DNA of 64,000 nucleotides. Origin: a virus. The notes under the pieces are model-generated. The model did no database searches. It saw only the letters and a list, made by a program, of their open reading frames with translations, and had not been told where the DNA came from. This document shows, in pieces, positions 1 to 64,000 of this stretch; positions within the stretch are counted from its first letter, which is position 1, and every line of letters starts with the position of its first letter. Location of the stretch: the IMG/VR virus record IMGVR_UViG_3300032308_002078, positions 101,735-165,734 of that record, one strand, 5' to 3'. The position numbers and the translations under genes were made by a program.

Positions 1-2484
1 AGAGACTCAGATGTCACTTTAGCTCAATTAATTGGTTTCTTTAAAAGACTAGGTCAAAATAAAAAAGAATTTTTTGATTTCTTTAAAAAATATAAAGAGA
101 TTGTAGCTACAGATAAAAGAACTAACTTAAATATTCCTTTCCTTAATATGACAAATAAAGCAATAGCTAAAACCATTATGAGGAAAGATAATTTTATGTC
201 TTCAAGTCCTAAATTAGTGTTTGAGGTAAGCAAAGAAATAACACCTGATGATATAACTAGAATTTTAAAACGAACAGGTGAAGAGCAAGATTTATATGTT
301 AAAGACTGGGATGAATTCACTCCGGAACTTTGTAATGATGGGTTTTGTGATATATTTGCTGAAAAATTTAAAGAAGAATATCCTGGAGCTGAATTATGGC
401 AAACTAGTGTTAGTACATCACCTTGGGGATTTGGACATAGTTGGGTGAAATATAAAGATAAATTTTATGATGCTGAAACTCCAATTGGGGTTGAAGATTG
501 GAGAGATTTACCTTACATCCAAAAATTATATCAAGTAGGTAAATCATATCCTGAAGATGTAAAACGAATAAATGAAGTAGGCGAGGCAAATCTTAAACCA
601 TACAAATGGGAAGAGGTTGATATGAATGGATGGGTTACTTATGTTGAGTTTACAACAGAGAGTGAAACTGAATATAATGTAGATATAGCAACTGTTCCTT
701 ATTTTGATAAGGATTTAAATAATTACAAAGCTTTAGAAATTGAATTTTTAGCTAAACCTAAAGATGCTCAAGGTTCATCTGCTAAAATAATAGTCAATAA
801 AGGTGAACTTTATAGAGTAATGGCTACTATAACAGACATAATTAAATATTATGTAAAGAAATTTAAAGCCAAAGCTATTTCATATTCACCTTCTAAAAAA
901 TCAGATGAGGAAGATTTTGGTTCTCAAAGAGACAATTTGTATAGAGCATTTATTTCTAAAGCAATACCAGGTGTAAGGTTTGAAAAAAACTCAAACTTTA
1001 TAACAGCTATTTTACCTGACAATACAATCAATGAAGAAGATCCTAAAGTAGGAACAGGTAAAAAACCTAAAGGATCATCTCGTAGATTATACACAGATGA
1101 AGATCCTAAAGATACAGTTAGTATTAAATTTAAAACTAAAGAAGATATAGTTGATACTTTAAATAAAACATCTTTTAAAGCTAAATCTCATGCTCGTCAA
1201 TCTCAAATAATTAATGTAGTTCATCAACGAGTAAGAGCAGCATATAGTAAAGCAAAAAATCCTGAGGTTAAATCAAGACTAAAACGTGCTTTAGATTATA
1301 TTGAAAAACGTAAAGAAATGTCTAAAAAGAAAACAGAACGTTTACGTAAAATGAAAGAAGCATCCGACCCACAAGCAGGTACAGCTTTACCATACGGTTC
1401 AGGATTTGCTCCTGTTAATGAAGGTCGTTATGATTCTATAACTAGATTAGTAGTTAAAGATATAATAAATAGTTGGAAAAGTCAATTTAATGGTGAAGCC
1501 AGTGAGTTAAGATTTGAAGAAGATTATGAGTTAGAAAATTCTAAAGGCCAACCCATTGACTTTGAACTTTTAGCTGTCTTAAATTTAAAAGAAACAGAAG
1601 ATAAAACTTATATAGTAGATGGTGGAGCTAATGAAGAATTAGATCCTCCTTATCTAGAAGTTAACTTTCAGGTTGACCCAAGGAATTTACCTAAAATGTG
1701 GTCTACTATATATAGTGATTTAATAGATGTTGTTAGACATGAAATAGAACATTTAACTCAATCAGGTGTTAATGTAATTTCTTCTAAAGAAATGGTTGAT
1801 GACCAATCTATTAGACAAATGATTAATTGGGGTTTATTACCTCAAGCTGAATATTTTAAGTTAGAAAAAGAAGTAGATGCTATGTTACAAGGCATGTACT
1901 TAAAAGCTAAAAAATCTAAAACACCTTTTAAAGATGTAATTAATGATTACTTTGAAAAAGTAGGGCTAGAAGGTGAAGACAAGCAAGATGTTCTTGACTT
2001 ATGGACTAAAAGACTAAAGGCATTAAACTTACCAGCTATTCAAGAAAATGATACATTTGGTTTAAATGAATTAGCAAAAACCTTTATTAAAGAAACATTT
2101 GAAAAGGCTTGGAATCTCCAAGAAGGAATGTTATCTTTATCTAAATATATGATAGACAATGGAATGAATATTAAACCATTGCCTAAAATAAAGGTTATAA
2201 AAGACGATGAAGAAAATGCGTCCCATCTTTTGGGTAAAACAGCTTATTATGATCCGAATAATAAATCCATTACTCTCTATACTATGAATAGACACCCAAA
2301 AGATGTTTTACGTTCATTTGCTCATGAGATGGTTCATCATGAACAAAATTTAGAAGGTAGATTAAATAATATTAATACTACTAATACAAATGAGGATGGA
2401 GATTTACCTGAGATTGAAAAAGAAGCATATGAAAAAGGAAATATGATGTTACGTAATTGGGAGGATAGTATTAAAAATGTATAA
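1..2484 (+). CDS. Large mosaic protein with papain-like and two HExxH metallopeptidase motifs (5' partial)
   Basis: The frame is open from base 1, so the gene starts before the window; the first internal Met is at 148 and residues are numbered from it. Residues about 60-115 contain C67 (FCDIFAEKF), H97 (FGHSWVKY) and D108 (FYDAET), in the order of a transglutaminase/NlpC-like C-H-D triad. Residues 531-535 are HEIEH and 726-730 are HEMVH, both zinc-peptidase HExxH motifs with downstream Glu residues that could be third ligands (EKEVDAM; EIEKEAYEKG). The middle (about 330-425) is Lys/Arg-rich. These modules recur in marine phage virion proteins. I infer a virion-associated polyprotein or peptidase; substrate and cleavage are unknown. 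It overlaps the next gene by 8 bp. Confidence 0.75.
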   Translation, partial: RDSDVTLAQLIGFFKRLGQNKKEFFDFFKKYKEIVATDKRTNLNIPFLNMTNKAIAKTIMRKDNFMSSSPKLVFEVSKEITPDDITRILKRTGEEQDLYVKDWDEFTPELCNDGFCDIFAEKFKEEYPGAELWQTSVSTSPWGFGHSWVKYKDKFYDAETPIGVEDWRDLPYIQKLYQVGKSYPEDVKRINEVGEANLKPYKWEEVDMNGWVTYVEFTTESETEYNVDIATVPYFDKDLNNYKALEIEFLAKPKDAQGSSAKIIVNKGELYRVMATITDIIKYYVKKFKAKAISYSPSKKSDEEDFGSQRDNLYRAFISKAIPGVRFEKNSNFITAILPDNTINEEDPKVGTGKKPKGSSRRLYTDEDPKDTVSIKFKTKEDIVDTLNKTSFKAKSHARQSQIINVVHQRVRAAYSKAKNPEVKSRLKRALDYIEKRKEMSKKKTERLRKMKEASDPQAGTALPYGSGFAPVNEGRYDSITRLVVKDIINSWKSQFNGEASELRFEEDYELENSKGQPIDFELLAVLNLKETEDKTYIVDGGANEELDPPYLEVNFQVDPRNLPKMWSTIYSDLIDVVRHEIEHLTQSGVNVISSKEMVDDQSIRQMINWGLLPQAEYFKLEKEVDAMLQGMYLKAKKSKTPFKDVINDYFEKVGLEGEDKQDVLDLWTKRLKALNLPAIQENDTFGLNELAKTFIKETFEKAWNLQEGMLSLSKYMIDNGMNIKPLPKIKVIKDDEENASHLLGKTAYYDPNNKSITLYTMNRHPKDVLRSFAHEMVHHEQNLEGRLNNINTTNTNEDGDLPEIEKEAYEKGNMMLRNWEDSIKNV

Positions 2485-3013
2485 GTTAACAGATTTATAT
2501 AAACAACTAAAGGAGGAAGAAACTGAACCTCAACAACAGTATAAAATTTACTGTGACATGGATGGTGTTTTAACTAACTTTGAAAGCCGCTTTAAATCAT
2601 TAAACCCAGAACATTTATCTCCAGCCCAATACCAGGCTAAATATAGTGTAGAAAAGTTTTGGAATTTTATTGATGAAGAAATAGGCGTTAAATTTTGGGT
2701 AGGAATGCCTTGGATGTCTGATGGTAAAGAGTTATGGGATTATATTAAAGACAAACAACCAACTTTATTATCTGCTCCTTCAAGAAAACCACAATCTCGT
2801 TTAGGAAAAAGATTATGGGTTAAAAATAATATACCTGGAACTAAATTAATTTTATCCTCAGCTGATAAAAAACAAAATTACTCTAAACCAGATACCATAC
2901 TTATCGACGATCGTCCTGACAACATTGACCAATGGAGGTTAAAAGGTGGTATAGGAATTTTACATACAAACACACAAGACACAATTAAACAACTACAAGC
3001 ATATGGCCTTTAA
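2477..3013 (+). CDS. HAD-family 5'(3')-deoxyribonucleotidase-like phosphatase
   Basis: 178 residues. The HAD motif I DMDGVLTNF (D27, D29) follows a leader of about 22 residues starting MYKLTDLYKQLKEEE. The C-terminal IDDRPDNIDQW carries the motif IV Asp pair. Length and motifs fit the 5'(3')-nucleotidase (NT5C-like) branch of HAD phosphatases, which dephosphorylate deoxynucleoside monophosphates. The leader is not part of the HAD fold and resembles those of neighbouring putative head proteins, so the enzyme may be packaged. It overlaps the previous gene by 8 bp and the next by 11 bp, consistent with translational coupling. HAD membership is clear; the nucleotide substrate is inferred. Confidence 0.82.
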   Translation: MYKLTDLYKQLKEEETEPQQQYKIYCDMDGVLTNFESRFKSLNPEHLSPAQYQAKYSVEKFWNFIDEEIGVKFWVGMPWMSDGKELWDYIKDKQPTLLSAPSRKPQSRLGKRLWVKNNIPGTKLILSSADKKQNYSKPDTILIDDRPDNIDQWRLKGGIGILHTNTQDTIKQLQAYGL

Positions 3014-3788
3014 AAGAATAGTAGCAAACTCAGAAGAAGATTTGGAAACAATCATGAGTGATATTAAAGATTGGTTTAAAAATTCCAATGATTATAAAAC
3101 TGAATTTAGCACTGAGAAACGTAAGTTTCAAGATCCTGATACTAAAGCAATTGTTGAAAAAAGTATTGATGTTATTAAAGTAACAGATACTGCTAATGAT
3201 AAGTTTTCAACTATTAAATTTCTTCCTATGAAAGAAAAAGGAGAAATGAAAGTAGAAATAGGTGGAGAAGGTGAAGCGGCTGTATCTGGTAAAATTTCTA
3301 ACCAAATGAAAGGTAAAGGTAAACTAAAAAGCTATAGTAAAGATAAAAAAGTAGCTTTAAAAGAAGCCTTAGACAAACGTTTAGGACTTGTATTTTTAAA
3401 ATATAAAGGACAATCGTTTCCTATGGATTATAAAACAGGTTCTAAATTTGAAAGATTTATTAAAGACTTAGAAAAATCAGGATACTTTTCAGATGAGGAT
3501 GAAGTTTCAGATTTTATGTCAAGTAATGAATTTGAAAGATACACTGATAAATTTAATGTTAGTTTAGAAGAACCAGGTTACAGTCCTGAAAAATTAAAAT
3601 TAGCCCCTGAAAAGCCATCTTCAACTGTAGATTCTAAACCTAGACAAACCAGAGATATGTCTACAAAACCAGGAGCAACTCCAGGAGCAACTTCATTGAC
3701 AGATTTTGATTTACAAGAATTACTTAAAAAAGGTAAAGTTAAAACATCAGTATTAAAAGAAATTATTAAAAGAGAATACAAAAAATAA
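3003..3788 (+). CDS. Hypothetical protein, probably virion-associated
   Basis: 261 residues, not recognised. The N-terminal half is charged with alternating beta and helix character. Residues 195-230 are a Pro/Thr/Ala-rich linker (PGATPGATS). The end, FDLQELLKKGKVKTSVLKEIIKREYKK, is a basic helix. It overlaps the HAD gene by 11 bp and abuts the next by a TAATG overlap, so it belongs to the same transcription unit of putative head-internal proteins. No catalytic motif is visible. The linker plus terminal helix suggests a two-part protein. Confidence 0.7.
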   Translation: MAFKRIVANSEEDLETIMSDIKDWFKNSNDYKTEFSTEKRKFQDPDTKAIVEKSIDVIKVTDTANDKFSTIKFLPMKEKGEMKVEIGGEGEAAVSGKISNQMKGKGKLKSYSKDKKVALKEALDKRLGLVFLKYKGQSFPMDYKTGSKFERFIKDLEKSGYFSDEDEVSDFMSSNEFERYTDKFNVSLEEPGYSPEKLKLAPEKPSSTVDSKPRQTRDMSTKPGATPGATSLTDFDLQELLKKGKVKTSVLKEIIKREYKK

Positions 3789-4360
3789 TGAGTAACGATT
3801 CGGTTTTAAAAAAAGAGTTCAAGTCTAAAGATGTAGAACGTCTCCGTAACCTTGTAAAAGGTAAATATAGTGAGCGTACTACTATGGGAACTGGTTATAC
3901 AAAAGCAAAAGAATTCCATAATGAAGGAGATATTTGGGAAGAAGATAGTCGAACATGGACAATCAAAAATGGCATAAAACAAAATATTACAAAATTAGAT
4001 AAGGCAAAAGAAGGCATTGTTTTGCCTTTATTTTGCCCTAAGTGTTCTAAAGCAACTAAACAACATTTAGATAAAAAATGGTTTGTGATGTATGGTCATT
4101 GCTTTAATTGCCAGGTAGACCACGAACATCAACTTCGTAAAGAAGGTAAATTAGAAGCCTTTGAAAAAGATGTTATTAACCAACATTTAGAAGGTACTAT
4201 TAAAGACTTTGAAGTGTGGTTTGATGAACTAATCAATGAAAAAGAAACCTTTATCACAGAAGCAGGTGATGTTGAAAAGTGGGATGGTAATGGTAAATCT
4301 CAATTACTTAAATATAAAGAGGAAGCTTTAGAGTATTTAAAGAAACAAAAGAAAGAATAA
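3788..4360 (+). CDS. Zinc-ribbon protein of unknown function
   Basis: 190 residues. Two CxxC knuckles, C83-P-K-C86 and C105-F-N-C108, are spaced as in a zinc ribbon. The C-terminal half is charged and helical (LLKYKEEALEYLKKQ). Zinc-ribbon proteins of this type occur among T4-like structural-region genes of marine phages, but I cannot assign a function; nucleic acid binding or a purely structural zinc site are both possible. Its start overlaps the preceding stop by one base (TAATG). A TATTTATT motif follows its stop and precedes the next gene. Confidence 0.72.
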   Translation: MSNDSVLKKEFKSKDVERLRNLVKGKYSERTTMGTGYTKAKEFHNEGDIWEEDSRTWTIKNGIKQNITKLDKAKEGIVLPLFCPKCSKATKQHLDKKWFVMYGHCFNCQVDHEHQLRKEGKLEAFEKDVINQHLEGTIKDFEVWFDELINEKETFITEAGDVEKWDGNGKSQLLKYKEEALEYLKKQKKE

Positions 4361-4368
4361 TATTTATT
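4361..4368 (+). promoter_or_regulatory. TATTTATT late-type motif
   Basis: The octamer lies right after the stop of the zinc-ribbon gene, 11 nt before ATG 4380. It belongs to the recurrent TATTTATA/T family found before structural genes in this window. Confidence 0.45.
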
Positions 4369-4379
4369 ATATATTACAC

Positions 4380-5576
4380 ATGAAAGACATTCAAAAAATA
4401 AAAGAATTTTTCTCTCAACCTATGAAAGAATCATTAACTGGAGGATACCCTCATACAAAATCATCAGGTGAAAATTTTGAAAAAATTACAATCACAGAAC
4501 CAATAGATGATGCTACTAAAAATAAAATGATTAAAAATTTTAGAGCAGCAGGTTGGGATGCTAAACCTAATAATGGTGGTGGTATTACTGCTATTAAAAA
4601 GGCAATGATGGAAGCTAAAAAAGAAACAGCTGTTGACATGGCTAAAAAACAACTAGATCAATTAGGTGCCAAATATGAAATGTCAGGTAATAAATTTAAA
4701 CCATTTAAAGTAATTTATAAGCCAACAGGCCAATCAGATGAATTTTATGATACATTTGAAGATATTGTTGATTTATTTAACTTAAAAGGTGTTGTAAAAT
4801 CATCAATAGGTGAAGCAAAATTCATGTCAGGAATGCTTTCAGGTAAAGACTTTATTAATGCTAAATTAAAAAATTATCCTAAAGCCAAAGCTAAAGTTAA
4901 CCAATTAATTGATATGATTGGTGAATCAAAGTTTACAATAGAAATGGCTGAGTGGATTTTTGATTTCTTTAATAATGCGCACTTTGAAAGTCCAATGAAT
5001 GAAGCTCAAGAAGAAGATAAAGTAGATACCATTACAATGGATGTTCCTTTGTTTATTCGTATGTTAGAATATTCAAGAGAAGATGCGGCTGAAGATATGG
5101 ATTTACATGATATCACAGAAAAAGCAATTTCCTTAAACAAAGAAAAAGATACTTTATCTATGGAAGATTATGATAAGATTGTAGGTTCTGCTGAAACAAT
5201 GAATGAAGTTAACTTAAAGCAATCTAAATTATCATCAGCAGAATACCAACAAGCTAAAAAATTAAAAGATTTTAAATCAAGTGATTGGAAATGGAATGCT
5301 GATGAAGATTTATATATTAAAGTAGTTAAAGAAGCTACAGACTACATGAAACGTAGAAAATCAGAAGATGATTATGCTACTAAAAAACCAAAACAACCAG
5401 CTTATACAGGTAAAACAGATTACCAAAAAGGTCGTGAGGCTGAAAAGAAACTAGCTGAAACTATTTTTTCTAAACTTAAAGAAGCTAAATCTACTCCATG
5501 TTGGAAAGGATATGAGCAAAAAGGAATGAAGAAAAAAGACGGTAGACAGGTTCCTAATTGTGTTCCTAAAAATTAA
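4380..5576 (+). CDS. Putative head-internal protein with C-terminal CWKGYEQKGMKKKDG module
   Basis: 398 residues, charged. The leader MKDIQKIKEFFSQPMKESL is amphipathic and resembles those of other genes here, fitting the T4 capsid-targeting pattern ending in an [L/I]xE-like prohead-protease site. The C-terminus (PCWKGYEQKGMKKKDG followed by QVPNCVPKN) is a short Cys-containing module I recognise as recurrent at the ends of marine T4-like virion proteins. Several internal 'GEA', 'NEA' and 'LKEA' motifs could be cleavage sites. The middle has no recognised catalytic motif. A TATTTATT motif stands 11 nt upstream. I infer a packaged or prohead-core protein; function unknown. Confidence 0.7.
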   Translation: MKDIQKIKEFFSQPMKESLTGGYPHTKSSGENFEKITITEPIDDATKNKMIKNFRAAGWDAKPNNGGGITAIKKAMMEAKKETAVDMAKKQLDQLGAKYEMSGNKFKPFKVIYKPTGQSDEFYDTFEDIVDLFNLKGVVKSSIGEAKFMSGMLSGKDFINAKLKNYPKAKAKVNQLIDMIGESKFTIEMAEWIFDFFNNAHFESPMNEAQEEDKVDTITMDVPLFIRMLEYSREDAAEDMDLHDITEKAISLNKEKDTLSMEDYDKIVGSAETMNEVNLKQSKLSSAEYQQAKKLKDFKSSDWKWNADEDLYIKVVKEATDYMKRRKSEDDYATKKPKQPAYTGKTDYQKGREAEKKLAETIFSKLKEAKSTPCWKGYEQKGMKKKDGRQVPNCVPKN

Positions 5577-5579
5577 TAA

Positions 5580-5587
5580 TATTTATC
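5580..5587 (+). promoter_or_regulatory. TATTTATC late-type motif
   Basis: One mismatch from TATTTATA. It lies 10 nt before ATG 5598, in the 21-nt gap after the previous stop. Confidence 0.4.
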
Positions 5588-5597
5588 AACATATATT

Positions 5598-7232
5598 ATG
5601 GCGAAATTTGACTTAAAAAAAGCAATATTAGAAAATAAAGCTACATTCTTTGGCTCCTTAACTGAAGGACAATTTTCTTGGATGACCCAAGACACAGGAC
5701 AACAAATTGGATCCGAAGAAGAAAACATGATTCCAGTCTACATGTTTGATGATAAAGGCAAGTACTATTATGAAAAAAATTATGATGGGTATGGTGTATT
5801 TGGTGGAATGGATTATTATGAATTATTAGACAAAATGAATGGTGGTAAGGGCGATAGAAGTAGAGGTATTGATTTAGCTTTTGATAAAGTAAAAACTGAT
5901 AGTGAAATATTATTTCCCGCTTTAGTTACTAGACCTAATGAGTTTGATTACACAACTCATGATTTTACTAAAGAAGCAAAACACGATCCTAACCAATCTT
6001 GGTATGCTGCTGAAGAAGATGAAGATTTTATTGATCAAAATGATGAAGAGGTATATGGATATGATGATGAAGATGAGGAAAATGAAGAAGAATTAGAAGA
6101 AGGATACATGGGTCAATTTTATGCTCCTGAGTATCTAGAGCAAAAATATGGTAAAGAAATGGCTTCAAAAATAGAAGCTGAAATTGAGGAAATGGATGAA
6201 AATTCTTATGACAGATTTACTGGAATGGAATCAGCTGAAGAAGTTGAAAATTATATCTCTGATATTAAAGATATGTTAAATTTAAATGAATTAAAAACTA
6301 CAAATACAAAAATGAAAATGTCAGAATTTAAGGCTAAGATCAAAGAAATGGTGTTAGCAGAAATGAACCTAGATGTAACTGATGAAACCTCAGGATATGA
6401 TTTCTTAGCTGAAATTGAAGGCATGTTAGATGAAGAAGATGGTTTAACTCCTCTTCAAGACTACATTTATCAATACGAAATAGAAATTAGTGGTGAAGAT
6501 AGAGCACAAGAATTTTTAGATGATATTAGAAAATTAAACACTCCAGATGATGTTTATAATTATTATGCTTATGATAGAGATTGGTCAGGTTCTATGGATG
6601 ATGATTTAGAAAATATCTACAGACAAGTAAAAAGAAAATTTAAAAATTTAGAAGAAGCTAAAAAAGACGAAGAAGTAGCAGATGAAGAAATTGAAGTAAC
6701 AGATGAATTTTCTACAGAAGAACCCCAAGGTCCAGGTGGAATTGATGTTGCTCAAAACGCAGACGCTGACTTAACAGGTGATAAAAAAGATGTTCAAGAC
6801 AACTTAGAAGCTGCTTTAGAAGCAGCTAAAGCTTTAGGTGATGATAAATTAGCTACTCAAATTGGTAACTCATTAACTTTCTTTACTAAACAACATGTTG
6901 TTAAAGAAGATTTAAATGAAGATGAAAACTTAACAGAAAGTAAATATAAAAAAGGCGATATGTTGCAAACATATGGTGGTGAAGAAGAAGTTACAGTAAT
7001 AGATATAAAATCTAATTTAGCAGCTGCTTTAGCAGATACTGAAAATCTTAAAGCTGTTGGATTACTTAAACAAAATTTACGTCAAAATCTTATAGATGAT
7101 GAAGATAAAAATAAACCTTTTTATTTAGTAACATCTAATTCCTTTCCAGAGGATATGTATTATGTTGAGTCTGAATTAAAAAGTTCAATAAATGAATCTA
7201 TGTTCCCAATGTTAAAGAAAATTTTAAAATAA
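5598..7232 (+). CDS. Acidic putative virion protein
   Basis: 544 residues, strongly acidic. Residues about 140-170 are an Asp/Glu tract (YGYDDEDEENEEELEEG). The N-terminal MAKFDLKKAILENKATFFGSLTEGQF resembles the leaders of other putative capsid-targeted proteins, with SLTEG as a possible prohead-protease site. LNEDENLTES and INESMF near the end resemble the same class of site. No catalytic motif was recognised. The acidic composition could serve head-interior packing or scaffold contacts, as in T4 core proteins, but this is inference. It precedes a histone-like gene by 6 nt. Confidence 0.68.
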   Translation: MAKFDLKKAILENKATFFGSLTEGQFSWMTQDTGQQIGSEEENMIPVYMFDDKGKYYYEKNYDGYGVFGGMDYYELLDKMNGGKGDRSRGIDLAFDKVKTDSEILFPALVTRPNEFDYTTHDFTKEAKHDPNQSWYAAEEDEDFIDQNDEEVYGYDDEDEENEEELEEGYMGQFYAPEYLEQKYGKEMASKIEAEIEEMDENSYDRFTGMESAEEVENYISDIKDMLNLNELKTTNTKMKMSEFKAKIKEMVLAEMNLDVTDETSGYDFLAEIEGMLDEEDGLTPLQDYIYQYEIEISGEDRAQEFLDDIRKLNTPDDVYNYYAYDRDWSGSMDDDLENIYRQVKRKFKNLEEAKKDEEVADEEIEVTDEFSTEEPQGPGGIDVAQNADADLTGDKKDVQDNLEAALEAAKALGDDKLATQIGNSLTFFTKQHVVKEDLNEDENLTESKYKKGDMLQTYGGEEEVTVIDIKSNLAAALADTENLKAVGLLKQNLRQNLIDDEDKNKPFYLVTSNSFPEDMYYVESELKSSINESMFPMLKKILK

Positions 7233-7238
7233 AAGTAT

Positions 7239-7409
7239 ATGAACACACAAGAATTAGCAGAAAAAATCGAGTTATTATTTGAAGAGTTTAAAGCAGAACA
7301 CGCTAAAACTACAAAAGCAGCTCATGGCCGTGCCCGCAAGGCATTAGGTGAAATCAAGAAATTGGTTACCGAGTACCGTAAAGCTTCTATTGAAGAAGAC
7401 AAAAAATAA
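7239..7409 (+). CDS. Histone H1/Hc1-like small basic protein
   Basis: 56 residues, too short for many gene finders; ATG at 7239 and stop at 7407-7409. The sequence runs MNTQELAEKIELLFEEFKAE, then KAAHGRARKALGEIKKLVTEYRKASIEED. The central AA-GRARKA-EI-KL--EYRK-S pattern matches the short Bacteroidota Hc1 (histone H1-like) family (Pfam Hc1), whose members carry AAG-RARKASLEIEKLLKEFRK-like text and similar lengths. The C-terminal Lys/Ala tail of longer family members is absent. It sits 6 nt after one putative head protein and 6 nt before another. Likely roles are binding genome DNA in the head or modulating host chromatin; both are inference. Confidence 0.75.
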   Translation: MNTQELAEKIELLFEEFKAEHAKTTKAAHGRARKALGEIKKLVTEYRKASIEEDKK

Positions 7410-7415
7410 TAAACT

Positions 7416-9329
7416 ATGCTTAACGAACGTAACCTTACCAAAGCAGAATTAGAGAAAAGAGAAGAAATTCTTAAAAATCTTAAAAAAGAAAAAAAATCCC
7501 TAGTTAAACGCTATGGTAAGGATGCGGAAGCAGTTATGTATGGAAGAGCTACCAACATAGCTAAAAAACAAGCTGAATCAATGAACAAAGAAAAACTAAA
7601 AGAACTCGTTAGAAAAACCTTACAACAGGAATCTAATTCTGAACCCACTACAATGGATGAAACTAGACTTTTTGATAATCTTTTTGTTAAAGTACAAAAA
7701 GAATTAGAAAATAAAGGCATTGTTGATGGTAATGACTTAATGCATCAATTTAAGACAAGAAAAACTTTAGAAAATATAAATAAAAAATTATCATTATATG
7801 ATTTGATCTTTTCAAAAGGATTTAGTCCTGAAGAGCGAAAAAATTACGATTTTAATTTAATAAAATATTTTGAAACCCCTCAATTCTCAGCTGAAGATAT
7901 TCAATCATATATAAATAATTCAAACAGTCCTATAAGTCTTGGAGATGCTATAGAAGGCTTACTTGAAAAATATGAAGATTATAAATCTGAAATGGGTGAA
8001 GGTAAAAAAGAAGATGTTACTGGCCCAAAAGGCAAACCAGATGGTAAAATTAATTCTCTAGATTACTTAGCTAAACGTAATACTGCTATTGAAAAGGCAA
8101 AAGGCAAAATAAAAGAAGCAAACATGCCTCAAGTAGATCAAAACATGACTACTCAAGAAGCATCAGGGCATGCTGAAAGATTTGCTAAGTATATGTCTAA
8201 TAAAGAAGGTGAAAATTTTTCAGTTACTATGGGTTCAGTTGATGGCCCATCATTTGATTTAGATTTAGATGGTGAACCATATGAAGGCGGTAGTTATATT
8301 ATAACTGTAGACGGAGATATTGTTAACACAGCATTGTCTGGTAATCCTGTTTATGCTAACACTACAATGTTAGGCAATGATGATAAACCTTTTACTCCTC
8401 CTTCTGATCCTATTATGGATAGAATTAGAGCAGCAATGAAAAGAGATGTCAAAAAAGCACCTGTTAAAGAATATAATTTTGTTCCATCAGATGAATCTTT
8501 AGCTTTAACTTTTAGAAGTAAAGATGAATTTGAAAGAGCAAAAGAACACTTTGCATCTTCTTCAGATTTCCATCCTTTTGATATAAACGATGAATTTAAA
8601 ACTTTCTTTTTTGAAGTTGAAGATCAAGCAGATGCTGACAGTACTGAGTTTTATTTAACTCAAGAATTAGAAGGTGAAACTGATTTACAAGGATATTATT
8701 TTTCTATGGAACCTTCACCATTAAGTGAAGATATTGACTTAGGTCATGAAGATAATGAGCCACATATGATTAAAGGTGAATTATACCAAATTGGTAAATA
8801 CGCTATGAAATTATATGCTACATTAGAAGAATTAGAAGAAACAGGTGAGGAAATTGATTTCCCAGCTTGGTGGCAATCAAAAATTACCACAGCTAAAAAT
8901 ATGATGTCAAGTGCTAGACACTATCTTGATTTTGAATTAAAAGAACCATACATTGATGCTGCTGTAGACGCTGCAACAGGTGAAGCACCTCATATGGGTG
9001 AACCAATGATGGAAGCTGAAATTAGTGCTGAAGAAACATTAGCTGTTAAAATTGCTAAAGCTCTTAAAGCAGAAGTTAACAAAGAGGCCTCAGATCAAAG
9101 CAACCTTAAACAAGCTAGAAAAGCTATGAATGATGGTAATATAAAAGCTGCTAAAAAAATAGCTGAGCCTTATTTAGATGAAGATGTAGTTCCTGGCTCT
9201 AACATTAAAAAAGATAGTAAAGGAAAATGGAGAGTTTTATCTGGTAAAACAGGTAAAAGGTGGCCTCAAACTTATGATTCTAAAAAAGATGCTGAAGATG
9301 CTTTACAAGCTTACCATGCTAATAAATAA
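7416..9329 (+). CDS. Mosaic putative virion protein with three recurrent phage modules
   Basis: 637 residues. Three segments recur in marine phage structural proteins: residues 13-56 (KREEILKNLKKEKKSLVKRY, ending AKKQAESM), about 448-512 (EPHMIKGELYQIGKYAMKLY to ARHYLDFELKEP), and the C-terminal 40 residues (GKWRVLSGKTGKRWPQTYDS with an ALQAYHANK end). Between them lie acidic beta-rich regions and a lysine-rich segment. No catalytic motif was recognised. The beads-on-a-string design and position before the terminase suggest a head-packaged protein. The start (MLNERNLTKAELE) follows the histone-like gene by 6 nt. Confidence 0.72.
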   Translation: MLNERNLTKAELEKREEILKNLKKEKKSLVKRYGKDAEAVMYGRATNIAKKQAESMNKEKLKELVRKTLQQESNSEPTTMDETRLFDNLFVKVQKELENKGIVDGNDLMHQFKTRKTLENINKKLSLYDLIFSKGFSPEERKNYDFNLIKYFETPQFSAEDIQSYINNSNSPISLGDAIEGLLEKYEDYKSEMGEGKKEDVTGPKGKPDGKINSLDYLAKRNTAIEKAKGKIKEANMPQVDQNMTTQEASGHAERFAKYMSNKEGENFSVTMGSVDGPSFDLDLDGEPYEGGSYIITVDGDIVNTALSGNPVYANTTMLGNDDKPFTPPSDPIMDRIRAAMKRDVKKAPVKEYNFVPSDESLALTFRSKDEFERAKEHFASSSDFHPFDINDEFKTFFFEVEDQADADSTEFYLTQELEGETDLQGYYFSMEPSPLSEDIDLGHEDNEPHMIKGELYQIGKYAMKLYATLEELEETGEEIDFPAWWQSKITTAKNMMSSARHYLDFELKEPYIDAAVDAATGEAPHMGEPMMEAEISAEETLAVKIAKALKAEVNKEASDQSNLKQARKAMNDGNIKAAKKIAEPYLDEDVVPGSNIKKDSKGKWRVLSGKTGKRWPQTYDSKKDAEDALQAYHANK

Positions 9330-9332
9330 AAA

Positions 9333-9800
9333 ATGACTAAAGACGAATTAAAGGAAAAAATTAAGGCACTTGTAAAACAAGTTTACAAACCTGATACTTT
9401 ATCTGTTAACACAGATGTTGATGTTACCTTAGATGCTCCTAAATTTCCTGTTCTATTAAAATTCCCAGAATTAAAAGATATTATTGTTAATTTATTAACA
9501 GACCAATACGAAATTTTTATAACAGATATTCAGTGGGTTGCCCCAAAACCAACAACTTTTAGAGTTGTACTTGGTAATGGTGAACCTTTTATGTTAACTT
9601 ATTCTCCAAGAAGTTGGATTGCTCAAATAGAAGGTAAAAAATACTATTTGTTAAATTTAAACGAAGAAGAATCAGCTACTGAAGCTATTGTTAGAATGTT
9701 AGCATATGGTGTAACAGAAGAAAAACCAGGCGGAACAGAAACACCTGAAGAAACACCAGCTGAAACTCCAGCAGCAGAAGAAACACCAGCAGAAGCATAA
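9333..9800 (+). CDS. Hypothetical protein with Thr-Pro-Glu-Ala tail
   Basis: 155 residues, not recognised. Residues 1-125 look like a compact alpha/beta domain (FPELKDIIVNLLTDQYEIFI; IQWVAPKPTTFRVVLGNGE). The last 25 residues are a low-complexity tail of TPEETPAE-type repeats. The gene is 3 nt after the preceding stop and 2 nt before the next start, so it is translationally clustered with putative head proteins. The tail may be a flexible linker or a protease-accessible end. Confidence 0.68.
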   Translation: MTKDELKEKIKALVKQVYKPDTLSVNTDVDVTLDAPKFPVLLKFPELKDIIVNLLTDQYEIFITDIQWVAPKPTTFRVVLGNGEPFMLTYSPRSWIAQIEGKKYYLLNLNEEESATEAIVRMLAYGVTEEKPGGTETPEETPAETPAAEETPAEA

Positions 9801-9802
9801 TT

Positions 9803-10777
9803 ATGGACGCACTAGATTTATTTTTTAAGAAGTTTTCATATAAATTTCCAAAAGGATATCCTGACATGAATAATCCTGAGGATAAAAGATTATTATTTGA
9901 ATTAGTAGGAAATGTTACTGGTAATAAAATTATTAGTGAAGCTCAAACTGATTATGATAACAGGATTCGTAAAGCTTTAGGGTTACAAGAAAATGAAAAG
10001 ATTCCAACTTGTCAAACTCCCTTATCTTTAGGTACTGATTTTAGTTTAGGTGGTAAAGATAAAGAAATTTGGTCTACATTATATCCTATTTTACCATTAA
10101 AAAAAGATAGTGAAGTTCCTACAGCAGGAGCTGGTAAAGGAGAAATAGCTACCTATTGGGCTTTTGAGTATAATACTAAAAGTCACACAGTAGTTGATTC
10201 TAGAAAAGGTGAAGATCCTGATTTAACTATTGATGGTTTTGGATGTGAAATTAAATCATATGATACCTCAAATATTACTTTAGGTAAGTTTGCTAATGAT
10301 AAAGAAAACGTTGCTTTATTAAATAAAGTATTTGGTATTCTAACATTATTTAGTGAGTTTGATGAAACAAAACAAATTACAATCAATCCAGGTAACTTTA
10401 AAGCTAAAGATATTGTTCCTGCATTTGCTATTATGGCTAGTTTTGAAAAAAACAAAGCATTAAGGGATGTAGAAATGTTTAAGCCTTTATATTCTCGTAT
10501 TGATTCATTATATGCTAAATTAGGTTTATCATCTGATGCTACTGCTGAAGAAGGTGCAGCTAAACTTTTAAAAAGAATATTAAAAACTAAACTTTTTAAG
10601 AAACCAAGAATGGGCAAAGAAACAGGATATATCTTAAACGTAAATGAAGCAGGACAAGGCAAGTTTTATCTTATAAATGATGCTGTAATAGATGCTATAG
10701 ACATTGAAAATATATTAAATGGTGTTTATGTTTCATCCTCAGAATTAGGAATGAATTTCCCTAAATTATTTAAATAA
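9803..10777 (+). CDS. PD-(D/E)xK nuclease-like protein
   Basis: 324 residues. Residues 111-114 are GKGE, residues 139-140 are PD, and residues 149-151 are EIK (DPDLTIDGFGCEIKSY), giving E114...D140...E149-x-K151, the metal-binding pattern of PD-(D/E)xK nucleases. Marine T4-like phages have virion proteins with a comparable GxGE...D(L/I)...E(I/L)K arrangement. The C-terminal half is helical and lacks recognisable motifs. I infer a nuclease-like fold; activity is unproven, and a non-catalytic structural use of the fold is possible. The gene lies in the putative head-internal cluster, 2 nt after its neighbour. Confidence 0.65.
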   Translation: MDALDLFFKKFSYKFPKGYPDMNNPEDKRLLFELVGNVTGNKIISEAQTDYDNRIRKALGLQENEKIPTCQTPLSLGTDFSLGGKDKEIWSTLYPILPLKKDSEVPTAGAGKGEIATYWAFEYNTKSHTVVDSRKGEDPDLTIDGFGCEIKSYDTSNITLGKFANDKENVALLNKVFGILTLFSEFDETKQITINPGNFKAKDIVPAFAIMASFEKNKALRDVEMFKPLYSRIDSLYAKLGLSSDATAEEGAAKLLKRILKTKLFKKPRMGKETGYILNVNEAGQGKFYLINDAVIDAIDIENILNGVYVSSSELGMNFPKLFK

Positions 10778-10785
10778 TATTTATA
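10778..10785 (+). promoter_or_regulatory. TATTTATA late-type motif
   Basis: Exact octamer overlapping the previous stop region, with only 3 nt (atc) to ATG 10789. A promoter here would give an essentially leaderless mRNA. Confidence 0.5.
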
Positions 10786-10788
10786 ATC

Positions 10789-11406
10789 ATGAACTTAAGA
10801 AAATTAGTTAATGAGGTATTAGAAGGTAAAGATTGCTGTACAGCAACTAAACCTACTAAAGCACCTATATTAAATGAAAATTTAAAGTCGCGTATCTTGA
10901 TGACTGAGAATATGCAATATCATATAGACAGTAAAAAACCGTTATTTGAGACAACATTACCATATGGTTCTAAAGAATATTTAGACTTATGGGTTGAAGC
11001 AAGATATTTGTATTCTCGTGGTGTTTTAAACGTTGAAGGTATTGACAAAGAAAAAATTACTGAAACTCATTTAGGTGAATATGGAATATTTGAAGGACAA
11101 ATGGTTCCTTTAGATATGCCTATGTTAGATGAAAATATATTAACAGAAGCAGAATACCAAGGACGTAAAGTTGAATTAAATAAACCAATGCAAGGTGATA
11201 TTAAAAAATTCAAAGTATATGTTAAAAACGCTAAAGGTAAAGTTGTAAAAGTTAACTTTGGATTTGGTGGAAAATCAGCTAAAGGTAAGCGAATGGTAAT
11301 TAAAGCTAAAAACCCTAAAGCTCGCGCCGCCTACAGATCAAGACACCATTGTGACAATCCAGGACCAAAATGGAAAGCAAATTACTGGTCTTGTAAAAAA
11401 TGGTAA
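10789..11406 (+). CDS. Putative head-internal protein with Cys/His C-terminal module
   Basis: 205 residues. The leader MNLRKLVNEVLEGKDCC is amphipathic and ends in a possible VxE-type site. Residues 122-205 (EYQGRKVELNKPMQGDIKKF to NPKARAAYRSRHHCDNPGPK with a YWSCKKW end) match a basic module found repeatedly in marine phage virion proteins. Its conserved RxxHxC...WxxxYWSCKKW could bind zinc. The middle includes repeated acidic cleavage-like motifs (ILNENL, MLDENILTEAE). A TATTTATA motif is 3 nt upstream. Function unknown; packaging in the capsid is inferred from the leader and the context. Confidence 0.72.
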   Translation: MNLRKLVNEVLEGKDCCTATKPTKAPILNENLKSRILMTENMQYHIDSKKPLFETTLPYGSKEYLDLWVEARYLYSRGVLNVEGIDKEKITETHLGEYGIFEGQMVPLDMPMLDENILTEAEYQGRKVELNKPMQGDIKKFKVYVKNAKGKVVKVNFGFGGKSAKGKRMVIKAKNPKARAAYRSRHHCDNPGPKWKANYWSCKKW

Positions 11407-11407
11407 A

Positions 11408-11797
11408 ATGATAAAACTACAAGACATATTAAAACAAATTCTTGAAGAAGAAAAAGTAAAACGTGACAGATGTTTAAGAATAGCTGACCGTAAATTTGAT
11501 AAACCTTCTGCTTATAAATCAGGAGCTGTAGTTAGATGTCGTGCTGGAAAGATTTGGAAAGATATTAAAGAAGAAGAACTAAATGAAGATGAAAGTCTTC
11601 ATAAATGGTTTAAACGTTCTGGTCCTAAAGGTAAAGAAGGTGGTTGGGTAGACTGTAATGCCCCTGATGGTAAAGGAGGATATAAAGCATGTGGTAGAAA
11701 AGAAGGTGAAAAACGTTCTAAATATCCTGCTTGTAGACCTACTCCTGCTGGATGTAAAGCAAAAGGTAAAGGTAAAACATGGGGAAAAACAAAATGA
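11408..11797 (+). CDS. Cysteine-rich small protein with leader and DUF5872-like end
   Basis: 129 residues, starting at ATG 11408 directly after the previous stop rather than at an upstream in-frame ATG inside that gene. The order is a leader (MIKLQDILKQILEEE), a module RCLRIADRKFDKPSAYKSGA followed by VRCRAGKIW, then GGWVDCNAP...GYKACGRKEG...RSKYPACRPTPAGC. The last part resembles the DUF5872-type family known from phages and giant viruses. Multiple spaced Cys suggest metal binding. The strongly basic C-terminus (KGKGKTWGKTK) could contact DNA. Probably a packaged head protein; that role is inference. Confidence 0.74.
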   Translation: MIKLQDILKQILEEEKVKRDRCLRIADRKFDKPSAYKSGAVVRCRAGKIWKDIKEEELNEDESLHKWFKRSGPKGKEGGWVDCNAPDGKGGYKACGRKEGEKRSKYPACRPTPAGCKAKGKGKTWGKTK

Positions 11798-12219
11798 TAA
11801 ACTTATTAGATATATTAAGTGAAGCAGAGGTAGCAAAATGCCCTGCTCCTACTCAAAACATTGAATTAAACCTTCAGAATAGGCAGAAGGCAATTAATGA
11901 ATATGGATACGGACCATTAAACCCAAATGAACCTAATGAGAAATTTTGGCAGGCTAAAGTTGATATGTGGAAGCTTGATTCTGCAGAAGAAGCCAAAAAA
12001 TCACTTTGTGGTAACTGTGCTGCTTTTGATGTAACAAAAAAGACTTTAGATTGTATTGCTAAAGGAATAGGTAATGATGAAGGTTCTGAAGATCCTTTTG
12101 ATGTTATTGAAGCTGGAGATTTAGGTTATTGCCGGTTCCTTAAATTTAAATGCGCCGCTGCTAGAACTTGTGATGCTTGGGTTGTTGGAGGTCCTATCAC
12201 AGATGACAAAACCGTATAA
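11794..12219 (+). CDS. Cysteine-rich putative virion protein (CGNCAAF module)
   Basis: 141 residues from ATG 11794, which forms an ATGA overlap with the preceding stop; an upstream in-frame start lies inside the previous gene. After the leader MINLLDILSEAEVAKC comes a module (NRQKAINEYGYGPLNPNEPN, CGNCAAFDVT, GYCRFLKFKCAAARTCDAW) that recurs in cyanophage and other marine phage structural regions. At least six Cys suggest metal or disulfide sites. The leader ends in LSEAE, which resembles a prohead-protease site. Function unknown. Confidence 0.74.
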   Translation: MINLLDILSEAEVAKCPAPTQNIELNLQNRQKAINEYGYGPLNPNEPNEKFWQAKVDMWKLDSAEEAKKSLCGNCAAFDVTKKTLDCIAKGIGNDEGSEDPFDVIEAGDLGYCRFLKFKCAAARTCDAWVVGGPITDDKTV

Positions 12220-12475
12220 AGACATAGAAAAAACAGACAAATATATTATTAGGGAATTTGATGAAAACATTGACCCTATAGAATTGATGTGGCATAGGGA
12301 TAATGAGGATAGAATAGTTGAAATCCTAGATCCAGGACAAGGTTGGAAGCTTCAATTTGAAAATGAATTACCTTGGGATTTAGAACCCAACATGTCAATA
12401 TGTATATTAAGACATGAGTGGCACCGAGTTATAAAAGGCGAGGGAAAACTTAAAATAAAAATAAATAAAGATTAA
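12203..12475 (+). CDS. Small cupin-like protein
   Basis: 90 residues, taking ATG 12203 (MTKPYKDIEKTDKYIIREFD); an earlier in-frame ATG would add 11 residues inside the previous gene. The text DPIELMWHRDNEDRIVEILD, then GWKLQFENELP and ICILRHEWHRVIKGEGKLKIKI, has beta-strand character with two His near the metal-site positions of a small cupin barrel. Related short proteins occur widely in T4-like marine phages. It overlaps the previous gene by 17 bp and the next by 1 bp. Cupin-like is my reading of the strand pattern; the role is unknown. Confidence 0.62.
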   Translation: MTKPYKDIEKTDKYIIREFDENIDPIELMWHRDNEDRIVEILDPGQGWKLQFENELPWDLEPNMSICILRHEWHRVIKGEGKLKIKINKD

Positions 12476-13206
12476 TGGCCTCAATTTTCATGACCGGAGT
12501 AGGGCAATCCCTAACATCATCTTTTGATACATTTTGGGATGCAAAAACTGTAGCTAATAACTATGGTTATGGTTATTTAGGATCATTCCCTCCAGTAACT
12601 CCAAATGTTAATTATACTTTAGATTCAGGAAGCGGAGCAAATACTGCTTCTAAACCTTTACAAATGTATACTCCATTCCCAGCATCAACTGTAAGAGGTA
12701 AATTGTATTTTTTAACAAATACTAACTTCACATCAGATTATGCTGCTTTAAGTACAGCAGGTTTAAACCCTAACTTATTTACAGAAATTCAAATACCATC
12801 AACTGGTCAATATTATGTTATTACACCTTCATTAGAAAGTGCTATAGGGTCTACTCAACAATATGTAGTACAATATGCTTTTACTGATGAGGATGATTTA
12901 TATAATAACGCTTGGAGAATACAAGTTCACGGAAGTACAACAGATCCTATAACAACTCAAGCTAACTGGGTTGCTTTAACAGTAGCAGGAGGATGGAATT
13001 TAGCCCCTTACAACCTAGATCCAGTTGGAACACCAGGTGATAAAGCAAAAATTGTAGCTTCTATTTTAGGATATACACCAAAAAGTATAGCTTTACAATC
13101 ATCAATTAACCCAAAAGTAAAAGGGGCAATGGTAGTTGCGGGTGCTGGAACTCCTTTTGATAACTTATCTTATAACAACATTGTTCCTTTAGTTTATAAA
13201 ACTTAA
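12475..13206 (+). CDS. Putative virion protein, beta-rich
   Basis: 243 residues, not recognised. It is Ser/Thr/Asn/Gly-rich with many aromatic residues and few charges in the first 200 positions (TPNVNYTLDSGSGANTASKP), typical of phage surface beta-structures such as decoration or fibre-attachment proteins. There is no signal peptide or membrane segment. ATG 12475 overlaps the preceding stop by one base. It is the last gene before the 13273 terminator, so it ends the transcription unit of putative head proteins. Confidence 0.68.
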   Translation: MASIFMTGVGQSLTSSFDTFWDAKTVANNYGYGYLGSFPPVTPNVNYTLDSGSGANTASKPLQMYTPFPASTVRGKLYFLTNTNFTSDYAALSTAGLNPNLFTEIQIPSTGQYYVITPSLESAIGSTQQYVVQYAFTDEDDLYNNAWRIQVHGSTTDPITTQANWVALTVAGGWNLAPYNLDPVGTPGDKAKIVASILGYTPKSIALQSSINPKVKGAMVVAGAGTPFDNLSYNNIVPLVYKT

Positions 13207-13272
13207 TAGGAATAAAATTTTATAGACTGATTCATAGCCAGTCGCTCGCAAGAGATAAAAATATGGTAGCTG

Positions 13273-13299
13273 TGGCACCCCTAAAAAGGTGCCATTTTT
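13273..13299 (+). terminator. Rho-independent terminator
   Basis: Stem TGGCACC / GGTGCCA with an 8-nt A-rich loop, followed by TTTTT. It closes the 5' block of putative virion genes and lies just before the 13302 promoter. Confidence 0.85.
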
Positions 13300-13301
13300 A
13301 A

Positions 13302-13332
13302 TTTGGCCTTTAACGTAAAGTATGATATATTA
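13302..13332 (+). promoter_or_regulatory. Bacteroidota-type promoter TTTGGC-N18-TATATTA
   Basis: TTTG at 13302 and TATATTA at 13326, an offset of 24 nt identical to four other sites here. It matches the Bacteroidota primary-sigma pattern TTTG / TAnnTTTG. ATG 13337 lies only 4 nt past the -7 box, so the mRNA would be nearly leaderless. Confidence 0.75.
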
Positions 13333-13336
13333 ATAA

Positions 13337-14692
13337 ATGAACATGAATAAGAAAATTGTAATTGTAGGAGCAGGTGTAGCAGGTGTTAATGCTGCCACTA
13401 AATTAGTAGACAATGGTTACGATGGTAAATTAATTACCATTATTGACATGGGTAAAGATCCTTATAATAGGAAACCTGAAGAAGTAATGACAGGTTTTCT
13501 AGGTGCTGGTGGTTGGTCTGATGGTAAATTGACTTATCATACTGCAATTGGAGGTCAATTGTCAAAATATTGTGGTGAAAAGAAAGCAATGGAATTGATG
13601 GATGAAGTTATTAACAACTTTAAACGTTTTCATCCAAAACCTGAAGAAGTACAATGTTCAAATCCTGTTAAAGAACCAGAATTTATTAAACCATATTTTG
13701 GTTTGAGATTGTTTCCTGTTTGGCACGTAGGTACAGATTATTTATCTGAGATTGCTAAAAATTGGTACGATTATTTAGTATCTAAAGGTGTTAGATTCTT
13801 ATGGGAAGAAAAAGTAACTGAAATTGATTTTAACATAAATAGTTTAACAACTAGTATTTTGAATACAACTGATACTAGAATTATAAGTTATGATGAACTT
13901 ATTTTTGCTGTAGGTAAATCAGGTATTGATTTTGCTCAACAATTACAAGATAGTTACAAACTAGAAACTGAACCTAAATCAGTACAAATTGGTGTTCGAT
14001 TTGAAGCACCACAAAAACACTTTCAGAAATTAATTGATATTAGTTATGACTTTAAATTGTATCGTAAGTTTGAAGATAAAGGTGTTTCATTAAGATCATT
14101 TTGTACTAATAATAACGCCGCTTATGTTGCTGTAGAAGAAACATATGGAGATCATAGTTACAATGGTCATGCTAAGAAAGATATGCGCTACCGAAATGAT
14201 ATGACCAACTTTGGTATCTTGATGGAAATTAATGGTATTGAAAATCCATTCGAATGGTCAAGAAATGTTGTTAACAAATTACAATTTGGTGGAACTGGTT
14301 TGTATTATTCACCTACTCGTCTTCCATCTACAACATCTGAGGGTGAAAAAGTTACTGCTTTTCCTATTAATACTTTAAAAGGTGTTAAAGAAATTATGGG
14401 TGAATATTGGGACTATATTGAAGATTTTATTACAGATATGAAAAAAGTATTTCCAACATTACAAAATGATTGGGGTGTTTATATTCCTGAGGTAAAATAC
14501 CTTTCACCTGAACCACTAGTTTATCCAAGTGATTTAGCTTTAGTTGATTATCCAAATGTTCACTTTGTAGGAGATGCTTTATCAGCTCGCGGCATTACAG
14601 TTTCAGGAGCACAAGGTATTTTATCTGTTGAAAAATTAGTTAAGGCAGAAGATTGGGATACTATTAATGGGGATTTGATTAACTGGAGATAA
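13337..14692 (+). CDS. FAD-dependent oxidoreductase (COG2509-like dehydrogenase)
   Basis: 451 residues. The dinucleotide-binding motif GAGVAGVNAA starts at residue 11 (GxGxxG), followed by a beta-strand and acidic end (LITIIDMG). The C-terminal HFVGDALSARGITVSGAQGI is the second FAD-contact motif with conserved Gly-Asp. The overall arrangement fits uncharacterised FAD-dependent dehydrogenases (COG2509 type). There is no signal peptide or membrane helix, so it should act in the cytoplasm; the electron acceptor and substrate cannot be read from sequence. ATG 13337 was chosen because it sits correctly behind the promoter; 13343 is a possible alternative. It is transcribed separately from its neighbours by flanking terminator and promoters. 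Confidence 0.82.
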   Translation: MNMNKKIVIVGAGVAGVNAATKLVDNGYDGKLITIIDMGKDPYNRKPEEVMTGFLGAGGWSDGKLTYHTAIGGQLSKYCGEKKAMELMDEVINNFKRFHPKPEEVQCSNPVKEPEFIKPYFGLRLFPVWHVGTDYLSEIAKNWYDYLVSKGVRFLWEEKVTEIDFNINSLTTSILNTTDTRIISYDELIFAVGKSGIDFAQQLQDSYKLETEPKSVQIGVRFEAPQKHFQKLIDISYDFKLYRKFEDKGVSLRSFCTNNNAAYVAVEETYGDHSYNGHAKKDMRYRNDMTNFGILMEINGIENPFEWSRNVVNKLQFGGTGLYYSPTRLPSTTSEGEKVTAFPINTLKGVKEIMGEYWDYIEDFITDMKKVFPTLQNDWGVYIPEVKYLSPEPLVYPSDLALVDYPNVHFVGDALSARGITVSGAQGILSVEKLVKAEDWDTINGDLINWR

Positions 14693-14693
14693 G

Positions 14694-14724
14694 TTTGGCT
14701 TTTTATAAAAAAGATGTTATATTA
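14694..14724 (+). promoter_or_regulatory. Bacteroidota-type promoter TTTGGC-N18-TATATTA
   Basis: TTTG at 14694 and TATATTA at 14718 with the same 24-nt offset. ATG 14730 is 5 nt after the box. It starts immediately after the FAD oxidoreductase stop. Confidence 0.75.
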
Positions 14725-14729
14725 ATATT

Positions 14730-14984
14730 ATGAGTGATAAAAATAAATTTCAACCAAGTAAAAAATTAGTTAAGACTGATGGTACTATTGCTTGGGTATG
14801 GGAAGGCAAATTACATAATATGGAAGGTCCAGCATTGATTCCTGAAGGTGATAATCGTAAACGTGAATATCATATTCATGGAATTAAATATACAGAAGAT
14901 GGTTGGAAAGAAGCAAGACGTAATCGTGAAGGTTTGCCTTGGTATAAAACAGCAGCAGGACAAGCAGGTCAAAATAGAAACTAA
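14730..14984 (+). CDS. Small phage protein with LHNMEGPA motif
   Basis: 84 residues. The segment WVWEGKLHNMEGPALIPEGD, followed by REYHIHGIKYTED, resembles short phage proteins built around an 'LHxxDGPA...W.xxG' unit, which looks like a small beta-hairpin repeat. The N- and C-termini are basic. Its own promoter precedes it and the kinase-like gene follows after 2 nt, so the two are probably co-transcribed in an early or middle unit. Function unknown. Confidence 0.7.
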   Translation: MSDKNKFQPSKKLVKTDGTIAWVWEGKLHNMEGPALIPEGDNRKREYHIHGIKYTEDGWKEARRNREGLPWYKTAAGQAGQNRN

Positions 14985-14986
14985 TT

Positions 14987-15517
14987 ATGAAGATAGGATT
15001 ATGTGGAACAATGAGTGTAGGTAAAACTACATTAGTAAATGCTTTAAAAGAATTACCTGAATTTGTAGATTATAATTTTGCTACTGAGCGTTCTAAGTAT
15101 TTACGTGATTTAGGTATTCCATTGAATACTGATTCAACATTAAAAGGTCAGTTTATATTTTTAGCTGAACGTTGTGCTGAGTTAATGAATGAAAACATTA
15201 TTACAGATAGAACAGTAATTGATGTTATGGCGTTTACTAAAGCGGCTAAATCAATTAACTACTATGATGCTGAGGCGTTTTGTGATGCTGCTTATAAATT
15301 AGTTGGAGAATATGATTATATATTTTATGTATCTCCTGTTGGTGTTGAAATGGAAGATAATGGTGTTCGTGAAACTGATTTAAAATACAGAGAAACTATT
15401 GATAGTATTATTCATTTAATTCTATATAGAAGTAATCATAAAATTAAAAAACTTGTTGAATTATCAGGTACTACTGAAGAACGTATAGCTAAAATTAAAG
15501 AAACAATTTTTGGATAA
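14987..15517 (+). CDS. P-loop AAA-type ATPase / nucleoside kinase-like protein
   Basis: 176 residues. Walker A is GTMSVGKT (residues 7-14) in the context IGLCGTMSVGKTTLVNAL. ITDRTVIDVMAF holds an Asp-Arg at a typical kinase lid or base position. YDYIFYVSPVGVEMEDNGVR is the usual substrate/lid strand. Length and motif order match the AAA_28 / NadR-kinase and deoxynucleoside-kinase-like proteins common in T4-like phages. The most likely role is a small-molecule (nucleotide or nicotinamide riboside) kinase, but the substrate is not determinable. It is co-oriented 2 nt after the 84-residue gene. Confidence 0.8.
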   Translation: MKIGLCGTMSVGKTTLVNALKELPEFVDYNFATERSKYLRDLGIPLNTDSTLKGQFIFLAERCAELMNENIITDRTVIDVMAFTKAAKSINYYDAEAFCDAAYKLVGEYDYIFYVSPVGVEMEDNGVRETDLKYRETIDSIIHLILYRSNHKIKKLVELSGTTEERIAKIKETIFG

Positions 15518-15525
15518 TATTTATA
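15518..15525 (+). promoter_or_regulatory. TATTTATA late-type motif
   Basis: Exact octamer, 3 nt (atc) before ATG 15529; the surrounding TAATATTTATAATCATGAA is the same as before gene 10789. Confidence 0.5.
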
Positions 15526-15528
15526 ATC

Positions 15529-15969
15529 ATGAAATTGTCCAAGTTAAAATCTGAGATTAAAGAATATATTGTAGAAATTTTATCTGAAGTAGATGATACA
15601 GCAACTGAAAAAGCAGCTAACACAGCTGCTATTAATGCTGAAAAATTAAAAATTAAAGCTTCACAAGAAAAACTTGCAAATTTACAAAAAGGAGTCACTG
15701 AATCAGAAGATGAAGATAGAGAACCTACTAAAGCAGAATTAGAAAAGGAAAAAGTAAAAACCGTTTCTAAATTTAAAGTTAGTAATGATGATTTCCAAGA
15801 CTTTAAAACTAAATTATCTACATTAGTTAAAAAAATTAAGGCAATGGAAAAAGGAGCTGAAAAAGATAAAAAAATGGCTGCCTTAAAACAATTTATTAAG
15901 AAACCAGAATTAGTTAAAGCGTTTAAAGAAAGAGACGTTAAAATTGATACTGGTGATTTGGTTGGATAA
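15529..15969 (+). CDS. Small coiled-coil protein with capsid-targeting-like leader
   Basis: 146 residues, almost entirely charged helix (Lys, Glu, Ala). The leader MKLSKLKSEIKEYIVEILSE is amphipathic and ends in ILSE, close to the [L/I]xE prohead-protease consensus, then continues with an Ala/Glu/Lys-rich helix resembling T4 internal and core proteins. No enzymatic motif. A TATTTATA motif stands 3 nt upstream in the same context as gene 10789. I infer a head-internal or core protein; an unrelated coiled-coil role is possible. Confidence 0.68.
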   Translation: MKLSKLKSEIKEYIVEILSEVDDTATEKAANTAAINAEKLKIKASQEKLANLQKGVTESEDEDREPTKAELEKEKVKTVSKFKVSNDDFQDFKTKLSTLVKKIKAMEKGAEKDKKMAALKQFIKKPELVKAFKERDVKIDTGDLVG

Positions 15970-15970
15970 T

Positions 15971-16312
15971 ATGAAAAAAACACTATTGATAATAGTTGTA
16001 ATAGGACTGGTAGGTTTAATCGCCTACCAGTTATTTGTTTATAAACAAGGTTACTCTTCAATTAAAGAAGAACAATATAAAAAAACAGTTGATTCTTTAG
16101 TTCTTGAAATTGAAAAAAAAGATGTAAAAATTGCCTCTTTAGACTCAACAAGAGGAATTTTAGATTCATTACTCATTTCCGATAAAGCTAAATTAGCAGA
16201 ACTTGCTAAAAAAGCTGAACAATATAGAAAAAAATATGATAAAGAACGTAATCGCCTTCATGATATGTCTGATGATGATGTCATCAGCGAGTTCTCAAAA
16301 GCTTTTGAATGA
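15971..16312 (+). CDS. Candidate inner-membrane spanin (Rz-like)
   Basis: 113 residues from ATG 15971, 1 nt after the previous stop. An N-terminal signal anchor (residues 4-24, LLIIVVIGLVGLIAYQLFVY) is followed by a continuous coiled coil to the C-terminus (EIEKKDVKIASLD, KLAELAKKAEQYRKKYDKE) and an acidic end. This is the layout of i-spanins, which link the inner to the outer membrane during lysis. The next gene starts inside it in another frame, as in Rz/Rz1 pairs. The call is by topology and context, not sequence homology; another membrane-anchored coiled-coil function remains possible. Confidence 0.6.
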   Translation: MKKTLLIIVVIGLVGLIAYQLFVYKQGYSSIKEEQYKKTVDSLVLEIEKKDVKIASLDSTRGILDSLLISDKAKLAELAKKAEQYRKKYDKERNRLHDMSDDDVISEFSKAFE

Positions 16313-16643
16313 TTCAGTAATCGTTCCTGTTAAAGCATTGAGAAATGCTCTGTTGGTTAAAGCTGATAGAGATAACCTTAAATTAGAATTAAGTCTTACT
16401 CGTGATTCTATCAAACATATGGATACTATTATCTTAAGACAAGATAGTATTATTAATGTTTGTGATTCTACTCGTGTAGAATTAGATAAAAAAGTTGAAG
16501 ACTATAAAGGAGTTGTTAAAGCTAAAGACGGTATTATTGAAGAAAAAGATAAAAAAATTACCGACTTAGAAAGTAAAATAAGAGGCGCTTATGTCTCTGT
16601 TATATTTAGTACTATTGCTTTAATTTTAGCTTTAGCACTATAA
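16236..16643 (+). CDS. Secreted coiled-coil protein overlapping the spanin-like gene
   Basis: 135 residues from ATG 16236; the first 77 nt overlap the preceding gene in another frame. The N-terminus (MIKNVIAFMICLMMMSSASSQ) is a signal peptide with a likely cleavage after ASS. A Lys/Asp/Glu coiled coil follows, and the last about 18 residues (YVSVIFSTIALILALAL) form a terminal membrane helix. No consensus lipobox precedes the Cys, so it is not a standard o-spanin lipoprotein. Similar signal-plus-coil-plus-TM proteins occur in Bacteroidota phages. With its partner it may form an envelope-spanning lysis complex; inferred from topology. Confidence 0.58.
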   Translation: MIKNVIAFMICLMMMSSASSQKLLNDSVIVPVKALRNALLVKADRDNLKLELSLTRDSIKHMDTIILRQDSIINVCDSTRVELDKKVEDYKGVVKAKDGIIEEKDKKITDLESKIRGAYVSVIFSTIALILALAL

Positions 16644-16653
16644 ACTTAGTTAT

Positions 16654-18219
16654 ATGAGCCAAGATTTAAAACAAATAATTAGAGAAGAATACTTAAAGTG
16701 TGCCCAAGATCCAGCTCACTTTATGAAAAAATATTGCAATATTCAGCACCCACAAAGAGGTCGAGTAATATTTAATCTATATCCTTTCCAGGATAAAGTA
16801 TTAAACCTTTGGAAAGATCATCCTTATTCAGTTGTATTAAAATCAAGACAGTTAGGTATATCAACATTAGCTGCGGGTTATTCTTTATGGTTAATGTTAT
16901 TCCATAAGGATAAAAACGTACTTTGTATTGCAACTAAACAAGAAACCGCCCGTAACATGGTTACAAAGGTTAAGTTTATGTTTGATAATTTACCTTCATG
17001 GTTAAAAATAACAGCCGAAGAAAATAATAAATTATCACTACGATTAAGTAACGGTTCTCAAATCAAAGCCACTTCAGCATCAAGTGATGCCGGTCGATCA
17101 GAAGCCGTATCTTTGCTAATTGTCGATGAGGCAGCGTTTATTGAACAAATTGGTGAGATTTGGGCTTCTGCTCAACAAACATTAGCAACTGGTGGTGGTG
17201 CAATTGTATTGTCTACTCCTTATGGTACTGGTAACTGGTTTCATAAAACATGGGTATCAGCTGAAAATGCTGAAAATGATTTTTTACCAATTAAATTACC
17301 TTGGTATGTTCACCCTGAACGAGATGAAAATTGGAGAAAACGCCAAGATGAATTATTAGGTGATCCTAGATTAGCAGCCCAAGAATGTGATTGTGATTTT
17401 AGTACTTCAGGGGATGTTGTATTTTATCCTGAGTGGGTTGAATTTATAAAAGAAACAACTATTAAAGATCCTGTAGAACGTAGAGGAGCAGACCAAAATT
17501 TATGGGTTTGGGAACCAGCTGATTATACAAGAGAATATATGATATTAGCTGACGTAGCTAGAGGTGATGGTAAAGACTCTTCTGCTTGTCATGTTATTGA
17601 TATTGCTACTAACACACAAGTAGCAGAATATAGAGGACAACTACCTCCTAAAGAATATGGATATTTCTTAGTAGGTTTAGGTTCAGAATATAATAATGCA
17701 ATGTTAGTAGTTGAAAATGCTTCAATTGGTTGGGCAACATTAGATGCTATTATTGAAAGAGGATATCGTAATTTATATCACTCACCTAAATCAGATCAAT
17801 TAACAGCTGAATCATACTTAAGAGTTTTTGATGGTGGTTCAGATATGACACCAGGATTTACAATGTCTTTAAGAACACGACCTTTAGTTGTAAATAAATT
17901 TAGAGAGTATGTAGGTGATCGTTCTGTAACAATTCGTTCAAAACGTTTGTTAGAAGAAATGAAAGTGTTTGTTTGGAAAAATGGTAGACCTGAAGCTCAA
18001 ACAGGTTATAATGATGACTTAGTAATGTCATTTGGTATTGGAATGTATTTAAGAGATACTTCTTTAAAATTCCAACAACAATCTCATGACTTAACTCGCG
18101 CTACACTAGGCAATATGAGTAAAAGCACATATATTGGTGCTTATAATTCAAACAAAGTAAAAAATCCATACTTATTAGAGACAGATAAAGGGATGGAGGA
18201 TATTAGTTGGATTTTGTAA
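16654..18219 (+). CDS. terL: Terminase large subunit (gp17-like)
   Basis: 521 residues. The ATPase has a deviant Walker A, K63-SRQLGIST, with the Lys at the start of the loop rather than before Ser/Thr, and Walker B LLIVDEAAF (D158, E159). LSTPYGTGNWF is a C-motif region. The nuclease domain begins near ILADVARGDGKD (D300), with a further acidic cluster NDDLVMSF near the end. It translocates genome DNA into the prohead through the portal and cleaves concatemers. The portal gene follows after 30 nt. I did not identify a separate small terminase subunit in the window. Confidence 0.95.
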   Translation: MSQDLKQIIREEYLKCAQDPAHFMKKYCNIQHPQRGRVIFNLYPFQDKVLNLWKDHPYSVVLKSRQLGISTLAAGYSLWLMLFHKDKNVLCIATKQETARNMVTKVKFMFDNLPSWLKITAEENNKLSLRLSNGSQIKATSASSDAGRSEAVSLLIVDEAAFIEQIGEIWASAQQTLATGGGAIVLSTPYGTGNWFHKTWVSAENAENDFLPIKLPWYVHPERDENWRKRQDELLGDPRLAAQECDCDFSTSGDVVFYPEWVEFIKETTIKDPVERRGADQNLWVWEPADYTREYMILADVARGDGKDSSACHVIDIATNTQVAEYRGQLPPKEYGYFLVGLGSEYNNAMLVVENASIGWATLDAIIERGYRNLYHSPKSDQLTAESYLRVFDGGSDMTPGFTMSLRTRPLVVNKFREYVGDRSVTIRSKRLLEEMKVFVWKNGRPEAQTGYNDDLVMSFGIGMYLRDTSLKFQQQSHDLTRATLGNMSKSTYIGAYNSNKVKNPYLLETDKGMEDISWIL

Positions 18220-18220
18220 A

Positions 18221-18228
18221 TATTTATA
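18221..18228 (+). promoter_or_regulatory. TATTTATA late-type motif
   Basis: Exact octamer just after the TerL stop and 21 nt before the portal ATG at 18250. Confidence 0.5.
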
Positions 18229-18249
18229 GTATATAATAAAAAATAAAAA

Positions 18250-20148
18250 ATGGCAGATAAAAGTTTATTCACTCGATTACAACGACTGTTTTCAACAGAT
18301 GTAATCATTCGTAATCAGGGTGGCAATGAATTAAAAGTAATGGATGTTGACTCAATTCAACAATCCGGAGATATAGCGACTAACTCTTTAGTAGATAGAT
18401 ACAATCGCTTATATTCACCATCAACTACTTCATTACTTGGTTCACAATTAAATGTTAACTGGCAGTATCTTAGAACCATGGTCTATTCAGACTATGATAA
18501 TATGGATTATGATGCTATTGTAGCTTCTGCTTTGGATATTATTGCTGATGAAAGTACATTAAAAAATGATTTAAGTGAAGTATTACATATTAAATCAAGT
18601 GACGAAGATATTCAACAAATTCTTTATAACTTGTTTTATGATGTTTTAAATATTGAATTTAATTTATGGTCTTGGATTCGTCAGATGTGTAAATATGGTG
18701 ACTTTTTCCTTAAGTTAGAAATTGCTGAAAAATATGGTGTGTATAATGTTATTCCTTATACTGCTTACCATATTGAAAGACAAGAAAATTATGATAAAGA
18801 ACATCCAAATGCTGTAAGGTTTAAATATTCACCTGAAGGTATTTACGCTGGTGGATCTGGTTATTATGGTACCCCAAATCTAGGAACATTTGATAATAAT
18901 CCAGGTATCTATTTTGATAATTATGAAATGGCTCACTTTAGGTTGTTAACAGATGTTAACTATTTACCTTATGGTCGTTCATATTTGGAACCAGCTCGTC
19001 GTATATTTAAACAATATGTGTTGATGGAAGATGCTATGTTAATTCATAGAATTTCTCGCAGTCCAGATCGTCGTATATTCTATATTAATGTTGGTTCTAT
19101 TCCTCCAAATGAAGTAGAAAATTTCATGCAGAAAACAATTTCTACAATGAAACGTACTCCATTAATGGATAGTCAAACTGGTGAGTATAACTTAAAGTAT
19201 AATATGCAAAACTTATTGGAAGACTTTTATATTCCAATTCGTGGAAATGATACAACAACTAAAATTGATACTACTCCTGGTTTACAATATGATGGTATTC
19301 AAGATGTTACTTACTTAAGAGATAAATTATTTGCTGCCCTTAAAGTGCCTAAAGCATTTATGGGTTATGAAAAAGATTTAACAGGTAAAGCAACATTAGC
19401 CGCTGAAGATATTAGATTTGCTCGTACAATTGATCGTATTCAGCGTATTACCTTATCAGAATTGTATAAAATTGCTTTAGTACATTTATATTCTCAAGGT
19501 TACACAGGTGAACAGTTAACAAATTTTGAATTAAATTTAACTACACCATCAATTATCTATGATCAAGAAAAAATAGCATTATTAACTCAAAAGGTAGAAT
19601 TAGCTAAAAGCATCATGGAGGCTAAATTGTTACCTACAGATTGGATTTATGATAATATATTCCACTTTAGTGAGGATGAATATGATGAGTATAGAGATTT
19701 GTTAGTTGAAGATCAAAAACGTACCTTCCGCTATAATCAAATTATGGAAGAAGGAAACGATCCTAAAATGACAGGTAAATCATACGGTACACCACATGAT
19801 TTAGCTTCATTATATGGTAAAGGTAGAATGTATACTGAACCAGATAATGTACCTGTAGGATATGGTAGTGATTTAGATTTAGGTCGTCCAGTAGAAAATC
19901 CAACTAATAGAAACAAACAAAGTAGTCCTTTTGGTAAAGATAGATTAGGTACACATGGTATGAAACATGACGATAATGAATCTGATTCTATTCACCCTAA
20001 CTATAAAGGAGGTTCTCCATTAGCTTTAGAGGCGAAACAAATTTATCTTAAAAATAAAACTTTAATTGAAAGTTTAGGTAAAAAAGTAACACCTGAAAGA
20101 AGCAATGCTGAAGAAACATTGTTGGATGAAAGTAAGTTAAAGGAATAA
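18250..20148 (+). CDS. gp20: Portal protein (gp20-like)
   Basis: 632 residues, close to T4 gp20 (524) plus a disordered C-terminal tail. Diagnostic text includes VYSDYDNMDYDAIVASALDI, SRSPDRRIFYINVG, MKRTPLMDSQTGEYN and KVPKAFMGYEKDLTGKATLAAED, all characteristic of T4-type portals. It forms the dodecameric ring at the unique capsid vertex, nucleates prohead assembly and docks the terminase. The C-terminal tail (about 535-632) is charged and may be trimmed by the prohead protease (LDESKLKE). It lies between TerL and the prohead genes, as in other T4-like phages. Confidence 0.95.
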   Translation: MADKSLFTRLQRLFSTDVIIRNQGGNELKVMDVDSIQQSGDIATNSLVDRYNRLYSPSTTSLLGSQLNVNWQYLRTMVYSDYDNMDYDAIVASALDIIADESTLKNDLSEVLHIKSSDEDIQQILYNLFYDVLNIEFNLWSWIRQMCKYGDFFLKLEIAEKYGVYNVIPYTAYHIERQENYDKEHPNAVRFKYSPEGIYAGGSGYYGTPNLGTFDNNPGIYFDNYEMAHFRLLTDVNYLPYGRSYLEPARRIFKQYVLMEDAMLIHRISRSPDRRIFYINVGSIPPNEVENFMQKTISTMKRTPLMDSQTGEYNLKYNMQNLLEDFYIPIRGNDTTTKIDTTPGLQYDGIQDVTYLRDKLFAALKVPKAFMGYEKDLTGKATLAAEDIRFARTIDRIQRITLSELYKIALVHLYSQGYTGEQLTNFELNLTTPSIIYDQEKIALLTQKVELAKSIMEAKLLPTDWIYDNIFHFSEDEYDEYRDLLVEDQKRTFRYNQIMEEGNDPKMTGKSYGTPHDLASLYGKGRMYTEPDNVPVGYGSDLDLGRPVENPTNRNKQSSPFGKDRLGTHGMKHDDNESDSIHPNYKGGSPLALEAKQIYLKNKTLIESLGKKVTPERSNAEETLLDESKLKE

Positions 20149-20159
20149 GAATCTTTATA

Positions 20160-20167
20160 TATTTATA
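20160..20167 (+). promoter_or_regulatory. TATTTATA late-type motif
   Basis: Exact octamer, 16 nt before ATG 20184, in the short gap after the portal gene. Confidence 0.5.
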
Positions 20168-20183
20168 ACAAAACCTTTTGGGG

Positions 20184-21041
20184 ATGAACATTAAACATTC
20201 TAAGTATAAAAATACAGGAATCTTGTTTGAATTGTTGGTAAGACAAATCACATCAGATACACTTTCGGGTAAAGATTCGAAAGCAACTAACATATTAAAA
20301 AAATATTTTGTTAAAACTGAGTTAGGAAGAGAGTATAAATTATACGAAACAATTACTAAGCATAAAAATTTAACAGAAGGTAAAGCTGAAATTGTAATTA
20401 ACTCTGTTATTGAATCTTCTAAAAATTTAAATAGAGGAGCTTTAAAAAGACAAAAATATAATTTAATTCAAGAAATTTCTAAGTATTATAACCTAGAAGA
20501 ATTCTTTAAAACTAAATTACCTAATTATAAGTCTTACGCCGCGTTATATACGTTAGTAGAAATATATAATAGCGAAATGTTGTCTAATCCTGACCAAATC
20601 ATTACTAATAAGATTGCTATTTTAGAAGGATTAACAACTAAAGAAGTTAATAAAAAGAAAGTTGAAGATGATTTAATGGTTGAGTTCCAATCTTATGATA
20701 AAGATTTACGTATCTTAACTTATAAAGTAATGTTGGAAAAATTTAATGGTAAATATGCTACATTAAATGATAACCAAAAACTAGTATTAAAAGAATTTAT
20801 CAATTCAGTTGATTCAACCCCAAAATTAAGAGACTTTTATAATACTAAAATTACAGAAATTAAAAATGAATTAACTAGAATAAGTAAAAAAGTTAATGAT
20901 AAAGTTGTAAAAATTAAATTAAATGAAGTAGCTAAAATTTTATCACCATTAGGTAAAACAGCTAATGTGGGTAATGATGATTTAGTTAATTTGTTACAAT
21001 ATTATGAACTTTTAGAAGAACTTATTAAAACAAATGGGTAA
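20184..21041 (+). CDS. Hypothetical head-region protein between portal and protease
   Basis: 285 residues, using ATG 20184; an in-frame TTG two codons upstream is less likely. It is Lys-rich and mostly helical (MNIKHSKYKNTGILFELLVR), with no catalytic motif. Its position between gp20 and gp21 is where T4-like phages of marine bacteria carry prohead-core or head-assembly proteins. The last 8 bp overlap the next gene, suggesting coupling. Role: probably prohead assembly, by context only. Confidence 0.72.
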   Translation: MNIKHSKYKNTGILFELLVRQITSDTLSGKDSKATNILKKYFVKTELGREYKLYETITKHKNLTEGKAEIVINSVIESSKNLNRGALKRQKYNLIQEISKYYNLEEFFKTKLPNYKSYAALYTLVEIYNSEMLSNPDQIITNKIAILEGLTTKEVNKKKVEDDLMVEFQSYDKDLRILTYKVMLEKFNGKYATLNDNQKLVLKEFINSVDSTPKLRDFYNTKITEIKNELTRISKKVNDKVVKIKLNEVAKILSPLGKTANVGNDDLVNLLQYYELLEELIKTNG

Positions 21042-21603
21042 TTTTAAATATAAAATAAAACCAGTATCAGAAGAATCAAATATAGCTTCTAACTCTTTCT
21101 TCACATCAGGAGGAGAAGGAGAAAATCATACAGGCCCATCACCAAGAAAATCAACATACGGTGCTTATAAACAAGCAGGATATAAAAAAGTAACAGAAGG
21201 TCCTGGAGCAACTATGGGTCCTGGTCCTGCTGCTAGTGAGACAGGAGTTAAAAATAACACTTATGTTAAAGATTTTAAATATAAGTTAGTTAACCAAAAA
21301 GCACTAAATAAAAAAGCAAAAGGTATTATTGTTAAACCACTTTGGGAAGCAGATACTAATGTTGAAGAATATTTACAAGATATAAACATCACAAATCCCG
21401 ATAATAAAAAATGGATTGCATCTCGTTTAATGGGGTTTGATGAATTAGAAAGAAAATTAAACGAATTATTACCTTTATTACAACAAGCAAAACATGAAAC
21501 TATGGATTATTATAGACAAAATCCAGATTCATTTAGTGTTGTATATGGTACTGATTTAGCAAATGATTACTTAAACGATTTAATAGAACTATTTAAAAAA
21601 TAA
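21034..21603 (+). CDS. Head protein sharing the capsid protein's maturation-site segment
   Basis: 189 residues. Residues 11-31 (VSEESNIASNSFFTSGGEGE then N) align almost residue-for-residue with residues 58-78 of the major capsid protein (VTEANQISSNSSFTSGGQGE then N). In the capsid protein this segment lies where T4 gp23 is cut by the prohead protease. The next part is Gly/Pro/Ala-rich (EGPGATMGPGPAASETG), and the C-terminal about 70 residues form a helical domain (WIASRLMGFDELERKLNELL). I infer a protease substrate or capsid-lattice partner. It overlaps the previous gene by 8 bp. Confidence 0.7.
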   Translation: MGNFKYKIKPVSEESNIASNSFFTSGGEGENHTGPSPRKSTYGAYKQAGYKKVTEGPGATMGPGPAASETGVKNNTYVKDFKYKLVNQKALNKKAKGIIVKPLWEADTNVEEYLQDINITNPDNKKWIASRLMGFDELERKLNELLPLLQQAKHETMDYYRQNPDSFSVVYGTDLANDYLNDLIELFKK

Positions 21604-21608
21604 AAAAC

Positions 21609-21839
21609 ATGGCAAATATACCAGTTAACGCAACAGGCATAGTATCAACAACATCAGTAACAGGGAGTTTTGCTGGCTTTACTGTTGTATCAGGATCAGC
21701 TACTTTTACAGGGTTAAAAGATATTAACAACGGTAGTTTAACAGCAGCTGCTAACTGGGTAATACCAGCAGGTGTTACTATTCCTTATTATATCACTAGT
21801 GCTTCCTTATCTTCAGGAGCTGTTTTGTTCTATACTTAA
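21609..21839 (+). CDS. Small beta-rich putative decoration protein
   Basis: 76 residues, low in charge and rich in Thr, Ser, Ala and Val (MANIPVNATGIVSTTSVTGS; YYITSASLSSGAVLFYT). It has the composition of small phage surface beta-proteins, and lies among prohead genes. It resembles in style the 140-residue protein at 29151. There is no signal peptide. A head-decoration or spike role is inferred from composition and location only. Confidence 0.65.
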   Translation: MANIPVNATGIVSTTSVTGSFAGFTVVSGSATFTGLKDINNGSLTAAANWVIPAGVTIPYYITSASLSSGAVLFYT

Positions 21840-21847
21840 TATTTATA
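21840..21847 (+). promoter_or_regulatory. TATTTATA late-type motif
   Basis: Exact octamer beginning at the end of the previous stop, 5 nt before ATG 21853. Confidence 0.5.
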
Positions 21848-21852
21848 ACAAA

Positions 21853-22782
21853 ATGAAAACCTTACAACAAGAATATCAATTAATAAAAGAAGGTAAAGGT
21901 AACAAAGACCACTTCTTAAAAGTAGCAAGAAATATGTTTCCTGAATATGTAGCTCATGGTAATGATTTCAATTCAGCTGTATCTATTTTAAAAAGTAAAA
22001 GTCTTTTAACTGAAGCAGCAGGTGGTGTTGTTACTATGAATAACTCACAACCTAATTGGTTTAGTATTTTTAACACTAATTTAAAAGAAGCCATTGGTGT
22101 TAAAGACAAAAAAGAATATGGTGACCAAAACGAGTTTGAAAAACCAGCTCCAGAAGTAGCTAAAGATTTAGCTAATCAGTTTGATAATAATGATCCTAAA
22201 AACATTGATAACCTTTATGGTCAGTCATTTTTGTTAGGTTATTTAACTGAAATGTGGGATGAGAAAAATGCTGATAAAACAGTAGGTGAGTTAAAAGATA
22301 TTGTAGCTAAAAACATGGCTAAAGATATTAACTACTACCACACAAATGCTTCATTTGGTGTTAAAGGAATCGGATACACTAAAGATGTAGTTGGAGGTGG
22401 AGAACCAGTAGAACCTAAAGGCAAATATAAGTCTTCAGGATATGGTGACATGCCTAAAACAGTTAAAGAAGGTTTAAACGAAGCAAAACGCCCTAATATT
22501 AATTCTCAAATTAAAGAATTAGAAAAATCATCCCAAGCAATTGCTTTAGAAGCAAAATTAGCTGCTATTGATGAGGCAATTGAAAAACGTAAATCTAAAT
22601 TAGCATTAGCAGAATCAGAAGATTTAGCTGAAATGATTGATCAGTCTATGGTTAAAGTTCTTAACAAAGAAATTAAAGAACTTGAAAAACATAAAGCTAA
22701 AAACCAAAAAATCTATGAAAAGATGACAGGTAAAGCTAAAGAAGAAGTTATTGATGAAGATGACGATATGATGGCTTATTAA
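21853..22782 (+). CDS. Prohead core protein with T4-like capsid-targeting leader
   Basis: 309 residues from ATG 21853; an upstream in-frame start lies inside the previous gene. The leader MKTLQQEYQLIKEGKG resembles the T4 capsid-targeting sequence MKTYQEFIAEA, which brings internal proteins into the prohead and is removed by gp21. SLLTEAAGG, SILKSKSLLTE and GLNEAK are candidate [L/I]xE-type cleavage sites. The C-terminal half is a charged coiled coil (LEKSSQAIALEAKLAAIDEA; KEIKELEKHKAKNQKIYEK). It lies 1 nt before the prohead protease, consistent with a core function; the exact T4 counterpart is uncertain. Confidence 0.75.
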   Translation: MKTLQQEYQLIKEGKGNKDHFLKVARNMFPEYVAHGNDFNSAVSILKSKSLLTEAAGGVVTMNNSQPNWFSIFNTNLKEAIGVKDKKEYGDQNEFEKPAPEVAKDLANQFDNNDPKNIDNLYGQSFLLGYLTEMWDEKNADKTVGELKDIVAKNMAKDINYYHTNASFGVKGIGYTKDVVGGGEPVEPKGKYKSSGYGDMPKTVKEGLNEAKRPNINSQIKELEKSSQAIALEAKLAAIDEAIEKRKSKLALAESEDLAEMIDQSMVKVLNKEIKELEKHKAKNQKIYEKMTGKAKEEVIDEDDDMMAY

Positions 22783-22783
22783 T

Positions 22784-23392
22784 ATGAAACAAGTACTAAT
22801 TGAAACTATACCATTTAATGTTACCCCCATACAGCTTACTGAAGGTTTAAAAGCACCTTCTGGTAATCCTATGGTTCAAGGTATTTTAGCTACTGCTGAA
22901 GTAAAAAATGGTAACGGTAGATATTACCCTAGAGAAATCTGGGAAAAAGAAATTGAAAGTTATAATAAAGTTGTAGCTGAAAACAGAGCAACAGGTGAGT
23001 TAGATCACCCCGACTCAACTATTATTTCTCTTAAAAACGTATCTCATATTATTAGAGAAGTTTGGTGGGATGGAGATAAAGTAATGGGTAAAATAGAAAT
23101 TTTACCTACAGTTTCAGGTAATATTTTAAAAGCACTTATTGAAAATAATGTAACAGTAGGTGTATCATCTCGCGGTATGGGTTCATTAAAAGAAATTAAT
23201 GAAGGTACTTTAGAAGTGCAAGATGACTTTGAATTATTATGTTGGGATTTTGTATCAACACCATCAAATCCAGGCTCATATATGCAGTTAGTTAGAGAAG
23301 GTAAAGAAAATTTACCCGAAAATAAATTCGCTAAAGTTAATTCTTTATTAACAGAAATTTTATGTGCTAATGGCACATGCCCTATATTCTAA
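22784..23392 (+). CDS. gp21: Prohead core protease (gp21-like, family S77)
   Basis: 202 residues, near T4 gp21 (212). ELDHPD contributes the catalytic His (H75), and GVSSRGMGS the catalytic Ser (S128 or S129), the hallmarks of the S77 / herpesvirus-assemblin-like fold. DFVSTPSNPGS is a conserved C-terminal strand. It cleaves the scaffold, core and capsid N-terminal arms at [L/I]xE-type sites during head maturation. It follows the core protein by 1 nt and ends before a strong terminator. Confidence 0.93.
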   Translation: MKQVLIETIPFNVTPIQLTEGLKAPSGNPMVQGILATAEVKNGNGRYYPREIWEKEIESYNKVVAENRATGELDHPDSTIISLKNVSHIIREVWWDGDKVMGKIEILPTVSGNILKALIENNVTVGVSSRGMGSLKEINEGTLEVQDDFELLCWDFVSTPSNPGSYMQLVREGKENLPENKFAKVNSLLTEILCANGTCPIF

Positions 23393-23420
23393 CCCTTCTT
23401 AGGATAGTATCCTTTGATTG

Positions 23421-23451
23421 ACCCTCCCTTAAAAAAGGAGGGTTTCTTTTT
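23421..23451 (+). terminator. Rho-independent terminator after gp21
   Basis: Stem ACCCTCC / GGAGGGT with a 9-nt CTTAAAAAA loop, followed by TTTCTTTTT. A small AGGAT-AGT-ATCCT hairpin lies just upstream at 23401-23413. Confidence 0.88.
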
Positions 23452-23600
23452 GCATTTTTGAAAAATACCGATATACGTATACCCGACAATATACGATTTT
23501 CTATATCGTATTATCAAGAAAATATTCTATTACACTTCGACATTCGTCAACAATAAGTGTATTTCCAACAAAAAATTATTTGAGGACAAAAAACAAAATT
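23452..23600 (+). promoter_or_regulatory. Structured leader upstream of scaffold-capsid operon
   Basis: This unusually long gap holds a 10-bp palindrome TATACGTATA (23472-23481), a hairpin ATACGAT/ATCGTAT (23491-23511) and TACACTT/AAGTGTA (23531-23561) enclosing CGA-CAT-TCG. A Bacteroidota-type promoter may start near 23454 but is not clear. I infer transcription or translation control of the most abundant head proteins. Confidence 0.55.
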
Positions 23601-24842
23601 ATGGCAAACAGAGATTTGTTAAAAGAAGCCATTGCTGATGCTAAAGCGGTTAAAGAAACTGCCATCGCCAATGCAAAAGCAGCTCTTGAAGAAGCCTTTA
23701 CTCCTTTGATGCAAGAAAAATTCGCTAAAAAAATCGCCCAATTGGACGAAGAAGAATTAGAAGAAGCATACGAAGTAGAAGAAGGTGAAAAAGAAGAGAT
23801 GCAAGAGATGTACGATGTAGAAGAAGCGAAAGCTGAATCTACTGATTCTATGGAAGAAGGAGAATTAGAAGAACTTAATTTGGAAGAGCTCCTTCGTGAA
23901 TTAGATGATTTGGAAGAAGATCAAACAATCAACGGAACTGATTCAGAAACAGGAAACGAAGACCATGGTAACATTGTTAGCGTTAATGAAGCTGAAGAGG
24001 AAGAAGAAGAGGAAGAAATCGACATTGAAAACATGGACGAAGACGATCTTAAATCATTCATCGAATCTGTAATCGCTGATATGGTGGCTGCCGGAGAATT
24101 AGAAGGCAACATCGAAGGTGGTGAAGAAGAAGAGGAAGAAAGTGAAGAAGAAGTTGAAATCAACGAACGTAAAAAGTACGGTGGTAACAAAGGTGATGTT
24201 CCTGCTTCAAAGCGTGGTGATAAAAAAGACACTGCTGAAGAAGAAGGCGTTGAAGACTACAAGAAAAAGAAAATGAAAGAAAACTACGGTGGAGAAGATC
24301 AATTAAATGAAGCTAGTGATGCTGATGCTCTTGCCCAGTTGTTAAATGTTTCTATACCTGTAGCTAACGCTATTATGGTCGCCGCTGGCGCCGCTGGAGC
24401 TGGTTTGATTGGTAAGTTAGGTCAAATGGTAGGTAGAAATGCTGAAAAATCTAGCATGGCTGAAACTAATGAAATGGAAGAAATGAAGTCTGAGTTAGCT
24501 GAAGCTTACAAAACCATCCAAACTATCCAAACTGAATTACAAGAAGTTAATTTATTCAACGCAAAATTACTTTACACTAACAAAATCTTCAAATCTAAAA
24601 ATTTGACTGAAAGTCAAAAAGTAAAAGTATTAGCTGCTTTTGATAAAGCTGCTAGTGTTAAAGAAGCTAAATTAGTATTTGAAACTTTATCTGAAGGTAT
24701 GAAAGAAAAGAAATCACCTGTTAACGAATCAATGTTAAGAGGATCTGCTTCTAAGCCTGCTGGTGTATCTGCTAAAAAGCCAATTCTTGAAGTAAACGAC
24801 CAATTTGCTAGATGGCAAACATTGGCGGGAATTAAAAAGTAA
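23601..24842 (+). CDS. gp22: Prohead scaffold/core protein (gp22-like)
   Basis: 413 residues from ATG 23601; a TTG seven codons upstream is in frame but unlikely. The N-terminal half is acidic and helical with long Glu tracts. The C-terminal third (IFKSKNLTESQKVKVLAAFD; EAKLVFETLSEGMKE) is the conserved T4-like gp22 region that precedes the capsid gene. Residues about 248-276 are hydrophobic and Ala/Gly-rich (SIPVANAIMVAAGAAGAGLI), unusual in a scaffold. Several INE, LNEA and VNES sites fit prohead-protease cleavage. It forms the internal core on which gp23 assembles and is degraded at maturation. Codons are more C- and G-ended than in neighbours, suggesting high expression. Confidence 0.88.
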   Translation: MANRDLLKEAIADAKAVKETAIANAKAALEEAFTPLMQEKFAKKIAQLDEEELEEAYEVEEGEKEEMQEMYDVEEAKAESTDSMEEGELEELNLEELLRELDDLEEDQTINGTDSETGNEDHGNIVSVNEAEEEEEEEEIDIENMDEDDLKSFIESVIADMVAAGELEGNIEGGEEEEEESEEEVEINERKKYGGNKGDVPASKRGDKKDTAEEEGVEDYKKKKMKENYGGEDQLNEASDADALAQLLNVSIPVANAIMVAAGAAGAGLIGKLGQMVGRNAEKSSMAETNEMEEMKSELAEAYKTIQTIQTELQEVNLFNAKLLYTNKIFKSKNLTESQKVKVLAAFDKAASVKEAKLVFETLSEGMKEKKSPVNESMLRGSASKPAGVSAKKPILEVNDQFARWQTLAGIKK

Positions 24843-24884
24843 ACAAAAAACAAAACAAAACAAAAAACAAAAACAAAAACTAAA

Positions 24885-26648
24885 ATGTCAAACGTACAAC
24901 AATTATTAGAAAGCGCTGCGGGTTCTTGGAAGAACTTGCAAAGCGACGCTGCTAAATTGTCTAGCAAATGGAATAAAACCGGTTTGTTAGAAGGTTTAGT
25001 TGAGGTTGACAAAAACAATATGTCAATCTTGTTAGAAAACCAAGCCAAGCAATTGGTAACTGAAGCCAACCAAATCTCTTCTAACTCTTCTTTCACTTCA
25101 GGTGGACAGGGTGAAAACTGGGCTGGTATTGCTTTGCCTTTAGTTCGTAAAGTATTCGGAACTATCGTTGCTAAAGAATTCGTTTCAGTTCAACCAATGA
25201 ACATGCCTTCAGGACTTGTGTTCTTCTTGGATTTCCAATATGGTAACTCTAAGACTCCTTTCACAGCTGGTTCATCTTTGTATGGTAACCGTAACACTGC
25301 TTCTCAGTTCCCCTTCTCTACTCCTGCTCCTGTAGGTGGTTTGTATGGTGGTCCTGAAGGTCGTTTCACTTACGCTACTAACCAATTCTCTAGCTCTGCT
25401 ATTCAAATGACTGCTTCTATTGCTAACTCTTTAACTACAGTTGGTGCTGGAACTGGTTCTATTGTTTCTGCTTCATGGGCTGAATTACAATTTGATTCTG
25501 ATTACTCAGCTTCAGTTGCCGCTGGTCAAGTTTACAAATTTACTGTAACTGCTTCAGCTATGCCTTCATTTGACCAAGATGCAGTTCGTGGATTCGTATT
25601 GAGTTCAGGTTCAAACTTCTCAGCTACTACTTTGTTACCTAACTTCACAAGTTACAACTACACTGCTAATACTATTAGTTTCTTCTACACTGCTTCTGCT
25701 AACTTCGCTACTACTCCTCAATCAGGTTCATTAGTAACTGTATTCTATCAGAAGTCTACTTCTCAAGATGGTATCAACGTTACTTCAGGTAACAACCAAG
25801 CTTCTGCTATCGGTGGTAACCAATCAGGTCGTGGTGATTTCGAAGCTTCAGGTTCATTCTCTGTACCTAACGCTGCTAACTCAGCTCAGATTGATATCCC
25901 TGAAATCAACGTTAGAATGCAATCACAGCCTATCACTGCTAAAACCAAGAAATTGAAGGCAGTATGGACTCCTGAATTTGCTCAAGATTTAGCTGCTTAC
26001 CAGAACATCGACGCTGAAGCTGAATTGACTAACATTATGAGTGAGTACATTTCAATGGAAATTGATTTGGAAATCTTGGATATGTTGATTGAAGATGCAG
26101 CTGCTGCTACTGAGTACTGGTCAGCTATTAACAACCAGTCAATCACTGCTGCTGGTGTTAGTGCTTCTAGCTTAGGATTCTACAACACTCAAGGTCAATG
26201 GTTCCAAACTTTGGGAACTAAGATCCAAAAGGTGTCTAACAAAATCCACCAGTTGACTTTACGTGGAGGTGCTAACTTCTTAGTTACTTCTCCTACTATC
26301 GCAACTATTTTGGAATCAATTCCTGGTTTCGCTTCTACTTCAAACGGTGAAGCTGATCAAATGGAATATGCTTTCGGTGTACAGAAAATCGGTTCAGTAA
26401 ACGGTCGTTACAAAGTTTACAAGAACCCTTACATGACCGAAAACTTGATCCTTATGGGTTATAGAGGTTCTCAGTTCTTGGAAACAGGTGCTGTATTCTC
26501 TCCTTACATCCCATTGATCATGACTCCTTTGGTGTACGATCCAGAAACCTTCACACCACGTAAAGGTCTTTTGACTCGCTACGCTAAGAAGATGTTGCGT
26601 CCTGAATTCTATGGTAAGATCTACATCAGTGGATTGAACACCATCTAA
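24885..26648 (+). CDS. gp23: Major capsid protein (gp23-like)
   Basis: 587 residues. The N-terminal 60 residues are a helical delta-like domain; LVTE60 followed by ANQISSNSSFTSGGQGENW is the probable gp21 cleavage region, matching T4 gp23 cleavage after E65. The conserved core follows (GIALPLVRKVFGTIVAKEFV; FQYGNSKTPFTAGSSLYGNR; KTKKLKAVWTPEFAQDLAAY; NFLVTSPTIATILESIPGF; MTPLVYDPETFTPRKGLLTR). It forms the HK97-fold shell. A 42-nt A-rich leader precedes the ATG, and a strong terminator follows. Codon choice (TTG, AAC, TTC) is distinct from flanking genes, consistent with very high expression. Confidence 0.96.
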   Translation: MSNVQQLLESAAGSWKNLQSDAAKLSSKWNKTGLLEGLVEVDKNNMSILLENQAKQLVTEANQISSNSSFTSGGQGENWAGIALPLVRKVFGTIVAKEFVSVQPMNMPSGLVFFLDFQYGNSKTPFTAGSSLYGNRNTASQFPFSTPAPVGGLYGGPEGRFTYATNQFSSSAIQMTASIANSLTTVGAGTGSIVSASWAELQFDSDYSASVAAGQVYKFTVTASAMPSFDQDAVRGFVLSSGSNFSATTLLPNFTSYNYTANTISFFYTASANFATTPQSGSLVTVFYQKSTSQDGINVTSGNNQASAIGGNQSGRGDFEASGSFSVPNAANSAQIDIPEINVRMQSQPITAKTKKLKAVWTPEFAQDLAAYQNIDAEAELTNIMSEYISMEIDLEILDMLIEDAAAATEYWSAINNQSITAAGVSASSLGFYNTQGQWFQTLGTKIQKVSNKIHQLTLRGGANFLVTSPTIATILESIPGFASTSNGEADQMEYAFGVQKIGSVNGRYKVYKNPYMTENLILMGYRGSQFLETGAVFSPYIPLIMTPLVYDPETFTPRKGLLTRYAKKMLRPEFYGKIYISGLNTI

Positions 26649-26673
26649 TTTAGAATAACATTAGATTAAAAGA

Positions 26674-26701
26674 AGCCCCGAGAAATCGGGGCTTTTTTTT
26701 A
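26674..26701 (+). terminator. Strong Rho-independent terminator after capsid gene
   Basis: Perfect 8-bp stem AGCCCCGA / TCGGGGCT with a GAAA tetraloop, followed by eight T. It is the strongest terminator in the window. Confidence 0.95.
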
Positions 26702-26704
26702 CTA

Positions 26705-26729
26705 GTATAGGCCTATACAATATGTATAC
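26705..26729 (+). promoter_or_regulatory. Perfect 14-bp palindrome, candidate operator
   Basis: GTATAGGCCTATAC (26705-26718) is a perfect palindrome, followed by a second palindrome GTATAC (26724-26729). It lies between the capsid terminator and ATG 26754. It shares TATAC/GTATA halves with TATACGTATA at 23472 on the other side of the capsid operon. A protein-binding operator is inferred. Confidence 0.5.
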
Positions 26730-26753
26730 TAAAACGTTATAAATTAGTTACTT

Positions 26754-27668
26754 ATGAAAGAGACTCCAAGTCAGTTACCTATCCAAAGTTTTGTTATGAA
26801 CTTTCCCTTTTCCTTATCAACAGCAGATCCAAATAATATTTGGATGCAAGAATTAACAGATGAGGAACTAGCAATTAATAAACCTAAAGCTTACAAGCAA
26901 TTTATGGACTTGTATAATTTTGTTGCTGGTGGTGCTTTAGTAAACTTATTACCTTCAGAAGGCAATTTTCAAGACCAAGTTTATGTGGCTAATTTAGGTA
27001 TTTATTTACCTCATATTAAAAAAGAAAATCATATTATTTTATCTAATTTTACTTCAGACCCTCGTAGAGGTGAAGAATTAGTTGGAGAAAAATATTTTAA
27101 CCAAATGGGTTATAAAACAGCCATTTCTCCTTTTAAATGGGAAGGTGAAGCTGATTTAAAATACCTTTATGGAAACAAATATATTGGTGGTTATGGTATT
27201 CGTTCAAATATTAAAGCATATGAATGGATGGAAGAACAATATAATATGGATATTATCAAAGTAGCTATGGTTGATGAGTATTTATATCATTTAGATTGTT
27301 CTATTTTTGCTTTAAATACTGAACAAACTTTAATTTGTACTGAATTGTTTGATGAGGACGAATTAAAAATGATTGAAAAAGAAACAGAAATCATTGATAT
27401 TAATGTTGATGATGCTTTAGGTGGAATAACTAACTCTGTTCGCTTAGGTAATATGGTTTTATGTGCTTCAAACATTTCAGAAATGAAAAAAACTCATGAA
27501 TATTATGAGGCTGAAGTTCATAAACTTAAAACGTTAGAAAAGATTTGTGGTGATGCTGGTATGGAACCTGTTATCTTTAACTTATCAGAATATATGAAAT
27601 CAGGTGCTATGTTGTCTTGTATGATGATGCATTTGAATAGAGTTGACCATAATAAAACCTTATTATAA
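26754..27668 (+). CDS. DDAH / amidinotransferase (pentein) family enzyme
   Basis: 304 residues. Pentein-fold motifs are visible in order: FKWEGEADLKYL (E130-E132-D134, substrate binding), GNKYIGGYGIRS, YHLDCSIF (H179, D181) and C-terminal SGAMLSCMMMHLN (C289). His-x-Asp plus a late Cys after a Ser-Gly is the catalytic layout of dimethylarginine dimethylaminohydrolases and related arginine-modifying enzymes, which attack the guanidinium carbon through a Cys thiolate. Family membership is supported by order and spacing; the exact reaction is open. The stop overlaps the start of the phosphatidylserine decarboxylase by one base, so the two are probably made together. No TTTG promoter precedes it; a palindrome does. 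Confidence 0.78.
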   Translation: MKETPSQLPIQSFVMNFPFSLSTADPNNIWMQELTDEELAINKPKAYKQFMDLYNFVAGGALVNLLPSEGNFQDQVYVANLGIYLPHIKKENHIILSNFTSDPRRGEELVGEKYFNQMGYKTAISPFKWEGEADLKYLYGNKYIGGYGIRSNIKAYEWMEEQYNMDIIKVAMVDEYLYHLDCSIFALNTEQTLICTELFDEDELKMIEKETEIIDINVDDALGGITNSVRLGNMVLCASNISEMKKTHEYYEAEVHKLKTLEKICGDAGMEPVIFNLSEYMKSGAMLSCMMMHLNRVDHNKTLL

Positions 27669-28399
27669 TGGCACAAACATTACAAGAATGGTTAAGTACT
27701 GAGGTTAAACAACTTCAAAAAATGCCTGTGGGTGAATTATCTAATGTATTTTTCTTTAGAGACCCAATTCGTCCTAATTATATTGACCATGAGCATTTTT
27801 ATTCACCAGCTGATGGAACTATTTTATATCAAAAGTTTATTAAGGATCCTACTGAACCTATAGTTGAAATTAAGGGTATGAATTATACTCTTCAAGATGT
27901 TATGGGCGATGATGAGTACAATAAACCTTCATTAGTTATTGGTATATTTATGTCGTTTTATGACGTTCACATCAATCGCATACCCTATGGAGGCCTGTTA
28001 TCATATAAACCACTAGACGCGATACAGTCAACTAATAAGCCCATGTTAGCTGTAGAAAAGGATATTTTAAATAAAAAAATTAACCCCGCAAACATGGAGT
28101 ACTTAAAGTATAATGAACGTATGTGGAATAAAATTTATTCACCATCTTTAGATTATACTTACTACCTAATTCAGATTGCAGATGAAGATGTAAACGTAAT
28201 TGCTCCATTTACTATGGATCAAAATGATATGTTTGCTCAAAACGAAAGATTTTCTTTAATAAGATGGGGTTCACAAGTTGATTTGGTGTTGCCATTAGAT
28301 GATAGATATGATTTCGAGTTATGTTTAGATGATGCTATGCATGTTAATGCTGGCTTAGACCAACTTGTAAAAATTAATTTTAATGAATACACAACCTAA
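27668..28399 (+). CDS. psd: Phosphatidylserine decarboxylase family enzyme
   Basis: 243 residues. Conserved text includes FFRDPIRPNYID, SPADGT (D49), IGIFMSFYDVHINRIPYGG (H101) and RWGSQVDLVLP (G201-S202). The last corresponds to the autocleavage LGST / FGS[RT]VD site that yields the pyruvoyl cofactor, so the Asp-His-Ser triad is present. Length is near the short bacterial/archaeal-type family; no membrane helix is evident. The enzyme converts phosphatidylserine to phosphatidylethanolamine at the membrane surface. It overlaps its DDAH-like neighbour by 1 bp and PhoH by 17 bp. A phage-borne copy implies lipid remodelling, or a related decarboxylation, in the infected cell. Confidence 0.83.
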   Translation: MAQTLQEWLSTEVKQLQKMPVGELSNVFFFRDPIRPNYIDHEHFYSPADGTILYQKFIKDPTEPIVEIKGMNYTLQDVMGDDEYNKPSLVIGIFMSFYDVHINRIPYGGLLSYKPLDAIQSTNKPMLAVEKDILNKKINPANMEYLKYNERMWNKIYSPSLDYTYYLIQIADEDVNVIAPFTMDQNDMFAQNERFSLIRWGSQVDLVLPLDDRYDFELCLDDAMHVNAGLDQLVKINFNEYTT

Positions 28400-29111
28400 T
28401 CATGAAGATGATATCTTCAAAGAAAAGCGTAAGCCAAAAAACCCAATTAAGTTTAAAATTCAATTAAACGAAGAACAAAAAGAAGCTAAAGCTAAGATTT
28501 TAGATAATACTATTACCTTATTAGCTGGTGCTGCTGGTAGTGGTAAAACTTTACTTGCTTGTCAAATTGGTTTAGAAAAATTATTTATGAGAGATGTTGA
28601 GAAAGTAATTATTACTCGACCAACTGTCTCTAAAGAAGAAATTGGATTCCTACCAGGTGACTTAAGAGAAAAAATGGATCCTTGGGTTCAACCAATTTAT
28701 CAGAATATGTTCTTACTTTATGATAAAACTAAGATTGAAGAACTTATTAAAGAAGATAAAATTGAAATTGTACCTGTATCATTTATGCGTGGTAGAACAT
28801 TTGTAAACTGTGTAGTAATTGTAGATGAAGCCCAAAACGTTACCCATGAACAAATGGAAATGATTGTGACTCGTATTGGTAAAGGATCTAAAATGATTAT
28901 TTGTGGTGATGATGCGCAAGTAGACTTAAAACAAAAGCGTGATTCTGGATTTAAATTCTTATATACCGCAGCTAAACGTATTAAAAATCTTTGTGCTATA
29001 TCTTTAAAACAAAACCATAGAGATCCTATTGTAGAAGATTTGATTAATTTATATAATGATGCTTATGAGCAAGGATTTAGTTTAACTACAAACGGAAATT
29101 CTAAAAAATAA
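28383..29111 (+). CDS. phoH: PhoH-like ATPase
   Basis: 242 residues. Walker A is GAAGSGKT (residues 49-56); Walker B is VVIVDEAQNV; a PTVSKEEIGFLPGDLREKMD loop and a QNHRDPIVEDL sensor region follow, all diagnostic of PhoH. In bacteria the family is an RNA helicase/NTPase-like protein, sometimes phosphate-responsive; it is common in marine T4-like phages but its role in infection is unresolved. It overlaps the decarboxylase by 17 bp, extending the operon of metabolic genes after the capsid terminator. Confidence 0.93.
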   Translation: MNTQPNHEDDIFKEKRKPKNPIKFKIQLNEEQKEAKAKILDNTITLLAGAAGSGKTLLACQIGLEKLFMRDVEKVIITRPTVSKEEIGFLPGDLREKMDPWVQPIYQNMFLLYDKTKIEELIKEDKIEIVPVSFMRGRTFVNCVVIVDEAQNVTHEQMEMIVTRIGKGSKMIICGDDAQVDLKQKRDSGFKFLYTAAKRIKNLCAISLKQNHRDPIVEDLINLYNDAYEQGFSLTTNGNSKK

Positions 29112-29132
29112 ATTAGAACCATACTTTTTCAA

Positions 29133-29140
29133 TATTTATA
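29133..29140 (+). promoter_or_regulatory. TATTTATA late-type motif
   Basis: Exact octamer, 10 nt before ATG 29151, separating the PhoH operon from the neck genes. Confidence 0.5.
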
Positions 29141-29150
29141 CGAAAAAGGC

Positions 29151-29573
29151 ATGGCAACTTTTACTTCCCAAATATATGAAATCTTAACACTTAATGGAGA
29201 CAACGTAGGTTCTTCTGTTACTCAAACTATTAATGGTATTAATTATGTTGATAATAGAATCCTAAGTATACCCTCAGGAGCTGTAACTACTCTTTTTAAC
29301 ATGGAAGCTACTCCAGGTGCAGGTACATTTGTAACAAGTAGTATTAAATATGTTAGAGTAACTAACACCTCAGCACTTACTCCTGTTAAATTAATTGTAT
29401 CTTCTTCAACAGAAGCTATGAGTTATTTAATAGCTACAGGTAGTTCGTATATGATGTCTACAAGTAAAATGACTGGAAGTACTAGTGGTTTATCTTTTAG
29501 TGATGTTAAATCAGTTAAAGTAGAACCATCTGGTAGTTCAGGAAGTATAGAGTATTACATAGCAACAACTTAA
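29151..29573 (+). CDS. Small beta-rich putative head/neck surface protein
   Basis: 140 residues rich in Ser, Thr, Val and Gly with few charges (GDNVGSSVTQTINGINYVDN; TSALTPVKLIVSSSTEAMSY). The composition is that of a small phage surface beta-sandwich, as in the 76-residue protein at 21609. It lies directly before the neck genes and behind its own late-type motif. A decoration or whisker role is possible; there is no motif to settle it. Confidence 0.62.
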   Translation: MATFTSQIYEILTLNGDNVGSSVTQTINGINYVDNRILSIPSGAVTTLFNMEATPGAGTFVTSSIKYVRVTNTSALTPVKLIVSSSTEAMSYLIATGSSYMMSTSKMTGSTSGLSFSDVKSVKVEPSGSSGSIEYYIATT

Positions 29574-29582
29574 TAAAAAATT

Positions 29583-30806
29583 ATGTCTAACATTCCTATT
29601 TGGCCTGGTTCATCCTCATTTGCTCAAGTTTCAGCATCATATGCTAATGGTGTTTGGCCCCCTCCAACTCCATTTGGGTTTTATGATAATGATTCTCAAT
29701 TTCAAACTGATGCTAACAAAGTAGCTAACTTTTGTGCTTTACGTTTAGGTTATCCTATTGAAAACGTTGAATTACAAGATATTAATTTTTGGGCTGGATT
29801 TGAAGAGGCAACTACTATTTACGGAAACGAACTATATGCTTTTCAAACCAGAGACAATTACTTGTCTTTAGAAGGAGTTTCAGATAGAATTGATGTAAAT
29901 AATTCTGTGTTTACTCCTACAATGGCTACTATTGTTAGATTGTCTCAACAATATGGTGAAGAAGCAGGAGCAGGCGGTAATGTAACTTGGTTTAAAGGTA
30001 GGTTAACTTTAACTCCTGGAATTCAATCTTATGATTTAGCTAAATGGGCTGAAGATGAAGGTATTGTAGGTGGAATTGAAATTAAAAATGTTTGGTATCA
30101 ACCACCACCAGCAATTAACCAATTATATTCTCCTTCTTTATTAGCAGGACAAGGTGGCTTAGGCGGTGTTCCTCCAGCTGGTATCTATGGCATGGGATAT
30201 GGTTATTCTAATTACTTAATGATGCCTACAAGTTTTACTATGCAAAACATTCAAGCAATTGAGATGCAAAACACAGTAACACTTTCAAATTATTCATTCA
30301 ATATTGTAAATAATATTATTTCTGTATTCCCTGTTCCTGGAACTGGTTTAACAGGAGAAGATTTTGATGGTGGTGATGATTTAGGATACGGTCAATATTT
30401 AGTATTTGATTTTATTAAAATACAAGATAGATTAAATGCTGTGACTGCTGATGGTACTAATAAAATTGTAAATACTTCAAATGTACCTTATGTTAACCCT
30501 ATTTACTCTAACATAAACTCAATAGGTAGAAGTTGGATTTTTGAATATACATTAGCTAAAGCAAAAGAAGTATTAGGATTAGTAAGAAATAAATATTCTC
30601 AAATTCCTATTCCAGGAGCTGAAGTAACTTTAAATGGTGATAATTTAGTAACTGCTTCTGCGACTGAAAAAGAAGCTTTAATAGCTCGATTAAGAGAATA
30701 TTTTGATCAAACTTCTCGTCAAGCATTACTTGAAAGAAGAGCAGCAGAATCAACAGCTAGAGTACAAGAAATTAACCAAGTTCCAATGACAATTTTTATA
30801 GGATAA
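29583..30806 (+). CDS. gp13: Neck protein (gp13-like)
   Basis: 407 residues. FCALRLGYPIENVELQDINF followed by WAGFEEATTIYG, and the C-terminal RSWIFEYTLAKAKEVLGLVR with PIPGAEVTLNGD, match the T4-like gp13 neck family; the last motif in particular recurs in marine T4-like phages. gp13 and gp14 form the connector between portal and tail after packaging. It is followed by gp14- and gp15-like genes in the T4 order, each 1 nt apart or overlapping. It is longer than T4 gp13 (309), with a Gly/Pro-rich insertion around residues 175-210. Confidence 0.78.
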   Translation: MSNIPIWPGSSSFAQVSASYANGVWPPPTPFGFYDNDSQFQTDANKVANFCALRLGYPIENVELQDINFWAGFEEATTIYGNELYAFQTRDNYLSLEGVSDRIDVNNSVFTPTMATIVRLSQQYGEEAGAGGNVTWFKGRLTLTPGIQSYDLAKWAEDEGIVGGIEIKNVWYQPPPAINQLYSPSLLAGQGGLGGVPPAGIYGMGYGYSNYLMMPTSFTMQNIQAIEMQNTVTLSNYSFNIVNNIISVFPVPGTGLTGEDFDGGDDLGYGQYLVFDFIKIQDRLNAVTADGTNKIVNTSNVPYVNPIYSNINSIGRSWIFEYTLAKAKEVLGLVRNKYSQIPIPGAEVTLNGDNLVTASATEKEALIARLREYFDQTSRQALLERRAAESTARVQEINQVPMTIFIG

Positions 30807-30807
30807 T

Positions 30808-31392
30808 ATGGCTTTATACGGAGGTGCCCGAGATATATCAATGTTTAGAAGAGTCAACCGAGAGTTGATGGGGAGTATTATATCTCAAGAAGTCATTTAC
30901 TACAAATATAAAATAACACAAACTAAAACAAACATGTATGGTGAAGCCTTTGAAGGTAGAAACTATGCTGACCCTGTTATGTTATTTGCTTTAATAGAAG
31001 TAGGTCCTCAAGAATCTCCAACAAGTGATTTAGGTGTTGATTTCACTTGGACTATGACTTTTAGATTTTTACGAGACGATTTGTTAAGTAAATTAAACGA
31101 AGCTAACCAAGGAGGATTTGGTACATATCAACAACCTTTTATTCAGTACGGAGCTAATATTCACCCTGAGGTAGGTGATATAATACAGTATCAAAACGGT
31201 TATTGGGAGGTAGATAACACTAATGCTACCCAATTCTTTACAGGTAAAGACCCTCAATATCCTTATAATGATGCTGAAGGAAATAATCCTTTAAATCCAG
31301 GATTAGATCAATTTGGTTATAATGTGGAAGTAAGATGTGATTGTCACTACGTGCCTTCAGATCGATTAGATATAATTAAATCAAGAATGTAA
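30808..31392 (+). CDS. gp14: Neck protein (gp14-like)
   Basis: 194 residues, shorter than T4 gp14 (256). Useful text: SQEVIYYKYKITQTKTNMYG, YGEAFEGRNYADPVMLFALI and GDIIQYQNGYWEVDNTN, the last being conserved in marine T4-like neck proteins. It starts 1 nt after the gp13-like gene and overlaps the gp15-like start by one base. Expected role: completes the head-tail connector. The assignment depends partly on gene order. Confidence 0.7.
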   Translation: MALYGGARDISMFRRVNRELMGSIISQEVIYYKYKITQTKTNMYGEAFEGRNYADPVMLFALIEVGPQESPTSDLGVDFTWTMTFRFLRDDLLSKLNEANQGGFGTYQQPFIQYGANIHPEVGDIIQYQNGYWEVDNTNATQFFTGKDPQYPYNDAEGNNPLNPGLDQFGYNVEVRCDCHYVPSDRLDIIKSRM

Positions 31393-32264
31393 TGTCTCAA
31401 GTTAGAAAACCTATACCAAAAACCCAAAAGCAGCTTTCAAAAGAGCAGCATATACCTACTTATCCTCAAGCAGGTAATCCTAATGATTTTAACCCAACCC
31501 CAACTAACAACAGAGCATTAAATACAACATTTAAAGGTGATACTACAAAACCGTTTAGTGTTGGTATTCAAGATATAGATGAAGCAATTTTTTATTATTT
31601 TGAAAATATAATTCAACCTTCTGTAATACAAAATGGACAAAGATTACCTGTTCCTGTAGTTTATGGTTCTCAAGAAAAATGGAAATCATTTCAAAAGGAT
31701 GGGTATTATAGGGACCAACTTGGTAAAATACAAGCTCCGTTGATTATGTTTAAACGTACTAATATAGACAAAAATAGACAGATAGCTAACAAGTTAGATG
31801 CTAATAACCCTAACAACTTTGGTGTGTTTACTAAACGTTATAGTCCACAAAATGCTTATGATAACTTTAAAGTATTAAATAACAGGATTCCACAAAAAGA
31901 ATATTATGCTGTGATTATGCCTGATTATTTAACTGTTACTTATGAGTGTGTTGTGTTTACTTACTATGTAGAACAATTAAATAAAATAGTAGAATCAATG
32001 GAGTATGCTTCTGATGCTTATTGGGGTAATCCTCAACGTTACCAATTTAAAGCAATGATTGATTCCTTTGGTTTTCAAACAGAATTATCTCAAGATGATG
32101 AACGTATTGTAAGAAGTACATTTAATATTAAAATAAATGGATATATAATTCCAGAGGTATTACAAAAAGATATTACAGCTTTAAAGAAATTTTCTAATAA
32201 AACTCAAATATTTATTTCAACAGAAACCACTATACCACCAACACAACCTCCATCTACTAATTAA
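31392..32264 (+). CDS. gp15: Tail terminator / sheath stabilizer (gp15-like)
   Basis: 290 residues, near T4 gp15 (272). Aligned features: VPVVYGSQEKWKSF (T4 VPITYASKEHFM), YECVVFTYYVEQLNKIVESM (T4 ELSIFTRYEDDMFQIVEQIL) and RSTFNIKINGYIIPE (T4 RIEWSLTFEVNGWMYPP). gp15 caps the contractile tail and joins it to the neck. Residues 1-55 are a Pro/Asn/Gln-rich flexible arm, and the C-terminus is Thr/Pro-rich. It completes the 13-14-15 order. Confidence 0.85.
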   Translation: MSQVRKPIPKTQKQLSKEQHIPTYPQAGNPNDFNPTPTNNRALNTTFKGDTTKPFSVGIQDIDEAIFYYFENIIQPSVIQNGQRLPVPVVYGSQEKWKSFQKDGYYRDQLGKIQAPLIMFKRTNIDKNRQIANKLDANNPNNFGVFTKRYSPQNAYDNFKVLNNRIPQKEYYAVIMPDYLTVTYECVVFTYYVEQLNKIVESMEYASDAYWGNPQRYQFKAMIDSFGFQTELSQDDERIVRSTFNIKINGYIIPEVLQKDITALKKFSNKTQIFISTETTIPPTQPPSTN

Positions 32265-32291
32265 TATTAAAATTAATTCTAAAGTTTTTAA

Positions 32292-32299
32292 TATTTATA
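32292..32299 (+). promoter_or_regulatory. TATTTATA late-type motif
   Basis: Exact octamer, 13 nt before the fibre ATG at 32313, in a 48-nt gap after gp15. Confidence 0.5.
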
Positions 32300-32312
32300 A
32301 GTAAATAAAGGA

Positions 32313-35300
32313 ATGGCTGAAAATAGATATAGAGGTAATAATCGTTTAGATAACCCCAATCAAGGTAGAGGTTTTTTTGATCGGTCATTAGCTTTTAATA
32401 AATTTAATTTACCCATTGTCACTGAAGGATGGGAAGGTTATGTTTTAACTATTAATGATGATGGTGTTGTTTCTTTAGTTTTAAGTGGAAATGGTGGAAG
32501 TGGTACAACAGGTACATCAGGTACTTCTGGTACATCAGGTTCAAGTGGAACAAGTGGTTCTAGTGGTTTATCAGGTTCAAATGGTACCTCAGGTATAAAT
32601 GGTTCTTCAGGTACATCAGGATCAACAGCTGGTACAAGTGGTACTTCAACCACATCTGGCTCTTCAGGAACAAGTGGTAGTTCAGGTTCAACAGGTTCAT
32701 TTGGTACAAGTGGTATAGAAGGTACTTCAGGTACTAGTGGAGGTACAAGTGGTACTTCTGGTACAAGCGGTTCATCAGGTTCTTCAGGAACAGCTGGTTC
32801 CTCAGGTTCAAGTGGATCAAATGGTTCATCAGGTAATGGTGGTAACTCAGGCCAATCAAGTACTTCAGGTACTTCAGGCTCATCAGGTACAGCAGGTACC
32901 TCAGGATTAAGTCAAACTAGTGGTACAGTTGGTACCTCAGGTTCAGCTGGTTCTTCAGGAACAGCAGATACAAGTGGAACTTCAGGTTCTAGTGGTAGTT
33001 CAGGTTCAAATGGTAACGCAGGTAATTCAGGCCAATCAAGTACTTCAGGAACTTCTGGTTCTTCAGGTACTACAGGTACATCAGGATTAAGCCAAACTAG
33101 TGGAACAACAGGTACATCTGGTACCTCAGGTTTAAGTGGTTCTACTGGTTCTTCAGGTTCAAGTGGAGCAGATGGTACTTCAGGAACTAGTGGAACAAGT
33201 GGTAGTTCTGGATCTAGTGGATCTAATGGATCTAGTGGAGCAGACGGTTCAAGTGGTACTTCTGGTACATCAGGTACAAGTGGTTCTTCAGGGTCAAATG
33301 GTTCATCAGGTAACGCAGGAAACTCAGGTCAATCAAGTACTTCAGGTACTAGTGGGTCAAGCGGTTCAACAGGTACTTCAGGTTTATCTCAATCATCTGG
33401 CTCTTCAGGTTCTAGTGGTTCTTCAGGTTCAATAGGAACTAGTGGAGCTAGTAATACATCAGGCACAAATGGAACAAGTGGTTCAAGTGGATCTTCAGGC
33501 TCTACAGGTACATCAGGTGTAGATGGGGGTTCAGGTGCTTCTAGTACTTCAGGTACAAGTGGCTCTTCAGGTTCAGCAGGTTCAGCAGGTACTTTTGGTA
33601 CTTCAGGTAATGCAGGTACTTCAGGTTTAAGTAATACAAGTGGTTCTAGTGGTTCAGCAGGATCCTTTGGTACAACAGGTGATGCTGGTACTTCAGGTTC
33701 TAGTAACACTTCAGGAACTAGTGGTTCAGGTGGTTCTAACGGAACAACAGGAAACGCTGGTAATAGTGGACAAAGTTCTACATCAGGCACATCAGGCTCA
33801 AGTGGTAGTACTGGTACATCAGGACTATCTCAATCTTCTGGTTCAGCTGGTTCAAGTGGTTCTTCAGGTTCAACAGGAACATCAGGTTCAAGTGGTTCTT
33901 CAGGTTCTACAGGTTCATCAGGCTCAAGTGGGGCCGATGGTTCTTCAGGATCTTCAGGCACTTCAGGTTCATCTGGTTCTACAGGTTCATATGGTACTTC
34001 AGGAGATGCAGGCACATCAGGTAACTCAAACACCTCAGGTACTTCAGGTTCAGGTGGTTCAAATGGAACAACAGGAAACGCAGGTAACTCAGGTCAATCA
34101 AGCACATCAGGTACAAGTGGTTCTTCAGGCTCAACAGGCACTTCAGGTTTAAGCCAAACTAGTGGTACTAATGGTACCTCTGGTACTTCAGGTTCAACTG
34201 GTTCAGTAGGCTCAAGCGGTGGAGATGGTACTTCAGGTTCATCAGGCACTTCAGGATCTAGTGGATCAACAGGTTCAGCAGGTTCTTCAGGCGATAGTCA
34301 AACATCTGGTTCATCTGGAAGCTCAGGCTCTTCAGGTTCAGCAGGTACAACCGGTACATCAGGACTAGCAGGTGCTAGTGGTTTATCTAATACAAGTGGA
34401 ACTTCTGGTTCAGGAGGTTCTAATGGTAGTTCAGGAGCAGCAGGTTCTGCAGGTACATCAGGTACAGCAGGTACATCTGGTTCTTCAGGTACTTCAGGTT
34501 CTAGTGGTTCTACAGGTTCTTCAGGATCTAGTGGTGCAGATGGCACTTCTGGTTCTGCTGGAACAAGTGGTTCAAGTGGATCTACAGGTACTTTTGGTAC
34601 TTCAGGTGATGCTGGTACTGCGGGTAACTCAAATACTTCAGGTACTTCAGGATCAAGTGGTTCAAATGGAACAACAGGAAATGCAGGTAACAGTGGACAA
34701 AGTTCCACTTCAGGTACTTCAGGCAGCTCAGGTTCAACAGGTACAAGTGGTTTAAGCCAAACTAGTGGTACAAATGGATCAAGTGGTTCTTCAGGTTTAT
34801 CCGGTACAGCAGGTACCGCAGGATCTTCAGGTACAGCTGGCTCAACAGGTACAAATGGTTCGTCAGGTAATGCTGGAACTTCTGGATCTTCAAATACTTC
34901 AGGTTCTAGTGGTAGTTCAGGTACATCAGGTATAGCAGGTGCAGCAGGTTTTTCTGCTCAAAGTGCAACTTCAGGAACAAGTGGCTCAAGTGGTTCTAAT
35001 GGAACAACAGGAGCTGCGGGTACATCAGGTTCAAGTCAAACAAGTGGTTCAGCAGGTAGTTCAGGTTCACAAGGTAGTACTGGTGCCGCAGGTACATCAG
35101 GATTAAGTCAAACAAGTGGTTCTAGTGGATCAAGTGGTTCACAAGGTAGCACAGGAGCAGCAGGTACATCTGGAGCTTCTAATACAAGTGGTTCATCTGG
35201 TTCTGCAGGTTCATTTGGTACAACAGGAGACGCAGGTACATCAGGTAATTCAAATACCTCAGGTACAAGCGGTTCAGGTGGTTCAAATGGAACCACAGGA

Positions 35301-38048
35301 AATGCCGGCAACTCAGGTCAATCAAGTACTTCAGGTACAAGTGGATCAAGTGGTTCAACAGGTACAAGTGGTTTAAGTCAAACAAGTGGTTCAAATGGTA
35401 CTTCAGGATCTAGTGGATCAACAGGTTCAGCCGGTTCTTCAGGTAATAGCGATACTTCTGGTTTTTCAGGTACAAGTGGTTCTGCTGGTTCATCAGGATC
35501 TTCAGGTTCTACAGGTTCCTCAGGAACTAGTGGGGCAAGTAATACAGCAGGTTCTTCAGGTTCAAGTGGTACATCAGGTACTTCTGGCACTTCAGGTTCT
35601 AGTGGTTCTTCAGGTTCAACCGGTACATCAGGTGTAGACGGAGGTTCAGGAGTTTCAGCAACCTCTGGTACATCAGGCTCAAGTGGTTCAAATGGTAGCA
35701 CAGGTGCTGCTGGTACTTCAGGGGCTAGTCAAACTAGTGGTTCTAGTGGATCAAGTGGTTCACAAGGTACCACTGGTAATATTGGTACTTCTGGAGCTAG
35801 TCAAACTAGTGGATCAAGTGGTTCAGCAGGTTCTAATGGAACAACAGGAGACGCAGGTACATCAGGATCTTCTAATACTTCAGGCACCTCAGGATCAGCA
35901 GGTTCTAATGGAACTACAGGTAACGCAGGTACTTCAGGTGCCTCTAATACCTCGGGTTCATCAGGTTCAAGTGGTTCCTCAGGTTCTTCTGGTACAACTG
36001 GTACTTCAGGTTTAGCGGGTGCTAGTGGTATTTCAAATACATCAGGCACAAGTGGTTCTTCTGGTTCAAATGGAACTACAGGGGCAGCAGGTACATCAGG
36101 TTCAAGTCAAACAAGTGGTACAAGTGGATCTAATGGATCTCAAGGTACAACAGGAGCAGCTGGTACTTCAGGCAATTCTAATACCTCAGGTACTAGTGGT
36201 TCAGGTGGATCACAAGGTACAACAGGTAATGCAGGTACATCAGGTGCCTCTAATACAAGTGGTACAAGCGGCTCAGGTGGTTCTAATGGAACAACAGGGG
36301 CAGCAGGTACATCAGGCTCAAGTAATACATCTGGTACAAGTGGTTCCTCAGGAACTTCAGGTATAGCAGGTGCTGCTGGTTTCTCAGCCCAAAGTGCAAC
36401 CTCTGGTACTTCAGGTTCAGCAGGTTCAAATGGAACAGGTGGAGCAGCAGGTACATCAGGAGCAAGTAATACAAGCGGTTCTAGTGGTTCAGCTGGTTCT
36501 CAAGGTACAACAGGTAATGCTGGTACTTCTGGGGCCTCAAACACTTCAGGTACAAGTGGCTCAGCAGGTACAAATGGTACAACAGGAGCAGCTGGTATTT
36601 CAGGCTCAAGCAATACTTCAGGAACAAGTGGTTCAGGTGGTTCTAACGGAACAACAGGTGCCGCTGGAGCTTCAGGTTCATCTAATACATCTGGTACTTC
36701 AGGTTCAGGAGGTTCTGCTGGTACTGCTGGTGCGGCCGGTGCTTCAGGCTCAAGTAATACCTCAGGTACTTCTGGATCAGGAGGTTCTGCTGGTACAGCA
36801 GGTGCCGCTGGAGCTTCAGGTTCAAGCAATACTTCAGGTACAAGTGGTTCAGGAGGTTCTAATGGAACTAATGGAGCTGCTGGAGCTTCAGGGACTTCTA
36901 ATACAAGTGGTACATCTGGTTCTTCAGGTTCATCTGGTTCTACAGGAACTTCAGGTGTAGATGGAGGTTCAGGTGTTTCAGCTACTTCAGGTACTTCAGG
37001 TTCTGCTGGATCTAATGGAACAACAGGTAATGCGGGCACATCAGGAGCCTCAAATACTTCAGGTTCTGCTGGTTCAGCAGGTTCAAACGGAACTACAGGT
37101 AATGCAGGTACTTCAGGTGCCTCTAATACAAGTGGATCAAGTGGTTCAGCTGGTTCTTCAGGTACAACAGGTACTTCAGGATTAGCAGGTGCAAGCGGTA
37201 TATCAAATACTTCAGGTACTGCTGGTTCAAGTGGTTCTAACGGAACTACAGGAGCTTCAGGAACATCAGGATCAAGTAATGTATCAGGTACTTCAGGTTC
37301 AGGTGGATCAAACGGTACAACAGGAGCAGCTGGTACTTCAGGAAATTCAAATGTTTCTGGTACATCAGGATCAGGTGGTTCAAATGGAACTACAGGAGCT
37401 GCAGGTACATCAGGATCATCAAACACTTCAGGAACATCAGGTTCTTCTGGTACTTCTGGTATAGCAGGTGCTGCTGGTTTATCTGCTCAAAGTGGCACTT
37501 CAGGTACAAGCGGTTCAGCAGGTACAGCAGGTCTTACATTTAATGGTTCCTCAGGAATAAGTGGTGGTACATTTAGTAATCAACCTGATTATTTAGTACG
37601 TACTACAGGAACTACTACTATACAAAGTGTATCTTTCTTATATACTGATGTTACAAATAGTCGATTAGGTATTGGTACTACTTCTCCATCATATAAATTA
37701 CATGTAAATGGAGCTGTAAGTGGTATATCTATTTACGCATCAGATGATATTCAAGCATTCTCAGATCAAAGAGTTAAAGGTGATGTTAAATTAGTAAAAG
37801 ATGCTATTGATAAAATTAATCAAATTAATGGTGTAACATTTACAAGATTAGATGCTACTAGTGATAACAAACATAGACATGCCGGTGTAATTGCTCAAGA
37901 AGTAGAAAAAGTACTCCCAGAAGTAGTACATACAGATCCTCAAACAGGATTAAAATCAGTAGCTTATGGTAACTTAAATGCTTTGTTAATTGAAGCTATT
38001 AAAGAATTAAGTAAAAAAGTAGAAGAATTAGAGAATAAGTTAAAATGA
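32313..38048 (+). CDS. Giant Gly-Ser-Thr repeat fibre with S74 chaperone
   Basis: 1911 residues. Residues 1-60 are a compact head (NRYRGNNRLDNPNQGRGFFD, ending VLTINDDGVVSLVLSG). Residues about 61-1740 are Gly-X-Y triplets with X and Y almost only Ser, Thr, Ala or Asn and no Pro, a collagen-like pattern without the usual prolines. About 42-residue super-units recur (NAGNSGQSSTSGTSG seven times). The last about 170 residues hold a beta segment and a peptidase S74 intramolecular chaperone: SDQRVKGDV, HAGVIAQEVEKVLPEV, AYGNLNALLIEAIKEL, then a terminal coiled coil. The chaperone trimerises and then cleaves itself off. Probably a long tail or head fibre for host adhesion. Confidence 0.92.
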   Translation: MAENRYRGNNRLDNPNQGRGFFDRSLAFNKFNLPIVTEGWEGYVLTINDDGVVSLVLSGNGGSGTTGTSGTSGTSGSSGTSGSSGLSGSNGTSGINGSSGTSGSTAGTSGTSTTSGSSGTSGSSGSTGSFGTSGIEGTSGTSGGTSGTSGTSGSSGSSGTAGSSGSSGSNGSSGNGGNSGQSSTSGTSGSSGTAGTSGLSQTSGTVGTSGSAGSSGTADTSGTSGSSGSSGSNGNAGNSGQSSTSGTSGSSGTTGTSGLSQTSGTTGTSGTSGLSGSTGSSGSSGADGTSGTSGTSGSSGSSGSNGSSGADGSSGTSGTSGTSGSSGSNGSSGNAGNSGQSSTSGTSGSSGSTGTSGLSQSSGSSGSSGSSGSIGTSGASNTSGTNGTSGSSGSSGSTGTSGVDGGSGASSTSGTSGSSGSAGSAGTFGTSGNAGTSGLSNTSGSSGSAGSFGTTGDAGTSGSSNTSGTSGSGGSNGTTGNAGNSGQSSTSGTSGSSGSTGTSGLSQSSGSAGSSGSSGSTGTSGSSGSSGSTGSSGSSGADGSSGSSGTSGSSGSTGSYGTSGDAGTSGNSNTSGTSGSGGSNGTTGNAGNSGQSSTSGTSGSSGSTGTSGLSQTSGTNGTSGTSGSTGSVGSSGGDGTSGSSGTSGSSGSTGSAGSSGDSQTSGSSGSSGSSGSAGTTGTSGLAGASGLSNTSGTSGSGGSNGSSGAAGSAGTSGTAGTSGSSGTSGSSGSTGSSGSSGADGTSGSAGTSGSSGSTGTFGTSGDAGTAGNSNTSGTSGSSGSNGTTGNAGNSGQSSTSGTSGSSGSTGTSGLSQTSGTNGSSGSSGLSGTAGTAGSSGTAGSTGTNGSSGNAGTSGSSNTSGSSGSSGTSGIAGAAGFSAQSATSGTSGSSGSNGTTGAAGTSGSSQTSGSAGSSGSQGSTGAAGTSGLSQTSGSSGSSGSQGSTGAAGTSGASNTSGSSGSAGSFGTTGDAGTSGNSNTSGTSGSGGSNGTTGNAGNSGQSSTSGTSGSSGSTGTSGLSQTSGSNGTSGSSGSTGSAGSSGNSDTSGFSGTSGSAGSSGSSGSTGSSGTSGASNTAGSSGSSGTSGTSGTSGSSGSSGSTGTSGVDGGSGVSATSGTSGSSGSNGSTGAAGTSGASQTSGSSGSSGSQGTTGNIGTSGASQTSGSSGSAGSNGTTGDAGTSGSSNTSGTSGSAGSNGTTGNAGTSGASNTSGSSGSSGSSGSSGTTGTSGLAGASGISNTSGTSGSSGSNGTTGAAGTSGSSQTSGTSGSNGSQGTTGAAGTSGNSNTSGTSGSGGSQGTTGNAGTSGASNTSGTSGSGGSNGTTGAAGTSGSSNTSGTSGSSGTSGIAGAAGFSAQSATSGTSGSAGSNGTGGAAGTSGASNTSGSSGSAGSQGTTGNAGTSGASNTSGTSGSAGTNGTTGAAGISGSSNTSGTSGSGGSNGTTGAAGASGSSNTSGTSGSGGSAGTAGAAGASGSSNTSGTSGSGGSAGTAGAAGASGSSNTSGTSGSGGSNGTNGAAGASGTSNTSGTSGSSGSSGSTGTSGVDGGSGVSATSGTSGSAGSNGTTGNAGTSGASNTSGSAGSAGSNGTTGNAGTSGASNTSGSSGSAGSSGTTGTSGLAGASGISNTSGTAGSSGSNGTTGASGTSGSSNVSGTSGSGGSNGTTGAAGTSGNSNVSGTSGSGGSNGTTGAAGTSGSSNTSGTSGSSGTSGIAGAAGLSAQSGTSGTSGSAGTAGLTFNGSSGISGGTFSNQPDYLVRTTGTTTIQSVSFLYTDVTNSRLGIGTTSPSYKLHVNGAVSGISIYASDDIQAFSDQRVKGDVKLVKDAIDKINQINGVTFTRLDATSDNKHRHAGVIAQEVEKVLPEVVHTDPQTGLKSVAYGNLNALLIEAIKELSKKVEELENKLK
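32490..37540 (+). repeat. 5-kb tandem repeat encoding Gly-X-Y triplets
   Basis: A period-9 base pattern (ggtacatca, tcaggttca and similar) with about 126-nt super-repeats. Ser codons alternate between TCN and AGY, so protein repeats are better conserved than DNA repeats. Long open frames in the shifted and reverse frames here are shadows of the repeat. Confidence 0.9.
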
Positions 38049-38722
38049 CACTTCCAACCTCAAATATTAGTTTTAAAAACATATGGGAAGAAGCTAATGG
38101 CACTTACTCTTCAGGTATTATTAGTTTGTTAACTATGAGTTTTTTTTCCTATTTTGCTGGTCCTAATGGTTCTAGTTCTCAAACAACTAATAATTGGGGC
38201 CAAGGTGAAGGATCAGGAGCTAATAGAATATATGGTACAACAGCCAAAACAACAGGAATACAAGTAGGAGATTTTGATGGACTAACATATTATTATGACA
38301 ATTCAACTTTTCAAGTCACATTAGATGTAACCAATAACAAAACAAATCCAGCTCCCCCTCCTCCAGTAGATAACGCAGTTAATGTTAATGTTGAATTATA
38401 TGATTCTACATTTTCATATCAATATGTTCAAGGTGGAGGTATGGCTATGGCTCCTGGTACTTATGGGCCTTCAGCAGTTAGTCAACCTACAGGAGATCCT
38501 ATTATTTTTAGAGGATACTGGATAGTTACAATTTCAGGAGCAAACCCTACATTTGCTGGAGGTACATGTAATATTGATATAAATGGAACTAATTATGTGA
38601 CTGGAGGTACTTTATCAGCCGGTCCAACTCCTAATACATTTAATTCAACAACATACGGAACAGCAGATGTAACTTCATATAGTGGTTATACAGGTTTGTA
38701 TTTCACAGTAACTATAAATTAA
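38045..38722 (+). CDS. Fibre companion / adaptor-like protein
   Basis: 225 residues. The N-terminus MTLPTSNISFKNIWEEANG resembles the 'LPTSGxISFxxI' start of phage tail-fibre and tail-associated proteins. The rest is Gly/Thr/Asn-rich beta structure with a PAPPPPV hinge near residue 103 and an aromatic-rich end. It overlaps the fibre stop by 4 bp (ATGA), so the two are coupled. I infer a fibre-tip or adaptor; receptor binding is possible. No motif decides. Confidence 0.7.
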   Translation: MTLPTSNISFKNIWEEANGTYSSGIISLLTMSFFSYFAGPNGSSSQTTNNWGQGEGSGANRIYGTTAKTTGIQVGDFDGLTYYYDNSTFQVTLDVTNNKTNPAPPPPVDNAVNVNVELYDSTFSYQYVQGGGMAMAPGTYGPSAVSQPTGDPIIFRGYWIVTISGANPTFAGGTCNIDINGTNYVTGGTLSAGPTPNTFNSTTYGTADVTSYSGYTGLYFTVTIN

Positions 38723-38760
38723 TTTTTAATAAAATTTGGATATTTAACTTACTTTTTATA

Positions 38761-38768
38761 TATTTATA
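38761..38768 (+). promoter_or_regulatory. TATTTATA late-type motif
   Basis: Exact octamer 31 nt before ATG 38800, preceded by a further TTTTTATA. It begins the glycosyltransferase cassette. Confidence 0.5.
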
Positions 38769-38799
38769 GATATAAACTGTTACAAACAAAAATAAATTT

Positions 38800-38997
38800 A
38801 TGGCTACTAAAAAATTAACTAAAAAAGAGATTGAAGCTCGAAAAGTAGAAATTGTTAAGTTTTACAATGAATTGAAAGAAGAAGAAGCTGAATTGGGTAA
38901 AACATTGTCTGAAAAGTATGGTGTAGGCTCAATCAACACTGAGAGTGGAGAATTTATTCCTTCTGAAATAGAAAATACTGAAGTCGCTTCCTTCTAA
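38800..38997 (+). CDS. Small coiled-coil protein, paralogue of 43777 gene
   Basis: 65 residues. A Lys/Glu helix (LTKKEIEARKVEIVKFYNEL) is followed by LSEKYGVGSINTESGEFIP. The C-terminal KYG-x-I-N-x-(x)-GEF pattern recurs in the protein at 43777-44028 (KYGKINVNMDNGEFTI), so the two are probably paralogues flanking the glycosyltransferase genes. No enzyme motif. A virion or assembly role is possible; a regulatory one cannot be excluded. Confidence 0.68.
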   Translation: MATKKLTKKEIEARKVEIVKFYNELKEEEAELGKTLSEKYGVGSINTESGEFIPSEIENTEVASF

Positions 38998-39015
38998 TCT
39001 TATTTTAAAGGTTAT

Positions 39016-41007
39016 ATGGAAAAACTACTATATGTAGCCCCCCATTTATCAACAGGGGGGCTGCCTCAATATCTAACTAAAAAAATAGAACTACTCAAAA
39101 ATAATTTTGAGATTTATTTAGCTGAATGGTCAGATTGTACTGGGGGTGTATTAGTAGTTACTCGTAACAAAATTGTAAAGCTTGTTGATAAAGACAAGTT
39201 TTTTACTTTAGGAGACAACAAACAAGAACTTATTAATATTATTAATCAGGTAAAACCTGATATTATCCATTTAGAGGAAATACCTGAGTTTTTTATGGAT
39301 TTTAATATCGCAAACCAAATCTACACTCAGGATAGAACCTATAAAATTGTAGAAACGTCTCACGATTCATCTTACGATATAACTCAAAAGAAATTCTTTC
39401 CTGACAAGTTTATGTTTGTGTCTCAATGGCAAATAAATCAATATAAAGATATAGACATTCCTAAAGTATTAGTTGAATATCCTATAGAATATATTGATCG
39501 TCCTGACAGACAAGAGGCACTACAAAAATTAGGATTAGATCCTGATAAAAAACATATTTTACATATTGGGTTATTTACTCCTCGTAAAAATCAAGCTGAG
39601 TTTTTTGCCTATGCTAAAGCATTACCACAACACGAATTCCATTGTGTAGGTAATCAAGCAGACAATTTTAAACATTACTGGGAACCATTAATGAATGATA
39701 AACCCGATAATTTAACTTGGTGGAATGAAAGAACAGATGTAGATGCTTTTTATCAGGCTATGGATTTATTTTTATTTACATCCAGAGGTACAAACAATGA
39801 TAAAGAAACAATGCCTTTAGTAATTAGGGAGGCTGTTTCATATCAAATACCAATTTTAATTCATAATCTACCTGTATATTTGAATTATTGGGATGATTAT
39901 AATGTTAATTATTTAGATACAACAGACTTTAGTTATAATTTAAGTTTAATTGAATCAAGTTTAAACTCTAGTAATTATATTAATGTAGAGGAAGAAGCAA
40001 TTGTAGTTTCAACATATCCGTTATTAAATTCTATAGTTAAAACAACTAAAGAATGTATTGAGACTTTAAAACAAACAGGTAGAAAAATTATATTAACATC
40101 ACATTTACCAATTCCTAAAGATTTACAGGAAATGGTTGATTATTGTATTTACGATAAAAATAATTTACTAACAAAACATACATTCTATCAGTATACATGG
40201 TTTGATTTTGATAGTTGGAAAGTAGATTTAATGTTAACAGGTGAAGATAATGATGTTTACCATGGACCTTCTGTTTATACAAACTATTACAATGCTGCCT
40301 CGTTAGCTAAAGATTTAGGTATTAAAAAATTATATTTCTTAAATTATGATTACCATTTAAAAAATACATCTTATATTGATAATATATCTTTAATACTAAA
40401 TAATAAAAAAGCATATGTTGGTCTAAGAGAAGAACAAGAAGGTAATACAATTATTACTTATTTCTTAGCATCAGAACCTAAATTCTATTTAGATCATTTT
40501 CCATTAATTCAAACATCTAAAGAATATGATGATTTGATGATAAAATGGGGTAGTGAATCTAATGGTTTAGAAAATTTAACTTACCACACATTTAATCAAG
40601 ATAAAGATAAAATATATTGGGAAGATAAACTAAATTTTACCAAATTAATAGATGAAAATTTTGAACATAAAGATTATTCAAGAGTAGAATATTTTTCTGT
40701 ACTACCTGTTAAAGATCATCCTGAACAATTTGCTGTATTTTTAAGTATAGCTAATTCCACAGATAATAGAGATATTGAAATAGCTGTTTATGAGGATGAT
40801 AAAATGTTATTTGATGAAACAGTAAAAGTAACTCATAAATTATCTTGGTTTAGACAAGTAGTATTTAATCCTGAAAAAACATATAAAGTATATTATAGTG
40901 CTTTTGATAGATACAATCAAAATTTAGTTGAAACTAAAAAAATTATAATAAATAAAGAATATTTTGAAAACCAATTACCTAAAAACGGATTTTTAACACT
41001 ATTATGA
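39016..41007 (+). CDS. Two-domain glycosyltransferase (GT-B plus GT-A-like)
   Basis: 663 residues. Residues 1-330 look like a GT4-type GT-B enzyme: VAPHLSTGGLPQYL (N-terminal Gly-rich loop), HILHIGLFTPRKNQAEFFAY (nucleotide-sugar strand) and ETMPLVIREAVSYQIPILI (E-x7-E donor motif). Residues about 335-480 resemble a GT-A fold start (IVVSTYPLLNSIVKTTKECI; KIILTSHLPIPKDL; DYCIYDKNNLLT). The last 140 residues are beta-rich (VEYFSVLPVKDHPEQFAVFL). I infer a bifunctional sugar transferase in the cytoplasm. It overlaps the next gene by 4 bp. A GC-rich hairpin sits within codons 7-16. Confidence 0.85.
   Translation: MEKLLYVAPHLSTGGLPQYLTKKIELLKNNFEIYLAEWSDCTGGVLVVTRNKIVKLVDKDKFFTLGDNKQELINIINQVKPDIIHLEEIPEFFMDFNIANQIYTQDRTYKIVETSHDSSYDITQKKFFPDKFMFVSQWQINQYKDIDIPKVLVEYPIEYIDRPDRQEALQKLGLDPDKKHILHIGLFTPRKNQAEFFAYAKALPQHEFHCVGNQADNFKHYWEPLMNDKPDNLTWWNERTDVDAFYQAMDLFLFTSRGTNNDKETMPLVIREAVSYQIPILIHNLPVYLNYWDDYNVNYLDTTDFSYNLSLIESSLNSSNYINVEEEAIVVSTYPLLNSIVKTTKECIETLKQTGRKIILTSHLPIPKDLQEMVDYCIYDKNNLLTKHTFYQYTWFDFDSWKVDLMLTGEDNDVYHGPSVYTNYYNAASLAKDLGIKKLYFLNYDYHLKNTSYIDNISLILNNKKAYVGLREEQEGNTIITYFLASEPKFYLDHFPLIQTSKEYDDLMIKWGSESNGLENLTYHTFNQDKDKIYWEDKLNFTKLIDENFEHKDYSRVEYFSVLPVKDHPEQFAVFLSIANSTDNRDIEIAVYEDDKMLFDETVKVTHKLSWFRQVVFNPEKTYKVYYSAFDRYNQNLVETKKIIINKEYFENQLPKNGFLTLL
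39036..39062 (+). other. GC-rich hairpin inside the start of the glycosyltransferase gene
   Basis: Perfect 8-bp stem AGCCCCCC / GGGGGGCT with an 11-nt loop, 20 nt after the start codon. It is the most GC-rich stem in an otherwise AT-rich gene and could slow early elongation or attenuate transcription. Confidence 0.55.
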
Positions 41008-41951
41008 GAATTTGTCAAGTAAATCCTGGTTGTGGAATACCCATCCCTCCTCCATCATGGGGTGCAATTGAAAAAATTGTATGGGAATTAACCTGTAATT
41101 TAAAAGAATTAGGCCATGAAGTAAATATAAAATGGGCTAATGAAATCCATTCTGGAGAATATGATTTAGTTATAGTACATGTGGCTAATTTAGCGCTAAA
41201 ATTAGCGTCTAAAAACGTATCATATGTGTTTCAACACCACGACCATCATGCTTACCATTACGGAAAGGACTCTATTATATATAAACAAAATAGAGAAGCT
41301 ATGGAAAAATCAGTTTTCTCCTTAGTACCAGCTCGTTATTTAGTTGATTATTTTGATTTACCTAATGTGCATTATTTTTCACATGGAGTAAATACAGAAA
41401 CTTTTAAACCAAATGATACAACATCTATTTATCATAGTTTATTAATGTTAGCAAATAATGGTTTAGGTGGTTATGGTTCATATGATAGAAAAGGATTTGA
41501 GTTAGGTATAAAAACAGCTATGGCTTCTAATTTACCTATTACTATTGCTGGACCTAAAAATAATGAAAATTGGTTTAATGATAATCCATGGGTATTTGGT
41601 TATCCTAAATTAAGTGTTATAAGTGAACCTACAAATGAACAATTAAGACAATTATATAATTCTCACACTATATTTTTACATCCTAGTGATTTAGAGGCAG
41701 GCCATCCTAATTTAACTTTATTAGAGGCAGCCGCTTGTGGTTTACCTATTTTAGGTTGGATTGAAGAAGAAACTACATTTCATGGTTTATGGAGAACACC
41801 TCGTGATTTAAGAGAAATGTTACGAGGATTAAATGTTATTATAGATGAATATAATACTTACAGACAAAATGCTTTAAAAACAGCAGATGAATTGTCTTGG
41901 TTAAATCGTTCAAAAGAATTAATACAGTTATATGAAAGACTTACTAATTAA
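41004..41951 (+). CDS. Glycosyltransferase, GT4 family (GT-B)
   Basis: 315 residues. MRICQVNPGCGIPIPPPSWG is the N-terminal Rossmann start with a PPPSWGAIE acceptor loop typical of GT4 enzymes. LHPSDLEAGHPNLTLLEAAA followed by CGLPILG carries the E-x7-E donor motif. It uses an NDP-sugar to glycosylate an unknown acceptor. It is fused by overlaps on both sides (ATGA with the previous gene, 20 bp with the next) into one three-enzyme unit, suggesting sequential sugar additions on the same glycan. Confidence 0.9.
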   Translation: MRICQVNPGCGIPIPPPSWGAIEKIVWELTCNLKELGHEVNIKWANEIHSGEYDLVIVHVANLALKLASKNVSYVFQHHDHHAYHYGKDSIIYKQNREAMEKSVFSLVPARYLVDYFDLPNVHYFSHGVNTETFKPNDTTSIYHSLLMLANNGLGGYGSYDRKGFELGIKTAMASNLPITIAGPKNNENWFNDNPWVFGYPKLSVISEPTNEQLRQLYNSHTIFLHPSDLEAGHPNLTLLEAAACGLPILGWIEEETTFHGLWRTPRDLREMLRGLNVIIDEYNTYRQNALKTADELSWLNRSKELIQLYERLTN

Positions 41952-43134
41952 AGAATATAAAAATACTAAAATTTTAAATATAAAAAGCAAAAAACCTTCA
42001 AACACTTTTAATGTTAATTTTGTTGATGGTGCTTTTTTAGAAGTAGTAGGTCCTTTAAAAGAAGAATATAAAGTTACTTTTACAAATACTAAAACTAATG
42101 AAATAGTTCATAATAGTGTTATTAATAATAACATGTGGACTCGTACTAGTATAAAGTATTATGTTGATTGGAAAATAGAAGTATACAATAATACATCAGG
42201 AGAAAAAGTATATGAACATATTTTTAACCCTAGAAATAAAAGAGTTTATATACATTTAGATTCAGGGGCAGTAGGTGATACTTTAGCTTGGTTTCCTTAT
42301 GCTGAAGAATTTAGAAAAAAATGGGATTGTGAGGTAATTTGTTCTACATTCCATAATGAATGGTTTAAAAAAGAATACCCAAAAATTGAGTTTATAAAAC
42401 CAGGAACAGAAGTAAATAATTTATATGCTATGTTTAACATAGGATGGTTTTATGATGGAGAAGAAATTGTAAAAAATAAAGTACCTTTTGATTTTAAAAA
42501 ACATCCTTTACAGCAAACAGCTACAGAAATTTTAGGATTAGAATATAAAGAAGTAAAACCTAAACTTGTTATATCTCGTAAAAAAACAAATATAAGAGAT
42601 AAATATGTTGTAATTGCTCCTCACGCTTCCTCTCACGCCAAATATTGGATGCATCCTAAAGGATGGCAAACTATTATTGATTATTTAAATGAAAAAGGTT
42701 ATAAAGTAGTTATGATAACAGGTGAACCTTTAGGTGATGAATGGCATGACTCAAAATTAGGAGGCACATTAACTGGTGTAATAAATAAAACAGGTTATAG
42801 TATTGATTTATCTGACAGGATGATTGATATTAGAGATGCTGAATTATTTATTGGAGTAGGCAGTGGATTAAGCTGGTTAAGTTGGTCAATAGGTACTCCA
42901 ACTATCCTAATTTCAGGGTTTAGTTACCCTTATACTGAATTTAAAGATTGTGAACGTATCTTTACTTTAGACTCTAAAGCATGTACAGGATGTTTTAATC
43001 GTCATTGGTTAAATCCAGGTGATTGGGAATGGTGTCCTGATTATAAAGATACTCCAAGACATTTTGAATGTACAAAAACTATAAAACCTGTTCAAGTAAC
43101 TGATGCAATTAATAAAATATTGAATATTTATTAA
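41932..43134 (+). CDS. TibC/Aah-type protein O-heptosyltransferase relative
   Basis: 400 residues. The first about 100 residues form a beta-rich accessory domain. The catalytic part reads GDTLAWFPYAEEFRKKW, CSTFHNEWFKKEYPKIEFIK, APHASSHAKYWMHPKGWQT, FIGVGSGLSWLSWSIGTPTI and ISGFSYPYTEF. The end carries C351-x2-C354 (CTGCFN), C368 (DWEWCP) and C380 (HFECT), matching the iron-binding Cys set of bacterial autotransporter heptosyltransferases TibC and Aah. Those enzymes O-glycosylate Ser residues in repeats of autotransporter adhesins. Here the nearest Ser/Thr-rich repeat protein is the giant fibre 4 kb upstream, plus the Ser-rich protein directly downstream. The sugar donor is unknown. Confidence 0.87.
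   Translation: MKDLLIKEYKNTKILNIKSKKPSNTFNVNFVDGAFLEVVGPLKEEYKVTFTNTKTNEIVHNSVINNNMWTRTSIKYYVDWKIEVYNNTSGEKVYEHIFNPRNKRVYIHLDSGAVGDTLAWFPYAEEFRKKWDCEVICSTFHNEWFKKEYPKIEFIKPGTEVNNLYAMFNIGWFYDGEEIVKNKVPFDFKKHPLQQTATEILGLEYKEVKPKLVISRKKTNIRDKYVVIAPHASSHAKYWMHPKGWQTIIDYLNEKGYKVVMITGEPLGDEWHDSKLGGTLTGVINKTGYSIDLSDRMIDIRDAELFIGVGSGLSWLSWSIGTPTILISGFSYPYTEFKDCERIFTLDSKACTGCFNRHWLNPGDWEWCPDYKDTPRHFECTKTIKPVQVTDAINKILNIY
43125..43132 (+). promoter_or_regulatory. TATTTATT late-type motif
   Basis: The octamer overlaps the end of the heptosyltransferase gene, 5 nt before ATG 43138. Confidence 0.4.
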
Positions 43135-43137
43135 TAA

Positions 43138-43767
43138 ATGGCAAACGTATTAAAACAAATATTTGTTTCTGGTTCAGACCAAATATCTCAAACTTATACT
43201 ATTGAATCTTGGCATGTATCACAATCGGTAGATGCTTTTACAGGAACTGCTGCTTATGATATTACATTATCTGGGTCTTTTACTTTAACAGGTTCACAAT
43301 ATGTTACAGGATCTATCTCTGCTTCATTTGGAAGTAATACAGTAGGATTTTTTGGTACAAGTTCTTGGGCTGTTTCTTCATCAAGAGCAATTAGTTCATC
43401 ATTTGCAACTAGTGCTTCTTATGCTTTAAGTTCTTCTAACGCTATTAGTGCCTCAATTTCTAACACAGCTGTTTCTTCAAACACAGTAACAGGATATTAC
43501 ATACCAAGTGGTTCTATAGTAGCTGCTGCTGGTGTTTTAAAAATATTTGCAGGAGCAGGCAAAACAAATTCTAGTGTTCCACCTACAGCTATTGTTACTG
43601 TATCACCTGTTGATTTAACAGGTAAAACATTAAATCAAAATTTATTTTTAGGAGTTGCTCCTTCACAATCAGCTACAATAAATGCTACTTTGAATAGTCC
43701 AACTTCTATTACTTTTGAAAGTGATTTACCCAATATTGATTTTACATTTATTGCTACTTATATTTAA
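43138..43767 (+). CDS. Serine-rich putative tail fibre protein
   Basis: 209 residues. The middle (about 80-115) is a Ser/Ala repeat (SSWAVSSSRAISSSFATSAS, then SYALSSSNAISAS) of the type found in phage fibres. The flanks are Thr/Gly-rich beta segments (DITLSGSFTLTGSQYVTG; TATINATLNSPTSITF style). Its position 3 nt after the TibC-like enzyme makes it a possible second glycosylation substrate, but this is inference. There is no signal peptide. Confidence 0.7.
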   Translation: MANVLKQIFVSGSDQISQTYTIESWHVSQSVDAFTGTAAYDITLSGSFTLTGSQYVTGSISASFGSNTVGFFGTSSWAVSSSRAISSSFATSASYALSSSNAISASISNTAVSSNTVTGYYIPSGSIVAAAGVLKIFAGAGKTNSSVPPTAIVTVSPVDLTGKTLNQNLFLGVAPSQSATINATLNSPTSITFESDLPNIDFTFIATYI

Positions 43768-43776
43768 AAATAACAC

Positions 43777-44028
43777 ATGGAAACTAAAGTTTTAACTCAA
43801 GAAGAATTACAATCTTTAAAAGACATTCAATCAAAAAGAGACCAAATTACTATAAATTTAGGTTATATTGAATATCAAATTCAAGAATTAGAATTACAAA
43901 AAGAAAATCTAGTTGAAGGAATCTCATCATTAAAAAATGAAGAAGTCCAAATAAGTAAAGAACTCCAATCCAAATATGGCAAAATTAATGTCAATATGGA
44001 CAATGGAGAGTTTACTATTTTAGATTAA
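43777..44028 (+). CDS. Small coiled-coil protein, paralogue of 38800 gene
   Basis: 83 residues, mostly a coiled coil (EYQIQELELQKENLVEGISS; EVQISKELQSKYGK), then KYGKINVNMDNGEFTILD. The C-terminal KYG...N...GEF pattern matches the 65-residue protein at 38800, so the pair probably arose by duplication. Together they bracket the glycosyltransferase and fibre cassette. Function unknown. Confidence 0.68.
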   Translation: METKVLTQEELQSLKDIQSKRDQITINLGYIEYQIQELELQKENLVEGISSLKNEEVQISKELQSKYGKINVNMDNGEFTILD

Positions 44029-44046
44029 TTTTGATCTTTTCTATAA

Positions 44047-44054
44047 TATTTATT
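44047..44054 (+). promoter_or_regulatory. TATTTATT late-type motif
   Basis: The octamer lies within TATAATATTTATTATA, a near-palindromic stretch, 30 nt before the sheath ATG at 44085. Confidence 0.4.
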
Positions 44055-44084
44055 ATAGAATAAAATCAATATAATTTTACAAAC

Positions 44085-45842
44085 ATGGCAGAAACATTAA
44101 TATCACCTGGCGTACTCGCATTAGAAAACGATCAGTCATTTATTACACAACAACCTGTAACTGTTGGAGCCGCTCTTATTGGCCCTACAGTAAAAGGTCC
44201 TGTAGAAATTCCTACAATCGTTACTTCATACAGCGACTACCAAAGCAAATTTGGTACTACTTTTTTAAGTGCTAGTCAAGTTTACACTTATTTTACTTCA
44301 ATCGCCGCTTTTAATTATTTTAACAACGGTGGAGAAACTTTATTAGTATCAAGAGTAGTAAGTGGAACATTTAGTTCAGCTACTACAGCTACTGGTTCTG
44401 TAACAGGTTTATTAGGTGGTGGAGTATCTATATTAAACTCAGCTTCTTTAGCTGAAGCATTAGTATTAAATACTATTTCACAAGGTACTATCATGAACAG
44501 TTCTAGTTCATTAGATAGTGGTGGATCATTAGCTGCTTCAGGTTCTGCTAATAACATCAGATGGCAAATTGCTAACCAAGATACTTCTCAAGGTACTTTT
44601 AGTTTATTTATTCGTCAAGGTGATGATACTACAAGTAATCCTATCATATTAGAATCTTGGACTAACTTATCAATGGATCCAACAGCTCCTAACTTTGTAT
44701 CTAGAATAATTGGTAACCAAGTTAGAACTTATAATTCTGTTGATAATCAAATCTCAATAACTGGTGATTATCCTAATAATTCAAGATATGTTTATGTATC
44801 AAGTGTAAAAACTCCTACTCCATTCTATTTTGATAATAATGGTTTAGCTAAATCTACATTAACTGGTTCATTACCTGCTAACGCAAGTGGTTCATTTGTA
44901 GGCGCTGCTGGTAATTTGTTTGGTGCTGGAGCTGATTACTACAACAATATTGATGTTGCTTCAACCAATACTCAAGGATTAACAGGTAGTGATTATGCTA
45001 ACATGATTAGTTTATTAGCTAATGTTGATGATTATAGATACAATGTATTGTTAACTCCTGGCTTGTTTGCTAACACAGCTACTATTGGTGCTTCTCAAGT
45101 AACAACAGCAATTAGCAATACTGCAAACAGAGGAGATGCTATTTATGTTCCTGATTTAGTACCTTTTAGCTCAAGTGTAAATGATGTAACTACAGCGGCA
45201 AATGCTAAAAATAGTTCATATGCTGCTTCATACTGGCCTTGGGTTCAAACAGTTGATCCTGATTCTGCTCAATTAGTTTGGGTTCCTGCTTCAGTAATGG
45301 TAGGCGGAGTTTATGCTTACAATGATTCAGTTTCTGAACCTTGGTTTGCTCCTGCAGGTATTAACAGAGGTGGATTAAGCAGTGTAGTAAGAGCTGAAAA
45401 GAAATTAACTCAATCTCAAAGAGACACTTTATACACAAATAAAGTTAACCCAATTGCTACTTTCCCTGGAACTGGAGTTGTAGTTTATGGTCAAAAAACA
45501 TTACAAACTAAATCAAGCGCTTTGGATCGTGTAAACGTTCGTCGTTTGTTGATTGCTCTTAAATCTTATATTTCTCAAGTAGCTCAAAACTTGGTGTTCG
45601 AACAAAATACAATTGCAACTCGTACAAGTTTCTTGAACCAAGTTAACCCATACTTAGAATCAGTTCAACAACGTCAAGGTTTATATGCTTTCAAAGTAGT
45701 AATGGATGATTCTAATAACACTCCTGATGTAATTGATAGAAACCAATTAGTAGGTCAAATTTATTTGCAACCAACTAAGACAGCTGAATTCATTTACTTG
45801 GACTTCAACATCTTACCTACTGGAGCAACTTTTCCAGCGTAA
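44085..45842 (+). CDS. gp18: Tail sheath protein (gp18-like)
   Basis: 585 residues. The N-terminal ISPGVLALENDQSFITQQPV and GAALIGPTVKGPVEIPTIVT are the classical contractile-sheath start. The C-terminal about 150 residues (LTQSQRDTLYTNKVNPIATF; VRRLLIALKSYISQVAQNLV; QLVGQIYLQPTKTAEFIYLD) form the conserved domain that packs against the tube. The sheath contracts on host binding to drive the tube through the envelope. The middle is a Ser/Gly-rich surface insertion. It is followed by the tube gene, as in T4. Confidence 0.95.
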   Translation: MAETLISPGVLALENDQSFITQQPVTVGAALIGPTVKGPVEIPTIVTSYSDYQSKFGTTFLSASQVYTYFTSIAAFNYFNNGGETLLVSRVVSGTFSSATTATGSVTGLLGGGVSILNSASLAEALVLNTISQGTIMNSSSSLDSGGSLAASGSANNIRWQIANQDTSQGTFSLFIRQGDDTTSNPIILESWTNLSMDPTAPNFVSRIIGNQVRTYNSVDNQISITGDYPNNSRYVYVSSVKTPTPFYFDNNGLAKSTLTGSLPANASGSFVGAAGNLFGAGADYYNNIDVASTNTQGLTGSDYANMISLLANVDDYRYNVLLTPGLFANTATIGASQVTTAISNTANRGDAIYVPDLVPFSSSVNDVTTAANAKNSSYAASYWPWVQTVDPDSAQLVWVPASVMVGGVYAYNDSVSEPWFAPAGINRGGLSSVVRAEKKLTQSQRDTLYTNKVNPIATFPGTGVVVYGQKTLQTKSSALDRVNVRRLLIALKSYISQVAQNLVFEQNTIATRTSFLNQVNPYLESVQQRQGLYAFKVVMDDSNNTPDVIDRNQLVGQIYLQPTKTAEFIYLDFNILPTGATFPA

Positions 45843-45858
45843 TTTTTTAAAAACAGAA

Positions 45859-45866
45859 TATTTATA
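45859..45866 (+). promoter_or_regulatory. TATTTATA late-type motif
   Basis: Exact octamer, 22 nt before the tube ATG at 45889, in an A-rich gap. Confidence 0.5.
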
Positions 45867-45888
45867 ACAAAACAAATAAATAAATAAA

Positions 45889-46377
45889 ATGGCAGTATTA
45901 GATCCAAACGAAATATTTTTCACAGCCTTTGAACCAAAACAGGCTAACCGATTCATTATGTATATTGACGGTATACCTGCGTATGAGATTAAAGGTGTTG
46001 GTGCTGTAAACTTAACTCAAGGTACTGTACCTTTAAATCATATAAACGTTCAACGCTTTGTTAAAGGTAAAACTACTTGGGGGCCTATTCAGTTCACATT
46101 ATTTGACCCTATTACTCCTTCAGGAGCTCAGGCAGTAATGGAATGGGTACGTTTACATCACGAATCAGTAACAGGACGTGATGGTTACAGTGATTTCTAT
46201 AAGAAAGACTTAACATTTGATGTATTAGGACCTGTAGGTGATATTGTATCAGAATGGATTATTAAAGGTGCATTAATTACAGATGCTAACTTTGGCGATT
46301 ATAACTGGGATACTGTAGATACAGCTATTAACATTACAATGACCGTTCAACCAGATTACTGTGTGTTGAATTTTTAA
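45889..46377 (+). CDS. gp19: Tail tube protein (gp19-like)
   Basis: 162 residues, matching T4 gp19 (163). KQANRFIMYIDGIPAYEIKG, VKGKTTWGPIQFTLFDPITP and EWVRLHHESVTGRDGYSDFY are characteristic. The tube is the inner conduit built as stacked hexamers on the baseplate. It ends before a terminator and lies immediately downstream of the sheath gene. Confidence 0.95.
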   Translation: MAVLDPNEIFFTAFEPKQANRFIMYIDGIPAYEIKGVGAVNLTQGTVPLNHINVQRFVKGKTTWGPIQFTLFDPITPSGAQAVMEWVRLHHESVTGRDGYSDFYKKDLTFDVLGPVGDIVSEWIIKGALITDANFGDYNWDTVDTAINITMTVQPDYCVLNF

Positions 46378-46396
46378 TAAAATTACAATTACTATT

Positions 46397-46431
46397 GAAG
46401 GAGCTCGCATTTTTTGCGAGCTTCTTTTTTT
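46397..46431 (+). terminator. Rho-independent terminator after tail tube gene
   Basis: Stem AGCTCGCA / TGCGAGCT with a loop of T residues, followed by a T-rich tail. It separates sheath-tube from the gp26-tape measure genes, and a late-type motif follows at once. Confidence 0.9.
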
Positions 46432-46437
46432 CTATAA

Positions 46438-46445
46438 TATTTATA
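46438..46445 (+). promoter_or_regulatory. TATTTATA late-type motif
   Basis: Exact octamer directly after the terminator's T tail, 13 nt before ATG 46459. A terminator immediately followed by this motif supports a promoter reading. Confidence 0.6.
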
Positions 46446-46458
46446 ACAAAATAAGTTT

Positions 46459-47190
46459 ATGAGCGAATTTAAGTTTCCGACAGAAGTTGTAGAATTACCC
46501 TCAAAAGGTTTAGTCTATCCCCCAGACCACATTTTAAGAAGCGGCAAGGTTGAAATGAAATACATGACCGCTAAAGAAGAAGACATTTTATCAAACCAAA
46601 ACTTTATTTCAAAAGGTATTGTGTTAGATAAGTTGTTAGAATCATTAACTCTAGGTAAATTTGATATTAAAGACCTAATAACTGGAGATAAAAATGCTAT
46701 TTTAGTAGCATCTCGTGTTTTAGGCTATGGTAAAGATTATTCCTTTTTTTATGATGGAACAGAATATAATGTTGATTTAAGCAAGTTAGAAAATAAACCA
46801 TTTAGTGACTCTTTAATATCTAATAAAGGTACATTTTATTTTACCCTCCCTAATTCAGGAACATTAGTTGAATTTAAACTTTTAAATGAAAAAGATGAAG
46901 AAAAAATTAAACAAGAAATTGAAGGTTTAAAAAAGATCAATAAAGATTCATCTACAGATGTGACAACAAGATTAAAATATCAAATTGTTTCTATTGATGG
47001 TAAAGAAGATAAAACATCTATTAAAGATTTTATTGATAATTATTTGTTAGCTTCAGATTCACGAGCTTTAAGAGCATATATTAAACTAGTATCCCCAGAT
47101 GTTGACTTAGTAGCTAAAGTAATGATTAATGATGTTGAGGAGGACATCGACATTCCTATTAATCTTAACTTTTTTTGGCCTGACATTTAA
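46459..47190 (+). CDS. gp26: Baseplate hub chaperone / tail assembly protein (gp26-like)
   Basis: 243 residues. FPTEVVELPSKGLVYPPDHI, the YMTAKEEDILSNQNFISKGI segment with a DKLLE follow-on, and LITGDKNAILVASRVLGYGK match the Pfam T4_baseplate (gp26-like) family. The end, INLNFFWPDI, has the family's conserved FFWP. It is probably a chaperone for hub or tape-measure assembly. A second open frame starts inside its 3' end and continues past its stop; a run of seven T at 47170-47176 lies at the junction. It directly precedes the tape-measure gene, the usual place of tail assembly chaperones. Confidence 0.85.
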   Translation: MSEFKFPTEVVELPSKGLVYPPDHILRSGKVEMKYMTAKEEDILSNQNFISKGIVLDKLLESLTLGKFDIKDLITGDKNAILVASRVLGYGKDYSFFYDGTEYNVDLSKLENKPFSDSLISNKGTFYFTLPNSGTLVEFKLLNEKDEEKIKQEIEGLKKINKDSSTDVTTRLKYQIVSIDGKEDKTSIKDFIDNYLLASDSRALRAYIKLVSPDVDLVAKVMINDVEEDIDIPINLNFFWPDI

Positions 47191-47455
47191 TAATTCTTCT
47201 GAATTTAGATTAGCTATTTTTAATCAAATCCATGAAATAGTATTCCATGGTCAAGGTGGTTATAGTTATGATGTAATTTATAACATGCCTATTTGGTTAA
47301 GAAATTATACTTTTCAAAAATTAAAAGATTGGTATCATCAAAAGAATAAAAATCCAAATGAAGACAGTTGGACTAAAGGCAGTGTAAAAGAAGAAGCTTC
47401 TAAAAATAAACAAGTACAAGTACCTACATATGTTACAAAGGCATCTAAAAAATGA
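47129..47455 (+). CDS. gp26-adjacent downstream frame, possibly a +1 frameshift product
   Basis: 108 residues if started at ATG 47129. The first about 17 residues are translated from the gp26 coding region in another frame and look non-native. The conserved-looking part begins after the overlap (EFRLAIFNQIHEIVFHGQGG, then YDVIYNMPIWLRNYTFQKLK). This segment resembles small proteins that follow gp26 in marine T4-like phages, and may correspond to gp51 in role. No other ATG lies near the true start. Reading through by a +1 shift at TTT-TTT-T (47170-47176) would fuse it to gp26. Alternatively it initiates at 47129 or a non-ATG codon. Confidence 0.65.
   Translation: MMLRRTSTFLLILTFFGLTFNNSSEFRLAIFNQIHEIVFHGQGGYSYDVIYNMPIWLRNYTFQKLKDWYHQKNKNPNEDSWTKGSVKEEASKNKQVQVPTYVTKASKK
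47170..47176 (+). other. Candidate +1 frameshift site (T7 run)
   Basis: Seven T in the frame TTT-TTT-TGG, five codons before the gp26 stop. Skipping one base keeps both tRNAs paired with TTT and enters the downstream frame. It is also a place where an assembly error could hide. Confidence 0.5.
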
Positions 47456-47465
47456 TGCCTTTTAA

Positions 47466-47473
47466 TATTTATA
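47466..47473 (+). promoter_or_regulatory. TATTTATA late-type motif
   Basis: Exact octamer, 4 nt before the tape-measure ATG at 47478. Confidence 0.5.
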
Positions 47474-47477
47474 ATAT

Positions 47478-49775
47478 ATGGCTAAAAAACCTGTAGACCC
47501 AAAAATTCAAGCTAGAGAAACAGCAGAAATTGTTGAAGACGCTTTCCGTAATGTATCTTCTGAAATAGGAAAAATATTTTCAAAAGCTTTAGATCAAACT
47601 GAATCTTTTGCTAAAACATTACAAAAAGATGTTACAGGAACTTTAAACTCTTTAGCTAAAACTTCTACAGTGATTGAAGAAGTTTTAAGTAAACAAAAAT
47701 TAGGCCAATTAAAACTGGCTGATATTGAAAAAATTAAAGAACAAAGAGCAATAAAACTAAAAGCAATTCAGCTTCAGTTTAATATAGCTCAAAAAAATGC
47801 TGTTGGAGGTTCAATTGAACAAATAAAGTTAGCTAAAGATTTAGAAAAACAAATAAATGAAGCTAAAATTGCTGAAGAAGAACTTAATGAAGAATTAAAT
47901 AAATTTGGAAAACAAGCTGATAAAAACAATAAAAAATTAGGTATTACTGGTGCTGTATTAAAAGGTTTTACTAAGATCCCAATTTTAGGAGGATTAATTG
48001 ATTCTGAAAAAGTTTTAGCTAGAATACAAAAGAAAACAGCTGAAGAAGGATCTACTAAATTTGGAGTGTTTAAAGAAGGAGTTAAAGGTGTTGGATCATC
48101 TATAAAAGACAACATAATGGATCCAGTAGCTGGTTTTTCTATCCTAACCAAAGTAATTCAGTTTTTCATTGATGCTATGTTTGCAGCTGATAAACGAGTT
48201 ACAGATATAACTAAAAATTTAAGTATTAGTAAAGATAATGCTAGAGGTTTATATGATAATATAAAAAATACTAAAACAGATTTAGATACTGCCTATAAAA
48301 CAACAGCTAATTTATCTGAAGCATTTAATGATATATCCCAACTTACAGGGTTTGCTGCTATAGCTACAAATAACCAACTTGAAACTCAAATTGTTTTAAC
48401 TAAACAATTAGGTCAATCTAAAGAAGAAGCTTTAGGACTTCAAGAAATATTTGCTGTAAATAATATTGAAGCAGATAAAGGTGTAGATATTGTTTATGAT
48501 CAAATAGCTGCCTTTGGAAATCAAAATAAAATAGTAGCTGATGGTAGAAAAATCCTTACTGAAGTAAGTAAAACTAGCAAACTAATCCAATTAAATTTTA
48601 AAGGAAATACTCCAGAATTAGTAAAAACTGTTTTAGAAGCTAAAAAATTAGGTTTAACTTTAGATCAAGTTAATAAAACTGCTAGCTCTTTACTTAATTT
48701 TGAACAATCTATTAGTGATGAATTAAATGCTGAATTATTACTTGGTCAAGATATTAATTTAGACAAAGCTAGAGAATATGCTTTAACTAATGATATAGCA
48801 GGACTTACAAAAGAAATAGCTAAACAAGGTATCACTGCTGAAAAATTTTCTAAACTAAATCGTATTCAACAAGAAGCTATAGCTAAAGTATTTGGTATGC
48901 AAGCTGAAGAATTAGCGGATAGTTTGTATAAACAAGAAGTAATTAATAAAGTAGCAGGTGATGAAACTAAAAATTTAAGAGAACAAGCGGCTCTTTTAAG
49001 ACAAAAAGGAGATTTAACAGGTGCTATTAATTTAGAAAATCAAGCAGCCGCTATTGAAGAAGGTATTCTTAAAGGAAAAAATCTTCAAGAAGCTCAAAAA
49101 TCAGTAGAAGCTCAAGAAAAATTTAATTTAGCTCTTGAACGAGCAAAAGATTTATTTGCTGATATGGTAAATGGAGAATTAATAGAAAAATTAATCTCAT
49201 ACATTGATAGATTAGTTGGAAGTTTAGAAACCGGAAAAAGTTTATTTAACACTTTAGTATTTGGTCCAGCTTCTGAAGGTGAAATTGCTCAATCTAGAAA
49301 ATCATCCTTAGAAGAAAAATTAAAAACTACTTCTGATAAAAATGAAAAAGAAAAATTACAATTAAAGATAGCAGAACAAGAAGGAATAATAAAAAAAGAA
49401 AAATTAAATGATATTAAATCACAGTTAGATAATGATTATAAAATTAAAAAAAGTAATTTTATAGAAGGCATTTATGATACTTTTGAAGAATCACCTGGTG
49501 GAAAATCATTATTAAAAAAATATGAAACTGAAGGTCTTACCCCTCCAAAATTAGCAGAGGGTGGTATAATCCCCTCAGGCTATCCTAATGATACATACCG
49601 TGCTCAACTTAGCTCAGGAGAAGCAGTAATACCTTTAAATCAACTTATGGCTAAACTTGATGCTATTGCCGCTTCAAATAATAGATCAACACCTAAAATA
49701 TATTTAGGAACAACAGAATTAAACACAGCAACAGCAATGAATACCTATGCTTTAAATGAAGGTGTTACAAGTTAA
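47478..49775 (+). CDS. Tape measure protein
   Basis: 765 residues, mostly long helices (residues 1-150 and 470-640) around hydrophobic stretches (KGFTKIPILGGLIDSEKVLA; PVAGFSILTKVIQFFIDAMF). The C-terminal LAEGGIIPSGYPNDTYRAQL, followed by SSGEAVIPLNQL, is a hallmark of phage tape-measure C-termini. Its length sets tail length; it may also aid DNA entry through the membrane. Position after the gp26-like pair and before baseplate genes fits. It is longer than T4 gp29 (590), consistent with a longer tail. Confidence 0.88.
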   Translation: MAKKPVDPKIQARETAEIVEDAFRNVSSEIGKIFSKALDQTESFAKTLQKDVTGTLNSLAKTSTVIEEVLSKQKLGQLKLADIEKIKEQRAIKLKAIQLQFNIAQKNAVGGSIEQIKLAKDLEKQINEAKIAEEELNEELNKFGKQADKNNKKLGITGAVLKGFTKIPILGGLIDSEKVLARIQKKTAEEGSTKFGVFKEGVKGVGSSIKDNIMDPVAGFSILTKVIQFFIDAMFAADKRVTDITKNLSISKDNARGLYDNIKNTKTDLDTAYKTTANLSEAFNDISQLTGFAAIATNNQLETQIVLTKQLGQSKEEALGLQEIFAVNNIEADKGVDIVYDQIAAFGNQNKIVADGRKILTEVSKTSKLIQLNFKGNTPELVKTVLEAKKLGLTLDQVNKTASSLLNFEQSISDELNAELLLGQDINLDKAREYALTNDIAGLTKEIAKQGITAEKFSKLNRIQQEAIAKVFGMQAEELADSLYKQEVINKVAGDETKNLREQAALLRQKGDLTGAINLENQAAAIEEGILKGKNLQEAQKSVEAQEKFNLALERAKDLFADMVNGELIEKLISYIDRLVGSLETGKSLFNTLVFGPASEGEIAQSRKSSLEEKLKTTSDKNEKEKLQLKIAEQEGIIKKEKLNDIKSQLDNDYKIKKSNFIEGIYDTFEESPGGKSLLKKYETEGLTPPKLAEGGIIPSGYPNDTYRAQLSSGEAVIPLNQLMAKLDAIAASNNRSTPKIYLGTTELNTATAMNTYALNEGVTS

Positions 49776-49795
49776 TATGTATAATAAATCAGAAT

Positions 49796-50041
49796 ATGAA
49801 TCTTTTAGATAAATTACAAACACAAGGATCAACATTAACTAATGTTGATGGTGGTACCCCTAAAAAATATAGTGGAACTTCTAATTATGTTAATAGTTTA
49901 AAAACATCTCAATTAGATTTAGATGGAAAAAAACCATTAGAATATGATAAAGTTTCTAGTTATCAAGAAGGTTTAGCTAAATCACAATTAGATTTAGATG
50001 GTAGAACTCCTAACAAATATTTAGATAATCCTCCTCGTTAA
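49796..50041 (+). CDS. Small protein with three LDxDGxxPxxY repeats
   Basis: 81 residues. Three tandem units are visible: STLTNVDGGTPKKY, SQLDLDGKKPLEY and SQLDLDGRTPNKY. The N-terminus MNLLDKLQTQGSTLT resembles short phage proteins with 'LL..LQ.QGS.L...DG.TP' text found near baseplate genes. The repeats may bind partner subunits in series. The stop overlaps the start of the next gene by one base. Function unknown. Confidence 0.72.
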   Translation: MNLLDKLQTQGSTLTNVDGGTPKKYSGTSNYVNSLKTSQLDLDGKKPLEYDKVSSYQEGLAKSQLDLDGRTPNKYLDNPPR

Positions 50042-51903
50042 TGGGATTAATAAACCTAAAAACTGACCTTAAGTCCTTGCGATATGGGAATGACAGGATT
50101 GGAGGTGCTGATAGTGGGCAACCGTATATCACCACTGCTATTCCTGATAGGATAGGTCCTTACATAGGTACAACTGATTTTTTATTAAGAGGCGGAATTA
50201 ATACTGTAAGAGACACAGCAGCTGATGTTCAGCGTTTATCAAAAATGTTTAATGATACCAAATCACCCAATGGTATCTTATTTACAGCTAAACAACAATT
50301 ATTATCTCGTACAGCTGTTCGTACACAAACAAGTGGTATTTTAAATGAGGGTAGTTATTCACCTTTAAACACATTAGCTGAAGCGGGTGTAGTAGCTTTT
50401 GGTGGTCATTTAGTTAAACAAGGTTTAAACCCATTTGCTGATACAGGTGCTTATGCTAATAATGAAAATTTATATAGTGTTAGAGTAACACCCATAGCAA
50501 CTAACCCTAAAACTGATGTTAACCGATTAATTAATTTACTAGAAGCTAATATTGAACAACAACCAATAGTAAGAAACGGTATAACTCTTAATAATGGTAT
50601 TAATGTATTAACATATACTGGAGGACCCGGTTCTATATTAGGAGTAGGAAACACAGGTATAAGATATTCAAAAACATCAAAAACATTTTTATCCCAACCT
50701 AGTAAAAATTCTTCTTTTGCTAACAACACTTGGGTTTATAATTCTACTTTAACTAATACTCCTTTTGAGTCTACCTTAACTTCATTTGATCCTGTTTCTT
50801 TTGATCCTTTTGGACCTTTTAGTTCTGCTTCTCCTCTTTCTGCTTTAATTCAACAACCTACTCAAAATTCTCCAAATAATGAGGGAGGTATTGCTTCTCC
50901 TAATATACAAGATTTTAGAAAATTATTAAGAAAACAAACAGGTGATCTAAAACAAGATGGAAGAACATCAACTGAAAGTGGAGCCACACCTGAAGCCCCA
51001 GACTATACTATAAATAACTACGAAAAAAGAACTAACTTAGGATTTCCTGGTCAAAGAGCAGGTAAAAGTTATGCTAATTATGATAATGGAGTTAGATATA
51101 TTAATGGAGGTACAGTTTATACACCAACAACAATCCCTGGATTAGGTTCATCTCCTTCAGGTTTAGACAGAATAAATTCTGTACCAATATATAGAAGTGA
51201 ACAAGCTAGTACAGATTCTCAATTAACTGATTTAGTTGATTTTAGAATAGCTATTATTGATAATAATGCTCCTACATTTAAAACATTTTTACATTTTAGA
51301 GCATTTTTAGGAGGAATGTCGGATGCTTATCAAGCAGAATGGACACCGTTTAAATATTTAGGTAGAGGAGAAAATTTTTACACCTACAATGGTTTTACTA
51401 GACAAATGTCATTATCTTGGACAGTAGCAGCTCAATCAAAAGAAGAGCTTATTCCAATGTATAAAAAGTTAAACTACCTAGCATCTACTTTAGCTCCTGA
51501 CTATAGTCCTCAAGGATATATGAGAGGTAATATAGCCCAATTAACAGTTGGAGGATATGTTTATGAACAACCAGGTATTATAACAGGTTTAACTTATGAT
51601 ATTCAAGAAGATTCACCTTGGGAAATAGGAATAAATACTGCTGGAGGAATAGATGAGACAGTAAAACAACTACCTCATATAATAAGAGTATCCTCTTTTA
51701 ATTTTATACCAATTCAAGATTTTATACCTTCTAAACAATATCTTACATTTACTAATAATCAGGGTACTCAAGATACAAATGATGATTATGGATTTGCTAA
51801 TGGATATGGAGCTCAAAGGTTTATATCTTTAGCAGATATAGCTGATCCTTTAGCTTCAACTACTTATGGTACACCTGCTATACCTCAACCTAGAAATGCT
51901 TAA
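50041..51903 (+). CDS. Baseplate / tail-tube initiator-like protein (gp48/gp54-like)
   Basis: 620 residues. The C-terminal part (FRAFLGGMSDAYQAEWTPFK; YTYNGFTRQMSLSWTVAAQS; LAPDYSPQGYMRGNIAQLTV; GGYVYEQPGIITGLTYDIQE) reads like a tube-fold domain, which in T4 is shared by gp19, gp48 and gp54 at the baseplate. The N-terminal 340 residues are Asn/Thr/Pro-rich and unrecognised. I infer a baseplate protein that starts or caps the tube. The assignment between gp48 and gp54 is not decided from sequence. Confidence 0.66.
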   Translation: MGLINLKTDLKSLRYGNDRIGGADSGQPYITTAIPDRIGPYIGTTDFLLRGGINTVRDTAADVQRLSKMFNDTKSPNGILFTAKQQLLSRTAVRTQTSGILNEGSYSPLNTLAEAGVVAFGGHLVKQGLNPFADTGAYANNENLYSVRVTPIATNPKTDVNRLINLLEANIEQQPIVRNGITLNNGINVLTYTGGPGSILGVGNTGIRYSKTSKTFLSQPSKNSSFANNTWVYNSTLTNTPFESTLTSFDPVSFDPFGPFSSASPLSALIQQPTQNSPNNEGGIASPNIQDFRKLLRKQTGDLKQDGRTSTESGATPEAPDYTINNYEKRTNLGFPGQRAGKSYANYDNGVRYINGGTVYTPTTIPGLGSSPSGLDRINSVPIYRSEQASTDSQLTDLVDFRIAIIDNNAPTFKTFLHFRAFLGGMSDAYQAEWTPFKYLGRGENFYTYNGFTRQMSLSWTVAAQSKEELIPMYKKLNYLASTLAPDYSPQGYMRGNIAQLTVGGYVYEQPGIITGLTYDIQEDSPWEIGINTAGGIDETVKQLPHIIRVSSFNFIPIQDFIPSKQYLTFTNNQGTQDTNDDYGFANGYGAQRFISLADIADPLASTTYGTPAIPQPRNA

Positions 51904-51905
51904 AA

Positions 51906-52205
51906 ATGAATAGATATCAAAATATACCTAAAACTAAAATTGATAAAAAATTAGTATATGTTACTTCTCGTTATCCTGAAGTACCTATTACTTCTGATGA
52001 TATCTATGTTTATAGTGTTCAAGGGGATAGATTTGATGTTTTAGCTCAACAATACTATAAAAATAGTTCTTTATGGTGGGTTATATCTATAGCAAACACA
52101 GACCAATTACCTCAAAATTCTTTAGTTATACCTGAAGGATTACAAATTAGAATACCTGCTTTTTACGCTGGAATAATAAGTGCTTTTAATATAATAAATT
52201 CTTAA
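51906..52205 (+). CDS. gp53: Baseplate wedge protein, gp53/LysM-like
   Basis: 99 residues. VYVTSRYPEVPITSDDIYVY, DRFDVLAQQYYKNSSLWWVI and NSLVIPEGLQIRIP form the LysM-like fold seen in T4 gp53 and in tail protein X-like proteins. T4 gp53 is longer (196); here only the core domain remains. In T4 it joins the wedges around the hub. It lies 2 nt before the hub protein. Confidence 0.75.
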   Translation: MNRYQNIPKTKIDKKLVYVTSRYPEVPITSDDIYVYSVQGDRFDVLAQQYYKNSSLWWVISIANTDQLPQNSLVIPEGLQIRIPAFYAGIISAFNIINS

Positions 52206-52207
52206 TT

Positions 52208-55090
52208 ATGTCAAATATAATAGGGGAGGGTTTTGATCCATTTGTTAATGAACAAATTAACACAAGACAAAGAATCTTAGGTTCTGTTAATAAATCTCCT
52301 GAACAAATTGTTTGGGAAAATAGTAAAACAAGCTTTATTAAACTAGTATCATCAGCTGACTTAATAAACCTTACTAGTAGTTTTGATGGTGGATTTACAG
52401 AAGGAAAACAGTTAGCAGAAAAATATGTTTTATTTAATGGTGTAACTAATGAAATTCCAAGCACTAATCGCGGAATTGAAACCTTTCAAAGATCAGGTAT
52501 AGATACAAGAAATGTAGCTGTTAATAGGGGTGCTTATGGTTTAGGAGGTACTGAATGGGGTCTTCAACCTATGCCTGGTATTATATCAGCTGATATTAAA
52601 AGTGAAACTATGGGTTCTTTAAGAACTGGTACTGTTCAAATTAAAGCAAATAATAAAAGTCAATTTGATATAATTAGTACTTTATATTTAAGAATAGGTT
52701 ATACAATGCTTTTAGAGTGGGGTAACACTTCATACTTTAATAATGATGGAGTTTATATAACAGATAATATAACTAGTTTAGCTGATTCTTTTTTAAGCAA
52801 AAGATATAACTTTAAGGATATAAAAGATGAAGTAGGTGCTGATGTAACATATAATAATTTATTAACAGCTGTATCTATTCAACAAAAAATTTCTAACGGT
52901 AATTATGATGCTTTAATAGGTAAAGTAGTAAATTATAGTTGGGTATTTAATAGAGACGGTTCTTATACTATAACAATAATATTAAGAAGTGCAGGAGATG
53001 TTATTGAAGCTTTAAAAACAAATATTCTTCTTCCTGGAGCTCTTCCCGCCACTACTACTACAACAGAAAATACTCCTAGTACCTCAAAAACAGCGGAAGA
53101 AACTATAATAGCATTTGCTCAAAGTAGTACTATAGGAGCTAAATTTGCTGAAATTCAAAAACTAATTCCTTCTGATGGTTATTTTAATAAGTCTATAGGG
53201 GGGTTAAATGTATATCCTTTAAAAACAGAATCATCTACTGTTGATTACTTCTCTCAAAAATATAACTCTGGACAAACTCAATACTTTGTTAGGTTTGGTA
53301 CCTTTTTAAAGTTACTAGAAGATACAGCAATTCCTGTAATAGAAAACGGAAAGGAAAAAATAATAAAAGTAGGAGATATAAATAGTGAAAAAATATTAAT
53401 CTATTCCCCTCCTAGACAAGTCCCTTCAGATCCTAGAATATGTGCTTTTAAAAAAGAAACAGAATCAGGAACTATTTATCCTGGTATTTCTGATTTTATA
53501 TTTAAGCAAGGTGAAAACCAATATGGAAAACTAATGTTTTGTTATTTTAATATGGTTTTTATATTGCAATTATTAGAAGATTTAAAAGATAAAGATGGCA
53601 GAGTTTCTATTGTTTCTTTACTAAATAGTTTAATGAATGGTTTTTGTAAAGCAACAGGTAATTTTAATAGTATTACTCCTAAAATAGATTATAATACTAA
53701 TACTATAATTTTTATAGATAAAACTGCTTTACCTGATAGAGAATCTTTAATTATAAATAAAAAGTCAACTAAATTTAATGTTTATGGCTTAGAAACTATG
53801 TCAGGGTCAATAGTAGGAGGAAGTTTTATTAGAGATATGCAACTTAAAACAGAAATAACTCCTGATTTAGCTAATATGATTACTATAGGAGCTACATCTG
53901 CTGGTTATGTTACAGGAACAGATGCTATTGCTATTTCAAATTTAACTAAAGGAACACAAGATAGAATTAAACCAATTATATCTAGCCCAACATCAACTAA
54001 ATTAAGTAATGAAAAAGAAAATAAAGAAATTGTAGATACTTATCAAGAAGCTGTTGATGCTTTTTATACCTTTTTATCTACAATAACTGTTTCAACTTCT
54101 AATACTGGTCCTAGTGAAGTTTTACCTACATGGAATGAAGATGCTTTTACTAATTTTACAAGTACACAAAGACAACTTTTAGAATATGATCAAAAACAAT
54201 CTACTACTTCCGCTAGAAATATAGATAATCCTTACGCCGCATCTCCTAATAGTGGATTCTTACCTTTTAACTTAACCCTAACTATGGATGGATTATCAGG
54301 TATGAAAATTTATAACAAATTCTTTATTGATTCTAAATTCTTACCAGAAAATTATCCTGATTCTATGGAGTTTGTTATTATGAATGTATCTCATTCTATT
54401 CAAAATAATATTTGGGTAACAGTTATTACATCAGTCGCTATTCCTAGATATCCAATAGGTACAAAATATGTTAAACCTTCTTTAACACAAAAATCAAGAA
54501 GACAAGAACCAATTCAATCCCCCTTACCTTATACTAATGATCCTAAACTTTCTGATATTAGAAATGCTATAGTAAGAATAGCTAGATCTTATGTAGGGCA
54601 AATAGCTTTAGATGGTGATAAAGGATTCGCTAACGCTGATTTCCAATCTAAAATGCAATCTGTAGGATGGGGAAGTGGTAATGCTTGGTGTAATTATTTT
54701 GCTGATTTAGTATGGAAAGAAGCATACCAAGAAGTAGGAGCTAAAGACGCTAAAATTCAAAGCATCTTCCAAAATACTTTTAAAAGTTTTAATCCTAATA
54801 ACATGCCTTTAACAGGGCATTGTCCTACAACCTTTGCTAACATGAGAAAATTAGGTTATGCCGAAGTTTATATACCTGGAAAAACTATAATTAAACCAGG
54901 TGATATGGTTTTTTATAACTGTAGTCATATTTCAATAGCAGGAGTGACAGATAATAAGGGGTTTGAATCTATAGATGGTAATTATGGAGTAAATCAAGGG
55001 GGTAGTGTTAGAAATCAAGCTAAAAGAACTGAAGCTTATGCTAAAAAATATTTAAATGGTATTGGTGGAATAATTAGAGTAGTTGAATAA
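52208..55090 (+). CDS. Baseplate hub protein with C-terminal CHAP-like peptidoglycan hydrolase
   Basis: 960 residues. Residues 1-770 are a beta-rich hub-like region (SADIKSETMGSLRTGTVQIK; YLRIGYTMLLEWGNTSYFNN; MDGLSGMKIYNKFFIDSKFL), resembling gp27-type hub subunits of marine T4-like phages. The C-terminal about 165 residues form a CHAP/NlpC-P60-like domain: GNAWCNYFADLVWKEA (C828), PGDMVFYNCSHISIAGVTDN (H907) and ESIDGNYG (Asn). It would cut peptidoglycan as the tail penetrates the cell wall, replacing the lysozyme domain of T4 gp5. No signal peptide. Confidence 0.83.
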   Translation: MSNIIGEGFDPFVNEQINTRQRILGSVNKSPEQIVWENSKTSFIKLVSSADLINLTSSFDGGFTEGKQLAEKYVLFNGVTNEIPSTNRGIETFQRSGIDTRNVAVNRGAYGLGGTEWGLQPMPGIISADIKSETMGSLRTGTVQIKANNKSQFDIISTLYLRIGYTMLLEWGNTSYFNNDGVYITDNITSLADSFLSKRYNFKDIKDEVGADVTYNNLLTAVSIQQKISNGNYDALIGKVVNYSWVFNRDGSYTITIILRSAGDVIEALKTNILLPGALPATTTTTENTPSTSKTAEETIIAFAQSSTIGAKFAEIQKLIPSDGYFNKSIGGLNVYPLKTESSTVDYFSQKYNSGQTQYFVRFGTFLKLLEDTAIPVIENGKEKIIKVGDINSEKILIYSPPRQVPSDPRICAFKKETESGTIYPGISDFIFKQGENQYGKLMFCYFNMVFILQLLEDLKDKDGRVSIVSLLNSLMNGFCKATGNFNSITPKIDYNTNTIIFIDKTALPDRESLIINKKSTKFNVYGLETMSGSIVGGSFIRDMQLKTEITPDLANMITIGATSAGYVTGTDAIAISNLTKGTQDRIKPIISSPTSTKLSNEKENKEIVDTYQEAVDAFYTFLSTITVSTSNTGPSEVLPTWNEDAFTNFTSTQRQLLEYDQKQSTTSARNIDNPYAASPNSGFLPFNLTLTMDGLSGMKIYNKFFIDSKFLPENYPDSMEFVIMNVSHSIQNNIWVTVITSVAIPRYPIGTKYVKPSLTQKSRRQEPIQSPLPYTNDPKLSDIRNAIVRIARSYVGQIALDGDKGFANADFQSKMQSVGWGSGNAWCNYFADLVWKEAYQEVGAKDAKIQSIFQNTFKSFNPNNMPLTGHCPTTFANMRKLGYAEVYIPGKTIIKPGDMVFYNCSHISIAGVTDNKGFESIDGNYGVNQGGSVRNQAKRTEAYAKKYLNGIGGIIRVVE

Positions 55091-55104
55091 TAATTATAAA
55101 AAAT

Positions 55105-55737
55105 ATGGCTTATTATCCTTTATCCCAAATAACTACTAACCTATATACTAATGGGTTTGAACTTTATGATAAGTCAACAGGTGAATCTTATATTGGATAT
55201 TACTATAAATTATCTAATGGAAAATATTTTTCGGGTAAAACACCTCAAGATTTACCTAACATTGAATTAACATTAGAAACACCTACATTATATCCTTCTA
55301 AAAACACATTCAACACACCTCCCGGATATTCTATTAGTACTAATGAAGGATTTGCTAATTTTTCATACCCAAATGATTTTAACTATAGAGAATATCCAAA
55401 ATATAATCCATCCGTTAAATTCTTACCTTATTATAACCCAACACAACCTACTCAACAAGATTATCAAAACGGAGTATTCCAAAGATATTTCTGTAAGAAA
55501 ACAAATGAGGTTCAATATATTGAAATAAATAAAAATACATTTGATCAATTAGTTTTAAAAGATCCTAATATTCAATGGTCATTATATTTTCCATTTTACT
55601 TAGATTGGCAACTAACAGGTACTGAAGAACAAGTAGCGACAGTGAATAAGAAAAATACTGAGCTAACTTCATCACGTTTAAAACTCCCTAGATTATCTGA
55701 TTACTTAAAATTCGATTGGACCAAATATTATCAATAA
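55105..55737 (+). CDS. Putative baseplate/tail protein
   Basis: 210 residues. The first 50 (YPLSQITTNLYTNGFELYDK; YIGYYYKLSNGKYFSGKTPQ) resemble a domain seen in marine T4-like baseplate-region proteins. It is rich in Tyr, Pro and Asn, with YNPTQPTQQDYQNGVFQRYF in the middle, and no catalytic motif. It is the last late-type gene before the replication block and ends 2 nt before a TTTG promoter. A structural role is likely by context only. Confidence 0.68.
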   Translation: MAYYPLSQITTNLYTNGFELYDKSTGESYIGYYYKLSNGKYFSGKTPQDLPNIELTLETPTLYPSKNTFNTPPGYSISTNEGFANFSYPNDFNYREYPKYNPSVKFLPYYNPTQPTQQDYQNGVFQRYFCKKTNEVQYIEINKNTFDQLVLKDPNIQWSLYFPFYLDWQLTGTEEQVATVNKKNTELTSSRLKLPRLSDYLKFDWTKYYQ

Positions 55738-55738
55738 G

Positions 55739-55769
55739 TTTGGCCTCATAATCTTATGATGTTATATTA
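55739..55769 (+). promoter_or_regulatory. Bacteroidota-type promoter TTTGGC-N18-TATATTA
   Basis: TTTG at 55739 and TATATTA at 55763, again a 24-nt offset. It lies between the last tail gene and the DNA polymerase, 16 nt before its ATG. Confidence 0.75.
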
Positions 55770-55785
55770 ATAACAAATAAAGGTT

Positions 55786-57075
55786 ATGTTTTGGATAATA
55801 GACACAGATGAAGCACTAGAGTATTTAGTTCATAAGACGATACAAGAGGCATTCATTGAAATTATTCCTTATCATGATAATATTCACCCCGCGTTAAACG
55901 GTTTATCTTTAGTGTATATTAGGCCGTTTAACGACACAAAGGGCTATATGTTATGTATTGACCATAGTGAGACATTTTCGCTTAATAAGACAACTATAGA
56001 CGGTTTATTACGTAAGATAGGTAAGGTATGGGTACGTGATAAGAAGACAGCATTATATTATTTTCAAATTAAAGGCTTGCTTGACCTTTCCATACTCAAC
56101 CCTACGTATATACAATCGGATACTGCGGCCCATAATCATTTTTATAACTACCAAAAGAATTATCCAAAGGTCAATAAACTAATACCACTAAGCAAGCACT
56201 ACGAAAAATGTGAGCATATTTATAATCAAGTTCGTAGTGTAGTACCAAAGGAATTACCACCATATTTTGATTTTTACAACAATAAGGTAGTATTAGCATT
56301 TTTTGGTATAGAAAAAAACGGATTAAAAATAAACAAATATGAATTTGATAAACACTATGAACTCAATAATGAATGTTATTCAATTAATGATGACCGAATC
56401 TACACAAGCTACAATTTGGCTACAACAACACGTAGACCAAGTAACTCTTTTAATGGTGTTAATTTCGCAGCAATAAACAAAGAAAATGGCTCAAGGAGAA
56501 GCTTCATATCGAGTCATGGGTTTGTTGAGTTCGATATTAGTGCATACCATCCTAATATTGTCGGTCGCTTGCTTGCCTACGATTTTGGCGATGTGGATGT
56601 TCACCAAGCCTTCGCAAACCTCTACGGTACGAGTTATAAAGAAGCAAAAGAGCTTACGTTTAAACAATTATACGGAGGCGTATTTAAAGAGTATAAGCAC
56701 CTTGAATTTTTTCAACAAGTAAAAGAATTTGTAACAACAAATTGGGAAACATTTAATAACACAGGACAAGTCACTATACCAATTTCAGGTTATTGTCTTA
56801 AAAAAAGTGAGCTGGAAAATATGAATCCACAAAAACTTTTTAACTACATGTTGCAGAATGTAGAGAGTGCTATGAACACTTATATATTGATGGACATGCA
56901 TAAGTTGTTGAAGGGTAGGAAAACTAAGATTGTGCTTTACACTTATGATAGTTTCTTATTTGAGCTAGGTGAAGGGGAAGAGAGCATAGAAAATGAAATA
57001 AAACAAATATTTGATAAATATAAATTACAAACAAAAACAAGTTATGGAAAAACATATGATTTTACAGGAGAATGA
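55786..57075 (+). CDS. Family A DNA polymerase, short and divergent
   Basis: 429 residues. Polymerase A motifs in order: TTTRRPSNSFNGVNFAAINK (the 'TGRLSS..PNLQN' region), motif A VEFDISAYHPNIVGRLL (D250), motif B YKEAKELTFKQLYGG (K288 to Y296-G297) and motif C LYTYDSFLFEL (D388). Residues 1-110 could be a degenerate exonuclease fold (WIIDTDEALEYL; VWVRDKKTALYYF) but lack a full DEDD set. It is much shorter than T7 Pol (704) or Pol I. T4 uses a family B polymerase, so this is a replacement. Replication is the obvious role; another replicative polymerase outside the window cannot be excluded. Confidence 0.85.
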   Translation: MFWIIDTDEALEYLVHKTIQEAFIEIIPYHDNIHPALNGLSLVYIRPFNDTKGYMLCIDHSETFSLNKTTIDGLLRKIGKVWVRDKKTALYYFQIKGLLDLSILNPTYIQSDTAAHNHFYNYQKNYPKVNKLIPLSKHYEKCEHIYNQVRSVVPKELPPYFDFYNNKVVLAFFGIEKNGLKINKYEFDKHYELNNECYSINDDRIYTSYNLATTTRRPSNSFNGVNFAAINKENGSRRSFISSHGFVEFDISAYHPNIVGRLLAYDFGDVDVHQAFANLYGTSYKEAKELTFKQLYGGVFKEYKHLEFFQQVKEFVTTNWETFNNTGQVTIPISGYCLKKSELENMNPQKLFNYMLQNVESAMNTYILMDMHKLLKGRKTKIVLYTYDSFLFELGEGEESIENEIKQIFDKYKLQTKTSYGKTYDFTGE

Positions 57076-57079
57076 CTAT

Positions 57080-57508
57080 ATGTATGAGGGATACGATTTT
57101 GAACCCTTTAATACAATAGATTTGAATAATAAACTGTTTTGCACTTTTACGCCCTTAGAAAACTTGGAAAGTTTAATAAGCGAATTAACAAGGGCATATA
57201 CTATAATGTATAATAAAATGTTTGTGCTTTATGTTAAAAGCACAGATGAATATGTTGTCACATATAATGTTGAACAAGGCAATGTAGAAGGTATTCCAAT
57301 GAACACTATTTTGGTTCATAGGAAAAAAGAGACAAATACCTTATATACAATTAATGCTTTAAATGATTTGATTAAAAAATTGAACGGTGGTGTGGTTGAT
57401 CCATCTTACCGTGTAAATTGGCAACACTATAAAAATTGTATTTTGTTAACCAACCATAACGAGTTGAAACAATTGAATACAAAAGTTTATAAGATTGTTG
57501 AGCTTTAA
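57080..57508 (+). CDS. Hypothetical protein downstream of polymerase
   Basis: 142 residues from ATG 57080, chosen because an AGGAG lies 9 nt upstream (57066-57070), a rare clear Shine-Dalgarno here. Upstream in-frame ATGs at 57044 and 57056 would overlap the polymerase end. The sequence (MYEGYDFEPFNTIDLNNKLF; LESLISELTRAYTIMYNKMF; YRVNWQHYKNCILLTNHNEL) is not recognised and has no visible motif. It is probably co-transcribed with the polymerase. Confidence 0.6.
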   Translation: MYEGYDFEPFNTIDLNNKLFCTFTPLENLESLISELTRAYTIMYNKMFVLYVKSTDEYVVTYNVEQGNVEGIPMNTILVHRKKETNTLYTINALNDLIKKLNGGVVDPSYRVNWQHYKNCILLTNHNELKQLNTKVYKIVEL

Positions 57509-57509
57509 A

Positions 57510-57517
57510 TATTTATA
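57510..57517 (+). promoter_or_regulatory. TATTTATA late-type motif
   Basis: Exact octamer, 5 nt before ATG 57523, within TTTAAATATTTATAATCACATG, like the motif before genes 10789 and 15529. Confidence 0.5.
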
Positions 57518-57522
57518 ATCAC

Positions 57523-58209
57523 ATGAGAAAAGCAGATAATTTTGATCCTAGTAAGTGGTTAATAGAAAATAAAATCACTACTCAATCTAGATTAAATGAA
57601 AATAAACTCTCTTACAGAGACCTAAAACCAGGTAATGTTTATCGTTATGATATTGAAATACAACAAGGTCCTATGGAAGGTGAAAAATTTACCGCAGATG
57701 AAGAATTTATTGGAAATGATGGTTATAATTTAATATTTAAAATAACCAAAATATACACTCCAGAAACAGCAAAGTATTTAGGTAAAAAAATAGGAGATAC
57801 AAGCAGAACAGGAGAAGGAGCTATTTCTAGAGATTATTCTGAAATAAAATTAGAAAACAAGTTAACACCTGCTTCTCAAAAAGTAAATGAGGATTCAATG
57901 TCTAATTTTGAAATAGGAGATAAGTTTAAAATAACCAAATCCCCAGACTCTAAAATAATGCAATACTTAAAAAGTGCAGTTTCTGCATTTTATGATAGAA
58001 AAATTCAACCACAAGTTGGAGATGTTTTTGAAGTATTACCTAATGAATTTAAAGAATTTGAGGGTAAAGAATACACTTTAAAAAATATAAATAGGCCAGA
58101 AGAATTTATAAAAGCGTTAGGACCAATCGCCGACGAAGCTATAGTCTCTATGCCTAAAAAATGGGTTGATGCTTTGTATTCTAAAGGATATTTTACAAAA
58201 GTAAATTAA
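57523..58209 (+). CDS. Putative capsid-targeted protein
   Basis: 228 residues. The leader FDPSKWLIENKITTQSRLNE is amphipathic, ends in an LNE site and resembles the leaders of putative head-internal proteins in the first 16 kb. Two similar domains may follow (LKPGNVYRYDIEIQQG...; FEIGDKFKITKSPDSK... with VGDVFEVLP), each starting with a '(x)G(D/N)xxx(I/F)' strand. This gene sits inside the replication region yet carries a late-type motif 5 nt upstream, so I infer a virion payload. Function unknown. Confidence 0.66.
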   Translation: MRKADNFDPSKWLIENKITTQSRLNENKLSYRDLKPGNVYRYDIEIQQGPMEGEKFTADEEFIGNDGYNLIFKITKIYTPETAKYLGKKIGDTSRTGEGAISRDYSEIKLENKLTPASQKVNEDSMSNFEIGDKFKITKSPDSKIMQYLKSAVSAFYDRKIQPQVGDVFEVLPNEFKEFEGKEYTLKNINRPEEFIKALGPIADEAIVSMPKKWVDALYSKGYFTKVN

Positions 58210-58218
58210 AAATAATAA

Positions 58219-58239
58219 GAGCCCTTCAAAAGAGGGCTC
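58219..58239 (+). terminator. Hairpin terminator (weak T tail)
   Basis: Stem GAGCCCT / AGGGCTC with a 7-nt loop, followed by AACTTAACTT instead of a T run. It lies between a late-type gene and the gp32 promoter. Confidence 0.6.
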
Positions 58240-58246
58240 AACTTAA

Positions 58247-58278
58247 CTTGGTTATACAATACCTCGTTCTTATATTTC
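58247..58278 (+). promoter_or_regulatory. Bacteroidota-type promoter CTTGG-N-TATATTTC
   Basis: CTTG at 58247 and TATATTTC at 58271 keep the exact 24-nt offset of the four TTTGGC promoters, and the -7 box is closest to TAnnTTTG. It precedes gp32 with a 26-nt gap. Confidence 0.65.
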
Positions 58279-58304
58279 CGACATTAAACAAATAAATAAA
58301 AATC

Positions 58305-59141
58305 ATGGATATTAATGCTCTAAAACAACGACTAAACACATTACAGTCGACGAACACACCAGGCAAGAAAGAAAAAATTGATTACTCAAAAGTTTACTGG
58401 AAACCAAAAGAAGAAGGAAAGTATCAAATTCGTATTGTTCCTTCAAAATTGAATCCACAAAACCCATTTCAAGAGGTTTTTGTACACTATGGATTTTCAA
58501 AATTCCCTATCTACGCCTTAACTAACTGGGGTGAAAAAGACCCAATCGTAGAATTTGCTTCACAACTAAGAAAAACTAATGAAAAGGACAATTGGGTTCT
58601 AGCTAAAAAGTTAGATCCTAAAATGAGAGTTTTTGCTCCTGTAGTTGTTAGAGGTGAAGAAGAAAAAGGAGTACGTCTTTGGGAATTTGGTAAAGAAATT
58701 TACATGCAACTTTTGGGTATCGCAGAAGATGAAGACTATGGAGACTACACAGACATTCATGAAGGTAGAGACTTCACAGTAGATGTAGTTAAAGGTGACA
58801 TTGGTGGAAGACAAGGTCTTAAATCATCAATCAGAATCAAACCTAAAACAACTCCATTGAATGCTGATGCGTCTTTAATTAAATCATTCCTTAATGAACA
58901 ACCTGTATTGTTAGAAATTCAACGTAAAATGGATTTTGAAGCAATTAAGGAAGTATTGCAAAACTGGTTGGCACCAGAAGATGCAGAAGGTGATGTTGAT
59001 GAGGATGTAGAAGAAACACCAGTAGAAGTAGCTCCGGTTAAAGCTTATGCTTTGAAAACACCATTAGCTACTAAAGCTAACAAAGCTGAAAAATTTGATG
59101 CTTTGTTTGACGAAGATGAGGACAACGATTTGCCTTTCTAA
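58305..59141 (+). CDS. gp32: Single-stranded DNA-binding protein (gp32-like)
   Basis: 278 residues. The N-terminal MDINALKQRLNTLQSTNTPG (cooperativity arm) and the core KVYWKPKEEGKYQIRIVPSK with FVHYGFSKFPIYALTNWG match T4-like gp32. A zinc-binding Cys set of T4 gp32 is not evident. The C-terminal AEKFDALFDEDEDNDLPF is an acidic tail ending in DLPF, much like bacterial SSB tips (DDDIPF) that recruit repair proteins. It coats replication-fork ssDNA and is expected to bind UvsX, helicase and polymerase. It heads the recombination-replication operon. Confidence 0.88.
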   Translation: MDINALKQRLNTLQSTNTPGKKEKIDYSKVYWKPKEEGKYQIRIVPSKLNPQNPFQEVFVHYGFSKFPIYALTNWGEKDPIVEFASQLRKTNEKDNWVLAKKLDPKMRVFAPVVVRGEEEKGVRLWEFGKEIYMQLLGIAEDEDYGDYTDIHEGRDFTVDVVKGDIGGRQGLKSSIRIKPKTTPLNADASLIKSFLNEQPVLLEIQRKMDFEAIKEVLQNWLAPEDAEGDVDEDVEETPVEVAPVKAYALKTPLATKANKAEKFDALFDEDEDNDLPF

Positions 59142-59164
59142 TTAAAAAACAATAAAAGTTATTT

Positions 59165-60259
59165 ATGCCAAAACCTAAAAAAAGCGATTCGCTAACGGAA
59201 GCTGTCTCAGCTGAACTTAAAGCTAACTTTAGCTTAGAGAAGTTCAAAGAGAAAAAATTGCTTAATGGAAATGTTAAATTCAAAGAACAAAAATGGATTC
59301 CATTTTCAAAAGCATTGCAAAATTCAATTTCAGTTACAGGCGCTCCAGTAGGTCACATCACATTATTAAGAGGTCATAGTAATACAGGTAAAACAACAGC
59401 ATTACTTGAGTTAGCAATCAGCGCTCAAAAAATGAATATTTTACCTGTATTCATTATTACAGAAATGAAATGGTCATGGGAACACGCTCGTACAATGGGT
59501 TTCCAACTTGAAGATGTAGTTGATGAAACTACAGGAGAAGTAGTTGACCATAATGGTTTCTTTATCTACCGTGATAGAACCACATTGGGCACTATTGAAG
59601 ATGTAGCTGAGTTTATTGCTGATTTGTTGGATGAACAGAAAAAAGGTAATTTGCCTTATGATTTGTGTTTCTTCTGGGATTCAATTGGTTCAATACCATG
59701 TAAAATGAGTGTTGAAGCAAATAAAAACAATCCTATGTGGAACGCAGGAGCTATGTCTCAACAATTTGGTAACTTTATTAACCAACGTTTTCCTTTATCT
59801 AGAAAAGAAAATGCACCTTACACTAACTCAATGGTTGCTATTAACAAAATTTGGGTTGCTCCAGCTGAAAATATTATGTCACAACCTAAAATGAAAATGA
59901 AAAATGGTGAGACTATGTTTTTGGATGCTTCTATTGTATTGACTTTTGGTAATATTACTAATAGTGGTACTAGTAAAATTAAAGCAACTAAAGATGGTAA
60001 AGAGGTTGAGTTTGCTGTTCGTACTAAAGTATCATGTGATAAAAACCACGTTACAGGATTACAAACAAAAAGTGTTGTACTTGCAACAATTCATGGTTTT
60101 ATTGAAGATGATAAAAAGGAAATTGACACTTACAAGAAAGCACATTCTCATGAATGGAAAAATATTCTTGGTGATGGAAAATTTGAAGTCATTGAAGATA
60201 ATTCAGATTGGAATGAATCAACTAGAGATATTCCTCTAGGATTAATGGATGAAGAATAA
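59165..60259 (+). CDS. uvsX: UvsX/RecA-like recombinase
   Basis: 364 residues, near T4 UvsX (391). Walker A is GHSNTGKT (residues 70-77); Walker B is in DLCFFWDSIGSI; VFIITEMKWSWEHARTMGFQ precedes it. The catalytic core ends around SMVAINKIWVAPAENI. It catalyses strand exchange and recombination-dependent replication on gp32-coated ssDNA. The first 50 residues are basic and the C-terminus (LGLMDEE) is acidic. It follows gp32 by 23 nt and precedes the 5' nuclease. Confidence 0.93.
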   Translation: MPKPKKSDSLTEAVSAELKANFSLEKFKEKKLLNGNVKFKEQKWIPFSKALQNSISVTGAPVGHITLLRGHSNTGKTTALLELAISAQKMNILPVFIITEMKWSWEHARTMGFQLEDVVDETTGEVVDHNGFFIYRDRTTLGTIEDVAEFIADLLDEQKKGNLPYDLCFFWDSIGSIPCKMSVEANKNNPMWNAGAMSQQFGNFINQRFPLSRKENAPYTNSMVAINKIWVAPAENIMSQPKMKMKNGETMFLDASIVLTFGNITNSGTSKIKATKDGKEVEFAVRTKVSCDKNHVTGLQTKSVVLATIHGFIEDDKKEIDTYKKAHSHEWKNILGDGKFEVIEDNSDWNESTRDIPLGLMDEE

Positions 60260-60260
60260 G

Positions 60261-60292
60261 TTTGGCTTATTTAAAATTATTTGTTATCTTTA
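60261..60292 (+). promoter_or_regulatory. Bacteroidota-type promoter TTTGGC-N18-TATCTTTA
   Basis: TTTG at 60261 and TATCTTTA at 60285 with a 24-nt offset; the box fits TAnnTTTG except the last base. It starts right after the UvsX stop and is 6 nt from ATG 60299. Confidence 0.72.
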
Positions 60293-60298
60293 TTTAAG

Positions 60299-61336
60299 AT
60301 GAAAAAGAACGAACTATTAAACCTCCTAAACAAGGTTAATCAAGAAGAAGAAATATTAACTAATCCTCATGAACGAGTATTGTTAATTGATGGGTTAAAT
60401 TTATTTTTTAGAAACTTCGCTATGATGAAGAATGTAAACCAAGATGGAGCTCATGTTGGTGGTTTAGGAGGTTTTATTCGTTCTTTAAATTATCTAGTTA
60501 ATCATATTCAACCAACATCTGTTTATGTAGTATTTGATGGTGCTGGTTCATCTGTTAATAGAAAAAACTTAGTACCTGAATATAAATCAGGTCGTCACTT
60601 AGCTAGAATTACTAACTGGGATGTATTTGATTCTTTAGAAGATGAACATGACGCTAAGGTTAATCAAATTGTAAGAATAGTTCATTACCTGAAATGTCTA
60701 CCAGTAAAAACAATTGGTATAGATAAAGTAGAAGCAGATGATATTATAGCTTACTTAAGTGATATAATGCCTAGTAAGTATGGTTCTAAAGTGTTCATTG
60801 TATCTAATGATAAAGATTTTGTTCAATTGATAAATAAAGATGTAACATTATTTAGACCATCAGAAAAAGAATTCTATACAAAACAAACAGTAAAAGATAA
60901 TTTTAGTGTTTTAGCTGAGAATTTTATTCTTTATAAAACACTTTTAGGAGATCAATCAGATAAAGTAGAAGGTATTAAAGGCTTAGGTGAAAAAGGTGTA
61001 GCTAAAAAGTTTCCTGAATTAGCAGAACGTGTTTTGACTTTTGATGATTTGCTTGAAATTTGTAAAAATAAACTTAAAGAACATGTAGTTTATGCTAGAA
61101 TATTACATGACGCTGAAAGATTAAAAACTAATTACAAAATTATGGATTTAGCTAATCCATTAGTAGATAATAATGAAAAAGAATATCTAACAGAGTTCAC
61201 ACAAGAACCAACTCCAGCTTTGAATACTAAAGCATTTTTGTTACTTTATAACGAAGATGGATTAGGAAGATTAATGAAAGATCCAGAATTGACAATTAAC
61301 AACACATTCAAAGTATTAAACAGTTTTAAAAAATAA
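60299..61336 (+). CDS. 5'-3' exonuclease / flap nuclease (T4 RNase H-like)
   Basis: 345 residues from ATG 60299; an upstream TTG in frame would run into the promoter. The FEN/5'-nuclease acidic residues are in LLIDGLNLFF, YVVFDGAGSSVNRKNLVPEY, GIDKVEADDIIAYLSD and VFIVSNDKDFVQLIN. A helix-hairpin-helix follows (DQSDKVEGIKGLGEKGVAKK). It removes RNA primers and 5' flaps on the lagging strand, the role of T4 rnh. Its C-terminus may bind gp32, as in T4. It has its own promoter between uvsX and the helicase. Confidence 0.9.
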   Translation: MKKNELLNLLNKVNQEEEILTNPHERVLLIDGLNLFFRNFAMMKNVNQDGAHVGGLGGFIRSLNYLVNHIQPTSVYVVFDGAGSSVNRKNLVPEYKSGRHLARITNWDVFDSLEDEHDAKVNQIVRIVHYLKCLPVKTIGIDKVEADDIIAYLSDIMPSKYGSKVFIVSNDKDFVQLINKDVTLFRPSEKEFYTKQTVKDNFSVLAENFILYKTLLGDQSDKVEGIKGLGEKGVAKKFPELAERVLTFDDLLEICKNKLKEHVVYARILHDAERLKTNYKIMDLANPLVDNNEKEYLTEFTQEPTPALNTKAFLLLYNEDGLGRLMKDPELTINNTFKVLNSFKK

Positions 61337-61342
61337 ATAGTT

Positions 61343-62707
61343 ATGACATTAAATAATTTAAGTGCCTATGGAATTGGTTTCCAGGTCAAAGTACTATCTT
61401 CATTATTAACACATAAGGAATTCTTATTGAATATCCAAGATGTATTAAGTGAAGAATATTTTGATAACCAAGCTCACAAATGGATTATTAAAGAAATCCT
61501 AAAATATTATCAAAAATACCATACAACACCTTCAATGGATGTGTTAAAGGTAGAGTTAAAGAAAATTGATAATGAAGTTTTACAAGTAGCAATTAAAGAA
61601 CAACTTAGAGAAGCATATAAAGCATCTGATGAAGATCTTAAATATGTTGAAGAAGAATTTTCAGGATTTTGTAAAAACCAACAGCTTAAAAAAGCGTTAT
61701 TAACAAGCGTAGAATTTTTGAACGCCGGAGATTATGATTCTATTAGGTTCATGATTGATAACGCACTTAAAGCGGGTCAAGACAAAAACTTAGGTCATGA
61801 GTATAATAAAGACACTGAATCTAGATATAGAGAAAATCATAGAATGATTGTTCCTACACCTTGGGAATCATTTAATGAATTGTTACAAGGTGGTTTAGGT
61901 AATGGAGACTTTGGATTGATTTTTGGTAGTCCTGGAGGTGGCAAATCTTGGTCATTAGTTGCTTTAGGTGGTTATGCTGTTAAATTAGGTTATAATGTTT
62001 TGCATTATACACTTGAATTAGGAGCTGATTATGTAGGACGAAGGTATGACGCTTTTTTCACTAATATATCTGTTCAAGATATAACTCAACATAAAGATAA
62101 AATTGAAGAAGTTGTTAATACATTAGAAGGACAATTGATTATCAAAGAATATCCAACAGGTAAAGCATCTATTTCAACAATTGAATCTCATATTAAGAAA
62201 TGTATTGATTTAGATTTTAAACCAGATCTAATCATTATTGACTATGTAGATCTTCTTCGCTCAAAAAAGAATAATCGTGAACGTAAGGATGAAATAGATG
62301 ATATTTATATTAGTACTAAGGGTCTTGCTAGAGAATTGAATCTGCCTATTTGGTCAGTGTCTCAAGTAAACCGAGCTGGTGCAAAAGATGATATTATTGA
62401 AGGTGATAAAGCAGCAGGTAGCTATGATAAAATGATGGTTACTGATGTTGCTATATCCTTATCAAGGAAACGTCAAGACAAAGTAAATGGGACAGGAAGA
62501 TTTCACATTATGAAAAATCGATACGGAATGGACGGCATGACCTATTCTGTCAAAGTAGACACCTCTACAGGACATTTTGAGGTATCATCCTATTTAGAGG
62601 AAGACGAAGAGGCATCATCTACATCAACTAAATCTACTACTTTTGGAGGTATAGATTCATCAGACAAGGCACTTATTAAACAACGATTTTTCGAACTATC
62701 TAACTAA
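61343..62707 (+). CDS. gp41: Replicative DnaB-type helicase (gp41-like)
   Basis: 454 residues, near T4 gp41 (475). Walker A is GSPGGGKS (residues 195-202). Walker B is in PDLIIIDYVDLL. WSVSQVNRAGAKDD contains the arginine-finger-like and H4 regions, followed by SYDKMMVTDVAISLSRKRQD. The N-terminal 110 residues are the helical domain that binds a primase. It unwinds the fork 5' to 3' as a hexameric ring. It is 6 nt after the nuclease, and a class II RNR gene follows. Confidence 0.92.
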   Translation: MTLNNLSAYGIGFQVKVLSSLLTHKEFLLNIQDVLSEEYFDNQAHKWIIKEILKYYQKYHTTPSMDVLKVELKKIDNEVLQVAIKEQLREAYKASDEDLKYVEEEFSGFCKNQQLKKALLTSVEFLNAGDYDSIRFMIDNALKAGQDKNLGHEYNKDTESRYRENHRMIVPTPWESFNELLQGGLGNGDFGLIFGSPGGGKSWSLVALGGYAVKLGYNVLHYTLELGADYVGRRYDAFFTNISVQDITQHKDKIEEVVNTLEGQLIIKEYPTGKASISTIESHIKKCIDLDFKPDLIIIDYVDLLRSKKNNRERKDEIDDIYISTKGLARELNLPIWSVSQVNRAGAKDDIIEGDKAAGSYDKMMVTDVAISLSRKRQDKVNGTGRFHIMKNRYGMDGMTYSVKVDTSTGHFEVSSYLEEDEEASSTSTKSTTFGGIDSSDKALIKQRFFELSN

Positions 62708-62722
62708 ATTATTAAAAAAACA

Positions 62723-64000
62723 ATGTTAACCACAGAATCACAAATTTTGTCTGAAATTACTACCCATCTCAAATACGCGAAATTCGTACCTGAAAAAAAC
62801 AGGAGAGAAACATGGGACGAGCTAGTAACTCGAAACAAGGAAATGCATTTAAAAAAGTTTCCTCAATTGGCTGAAGAAATTGAAGCCGCGTACAAGTATG
62901 TTTATGACAAGAAAGTTTTACCATCAATGCGTTCAATGCAGTTTGCTGGTAAGCCTATTGAAATAAATAACGCTCGTATTTTTAACTGTTCCTATTTACC
63001 AATTGATGATTTCAGAGCATTTTCAGAAATTATGTTCCTGTTATTATCAGGTTGTGGAGTAGGATATTCTGTTCAAACTCATCACGTTGAACAACTACCC
63101 GAAATTAGAAAACCTTTAAAATCAAAGCGTTATCTAGTAGGTGATTCTATTGAAGGATGGGCTGATGCTGTTCGTATGTTAACTAAAGCATATTTTGGAC
63201 AAACATCTACTGCTCCTTTATTTGACTTTAGAGACATCAGAGCTAAAGGTGCCTCATTGATTACAGTTGGTGGTAAAGCACCTGGTCCTGAACCATTAAA
63301 AATTGCTTTGATTCATATGCAAGCTATTTTGGACCGTAAAAATGATGGTGAAAAATTAACTACCTTAGAATGTCATGACATTATTTGCCACTTAGCAGAT
63401 GCTGTTTTGTCCGGAGGTATTCGTAGAGCTGCTTTGATTGCTTTGTTTAATCTTCATGATGAGGATATGTTGACTTGTAAATTTGGTCCTTGGTGGGAAA
63501 ATAATCCACAACGTGGTCGTGCTAACAACTCAGCAGTATTGCTTCGTAACATGATTGATAAAGACACATTTATGAATTTGTGGGGTAAAATTGAAGCATC
63601 TAACAGCGGTGAACCAGGATTTTTGTTTACAAATGATAAAGATGCTGGAACTAATCCATGTGCTGAAATTAATTTGAAAGCTAACCAATTCTGTAATTTG
63701 TGTGAAATTAATGCTTCAGACATTGAAACACAAGAAGAATATAATGCAAGAGCTAAAGCAGCAGCATTTATTGGTACATTACAAGCTTCATATACTGATT
63801 TTCACTACTTGAGAGATGTTTGGAGAAAAACAACTGAAAAAGAAGCATTATTAGGTATTGGAATGACAGGTATTGCTTCAGGAGCTGTTTTAAAATTAAA
63901 CATGAAAGAAGCAGCTAAAGTAGCTGTTGAAGAAAACGAACGTGTAGCTAAAATTATTGGTATTAATAGAGCAGCTCGTGTTACAACAGTTAAGCCATCA
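62723..64000 (+). CDS. nrdJ: Class II (B12-dependent) ribonucleotide reductase, 3' partial
   Basis: 426 residues are visible and the gene runs off the window end. FNCSY (C89), LLSGCGVGYSV, GGIRRAALIALF and NPCAEI (C313, E315), then FCNLCEIN (C324), match monomeric adenosylcobalamin-dependent reductase. The 11-residue offset C313-C324 equals C408-C419 of Lactobacillus RTPR; C89 fits its C119. It would make deoxynucleotides for replication and work without oxygen or a radical-generating subunit. ATG 62723 lies in a short A-rich gap 15 nt after the helicase. Confidence 0.85.
   Translation, partial: MLTTESQILSEITTHLKYAKFVPEKNRRETWDELVTRNKEMHLKKFPQLAEEIEAAYKYVYDKKVLPSMRSMQFAGKPIEINNARIFNCSYLPIDDFRAFSEIMFLLLSGCGVGYSVQTHHVEQLPEIRKPLKSKRYLVGDSIEGWADAVRMLTKAYFGQTSTAPLFDFRDIRAKGASLITVGGKAPGPEPLKIALIHMQAILDRKNDGEKLTTLECHDIICHLADAVLSGGIRRAALIALFNLHDEDMLTCKFGPWWENNPQRGRANNSAVLLRNMIDKDTFMNLWGKIEASNSGEPGFLFTNDKDAGTNPCAEINLKANQFCNLCEINASDIETQEEYNARAKAAAFIGTLQASYTDFHYLRDVWRKTTEKEALLGIGMTGIASGAVLKLNMKEAAKVAVEENERVAKIIGINRAARVTTVKPS

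Follow-up and report, generated by a model that had tools for sequence, protein, structure and literature searches.

A TibC-like protein glycosyltransferase from a phage tail gene region and its recurrent pairing with GTSG-repeat proteins in aquatic phages and bacteria

Introduction

TibC of enterotoxigenic Escherichia coli (PDB 4RAP/4RB4) and AAH transfer heptose from ADP-heptose to many Ser residues of a repeat protein, and for TibC the roles of the catalytic Asp, the donor-site residues, and the iron-finger Cys residues have been described, as has the requirement of the thumb tip residues F265/V266 for formation of the dodecamer (PMC4358343). The partner proteins of TibC and AAH are autotransporters with a β-helix of strand-loop-strand (SLS) repeats. 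Glycosylation of virions by phage-encoded enzymes has been described for mycobacteriophages, whose glycosyltransferases act on their own virion proteins with a reported effect on anti-phage responses, and whose capsid and tail tube subunits carry the glycans at their C-termini (Freeman et al. 2023, in PMC12619734). Phage-encoded virion glycosylation and the function of TibC-type enzymes in adhesin biology are thus already known. With respect to collagen-type Gly-x-y proteins, glycosylated Thr was reported to stabilize the triple helix of the cuticle collagen of the worm Riftia pachyptila (Mann et al. 1996, in PMC11766948).

Here we describe a TibC-like enzyme encoded by an aquatic phage. It shares with TibC and AAH the family profile, direct similarity in phmmer searches, the GT-B fold with an N-terminal β domain, the catalytic Asp, the donor site, and the iron finger, but its partner is a fiber with GTSG repeats, its gene lies among tail genes together with two more glycosyltransferase genes, and it belongs to a deeply separate branch in which F265/V266 of TibC are replaced. 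Whereas the mycobacteriophage glycans just mentioned are located on capsid and tail tube subunits, a TibC-fold enzyme is found here beside a long Ser/Thr-repeat fiber. This fiber is a collagen-type Gly-x-y protein like that of Riftia, but its repeats contain mainly Ser at position Y and no proline, whereas the Riftia collagen is an animal protein with an unrelated enzyme.

Results

We analyzed a window of 64,000 nucleotides at the end of an IMG/VR virus record with a total length of 165.7 kb. The gene of the TibC-like enzyme is located between the genes for a collagen-like fiber and the tail sheath and follows two genes for GT4-like glycosyltransferases. In the following, genes are named by their start positions.

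32313..38048, + strand: collagen-like GTSG/GSSG fiber, 1911 aa, proposed substrate (PF01391, E 1.7e-155)
32493..37562, + strand: Gly-x-y repeat region of the fiber, Ser/Thr-rich, residues 61-1750 (composition count)
37761..37931, + strand: Peptidase_S74 (endosialidase-type) intramolecular chaperone at the fiber C-terminus (PF13884, E 6.6e-16)
38045..38722, + strand: 225-aa protein between fiber and glycosyltransferases, present in only some relatives
38800..38997, + strand: small conserved charged protein retained in the cassette, homologues of 82-94 aa
39016..41007, + strand: GT4-like glycosyltransferase of 663 aa, with lengths of 663-917 aa among relatives (PF00534, E 3.5e-11)
41004..41951, + strand: GT4-like glycosyltransferase, 315 aa (PF13524, E 4.1e-6)
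41932..43134, + strand: predicted TibC-like protein O-glycosyltransferase (TIGR04414), 400 aa (profile, phmmer, structure model, alignment)
43138..43767, + strand: Ser-rich 209-aa protein, possible second substrate (composition)
43777..44028, + strand: conserved 83-aa protein just before the tail sheath, also present in Immutovirus (weak coiled-coil-type matches only)
44085..45842, + strand: tail sheath, which places the cassette inside the tail-structure region (context)
45889..46377, + strand: tail tube homologue, sharing 60% identity with its counterpart in Immutovirus immuto (context)

The open reading frames 39016 and 41004 overlap by 4 nt, and 41004 and the enzyme gene overlap by 20 nt. 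A profile comparison did not support a suspected resemblance of the 39016 protein, in its C-terminal domain, to the N-terminal β domain of the enzyme (probability 1.5%).

The initial annotation of this region had described a 1911-residue fiber with Ser or Thr in most X and Y positions, two other glycosyltransferases, and a second, Ser-rich fiber at 43138. Residues 61-1750 of the large fiber contain 573 Ser, 278 Thr, 522 Gly, and 0 Pro, and Ser or Thr occupies position X in 374 (77%) and position Y in 338 (69%) of its 488 phased G-x-y triplets. Ser alone was found at Y in 285 of these triplets (58%), in 70% of the pooled phage triplets, and in most bacterial repeats. The Peptidase_S74 chaperone covers residues 1817-1873, and with both a Gly-x-y repeat and a chaperone domain the protein is, by its sequence features, a collagen-like phage tail fiber. 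Due to the absence of Pro from the repeat region, the stability of a triple helix of this fiber would be doubtful without modification. The two additional glycosyltransferases were recovered as 39016 and 41004, and the 43138 protein is indeed Ser-rich and encoded 3 nt downstream of the enzyme gene. Its description as a fiber is unproven, as profile searches gave no family match.

The 400-residue protein itself had been proposed to be a TibC/Aah-type heptosyltransferase. The open reading frame, the motifs GDTLAW (residues 115-120), KYWMHPKGW (residues 237-245), and FIGVGSGLSW (residues 306-315), and the set C351/C354/C368/C380 on which this proposal was based are all present in the translation. 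In a profile search with NCBIfam models, TIGR04414 (hepto_Aah_TibC) matched with 304 bits (E 1.3e-90), compared to a curated cut-off of 200 bits, and the match extended over positions 10-374 of the 374 model positions. A phmmer search connected the enzyme directly to TibC (4RAP; E 1.5e-54), whereas PHROGs and PADLOC gave no result for it. An AlphaFold2 model, calculated with an input alignment of 36 sequences from the window and viral contigs, reached a pLDDT of 87.9 and a pTM of 0.84. In a structure search with this model the first 21 matches were TibC chains (E about 5e-30, TM 0.79/0.82), with WaaC and WaaF far behind; PF01075, which represents the distantly related GT9 lipopolysaccharide (LPS) heptosyltransferases, matched with an E value of 4.7e-11. 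The protein comprises an N-terminal β domain, a GT-B catalytic domain with D116, and an iron finger formed by the four Cys residues, and thus both the GT-B fold and the Cys residues of the putative iron site, for which a structural check had been suggested, were found.

In the alignment, the catalytic residue D110 of TibC corresponds to D116, the donor-site residues T226, K230, R286, and W305 correspond to S233, K237, R296, and W315, and the iron-finger residues C339/C342/C358/C370 correspond to C351/C354/C368/C380. R296, K237, W315, and D116 are invariant among the enzyme (P0001) and the 35 aligned sequences most closely related to it, and each of the four Cys residues is retained in 47 of 49 phage sequences. 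In 20 of the 49 phage sequences, Thr, Val, Leu, or another residue takes the place of the adenine-contacting Arg (R286 in TibC), a hint that some subclades may use a different donor sugar. Score, fold, and active site make the enzyme a member of TIGR04414, and as judged from its sequence it resembles an autotransporter heptosyltransferase in all testable catalytic features.

F265/V266 at the thumb tip of TibC are aligned with S274/K275 in a gappy region where the pairing of residues is approximate, and in the same region most phage sequences have polar residues or gaps at these positions. As the thumb tip residues are not conserved in this gappy part of the alignment, a TibC-like ring is not expected for the phage enzyme. 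A search of the 165.7-kb record with TIGR04415, the model of the strand-loop-strand autotransporter repeat, gave no match at E values up to 1. Because the autotransporter repeat is absent and the thumb tip of the dodecamer is not conserved, the enzyme should not be filed as a bacterial autotransporter heptosyltransferase (BAHT) in the strict sense.

A scan of viral contigs for relatives of the enzyme yielded 121, of which 80 (L001-L080) were kept. The order collagen-like fiber, 39016, 41004, enzyme, small protein, sheath, and tube was present in nearly all contigs of sufficient length, amounting to dozens of loci, and was maintained down to 54% enzyme identity. A homologue of 43138 was found downstream of the enzyme gene in about one in four relatives and is absent in most enzyme-bearing relatives. 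In two contigs (L013 and L037) other genes follow the enzyme gene, yet a GTSG protein is encoded nearby. In the Microcystis phage Mel-JY01 the enzyme domain forms the end of a 1226-aa open reading frame annotated as FkbM methyltransferase, with a GTSG fiber encoded just upstream; this phage is the sole isolate identified with both enzyme and GTSG fiber. In the 735-kb genome LR756501 the genes for a GTSG protein, a 39016-like enzyme, and a 41004-enzyme fusion adjoin. Fusions of a 41004-like domain to the TibC-like enzyme occur in many phages, a sign that both act together.

Some relatives showed additional features. In three of them (L015:8746-10617, L022:662-2533, and L029:3519-5390), the TibC-like enzyme is extended at its C-terminus by ~220 aa that appeared glycosyltransferase-like by eye. 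A 541-aa gene inserted between 41004 and the enzyme gene in L037 (8395-10020), the start of which resembles a NodU-type carbamoyltransferase by eye only, possibly serves further sugar decoration. Four relatives (L019:10876, L022:4658, L029:7515, and L046:5071) have an open reading frame of 491-497 aa on the opposite strand between the sheath and tube genes.

The closest named relative by tail sheath is the Flavobacterium phage vB_FspM_immuto (Immutovirus). Between PhoH and the tail tape measure its genome and the window are syntenic, and the gene order around the region is alike, but the enzyme was not found in immuto by tblastn of the phage collection and the GTSG pattern does not occur in its 160-kb genome. 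At the level of genome sequence, immuto is thus a natural control in which fiber and enzyme are missing together. Two contigs with close relatives of the enzyme (L091 and L092), one of which also carries phage sheath and tube genes, were binned with Flavobacteriia metagenome-assembled genomes (MAGs). This binning and the kinship of the sheath to that of immuto make a host from the Flavobacteriia likely.

The most closely related enzymes of bacteria (38-45% identity) occur as standalone proteins and are encoded beside small secreted or lipoprotein-like GTSG/GSSG proteins. The gene for such a protein is located 12 nt upstream of the enzyme gene in a Methylococcaceae MAG (L093) and directly next to it in Methylomicrobium sp. 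RS1 (L094/L476) and in L096, L099, and L101. The following small GTSG/GSSG proteins beside a TibC-like enzyme were located.

L093, 8954-9925: small secreted or lipoprotein-like GTSG/GSSG protein
L094, 11217-11918: same type
L099, 11288-11914: same type
L101, 8608-9036: same type
L477, L478, L480-L482, and L502-L507: further loci with such proteins beside the enzyme

In a scan of two bacterial orders, scores above the family cut-off occurred in 11 of 201 genomes of one order and in 6 of 109 of the other, and the matches formed two classes, one near 655-663 bits and one with 287-327 bits, the latter being the class of P0001. Strand-loop-strand autotransporter repeats adjoin the enzyme gene at three of the four loci of the high-scoring class, and the fourth (L475) showed neither motif. 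In the 287-327-bit class, a GTSG protein adjoins the enzyme gene at 11 of 13 loci according to a strict motif; L477 was recognized as the twelfth on reading, and the thirteenth, L479, contains only something like the end of a GTSG protein. At control loci with GT9 genes from the same two orders the strict motif was found in 0 of 42 cases, compared to 11 of 13 (p 6.5e-10).

Co-occurrence was also sampled from the side of the fiber. A DNA pattern of the GTSG repeat was used to draw viral records independently of the enzyme (records of at least 30 kb, n = 40), and the 41 controls of similar length consisted of most of the records of two random DNA patterns (8 and 3 records) pooled with a 14-mer set. 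TIGR04414 was detected in 24 of the 40 GTSG records and in 3 of the 41 random records (Fisher p 3.4e-7, for a GTSG sample that is phylogenetically non-independent). Among the 18 enzyme-bearing GTSG records with positions listed, 14 had the enzyme no more than 12 kb away from a GTSG match, and across records the distances ranged from 0.3 to tens of kb. The other 16 of the 40 GTSG records, some of which are fragments, lacked the enzyme, as did two GTSG-rich control phages, and three control phages with an enzyme or partial enzyme lacked GTSG. The control phages G048 and G067 (L450 and L451) encode a shortened TibC-like protein of 366 aa that has the same score, covers model positions 26-319, and occurs without GTSG, and the 636-kb genome LR756504.1 contains a standalone TibC-like enzyme (457157-458236; L090) and nowhere the GTSG pattern. 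In view of the enzyme-bearing controls without GTSG and the GTSG-bearing controls without enzyme, the pairing is strong, not absolute, in a set in which many viral records are fragmentary and related loci lack independence. The check for co-occurrence with repeat fibers that had been proposed with the initial annotation was thus clearly positive in phages and, unexpectedly, also in bacterial chromosomes.

An enzyme tree of 116 rows was calculated, in which 58 rows had GTSG and 33 had SLS as partner label. Phages sampled via the fiber were labeled by the GTSG in their genomes, for which they had been selected, and all others by their neighbors; SLS labels were assigned by a regular expression, and L013 was labeled by reading its open reading frames. 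L445, L451, and L452, which form long branches and have no GTSG partner, were left out. The partner type changed once on the tree, on a branch with an SH-aLRT of 100, compared to a mean of 27 changes for shuffled labels, in a quick search without bootstrap in which the long-branch rows are uncertain. On this phylogenetic basis the TIGR04414 family has a second branch, which is paired with GTSG repeats instead of strand-loop-strand autotransporters. This suggests that the TibC family has a further class of targets that had not been described before.

Discussion

In the explanation that we consider quite probable, the enzyme is a TibC-fold O-glycosyltransferase of a second TIGR04414 branch that modifies the phage's own GTSG/GSSG fiber, probably with heptose, and the GT4-like neighbors extend or vary the glycan. 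The initial annotation had likewise assumed the phage's own fibers as the target and had supposed that host recognition would thereby be shielded or retuned, and genomic association makes the GTSG fiber the likeliest substrate. The enzyme would transfer heptose from the ADP-heptose of the host to Ser, perhaps also to Thr, in the repeats of the 1911-aa fiber, in the host cytoplasm and before or during tail assembly, and 39016 and 41004 would probably act on the resulting glycan. Since position Y is mostly Ser in the window fiber and in the pooled phage and bacterial repeats, Ser at Y is a natural first guess for the acceptor, and we infer that it would be the main one. TibC acts on Ser residues of a folded β-helix, and a collagen-like chain thus represents a different acceptor shape, which counts against this explanation.

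The gene for rfaE_dom_II, which represents one ADP-heptose step, was not found in the phage carrying the enzyme, in LR756501, or in Mel-JY01, but is present in 6 of 8 bacterial genomes with enzyme loci, and the donor would therefore come from the host. Synthesis of ADP-heptose by the phage itself was considered and is not supported, rfaE_dom_II being the only gene searched. The same absence, together with the altered R286 column in 20 of 49 phage sequences, would fit a donor sugar other than heptose on the GTSG fiber, at least in some phages. We regard this as unlikely, albeit a serious candidate, as R296, K237, W315, and D116 are invariant in the group of P0001 and the bacterial genomes mostly have rfaE_dom_II.

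Three further explanations concern the substrate. The enzyme might modify another virion protein such as the 43138 protein, with the GTSG fiber being a mere neighbor, and in agreement with this idea the Ser-rich 43138 is encoded 3 nt behind the enzyme, and about one in four relatives has a homologue at this place. However, most enzyme-bearing relatives lack such a homologue, and the GTSG repeat is the sole feature common to the bacterial partners and unrelated phages, so that we consider this improbable. Some phages modify host surface sugars, and the distant relationship to GT9 LPS heptosyltransferases and the fold matches to WaaC and WaaF could be taken to suggest that the enzyme modifies the LPS core or a host protein and thereby blocks superinfection or defense. 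The full TibC-specific architecture including the iron finger, the location in the tail-structure region rather than in an early or moron region, and the pairing with GTSG proteins in bacteria make a host surface target very improbable. We assign an even slighter chance to the possibility that enzyme and fiber occur together because of shared phage lineage or exchange as linked cargo, with no enzyme-substrate relation. The common tail-region order of most loci among L001-L080 would be expected in that case, but the pairing recurs in differing phage architectures, with distances between 0.3 kb and tens of kb, as well as in bacterial chromosomes whose GTSG proteins are quite different, the partner type agrees with the enzyme tree apart from a single change, and the syntenic phage immuto lacks both parts.

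If the own GTSG fiber is the substrate, modification could serve to stabilize the rod and/or to mask the surface. In view of the proline-free repeats and the reported stabilization of a worm collagen by glycosylated Thr, glycan-stabilized rods and a masked virion are equally plausible, and by this analogy stabilization of a proline-free collagen-like rod appears as good a guess as shielding. A more far-reaching version, which we regard as possible rather than probable, is that the TibC-fold branch of phages and bacteria hyperglycosylates Pro-free Gly-Thr/Ser-Ser repeats in general, that sugars rather than proline or hydroxyproline stiffen the long rods, and that phages in this way build giant glycoprotein fibers.

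In the open literature, of which our coverage was incomplete, we found no paper that ties TIGR04414 to phages or GTSG repeats, and within the literature searched a TibC branch devoted to GTSG repeats across aquatic phages and bacterial chromosomes appears to be new. GTSG-repeat fibers are widespread in aquatic phage records, and their glycosylation by an own enzyme would change the view of the virion surface, adsorption, and stability of many uncultured phages. The TibC family, known for adhesin autotransporters, would gain a second class of substrates and probably a different quaternary structure. The bacterial enzymes and their small secreted GTSG proteins offer simple two-gene systems for testing in E. 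coli.

Two other observations were made in the phage genome. Outside the window, a second sugar block (G000:C1:11213-18841; L083) encodes a methyltransferase together with glycosyltransferases of the GT4 type (two) and the GT2 type (two) and one with weak similarity to GT10. Open reading frames resembling GIY-YIG homing endonucleases by eye are scattered over the genome, near positions 8720, 19716, 21260, 34751, 43480, and 96847 of G000:C1.
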